Of a DNA stretch of 12,874 nucleotides, positions 1-12,874 are shown in pieces. The notes beneath the pieces are model-generated. The model worked only from the letters and a program-made list of their open reading frames with translations, did no database searches and was not told the DNA's origin. The stretch is taken from assembly GCA_030726195.1 (NCBI GenBank), contig JANREF010000237.1, positions 8,682 to 21,555 of the forward strand, given 5' to 3'. The first letter of the stretch is position 1. Each line of letters opens with the position of its first letter. Source of the DNA: Burkholderiaceae bacterium. GTDB taxonomy: Bacteria; Pseudomonadota; Gammaproteobacteria; Burkholderiales; Burkholderiaceae_C. Position numbers and translations under genes: made by a program.

Positions 1-38
1 AGGCTGATTGAAGGTCCAGTCAAGTCGGCACGCAGCGC

Positions 39-797
39 TCACAGTGCGTAAGCATCCCAGGCGGTTTTGCAAATGAGCAAACTCACCACCACCATGAATG
101 CAATGCGCACAAAGCCCGAGCCGTGACGCAGCGCCAAGCGCGTGCCCAGCACGCTACCGGCCACGTTGGCCAGCGCAATAAACACCACCAAATGCCACCA
201 CACATGGCCTGTGGCGGCAAACAAGCCAAAGGCCGCCACGTTGGAGGCGAGGTTCAACACCTTGGCGCTGGCACTGGCATTTAGAAAATCAAAGCCCAAC
301 CAACGCACCATAGCAAACACCAAAAAACTGCCCGTGCCCGGCCCAAAAAACCCGTCGTAAAAACCCAGGGTCAGGCCCAAGCCACACATGATGAGGCGTT
401 GCATCGCCAACGCGTGCTTGGGCTTGTGCTCGCGCCCCATGTCTTTTTTCGCCAAGGTATACAGCAGCACCAACAGCAAGACCACTGGCAAAGCCTGGCG
501 GAAATAGGTGGGCGACACTTGCGTGACCAGCCACGCACCCAGCAAGGAGCCGAGCAACGCCAACACAACAGCAGGCCACAGCGACGCCCATGGCATGTGC
601 ACGCGCCGCGAAAACTGCCACGCCGCCGCGCTGGTGCCCCACACCGATGCGCTCTTGTTCACGCCGAACAAAGTGGCCGGATGCGCGTTGGGAAAGCTTG
701 CAAACATGGCAGGCACCAACAGCAAGCCGCCCCCGCCCACAATTGCATCGACAAAGCCCGCAGCGAACGAAGCGGTGGTAACGAGCAGTAATTCCAT
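39..797 (-). CDS. TSUP (TauE/SafE, YfcA-like) membrane exporter
   Basis: A 252-residue polytopic inner-membrane protein of the sulfite exporter TauE/SafE (TSUP) family. Members move small anions, often sulfur compounds such as sulfite, sulfoacetate or thiosulfate; the substrate here cannot be read from sequence. The family's two-fold repeat is visible. The first half begins with a glycine-rich turn (VDAIVGGGGLL, residues 16-26) and has GVNKSAS (45-51). The second half has GFYDGFFGPGTGSF (145-158) and SAKVLNLASN (177-186). About seven to eight hydrophobic segments cover the protein, as usual for the family. The frame stays open upstream to 971, but those 58 extra residues are charged and cross the terminator hairpin, so I start at ATG 797, where the first membrane segment begins. 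No convincing Shine-Dalgarno precedes this ATG. The gene lies just beyond the terminator at 832-861, so it probably has its own promoter or relies on read-through. The family call is firm; the start is fairly sure. Confidence 0.88.
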   Translation of the reverse strand: MELLLVTTASFAAGFVDAIVGGGGLLLVPAMFASFPNAHPATLFGVNKSASVWGTSAAAWQFSRRVHMPWASLWPAVVLALLGSLLGAWLVTQVSPTYFRQALPVVLLLVLLYTLAKKDMGREHKPKHALAMQRLIMCGLGLTLGFYDGFFGPGTGSFLVFAMVRWLGFDFLNASASAKVLNLASNVAAFGLFAATGHVWWHLVVFIALANVAGSVLGTRLALRHGSGFVRIAFMVVVSLLICKTAWDAYAL

Positions 798-831
798 ATG
801 CGTGCGGGTAGGGTGCGGGTGTCGTAGGCGC

Positions 832-861
832 AAAAAAAAGCGCCGACTTTCGCCGGCGCTT
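832..861 (-). terminator. Strong Rho-independent terminator
   Basis: On the minus strand an 8-bp perfect stem (AAGCGCCG 838-845 with CGGCGCTT 854-861, 8-base loop) is followed at once by eight T residues (832-839 on the plus strand are all A, overlapping the A-T base of the stem). This is a classic intrinsic terminator. It serves transcripts arriving from the GMC dehydrogenase gene or from a separate small transcript starting in the gap, and it insulates the exporter gene starting at 797. Confidence 0.85.
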
Positions 862-978
862 GATCGTTGTATCGTCTCTTTGGACAGATTAGCGATATGT
901 CTCCTCGATCCTCGCAGCGTTGCAAGCACTGAGTGCCTTGCATCGCGAGTGGGGTCAATGTACCAAGGCATACCCCTG
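832..978 (-). ncRNA. Candidate small RNA or structured 3' UTR
   Basis: The 216-base gap between the GMC dehydrogenase and the exporter holds minus-strand structure. A long stem-loop spans 911-949: outer stem CTCGC/GCGAG, then an 8-bp inner stem with one bulged G and a TCA loop. It is followed by a purine-rich linker with two GAGAC-like segments, then the 8-bp terminator hairpin with T8. A -10-like GATAGT (987 to 982) lies just upstream, with no good -35 but with two copies of CTTTCCCTAGGC behind it. This layout fits either an activator-driven small RNA of about 145 nt or a structured 3' end of the upstream operon. The 5' end is a guess. I recognise no known RNA family. Confidence 0.3.
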
Positions 979-991
979 CCTACTATCAGGA

Positions 992-1019
992 CTTTCCCTA
1001 GGCCTGGCTTTCCCTAGGC
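992..1019. repeat. Two direct copies of CTTTCCCTAGGC, 16-base period
   Basis: The identical 12-mer CTTTCCCTAGGC occurs at 992-1003 and 1008-1019. On the minus strand it reads GCCTAGGGAAAG twice. The upstream copy contains the stop codon of the GMC dehydrogenase gene (1014-1016). Each copy contains the palindrome CCTAGG. The copies lie directly upstream of a -10-like GATAGT, where a -35 element would normally be. Such an arrangement is typical of a transcription-factor site pair, but the factor is unknown. Confidence 0.6.
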
Positions 1020-2663
1020 TTGCAGCAGCCAGCGTGCGGCTTTTTCTGCAATCATGAGCGTGGGGCTGTTGGTATTGCCACTGGTGATGGTGGGCATGAT
1101 GCTGGCGTCCACCACGCGCAGGCCTGCAACACGCCCGCCTTGGCCGTCGCGCACACGCAGCTGGCTGTCCACCACAGCCCACTTGTCATCGTCTGCGCCC
1201 ATTTTGGCCGTACCAACCGGGTGGAAGATGGTGGTGGCAATGTCGCCGGCAAGCTTGGCCAAGTCGGCATCGCTTTGGTACTGCACACCTGGCTTGACTT
1301 CTTCGGGCTTGTAGGGCGCCAACGCCGACTGCGCCACGATGCGGCGCGTGAGTTTCAACGAATCGGCCGCAATTTGGCGATCGTCGTCGGTGGACAAGTA
1401 ATTGGGCGCAATGGCCGGTGCATCTGCGGCGTTGGGCGTGGTGATGTACACCGTGCCGCGACTGCTGGGATTGAGGTTGCACACACTGGCCGTGAAGGCG
1501 TTGAAACTGTGCAGCGGCTCGCCAAACGCATCCAAACTCAAGGGCTGCACGTGGTATTGCAAGTTGGGGTGCGGCTGCTGCGGGCTCGAGCGTGTGAACG
1601 CGCCGAGCTGGCTGGGTGCCATGCTCATGGGGCCGGTGCGCTTGAGCATGTACTCCAAACCAATTTTGGCCTTGCCCCACCAGTTGTTGGCCATGGTGTT
1701 GAGCGTGGGTACGCCGCTGACCTTGAACACAGCGCGAATTTGCAAGTGGTCTTGCAAGTTGGCCCCCACCCCTGGGAGTGACACGGCAGGCTTTACACCT
1801 GCGGCTTGCAGCACTTGCACATCGCCAATGCCTGAGCACTGCAGCAACTGGGCCGAGCCTATGCTGCCCGCACTCAGCACCACGCTGCTGCGCGCTTGCA
1901 CGGCACTGCCATCTTGCAACAACACGCCCGTACAGTGCCAGCCCGCAGCCGTTTGCGCGAGCGCCAGCTTGGCAACTTGCGCCTGGGTGCGCACTTGCAG
2001 GTTGGCGCGGTGTTTGATGCCGCGCAAAAACGCTTTTGAGGTATTCCAACGCCAGCCATTGCGCTGGTTCACTTCGAAATAGCCCACGCCCTCGTTGTCG
2101 CCGCGGTTGAAATCGGGCGTGGCCGCGATCCCGCTTTGTTGGGCGGCCAAGGCAAACGCATCGAGCACATCCCAGCGCAGGCGTTGCTGCTCTACGCGCC
2201 ACTCGCCTGTATTGGCATGCCACGCGGTGGGTTGGCCACCTTGCGCATCCAGGCTGTAATGCGATTCGTGGGCCAAAAAGTCGGGCAGGCAATTGTCCCA
2301 GCGCCACGACGCATCGCCTGTGGCACGGGCCCACTGGTCATAGTCTCGAGCCTGGCCGCGCATGTAAATCATGCCGTTGATACTGGAGCAACCACCCAAT
2401 GTTTTGCCGCGTGGGTAGCGCAAGGTACGTCCGTTCAAGCCCTTGGCCGGCTGGGTTTGGTACAGCCAGTCGGTGCGTGGGTTGCCTATGCAATACAAAT
2501 AGCCCACAGGAATGTGAATCCAGTGGTAGTTGTCGGACTTGCCTGCCTCCAGCAACAGCACGCGCTTGGTGCTATCGGCGCTCAGGCGGTTGGCCAGCAA
2601 ACACCCTGCGGTGCCTGCGCCGACCACGATGTAGTCAAACACTTGGTCTGCTGACGCGCTCAT
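1014..2663 (-). CDS. GMC-family FAD-dependent alcohol dehydrogenase, possibly 3-hydroxypropionate dehydrogenase
   Basis: A 549-residue glucose-methanol-choline oxidoreductase, full length for bacterial members (AlkJ/BetA/HpdH size). The N-terminal FAD-binding Rossmann motif VGAGTAGCLLANRL is at 14-27, with the acidic ribose-binding residue Glu39 in LLLEAG. GMC signature 1 surrounds GKTLGGCSSINGMIYMRG (86-103) and signature 2 surrounds SAGSIGSAQLLQCSGIG (264-280). The C-terminal active site shows the catalytic His481 in HPVGTAKMG, and GNTNSPTLMIAE (529-540) supplies the partner Asn. There is no signal peptide, so it is cytoplasmic or peripheral to the membrane, probably passing electrons to quinone or another acceptor. 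The start overlaps the stop of the DUF2007 gene as ATGA, implying translational coupling. Being co-directional with mmsA and opposite a LysR gene, it probably makes the aldehyde that MmsA consumes. By analogy with the Pseudomonas 3-hydroxypropionate cluster, that would be malonate semialdehyde. Choline or long-chain alcohols remain possible substrates. Confidence 0.92.
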   Translation of the reverse strand: MSASADQVFDYIVVGAGTAGCLLANRLSADSTKRVLLLEAGKSDNYHWIHIPVGYLYCIGNPRTDWLYQTQPAKGLNGRTLRYPRGKTLGGCSSINGMIYMRGQARDYDQWARATGDASWRWDNCLPDFLAHESHYSLDAQGGQPTAWHANTGEWRVEQQRLRWDVLDAFALAAQQSGIAATPDFNRGDNEGVGYFEVNQRNGWRWNTSKAFLRGIKHRANLQVRTQAQVAKLALAQTAAGWHCTGVLLQDGSAVQARSSVVLSAGSIGSAQLLQCSGIGDVQVLQAAGVKPAVSLPGVGANLQDHLQIRAVFKVSGVPTLNTMANNWWGKAKIGLEYMLKRTGPMSMAPSQLGAFTRSSPQQPHPNLQYHVQPLSLDAFGEPLHSFNAFTASVCNLNPSSRGTVYITTPNAADAPAIAPNYLSTDDDRQIAADSLKLTRRIVAQSALAPYKPEEVKPGVQYQSDADLAKLAGDIATTIFHPVGTAKMGADDDKWAVVDSQLRVRDGQGGRVAGLRVVDASIMPTITSGNTNSPTLMIAEKAARWLLQA

Positions 2664-2944
2664 GCGGCATCCCCCTCGTTGGGCTGTGATGTGTAGTCAT
2701 CGGGTAGGGCAAATTCGCCGCGCTCAAACGCCTCTAACACCCGAAGCGCTTGAGCGTGCCAGCTGTGCGGCACCTGCAAGCGCGCGGGAATGGCGCCGGC
2801 CAACAACGAATGCGTTTGTGCCATGTGCGCATCGGCAATCTCGGCAGGCACACCTGCGGCTTGCAAGCAGGCCTGCAGCACAAACGCCTGGTGCACATCG
2901 GTGAAGCTGGCCACCGTGGTCCAGTCGTCGTCTGCGTAGGTCAC
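2660..2944 (-). CDS. Small DUF2007-type protein
   Basis: A 94-residue protein between mmsA and the GMC dehydrogenase. Residues 9-75 look like a DUF2007 domain ('putative prokaryotic signal transducing protein'): VASFTDVHQAFVLQACLQAAGVPAEI resembles the family's compact alpha/beta unit, in which a helix is followed by AG(I/V)PA. It has no signal peptide or membrane segment and an acidic C-terminal tail. Its role is unknown. I chose the GTG at 2944, 23 bases after the mmsA stop, because the frame has no usable ATG there. The only upstream ATG, at 3127, would add 61 Arg-rich residues inside mmsA that look like out-of-frame translation. No strong ribosome site precedes the GTG. The stop overlaps the next gene's ATG (ATGA), so it appears to be a real member of this operon. 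Confidence 0.68.
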   Translation of the reverse strand: MTYADDDWTTVASFTDVHQAFVLQACLQAAGVPAEIADAHMAQTHSLLAGAIPARLQVPHSWHAQALRVLEAFERGEFALPDDYTSQPNEGDAA

Positions 2945-2967
2945 AACCGTGCGCGCAATGCGCCCAA

Positions 2968-4488
2968 TTACTTGGCCGTTGGCATGACGAACTCGGCACC
3001 TTTGGCGATGCTTTGTGGCCAGCGCTGCATGACGCTCTTTTGCTTGGTGTAAAAACGCACGCCCTCTTCGCCGTAGGCGTGCATGTCGCCAAACAAGCTG
3101 CGCTTCCAACCACCAAAGCCGTGCCAAGCCATGGGCACTGGAATGGGCACGTTGATGCCCACCATGCCCACTTGAATTTGGCGGGCGAACTCACGCGCCA
3201 CGTTGCCGTCGCTGGTGAAGCAAGACACGCCGTTGCCAAACTCGTGGTCGTTGATGATTTGCACGGCAGTGGCAAAGTCGTCCACACGCACGCAAGACAA
3301 CACGGGGCCAAAGATTTCTTCTTTGTAAATACGCATGTCGGTGGTGACGTGATCAAACAGCGAGCCGCCCAACCAGAAGCCATCATCACAGCCCGCGCCT
3401 GCCGCTGTACCGGCGAACTCACGGCCATCGACCAACAGCTTGGCGCCTTCGGCCACGCCTGCATCGATGTAACCGGTGATGCGGTCTTTGGCAGCCTTGG
3501 TCACGATGGGGCCCATTTCGGCGTCCAACTCAACGCCGTTTTTGATCTTGAGTGCGCGCGCACGCTCGGCCAACTTGGGCATGATTTTGTCGCCCACGTC
3601 GCCCACAAACACCGCCACTGAAATCGCCATGCAACGCTCGCCTGCCGAGCCGTAGGCCGCACCAATGAGCGCGTCCACCGCTTGATCCAAGTCGGCATCG
3701 GGCATGACCACCATGTGGTTCTTCGCACCGCCTAAGGCTTGCACACGCTTGCCGTGGCGAGCCCCTGTTTCGTAAATGATGTTGGCAATGGGGGTAGAGC
3801 CCACAAAGCTGATGGCCTGCACATCAGGGTGTACCAGCAACGCATCCACCGAGTCCTTGTCGCCTTGCACCACGTTGAACACGCCGTCTGGCAAGCCGGC
3901 CTGCTTGAACAAGTCGGCCATGAGCACACTGGCGCTGGGGTCCAGCGGGCTGGGCTTCAAAATGAAGGTGTTGCCGCAGGCGATCGCCACAGGAAACATC
4001 CACATGGGCACCATGACGGGGAAGTTGAACGGCGTGATACCAGCCACCACACCCAAGCTTTGGCGCATGGTCCAGTTGTCGATACCAGTGGAGACTTGTT
4101 CGGTGTAGTCGCCCTTGAGCAGCTGGGGAATGCCGCAGGCGAACTCCACAATCTCAATGCCACGGGTGACCTCGCCCTGCGCATCGGTGAACACCTTGCC
4201 GTGCTCGGCGGTGATGATGCGGGCGAGCTCGTCGCGGTGGGCATTGAGCAACTCCAAAAACTTGAACATCACGCGCGCACGGCGCAGCGGTGGCGTGTTG
4301 GACCAAGCAGGAAATGCCGCTTTGGCCGCAGCAACCGCTGCATCAACGTCTTGTGCGTTGGCCAAACACACCTGGCCCGTGACTTGGCCGGTGGCCGGGT
4401 TGGTCACGTCTTGGCGACGGGCGCTGGCGCCATTGGTGGCTTGACCCGCGATGACGTGTGAAATGGTGGTGATATTTGCTTGACTCAT
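2968..4488 (-). CDS. mmsA: CoA-acylating (methyl)malonate-semialdehyde dehydrogenase
   Basis: A 506-residue aldehyde dehydrogenase of the MmsA subfamily, of usual length. It oxidises methylmalonate semialdehyde or malonate semialdehyde with NAD+ and CoA, releasing CO2 and giving propionyl-CoA or acetyl-CoA. It is a cytoplasmic tetramer in known members. The oxyanion-hole Asn155 sits in [16 protein letters not shown], the cofactor-binding Lys178 in ILKPS, and the catalytic Cys286 in [11 protein letters not shown]. The [12 protein letters not shown] segment (252-263) lacks the general-base Glu of ordinary aldehyde dehydrogenases (usual ELGGK), which is characteristic of this CoA-dependent group. 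It is the first gene of the unit mmsA-DUF2007-GMC and is divergent from a LysR regulator across 126 bases. That context favours an alcohol-to-acyl-CoA route such as 3-hydroxypropionate breakdown over the valine pathway, since no 3-hydroxyisobutyrate dehydrogenase or acyl-CoA dehydrogenase is nearby. The start ATG has only a weak ribosome site but matches family length. Confidence 0.93.
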
Positions 4489-4560
4489 GGCTTATTCGCT
4501 TGATGTTGTGGAAATAACAGGATTGCGTGAGCTTAAACGCTACACGGCCCACAGGCCAGT

Positions 4561-4588
4561 TTGTTTTTCGAATGGTTGATATTAGAAT
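4561..4588 (+). promoter_or_regulatory. Candidate promoter of the LysR gene
   Basis: TTGTTT (4561-4566) and TAGAAT (4583-4588, five of six matches to the sigma-70 -10 consensus) are separated by 16 bases. The predicted start near 4595 would leave a leader of about 20 nt before ATG 4615. The -35 is weak. The -10 lies inside the dyad at 4576-4593, as expected for autorepression by a LysR protein. Confidence 0.4.
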
Positions 4589-4593
4589 TTCAA
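4576..4593. promoter_or_regulatory. Candidate LysR-type operator (imperfect dyad)
   Basis: The 18-base sequence TTGATATTAGAATTTCAA is symmetric at 14 of 18 positions (TTGA...TCAA outside, ATT..AAT inside) and is AT-rich against GC-rich surroundings. It lies between the divergent LysR gene and mmsA, the usual place for a LysR recognition site controlling both. It was picked by symmetry and position only. Confidence 0.45.
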
Positions 4594-4614
4594 ATAACAC
4601 AAAGGCGTTTGCAC

Positions 4615-5514
4615 ATGGACATTCAACGACTGCGCATTTTTGCCGCGGTAGCACGCGCAGGCAGTCTGTCGCGCGCCGGGCAGAGCTTGCACCTGAGCCA
4701 ACCCGCCATCAGCCTGCAAATCAAGCAACTGCAAGCGGAGTTGAACATGGTGCTGTTTGAGCGCGAGTCTCAAGGCATGCGCTTGACGCCCCATGGGGCA
4801 GCGTTGCTGCCCTGGGCCGACAAAGTGGTGCAGGCCTTGAGCGAGTTCAAAAGCCACGCGGCGTCGCTGCACAGTGAAATTCGCGGACAGCTGCGCATTG
4901 GCACCATCCTAGACCCCGAGTTCACCCGCTTGGGCATGTTTTTGAAAGAGCTGGTGTCCAGCGCGCCCCACTTGCAGCCTGTGCTGCGCCAAGGCATCAG
5001 TGGCGAGGTGCAAGACCTGCTGGCCAACAAGGAGCTAGACGTTGGCTTTTTCTTGGGCGAGCCCAACACGCAGACCGAGCCACCCCACGGCGCGCAGGCT
5101 TGGCACTGCCAGCTGCTGAGCCGCTTTCGCTACCGCGTATTGGCACCATCGGGCTGGGGCAACCGGGTCAACGGCCAGTCCTGGCGCGACTTGGCCAAAC
5201 TGCCTTGGATCATCACGCCCAAACAGTCGGCACACCACCGCATGCTCGCCGCCGTGATGCACCCGCTGGGCCTGGAGCTGCCCCAAGCTGCATTGGTCGA
5301 CCAGGAATCCTCCATGGTGGACTTGGTGCGCTCCGGCGTAGGCTTGTCGCTGGCACGCGAAGCGATTGCCATGCGCGAAGCGCAAGCCAGCGGCTTGGTC
5401 ATTGCCGACTCGGTACACCTGGACTGCGACCTGACCTTTATTTGTCTGGCCAGTCGCTTGCAAGAAGCGCCCATTCAAGCCGCAGTGCGCGCAGTGCAAG
5501 CCGCCTGGGACTAG
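4615..5514 (+). CDS. LysR-family transcriptional regulator
   Basis: A 299-residue LysR-type regulator of standard length. Residues 1-60 form the winged helix-turn-helix: FAAVARAGSLSRAGQSLHLS, QPAISLQIKQLQ, then LFERESQGMRLTPHGAALL. A linker helix follows, and from about residue 92 (QLRIGT) comes the periplasmic-binding-protein-like effector domain. The frame is open further upstream from a TTG at 4561, but ATG 4615 gives the canonical N-terminus MDIQRLRIF, so I use that. It is the only plus-strand gene and is transcribed away from mmsA. By the usual LysR logic it regulates the mmsA-DUF2007-GMC unit and itself, responding to the pathway substrate or an intermediate. In Pseudomonas, LysR proteins in this position respond to 3-hydroxypropionate; whether this one does is inference. 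Its 3' end converges on the TDT gene with 28 bases between the stop codons. Confidence 0.92.
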   Translation: MDIQRLRIFAAVARAGSLSRAGQSLHLSQPAISLQIKQLQAELNMVLFERESQGMRLTPHGAALLPWADKVVQALSEFKSHAASLHSEIRGQLRIGTILDPEFTRLGMFLKELVSSAPHLQPVLRQGISGEVQDLLANKELDVGFFLGEPNTQTEPPHGAQAWHCQLLSRFRYRVLAPSGWGNRVNGQSWRDLAKLPWIITPKQSAHHRMLAAVMHPLGLELPQAALVDQESSMVDLVRSGVGLSLAREAIAMREAQASGLVIADSVHLDCDLTFICLASRLQEAPIQAAVRAVQAAWD

Positions 5515-5542
5515 CGCGGAAACGAGCTCAAACGCACCACGC

Positions 5543-6586
5543 TCAACTGGCTTGTACCGGCACCACAGGTATGACTTTGCCCACCGCAGACGGCGCAACC
5601 TCAGGCACCAACAAGCTGCCCGCGCGCAAGCCGCGCCAAGTCGACACCGCCAACATGAACACCACCACGTTGGTCACCACCAACGCCAACATGGCTGCTG
5701 CGGCCAAGGCGGTGTTGCCCGGTGTGACCTGCGCCACGCCAAAACTCAGGCTGGTGAAGGCGGCCATGGGGAAAGACAAGGCCCAAAAACCCATGTGAAA
5801 ACCCTCTGCAGCCGCTTTACGCAGCACGGGCAAGGCCCAGGCCAGTGAAAACGCCGCCAGCGCCCAAGCCATTTGCACCAGCCACGCCGGCGCGCCCAGC
5901 TGCAGCATGACCACGCCCAGCACCGAGGGCGGCGCCACGGTGATGAACCAGGTGGGCAGTAGCTTGGGCGGCAGTGCACTGTGCGCGGCGCGCCTGGCCA
6001 ACACCAAGCCCAACACAATGGGCCAAAAAAACACAGCAATGGCCAGCTGCATGACCGACCAAGTCTCGTGCCCCAAAGCCAAACCAGCCAACGGTGCGAC
6101 CACGTTGCCCACCACTGGGATAAACAACACCGGCGTGATGCCCGGCCACATCGCTGTGCTGCCACTGCTGTCAGGCGTGCCAGGCTTGAGCCAGCGCGAC
6201 AGCACCCACCACGTGACCACCAACTGCGCCGACGCGGCGCCATACCAAGCAAGGTTGAGCCAAGGCGTTGGCCCCACAATTTGCACAAACAGGGCCAGCA
6301 ACAACAACAGACCCACAGGCACCGCCGCCACAAAAGCGTGGCGCACCGGATGGTTGATGTCTTCTGCCACGGCTGGGCCAAACTGCTGCGCACGGCGCAC
6401 GCTCAACACCAGCAACACCACAAACACCGTGGCCGCCACTGCGCCCAAAGCCATGGCCAACCATCGCGCAGGCTCACCCATGATGGTTTGAGCGCGCAGC
6501 CACGCCAGCGCCAAGCCAGACAGCCCCATGACGATAGAAAACCATGCGGGCGATAAAAACTTCAGGGGCGGTTGATGGACTTGCAT
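5543..6586 (-). CDS. TDT-family (TehA/SLAC1/Ssu1-like) transporter
   Basis: A 347-residue integral membrane protein of the tellurite-resistance/dicarboxylate transporter (TDT) superfamily, which includes TehA, plant SLAC1 anion channels and the yeast sulfite exporter Ssu1. About ten hydrophobic segments are seen, the family number. Recognisable parts are LKFLSPAWFSIVMGLSGLAL (8-27), PTWFITVAPPSVLG (211-224) and MGFWALSFPMAAF (265-277). The last is the helix that carries the pore-gating Phe in TehA. The frame is open to 6682, but the additional 32 residues are Arg/Cys-rich and unlike the family, so I start at ATG 6586, with only a weak ribosome site. It lies about 110 bases after the DUF2892 gene on the same strand and may be the last gene of that unit or have its own promoter. 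The substrate is unknown; an anion such as sulfite would suit the neighbourhood. Confidence 0.87.
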   Translation of the reverse strand: MQVHQPPLKFLSPAWFSIVMGLSGLALAWLRAQTIMGEPARWLAMALGAVAATVFVVLLVLSVRRAQQFGPAVAEDINHPVRHAFVAAVPVGLLLLLALFVQIVGPTPWLNLAWYGAASAQLVVTWWVLSRWLKPGTPDSSGSTAMWPGITPVLFIPVVGNVVAPLAGLALGHETWSVMQLAIAVFFWPIVLGLVLARRAAHSALPPKLLPTWFITVAPPSVLGVVMLQLGAPAWLVQMAWALAAFSLAWALPVLRKAAAEGFHMGFWALSFPMAAFTSLSFGVAQVTPGNTALAAAAMLALVVTNVVVFMLAVSTWRGLRAGSLLVPEVAPSAVGKVIPVVPVQAS

Positions 6587-6640
6587 GGCGTAACCGGTCG
6601 TGACCACAGCGGTCAGGGGTGAGTGAATGGGCACAAGGCA

Positions 6641-6666
6641 AACAAAGCGTGCCCGCTTGCGCACGC
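6641..6666 (-). terminator. Weak candidate terminator after the pump operon
   Basis: On the minus strand GCGTGC (6661-6666) pairs with GCACGC (6647-6652) across an 8-base loop and is followed by TTTGTTT. The stem is short and the T-run is interrupted. A second overlapping hairpin (CACGCGT arms) lies just upstream. Termination here would separate the DUF2892 gene from the TDT gene, but it may be partial. Confidence 0.3.
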
Positions 6667-6697
6667 GTGCACACAGGCACACGCGTTTGAATTGTAA

Positions 6698-6925
6698 TTA
6701 GCGCGTGCCGCAGCTGCTGGCCGTGTCGGACACGCCCAGCTTGCGCAAAATGGTGGCCAATGGACACAGGTTGGTAAAGCTGGACTGGAACAAGTTGAAC
6801 CCCACAAAGGCTGTGAAGGCCAAAAACCATTGCGATACAAACACAGGGCTGGCCTCTAGGCCTAGCGCGAGTGAAATCATCACAAAAGCGCCAGCGAACA
6901 TACGGATAAAGCGATCTACGGTCAT
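6698..6925 (-). CDS. DUF2892 (YgaP-like transmembrane) small membrane protein
   Basis: A 75-residue protein consisting of one DUF2892 domain, the membrane part of E. coli YgaP, which there is fused to a rhodanese. Two hydrophobic segments (about 8-24 and 31-49) are followed by the family's C-terminal motif NLFQSSFTNLCPLATILRKLG (44-64) with Cys54. A further Cys72 lies near the end. The frame could begin at TTG 6937, but that codon is immediately before GAG in the ribosome site. The sequence GGAG sits 6 bases before ATG 6925, so 6925 is the start. It is 25 bases after the RND permease stop and clearly in the same operon. Free-standing DUF2892 proteins often accompany sulfur-trafficking genes and regulators of the persulfide-responsive kind. 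The precise role is unknown. Confidence 0.88.
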   Translation of the reverse strand: MTVDRFIRMFAGAFVMISLALGLEASPVFVSQWFLAFTAFVGFNLFQSSFTNLCPLATILRKLGVSDTASSCGTR

Positions 6926-6950
6926 GGGTTTCTCCAAGTTAAAAAATGGT

Positions 6951-9900
6951 TCAGGTTGACTGGGTTGGGAAGCGCCGTTGATTGACGGCGTAATACAACA
7001 CGGGGATGACCACCAAGGTCAGCAAAGTGGACACGGCAATGCCAAAAATCAATGTGATGGCCAAACCATTGAAAATGGGATCGTCCAAAATAAAGAAAGC
7101 ACCCACCATGGCTGCCAAGCCGGTCAAGGCAATGGGCTGCGCACGCACGGCGGCCGACTGCACCACAGCGGTGGCAAACGACAAGCCGCGTGCGGTTTCA
7201 AGCTCAATAAAGTCCACCAACAAAATAGAGTTGCGCACGATGATGCCGGCCAAGGCAATCATGCCAATCATGCTGGTAGCCGTGAACTGCGCGCCCAACA
7301 ACGCATGGCCTGGCATCACGCCAATGATGGTCAGTGGGATAGGCGCCATGATGATCAGCGGCGTGACATAGCTCTTGAACTGCGCCACCACCAACAGGTA
7401 AATCAAGATCAAGCCCACGGCATAGGCCGCGCCCATGTCGCGGAAGGTCTCGTAAGTGATTTGAGACTCCCCGTCCCACTTCACGCTGTAGCCACGCAAG
7501 CCATCGCTGGGCTGGCTGATCCAGTACTCCTGCAGCGCACCTGCGCCCGGCAGTGCCGCGTTTTGCAAACGCGTGCGAATGTCGGCCAAGCCGTACAAGG
7601 GCGAGTCCAAGTGCCCAGCCATGTCGCCCATGACGTAGGTCACCGGCATCATGTCTTTGCGGTGGCGCACCACATCGACCACACCCCGCTGCACAGTGAC
7701 CAACTCCGACAATGGCACCAAGCTGCCATTGGCCGCGCGCATGGGCGTGGCCAGCACCGCGTCCATACCCACCTGCGCACTGCGCGGCAGCTGCAAGCGA
7801 ACGGGCACGGCATATTTGTGTGTGCCGCTGTGTATGAACGTGGCGTCTAGACCGCTGAGTGCGGCTTGTGCCGCTTGCGCAATGGCCGCCTCTGGAATAC
7901 CCAAGCTTTGCGCCTTGCTGCTTTGCACACGCAAGAACACGCGCGGCGAGGCCTCTACCAAGCTCGTGTCTACACCCACGATATCGGGCGTGTCCTTGAA
8001 TTGTTGGGCCAAACTGGTGGCAATGCGCGCACGGCCTTCGTAGTCGGGGCCATAAATTTCAGCCACGATGGGCGACATGACGGGCGGGCCCGGCGGCACC
8101 TCCACCACCTTCACTCGCGCGCCATAGGTGTTGGCAATTGCTTCCAAGTCTGGGCGCAAGCGCTGCGCGATGGCATGGCTTTTTTCACTGCGGTGCGACT
8201 TGTCAACCAAGTTCACCTGCATGTCCGCGCTGTGGGGCTGCGCGCGCAAATAGTACTGGCGCACCAAGCCGTTGAAAGTGATGGGGCCTGCGTTGCCCAC
8301 ATAGGCCTGCATGTTGCGCACCTCAGGCTGCGCGGCCAAATAGTCGCCCATGGCTTGCATGGCAGCAGCGGTATCTTCCAGCGGCGTACCAACCGGCATG
8401 TCCACCACCAGTTGAAACTCGCTCTTGTTGTCAAACGGCAGCATCTTCAACACCACCGCTTGCACCACGGCCAGGCCAACCGACAGCAGCATGGCAGCCA
8501 CCACACCCACGGCCAACAAGCGGCGCTTGGCCGCGCTGGCCAACAGCGGCGTGAGTATGGCTGTGAAGCTGCGCTGCAACCAATGGGTCAACTTCGACGA
8601 CTCGTGCTGGCCGTGGCCACCGCCTTGGCTGGGTTTGCTCAGCTTGAGCGCCAACCACGGTGTCACCGTGAAGGCAATGGCCAAAGACAAGGCCATGCCC
8701 ATGCTTGCATTGATGGGGATGGGGCTCATGTAAGGCCCCATCAAGCCACTCACAAATGCCATGGGCAACAGGGCTGCAATCACCGTGAGTGTGGCCAAAA
8801 TGGTGGGGCCGCCCACCTCGTCCACCGCGCGTGGAATGATGCGCGACAACGGCAAGTCAGGCGTGAGTTGGCGGTGCCTGTGTATGTTCTCAACCACCAC
8901 AATGGCGTCGTCCACCAAGATGCCAATCGAGAAAATGAGCGCAAACAGCGACACACGGTTGAGGGTAAAGCCCCATGCCCATGATGCAAACAACGTTGCA
9001 GTGAGCGTGAGTATGACGGCTGCACCCACAATCACAGCTTCGCGTCGGCCCAACGCCAAGCCCACCAAGACAATCACGCTGCCGGTTGCAAAGGCGAGTT
9101 TTTGTATGAGCTTGTTGGCCTTCTCGGCTGCAGTCTCGCCGTAATCACGGGTGACCTGCGCGACCACACCCTGGGGTATCAAGCTGTTGTCCAACTCGGC
9201 CAAGCGCGCGCGCACGCCGCTGGCCACATCGACCGCGTTTTCACCAGGCTTTTTGGTCACGGTGATCGTGACAGCACGTTGGTGGCGCACGCCTTGTTGC
9301 GCCGTACTGTCTGCGTTGTTTGCATCGTTGATTGCGCCCGCACCGGTTGCAAACCAGGTGTAGTTCTGAGGCTGGGCCGTGGTCCACGACACATCGGCCA
9401 CTTCACGCAAAAACACAGGACGGGCTTGGTGCACGCCCACCACAATGTCGCCTACATCCTTGTCGCTGGTGAGAAAGCCACCGGTGCGCACGGCCCAGGT
9501 TTGCGCGCCGCCAGGCGCCAAGACGCTGCCCGATGGCAAGCCCAGATTGGCCGAGGCAATGGCGCGCTGCAAACTGGCAATGTCCACGCCCATGACTTGC
9601 ATGCGACCGGGATTGAGCGCTACGCGCACCACTTGCGCTGCGCCGCCAATGGTTTGCACCTCGCGCGTACCTGGCACACGCTTGAGTTCGGCCTCAATGC
9701 CTTGAGCCACCTGGCGCAAATCTACGGCCACATCGTCGCTCGCGTGCAAGGTAATGCCCAAGACCGGTACATCGTCAATGCCTTTGGGCTTGACGATGGG
9801 CGGCATCACGCCAGCAGCTTGCGGCAGCCAGTCGCTGTTGCTGTTGAGCACATCGTACAAACGCACCAAGGCGTCGGTGCGTGGCACGCCCACCTTGTAT

Positions 9901-10268
9901 TGCACGGTCATCACCGCCATGCCCTCCATGGCCATGGCATAGGTGTGCTCCACACCGGCAATTTGTGACAACACTTGCTCGGCAGGTGCAGCCACCAAGT
10001 TCTCCACCTCGGCACTGCTCGCACCGGGAAACGGAATCATGACGTTGGCCATGGTCACGTTGATTTGCGGCTCCTCCTCGCGTGGCGTGACCAGCACGGC
10101 AAACAAACCCAGCAGCAAGGCCACCAACGCCAACAACGGCGTGATGGCATTCGACTGGAACGCTCGCGCAAGACGCCCAGAAAAGCCCAACTCGTCTTGG
10201 TGCACCGCTTGATGCGGCTCTGGCGTCGCGCCGTCATGTGGCGTGGGCGTATGTGGTGTGTGGTGCAT
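6951..10268 (-). CDS. RND efflux pump inner-membrane permease
   Basis: A 1105-residue resistance-nodulation-division permease, a proton-driven exporter that works as a trimer with a periplasmic adaptor and an outer-membrane channel. The AcrB layout is visible: first membrane helix at about 42-60, a large periplasmic loop beginning with REEEPQINV (63-71), then helices 2-6. The TM4 proton-relay pair Asp453-Asp454 lies in GILVDDAIVVVEN. A second periplasmic loop and helices 8-12 follow, including FKSYVTPLIIMAPIPLTIIG and the conserved GIIVRNSILLVDF. It is somewhat longer than AcrB, partly from an N-terminal cytoplasmic tail with six His in its first 23 residues. The sequence belongs with hydrophobe/amphiphile-type pumps rather than CusA-like metal pumps, judging from the lack of an evident methionine relay; the substrate is not readable. 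It follows the adaptor gene by 69 bases, with a poor ribosome site, and precedes DUF2892. No outer-membrane factor is encoded in the window. Confidence 0.93.
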   Translation of the reverse strand: MHHTPHTPTPHDGATPEPHQAVHQDELGFSGRLARAFQSNAITPLLALVALLLGLFAVLVTPREEEPQINVTMANVMIPFPGASSAEVENLVAAPAEQVLSQIAGVEHTYAMAMEGMAVMTVQYKVGVPRTDALVRLYDVLNSNSDWLPQAAGVMPPIVKPKGIDDVPVLGITLHASDDVAVDLRQVAQGIEAELKRVPGTREVQTIGGAAQVVRVALNPGRMQVMGVDIASLQRAIASANLGLPSGSVLAPGGAQTWAVRTGGFLTSDKDVGDIVVGVHQARPVFLREVADVSWTTAQPQNYTWFATGAGAINDANNADSTAQQGVRHQRAVTITVTKKPGENAVDVASGVRARLAELDNSLIPQGVVAQVTRDYGETAAEKANKLIQKLAFATGSVIVLVGLALGRREAVIVGAAVILTLTATLFASWAWGFTLNRVSLFALIFSIGILVDDAIVVVENIHRHRQLTPDLPLSRIIPRAVDEVGGPTILATLTVIAALLPMAFVSGLMGPYMSPIPINASMGMALSLAIAFTVTPWLALKLSKPSQGGGHGQHESSKLTHWLQRSFTAILTPLLASAAKRRLLAVGVVAAMLLSVGLAVVQAVVLKMLPFDNKSEFQLVVDMPVGTPLEDTAAAMQAMGDYLAAQPEVRNMQAYVGNAGPITFNGLVRQYYLRAQPHSADMQVNLVDKSHRSEKSHAIAQRLRPDLEAIANTYGARVKVVEVPPGPPVMSPIVAEIYGPDYEGRARIATSLAQQFKDTPDIVGVDTSLVEASPRVFLRVQSSKAQSLGIPEAAIAQAAQAALSGLDATFIHSGTHKYAVPVRLQLPRSAQVGMDAVLATPMRAANGSLVPLSELVTVQRGVVDVVRHRKDMMPVTYVMGDMAGHLDSPLYGLADIRTRLQNAALPGAGALQEYWISQPSDGLRGYSVKWDGESQITYETFRDMGAAYAVGLILIYLLVVAQFKSYVTPLIIMAPIPLTIIGVMPGHALLGAQFTATSMIGMIALAGIIVRNSILLVDFIELETARGLSFATAVVQSAAVRAQPIALTGLAAMVGAFFILDDPIFNGLAITLIFGIAVSTLLTLVVIPVLYYAVNQRRFPTQST

Positions 10269-10275
10269 GATCGTT

Positions 10276-10290
10276 AAGCCTGGTTGGCTT
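10276..10290 (-). promoter_or_regulatory. Small hairpin over the ribosome-binding region of the RND gene
   Basis: On the minus strand AAGCC-AACCA-GGCTT can fold into a 5-bp stem ending 7 bases before the permease ATG. The only purine-rich stretch near the start, AGG, lies partly in this stem. It follows a repetitive CAAGCCAAACCAAGCCAACC tract. It might lower or tune translation of the permease relative to the adaptor, but a 5-bp stem is easily a chance occurrence. Confidence 0.25.
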
Positions 10291-10337
10291 GGTTTGGCTT
10301 GTTTCGCATGGTGCGACTTGGCGGGCGTTTATGACGC

Positions 10338-11483
10338 TCAGTTGGCCCGGTTGACGGCTGCGCCCACCGGCGCGCCTTGCGCTGCACGCAAGGGCTGCAA
10401 GGCCACTTGTTCGCCAGCGCGCAGGCCTGCCAACACGCTGACCATGTCTTGTGCGCCGCTGTTGGGGGCGATGCGCACCGCGCGCAGCGCAAACGTTGGG
10501 CTGGCGCCGGGTGTGGCCACGTACACCGCGGTCATGTCCCCACGCTGCACCAGCGCTTGGCGGGGCACTTGCAGCTGGGTGGCCGCAGCGCTTGCAAAGC
10601 GCACCTCCACGGTTTGCCCTGCCAGCAATTGATCGGCTTGCCCGCCCACCACATTGAGCCGCCACAACACGGTTTGACTCATCGCATCAGCGGCGCTGGC
10701 ATGGGTGACGGCACCGACCGCCAGTGCTTGGCCGCTGGCCATGTACGCGCTGGGTGAGGCGTCATCAGCCAAGGCTGTGTGCTGTGACAGCGGCAACTGC
10801 ACCGCCACACGCAAGGGTGCCGGTGCGTACATGGTGATGACCGGCACGCCCGGCATGGCCACGTCGCCTGTGGTTTGGTGTGTGGTTTGCACAATGCCTG
10901 CAAAGGGCGCAGTGATGCGCGTGAAGCCATTGGCTGCGCTGGCCTGCGTTTGACCGGCTTGCGCAACCAGCCACTGTGCCTTGGCAGCGTCCACGGCTGC
11001 CACGCTCAGAAAACCCTGCTCACGCAGCGCTTGCACGCGCTTGTAGTTGGCCAGTGCTTGTTCGGTTTGGGCGTTGGCTTGGGCCACGCCCGCTTGGGTG
11101 GTGCGCGCATCAATGGTGGCCAACACTTGGCCTGCGACCACCGCATCGCCAACGGCGACATGCAGCTTGGTGATGCGTCCGCCCACTTGCGCGGCCAAGG
11201 TGGCTTGATGGACTGGCTCCACGATACCCGTGGTGGTATAGCTGCCTTGGGCCTGCAGTGTGCGGGCCACATAGGTGGGCACGCTGTCCTGCGCGGTGCG
11301 CTGGGCAGCCGCTGCTGTGGGCGCTGGCGTGGTCGCGCGTGCCGCCCCCCACACCACCACACCCGCCACAACCAGAACCCCCATCGCGACATAAGCGTAT
11401 ACGGGCTTGTGGGCAAACCGTGCCACGGCTGACAAGGGGTATGAGCCAGCTTCACGTGAAGCTGATTGCGGTGTGTTGGACAT
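10338..11483 (-). CDS. RND periplasmic adaptor (membrane fusion protein, HlyD/AcrA family)
   Basis: A 381-residue membrane fusion protein that bridges the RND permease to an outer-membrane channel. A single membrane anchor (27-47) follows a short cytoplasmic N-terminus; there is no lipobox. After an Ala/Pro/Thr-rich linker come a half-lipoyl segment (AAQVGGRITKLHVAVGDAVVAGQVLATID, 98-126), an alpha-helical hairpin (about 128-183), the second half-lipoyl strand (TRITAPFAGIVQT, 188-200), a beta-barrel and the membrane-proximal region. The frame is open up to 11531, but ATG 11483 is preceded by GGAG at the right distance and lies about 30 bases downstream of the predicted transcription start. 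The upstream Met codons at 11501 and 11531 have no ribosome site, and the latter lies inside the promoter. First gene of the pump operon, under the palindromic operator. Substrate unknown. Confidence 0.92.
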   Translation of the reverse strand: MSNTPQSASREAGSYPLSAVARFAHKPVYAYVAMGVLVVAGVVVWGAARATTPAPTAAAAQRTAQDSVPTYVARTLQAQGSYTTTGIVEPVHQATLAAQVGGRITKLHVAVGDAVVAGQVLATIDARTTQAGVAQANAQTEQALANYKRVQALREQGFLSVAAVDAAKAQWLVAQAGQTQASAANGFTRITAPFAGIVQTTHQTTGDVAMPGVPVITMYAPAPLRVAVQLPLSQHTALADDASPSAYMASGQALAVGAVTHASAADAMSQTVLWRLNVVGGQADQLLAGQTVEVRFASAAATQLQVPRQALVQRGDMTAVYVATPGASPTFALRAVRIAPNSGAQDMVSVLAGLRAGEQVALQPLRAAQGAPVGAAVNRAN

Positions 11484-11519
11484 GGACAGGCTCCTGCGCA
11501 TTGTGTGATGAACACCGCA

Positions 11520-11548
11520 AGAATAACACATACCCCTAGGGGTATCAA
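11520..11548 (-). promoter_or_regulatory. Sigma-70-type promoter of the pump operon
   Basis: Read on the minus strand: -35 TTGATA (11548 to 11543, five of six consensus), an exact 17-base spacer, and -10 TATTCT (11525 to 11520, four of six). Predicted start is near 11513, giving a leader of about 30 nt before ATG 11483. The 137 bases between this point and the alr stop hold no gene or clear terminator that I can support. Confidence 0.65.
11530..11545. promoter_or_regulatory. Perfect 16-bp palindrome, likely repressor operator (CsoR/CstR-like)
   Basis: ATACCCCTAGGGGTAT is identical to its own reverse complement over all 16 bases. Its outer half overlaps the -35 by three bases and the rest fills most of the -10/-35 spacer, so a bound protein would block polymerase. 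Operators of the CsoR-family repressors (copper sensor CsoR, persulfide sensor CstR, formaldehyde sensor FrmR) are GC-tract dyads of this kind, flanked by A/T. From memory, the CstR consensus is ATACCC...GGGTAT. No CsoR-family gene is in the window, so the protein would be encoded elsewhere. Confidence 0.65.
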
Positions 11549-11682
11549 ATGTTTACCGCCATTCCTGAAATAAAACTTATCTCAGAGTGGCCTGCACAGC
11601 GCGGCAACCAGCCCCAAGGGTTTCCTTCTTACAACACATTAGACACAGCGGCCATGCACGCCACTTTGACGCAGGCGCTGGT

Positions 11683-12825
11683 TTACAGGTCGGCGTCCAG
11701 CTCTACCGGCACACGCAGGGCCAGCGCGCACATGAGCTCATAGGCAATGGTTTGGGCGCTGTGGGCCACTTCATCCACGGGCAGTACCACGCCGTTGCTG
11801 GCTTGGCCCCACAGCACAACTTCGGTGCCCAATCCCGGCAAGGCTGGGCGCTGCGCCAGCACGGGTGTGAGGTCTACGGTGAGCATGTCCATGCTCACAC
11901 GCCCCACCACGCGGGTGCGTATGCCATCAACCAACACAGGCGTGTCAGTGGGTGCATGGCGTGGGTAGCCGTCGGCATAGCCACAGGCCACCACGCCAAT
12001 GCTCATGGCTTGGTCGGCTGTAAAGCGCGAGCCGTAACCCACGGTGTCGCCTGGCTGTAAGTGCTGCACCGCCAGCAATTGGCTCTTGAGCGTCATGCCT
12101 GGGCGCAAGTCCCACGACGCCGCGCTGCCTTGCGGGTGGTCGGGCGCGCTGCCATACATGGCAATACCAGCGCGCACCCAGTCTGCGCTCAGTTGGCCGT
12201 GCTGGCCTTCACCGGCCAAGGCCAAGCCGGCATGGCGCAGCGTGGCCGCGCTGTTGCACAGCGCGCGCGCACCAGCCAAGTCTTGCGTGGCACGCTCAAA
12301 CTGCGCGACTTGGTGGGCCACGCCGCGCTCGCCATCGGCGTCGCTGAAGTGGGTCATGAGCGAAATTTCTTCGACCTGAGTGAGCGCGTTCAAGCGCGTC
12401 CACGCCGCACGAAACGCGTTGGGCGTGAAGCCCAAACGGTTCATGCCCGAGTTGAGCTTGAGGAACACCCGGTGGCCTACCTGCGTTTTATGCGCGGCCA
12501 GCCAATCGATTTGCTCGTTGCAATGCACGGTGTGCCACAGATCTAGACGCGAGCACAGCTCCAAGTCACGCGGCTCAAACACACCTTCAAGCAACAAAAT
12601 AGGGCCGCGCCAGCCCAAGGCGCGCACACGCTGCGCCTCCTCCAAATCCAGCAGCGCAAAGCCGTCGGCACCGCGCAATGCATCAAAAGCGCGTTCTATG
12701 CCATGGCCATAGGCGTTGGCTTTCACAACGGCCCACACCCTGGCGTTGGGCGCAGCAGCTTTCATGCGCGACAGGTTGTGGCGCAGGTTGGCAGGATGGA
12801 TCACAGCTTTGATGGGACGTGGCAT
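11683..12825 (-). CDS. alr: Alanine racemase
   Basis: A 380-residue PLP-dependent alanine racemase, interconverting L- and D-alanine to supply D-Ala for peptidoglycan. It is a fold-type III enzyme with an N-terminal TIM barrel and a C-terminal beta domain. The PLP-binding Lys35 is in [11 protein letters not shown] (32-42). The opposite catalytic base Tyr264 is in [10 protein letters not shown]. Substrate-binding features include [10 protein letters not shown] (124-133), [10 protein letters not shown] (216-225) and GRVSMDML (308-315), and it ends with the usual [12 protein letters not shown]. Full length, with no damage seen. The ATG at 12825 gives a normal N-terminus; no clear ribosome site is visible and the sequence just upstream is a period-9 tandem repeat. 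It could equally be a catabolic DadX, but no dadA is next to it, so the biosynthetic assignment is preferred. It lies upstream of the pump operon on the same strand, which has its own promoter. Confidence 0.95.
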
Positions 12826-12827
12826 GA

Positions 12828-12874
12828 CGGTAATAGCGGTAATAACTGTTCTGACTGTTGTGACTGTTGTGACT
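12828..12874. repeat. Period-9 tandem repeat upstream of alr, running off the window
   Basis: Successive 9-base units on the plus strand are CGGTAATAG, CGGTAATAA, CTGTTCTGA, CTGTTGTGA, CTGTTGTGA, then CT at the edge. There are thus two related sub-families, with the last two full units identical. It begins two bases from the alr start codon and occupies the expected leader and ribosome-binding region. Its full length and copy number are not visible. Confidence 0.7.

Follow-up and report, generated by a model that had tools for sequence, protein, structure and literature searches.

The window, by which we mean the whole stretch of 12,874 nucleotides analysed here (contig JANREF010000237.1 of the Burkholderiaceae bacterium assembly GCA_030726195.1), carries on its minus strand a proposed operon with the gene order adaptor, RND permease, DUF2892 and SLAC1, preceded by a promoter in which a palindrome is embedded. 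The features of the locus are the following.

11683..12825, minus strand: alanine racemase gene (PF01168/PF00842), upstream on the same strand and outside the switch
11543..11548, minus strand: -35 hexamer TTGATA, its last 3 bases overlapped by the palindrome
11530..11545, no strand assigned: candidate operator, a perfect 16-bp palindrome, proposed for a Cys-x23-Cys CsoR-family repressor (exact match and conservation)
11520..11525, minus strand: -10 hexamer TATTCT, with TG just upstream
11492..11496, minus strand: AGGAG, likely ribosome-binding site of the adaptor gene, as read from the sequence
10338..11483, minus strand: periplasmic adaptor (RND_mfp); TIGR01730, 146.8 bits against a cut-off of 94.9; Pfam HlyD_3 and Biotin_lipoyl_2
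6951..10268, minus strand: RND permease of 1105 aa; PF00873, E=9e-138, 461 bits
6698..6937, minus strand: YgaP-like transmembrane protein (YgaP-like_TM, DUF2892) of 79 aa; PF11127, E=4.5e-12
5543..6586, minus strand: SLAC1/TehA-type channel, last gene of the proposed operon; PF03595, E=6e-36; start codon picked by eye

These profile matches confirm the adaptor-RND-DUF2892 operon claimed in the original prediction and add the SLAC1 gene to it. The start of the adaptor gene is placed at the ATG at 11483, because the ATG at 11531 chosen by the ORF tool would lie upstream of the start point of the proposed promoter. With a permease and a periplasmic adaptor, the locus encodes a tripartite RND pump. 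Among solved structures, the permease is closest to pumps, for example a MexB/MexY chimera, MexK and MdtB; none of the named NCBIfam RND permease subfamilies reaches its cut-off (best 427 bits against 1250), and by sequence the permease is nearest to the hydrophobe/amphiphile type, yet below every NCBIfam cut-off matched. The order RND-DUF2892-SLAC1 recurs in 8 of 80 loci (the best 80 of 287 confirmed DUF2892 loci). Elsewhere in the window, a minus-strand ORF at 39-971 resembles, by eye, a TSUP/TauE-type (sulfite exporter) membrane protein.

The palindrome at 11530-11545 (ATACCCCTAGGGGTAT) is exact over its 16 bp. The minus-strand promoter reads TTGATA (11548-11543), a 17-nt spacer and TATTCT (11525-11520), with the palindrome made up of the end of the -35 hexamer and part of the spacer, exactly as had been claimed from the sequence. 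In the available excerpts of one study, CsoR-family operators are described as pseudo-palindromes with a run of at least four C or G (PMC10318464), and the window palindrome has this form. A search of the window at up to 3 mismatches returned 2 matches against a shuffle mean of 0.01; the second, at 11224 (C237:19905), lies within the adaptor gene and has 3 mismatches. The genome scan proposed with the original prediction found the 16-mer, at up to 2 mismatches, at this one place only in the 2.09-Mb assembly. The loose motif ATACCC-N4-GGGTAT with 2 mismatches occurs at 37 places in the whole assembly against 45 for the reversed control, which is no enrichment; hence, within one genome, only near-perfect copies are informative.

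Loci for comparison came from two sources: genome contigs with relatives of the DUF2892 protein (the best 80 of 287 confirmed), and pump orthologues in 80 related genomes, 35 of which have one at E<=1e-100, with 30 matches turned into loci. After removal of 7 duplicates, the 97 operon rows represent 90 distinct operons. Sixty-four of them were judged for the site, and the other 26 have less than 200 nt of upstream DNA, or show no CsoR gene within at most 3 kb of downstream DNA. The site was defined as ATACCC-N4-GGGTAT ahead of the adaptor gene, with mismatches counted over the 12 arm bases. In the labels used below, G000 is the window's genome, and Gnnn, Lnnn and Cnnn denote genomes, loci and contigs.

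Thirty-three of the 90 distinct operons have a CsoR-family gene behind the pump and DUF2892 genes, in some cases with SLAC1, SQR-like or OsmC-like genes in between; among the 64 judged operons, 32 encode it behind the pump and on the pump's strand. Conservation of the palindrome ahead of orthologous operons, a check set beforehand, was borne out: with at most 3 mismatches, the site is present in 32/32 CsoR-plus and in 2/32 CsoR-minus operons (Fisher p=6e-16, n=64), a comparison that partly reflects ancestry, because most CsoR-minus operons have pumps from a clade that is more distant. The corresponding figures, each out of 32, are 27 against 2 at up to 2 mismatches, 18 against 1 at up to 1 mismatch, and 7 against 1 for exact arms. 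Among shuffled CsoR-plus upstream regions, the mean number with a site was 3.6, 0.3 and 0 out of 32 for up to 3, 2 and 1 mismatches, respectively, and coding stretches from the same loci gave 3/128 at up to 3. When only pumps of at least 66% identity are considered, the site is found in 31/31 CsoR-plus against 2/8 CsoR-minus operons (p=9e-6). The six operons lacking the site in this subset are five from Polaromonas and L047; the latter is not a clean negative, because letters are masked around its adaptor gene and a clade regulator gene lies elsewhere in its genome, and without it the CsoR-minus figure among the judged operons becomes 2/31. L047 and L056 are located on one chromosome (G026/G085), where the operon is apparently split, the pump being apart from a C-terminal pump fragment that is found together with the DUF2892 and CsoR genes.

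The two CsoR-minus operons with the site are that of the window and L190 (G033). Perfect-arm sites are also present in the unjudged loci L009 and L093, where the DNA stops soon after the pump. TTG immediately precedes the site in 7 of 27 aligned sites, those of the window and L190 among them, and in L179 (G017) a single base separates TTGACA from the palindrome, which is followed by a -10-like box rich in A/T (by eye). Many CsoR-plus promoters contain a second, weaker site 21-24 bp downstream, which is absent from the window.

The associated regulators were placed in a tree of 74 CsoR-family proteins. Those encoded at pump operons (operon-linked class), those encoded next to dioxygenase-like genes (dioxygenase-linked class), a third class and the protein of L023 form one group of 55, with a support of 93/91 that is under the tool's 95/80 mark and is based on few alignment columns. 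A cysteine 24 residues after the conserved first cysteine is found in 53/55 members of this clade and in 0/19 of the other proteins, while a histidine at +25 is found in 0/55 and 18/19, respectively. The site also precedes regulator genes: of the dioxygenase-linked class, 11/12 have it at up to 3 mismatches (shuffles 1.9) and 7/12 at up to 2, and of the third class, 5/7 at up to 2 (shuffles 0.07). Genes of the His-type regulators have it in 0/20 at up to 2 mismatches and in 4/20 at up to 3, against 1.9 from shuffles. The site therefore goes with the Cys-x23-Cys clade and not with the His type. Operon-linked regulator genes show an upstream site of their own in 2/36 at up to 3 mismatches against 1.5 expected, which is not beyond chance, as expected if they are transcribed from the pump promoter. 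Taken across operons and regulator genes, the comparison shows, at the level of sequence, a conserved palindrome that is tied to one clade of CsoR-family regulators.

The third class comprises L165, L167, L199, L250-L252 and L254, and sites resembling ATACCC-N4-GGGTAT lie close to its genes. Those of L165, L167 and L199 point away from a neighbouring lipoprotein-like gene, behind which L167 and L199 have a possible OmpP1/FadL-like gene (names given by eye).

Presence of a CsoR-family gene in the window's genome, likewise a check set beforehand, could be established: one PF02583 gene was found, at G000:C282, outside the pump operon (61.4 bits against a cut-off of 22.8; a representative of the operon-linked regulators, also a member of the superfamily, scores 75.7 bits against the same 22.8). 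It lies between a same-strand MBL-rhodanese fusion gene and a divergent Sulf_transp/DUF6691 pair. The solved-structure matches of the fusion protein include BpPRF, which we take to be a persulfide dioxygenase-rhodanese fusion, and the persulfide dioxygenase ETHE1. The divergent promoter region contains ATACTCTTTGGGGTAT, with one mismatch over the two arms. A regulator beside a persulfide-dioxygenase-like fusion and a sulfur-transport-like pair, with a fitting operator, may thus be regarded as a resident regulator at a sulfur-detoxification-like locus. The candidate regulator of the window's pump is accordingly encoded in trans, at this persulfide-dioxygenase-like/sulfur-transport locus, and not in the pump operon.

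Related genomes show a similar arrangement. In G006 and G009, both of the same genus, an exact-arm site occupies the matching place ahead of the pump orthologues; in G009 site and pump are on separate contigs, linked via the common alanine racemase neighbour, which is also present in G033. Each of these two genomes has a dioxygenase-linked-class and a third-class gene, with none operon-linked among their hits. In G033 the site is kept without an in-operon regulator, and the genome has a dioxygenase-linked-class gene. Besides the window's own, four operons (in G006, G009, G017 and G033) were seen to keep the site with no regulator gene in the operon, and all four genomes hold a dioxygenase-linked-class gene, judged for G017 from the hit profile only; the contigs of G006, G009 and G017 are too short to exclude an in-operon regulator gene. 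Of the 30 CsoR-minus genomes that were searched whole, 21 gave no PF02583 hit. Among the others, third-class genes are found in four of the five Polaromonas, and in G085 a gene of the operon-linked class lies away from the pump; the remaining four, one of them Polaromonas, have His-type genes only.

It is conceivable, if rather unlikely, that the window's operon is controlled not by the dioxygenase-linked regulator but by a second clade regulator, operon-linked or of the third class, that is missing from the assembly. The assembly is 87% complete and in 346 contigs, so that a second regulator could be missing, and the pairing of dioxygenase-linked and third-class genes in G006 and G009 is in line with such a view. 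Against it, four of five Polaromonas have a third-class gene and, close to it, a matching site, whereas the pump site is present in 0/5; the third class therefore seems not to go with the pump operator. As to an operon-linked gene, 11 of 12 PF02583 hits in 10 same-genus genomes (the window's included) could be classed, the twelfth being a weak, broken hit in G007, and 0 were operon-linked. The dioxygenase-linked regulator stays the preferred candidate.

The original prediction named copper, persulfides or formaldehyde as possible signals. The metal site of copper-sensing CsoR consists of a Cys, a His at +25 and a Cys at +29. The histidine is missing throughout the clade, as noted above, and the cysteine at +29 is absent from all 55 proteins; in the alignment of an operon-linked protein to the solved family member 6ahx, Phe and Glu replace the metal-binding His and the second Cys. 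Three representatives score 31.5-37.5 bits with the FrmR profile (NCBIfam NF008464), far below its cut-off of 133. The cysteines of CstR are 29 residues apart, a spacing that the clade, with 24, does not share. What the clade has in common with CstR, as a matter of neighbourhood only, is the proximity of genes for a rhodanese, an exporter, SQR or a persulfide dioxygenase. Of the CsoR/CstR-type switch that had been predicted, the family is supported, by the association of CsoR-family gene and site, and the subtype is not, the regulators being neither copper CsoR, FrmR nor CstR proper. Two operon-linked regulators from Hydrogenophaga, L027 and L033, lack the cysteine at +24, so that a two-cysteine mechanism would not be universal in the clade; the promoter of L033 keeps the site.

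A reading in which the palindrome is a CsoR-family operator, with a metal (Cu, Ni/Co) or formaldehyde as the signal and a metal or an electrophile as the exported compound, appears improbable. Founding members of the family sense such signals, according to the excerpts available of PMC5016687, and heavy-metal RND profiles do match the permease, below their cut-off (CusA/CzcA family, 209 bits against 701). However, the ligand residues and FrmR profile scores given above argue against it, and the recurrent neighbour genes that can be named are of sulfur type. Copper and formaldehyde were thus discarded as main signals: since the regulators carry Cys +24 and not His +25 and Cys +29, both are unlikely, and of the three signals originally named, reactive sulfur is the likely one, on the neighbour genes.

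That the palindrome acts as an RNA hairpin, be it a terminator of the alanine racemase gene or a leader hairpin, is very improbable: a terminator scan of the minus strand flags the palindrome together with a tail that contains Ts, but the predicted fold is no better than that of shuffles (z=-0.6), a T-run after the site is not seen in the base counts of the 27 aligned sites (by eye), and the palindrome tracks the CsoR gene across operons. A chance palindrome, or the site of an unrelated factor, is scarcely credible, for although one site in one genome is weak evidence and the loose motif is unenriched, the association with the CsoR gene and the recurrence of the motif at the regulators' own promoters speak against it. 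The window palindrome thus appears not to be a product of chance and is most likely the landing site of a two-cysteine relative of CsoR.

Within 1 mismatch, the loose-motif scan of the window's genome lists six places: the window, the csoR locus, C221 (pcm), C54, C170 (within an ftsQ-like gene) and C237:19905 (the adaptor gene). At G000:C221:1245-1260 (L205), ATACCCCACGGAGTAT is found directly before the pcm gene, which is followed by genes for a rhodanese and a TolC-type outer-membrane protein (by eye). Similar sites are present in G011 (L223) and G017 (L226), degraded ones in G002 and G007, and none in the other upstream regions located. This site could put an outer channel under the same switch; its GGAG may just be a ribosome-binding site. 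At C54:7619-7634 (L203 1501-1516), between moaE-like and clpB-like genes, a one-mismatch site lies ahead of the clpB-like gene, and exact-arm sites occur at the equivalent place in G002 and G007 of the same genus (L172 5852-5867; L176 2805-2820), immediately ahead of a promoter that looks, by eye, heat-shock-like. Of 25 clpB loci fetched, 13 could not be located and 9 of the 12 located upstream regions have no site at up to 2 mismatches; given this patchy distribution, C54 is a lead only. An exact-arm site at L185 5354-5369 (G011:C10), some 115 bp ahead of a gene that resembles, by eye, a rhodanese gene, marks a possible regulon member. G051, a genome of the same order, contains 14 exact ATACCC-N4-GGGTAT sites against 0 for the reversed control.

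Genes of sulfur metabolism recur around the pump. An SQR-like flavoprotein cluster is present in 19/90 loci (9 CsoR-plus), mostly between the pump and DUF2892 genes; the single representative tested hits sulfide-quinone reductases of solved structure at E=5e-172, and the cluster has at least one divergent member (L194). Genes for OsmC-like proteins occur in 26/90 loci (18 CsoR-plus) and rhodaneses in 17/90 (0 CsoR-plus), and in Ramlibacter lithotrophicus (L018) relatives of the sulfur-transport pair lie downstream. In 32 of 57 operons in which no CsoR gene was seen, an ArsR-family gene is located upstream. In the Polaromonas loci L024, L029, L043, L044 and L045, an ArsR gene and then a persulfide-dioxygenase-like gene lie ahead of the pump, which is followed by SQR-like and OsmC-like genes; CsoR gene and site are absent. 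The ArsR protein of L043 has BigR (3pqj) as its best solved-structure match, yet scores 103 bits against the NF040642 cut-off of 155, and is therefore called BigR-like only. Other ArsR genes in the set show a different cysteine pattern (by eye) and may sense something else. The comparison thus shows a neighbourhood of sulfur-type genes, from which reactive sulfur is likely to be the inducer. The original prediction had drawn its sulfur link from the YgaP-like domain; the link holds as likely, and its basis shifts from DUF2892 alone to the SQR, persulfide dioxygenase, OsmC, rhodanese and ArsR/BigR-like neighbours.

Several known systems resemble the one proposed here. CstR (CsoR-like sulfurtransferase repressor) of Staphylococcus aureus controls a multidomain sulfurtransferase, a persulfide dioxygenase, SQR and a putative sulfonate/thiosulfate effluxer (excerpts of PMC5480029; PMC10318464). 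It is likewise a DUF156 repressor with a dithiol and sulfur-gene targets, and differs in its cysteine spacing (29 against 24) and its targets, an RND pump being unmentioned for CstR in these excerpts. A Thermus relative, with C39/C68, fits the 29-residue spacing (PMC10318464, in part). TTHA1953 of Thermus thermophilus is a CsoR-family repressor that acts in trans on sulfur oxidation genes via a palindromic operator with TAC...GTA arms and 4 free bases (PMC10318464, in part), and is similar in all three respects. Its consensus TACNNTACNNNNGTANNGTA is without the C/G run of ATACCC-N4-GGGTAT, its cysteine spacing is 29, it controls sox and not a pump, and NaHS failed to reduce its DNA binding (PMC10318464).

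BigR is a persulfide sensor that in Acinetobacter controls yeeE-yedE-pdo2 (PMC7315123, in part), a set that resembles the genes at the CsoR locus of the window's genome. BigR and YgaV belong to the ArsR family and have an unrelated winged-helix fold; in Polaromonas the PDO-pump operon has an ArsR gene ahead of it, BigR-like in the one case tested. In these lineages the ArsR-type regulator seems to be a substitute for the CsoR-type switch and not a partner of it. Copper CsoR, FrmR and RcnR share PF02583 with the clade, as well as a pseudo-palindrome with C/G runs that overlaps the promoter; they differ in the metal-site His and second Cys, which the clade has lost, and the site is not associated with the relatives' His-type genes at up to 2 mismatches.

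Based on this dataset, we consider it probable that the palindrome is the operator of a CsoR/RcnR (DUF156) repressor with a cysteine pair, and that the pump operon is derepressed by reactive sulfur. In the mechanism we propose, the reduced repressor on its operator would cover the -35 hexamer and the spacer and block RNA polymerase, whereby the adaptor-RND-DUF2892-SLAC1 operon would be shut. Persulfide or polysulfide from sulfide oxidation would bridge or modify the cysteine pair, the repressor would leave, and the pump, DUF2892 and SLAC1 genes would then be expressed together with the persulfide-dioxygenase-like and sulfur-transport genes under a common repressor. In the window's genome this repressor would act in trans from the dioxygenase locus, while most site-bearing relatives encode it at the end of the pump operon. 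Repressor binding, the thiol chemistry, the nature of the inducer and export of a sulfur-derived or sulfur-stress-related compound are steps that we infer from sequence comparison.

A wider reading is possible but tentative: the Cys-x23-Cys clade may be an undescribed reactive-sulfur-sensing branch of CsoR, and the RND-DUF2892 pump a dedicated sulfur-stress exporter (e.g. for low-molecular-weight persulfides or polysulfides), placed under a CsoR-type or a BigR-like ArsR-type switch depending on the lineage. The novelty seems to lie in the cysteine geometry and in the RND pump as a target, CsoR-family sulfur regulators such as CstR and TTHA1953 being already known. A limited literature search, too incomplete to call either unpublished, returned no description of the Cys-x23-Cys geometry or of an RND pump as target.

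RND pumps have mostly been studied as exporters of drugs and metals under TetR, MarR or two-component control. A conserved pump whose operator, regulator clade and gene neighbourhood tie it to sulfide oxidation suggests a role in sulfur homeostasis for some pumps of the RND type. The same dataset may also provide a test set for the transition of the CsoR fold from metal to thiol switch, in which clades with a metal site can be compared with clades that have a cysteine pair of new spacing and a common operator type.
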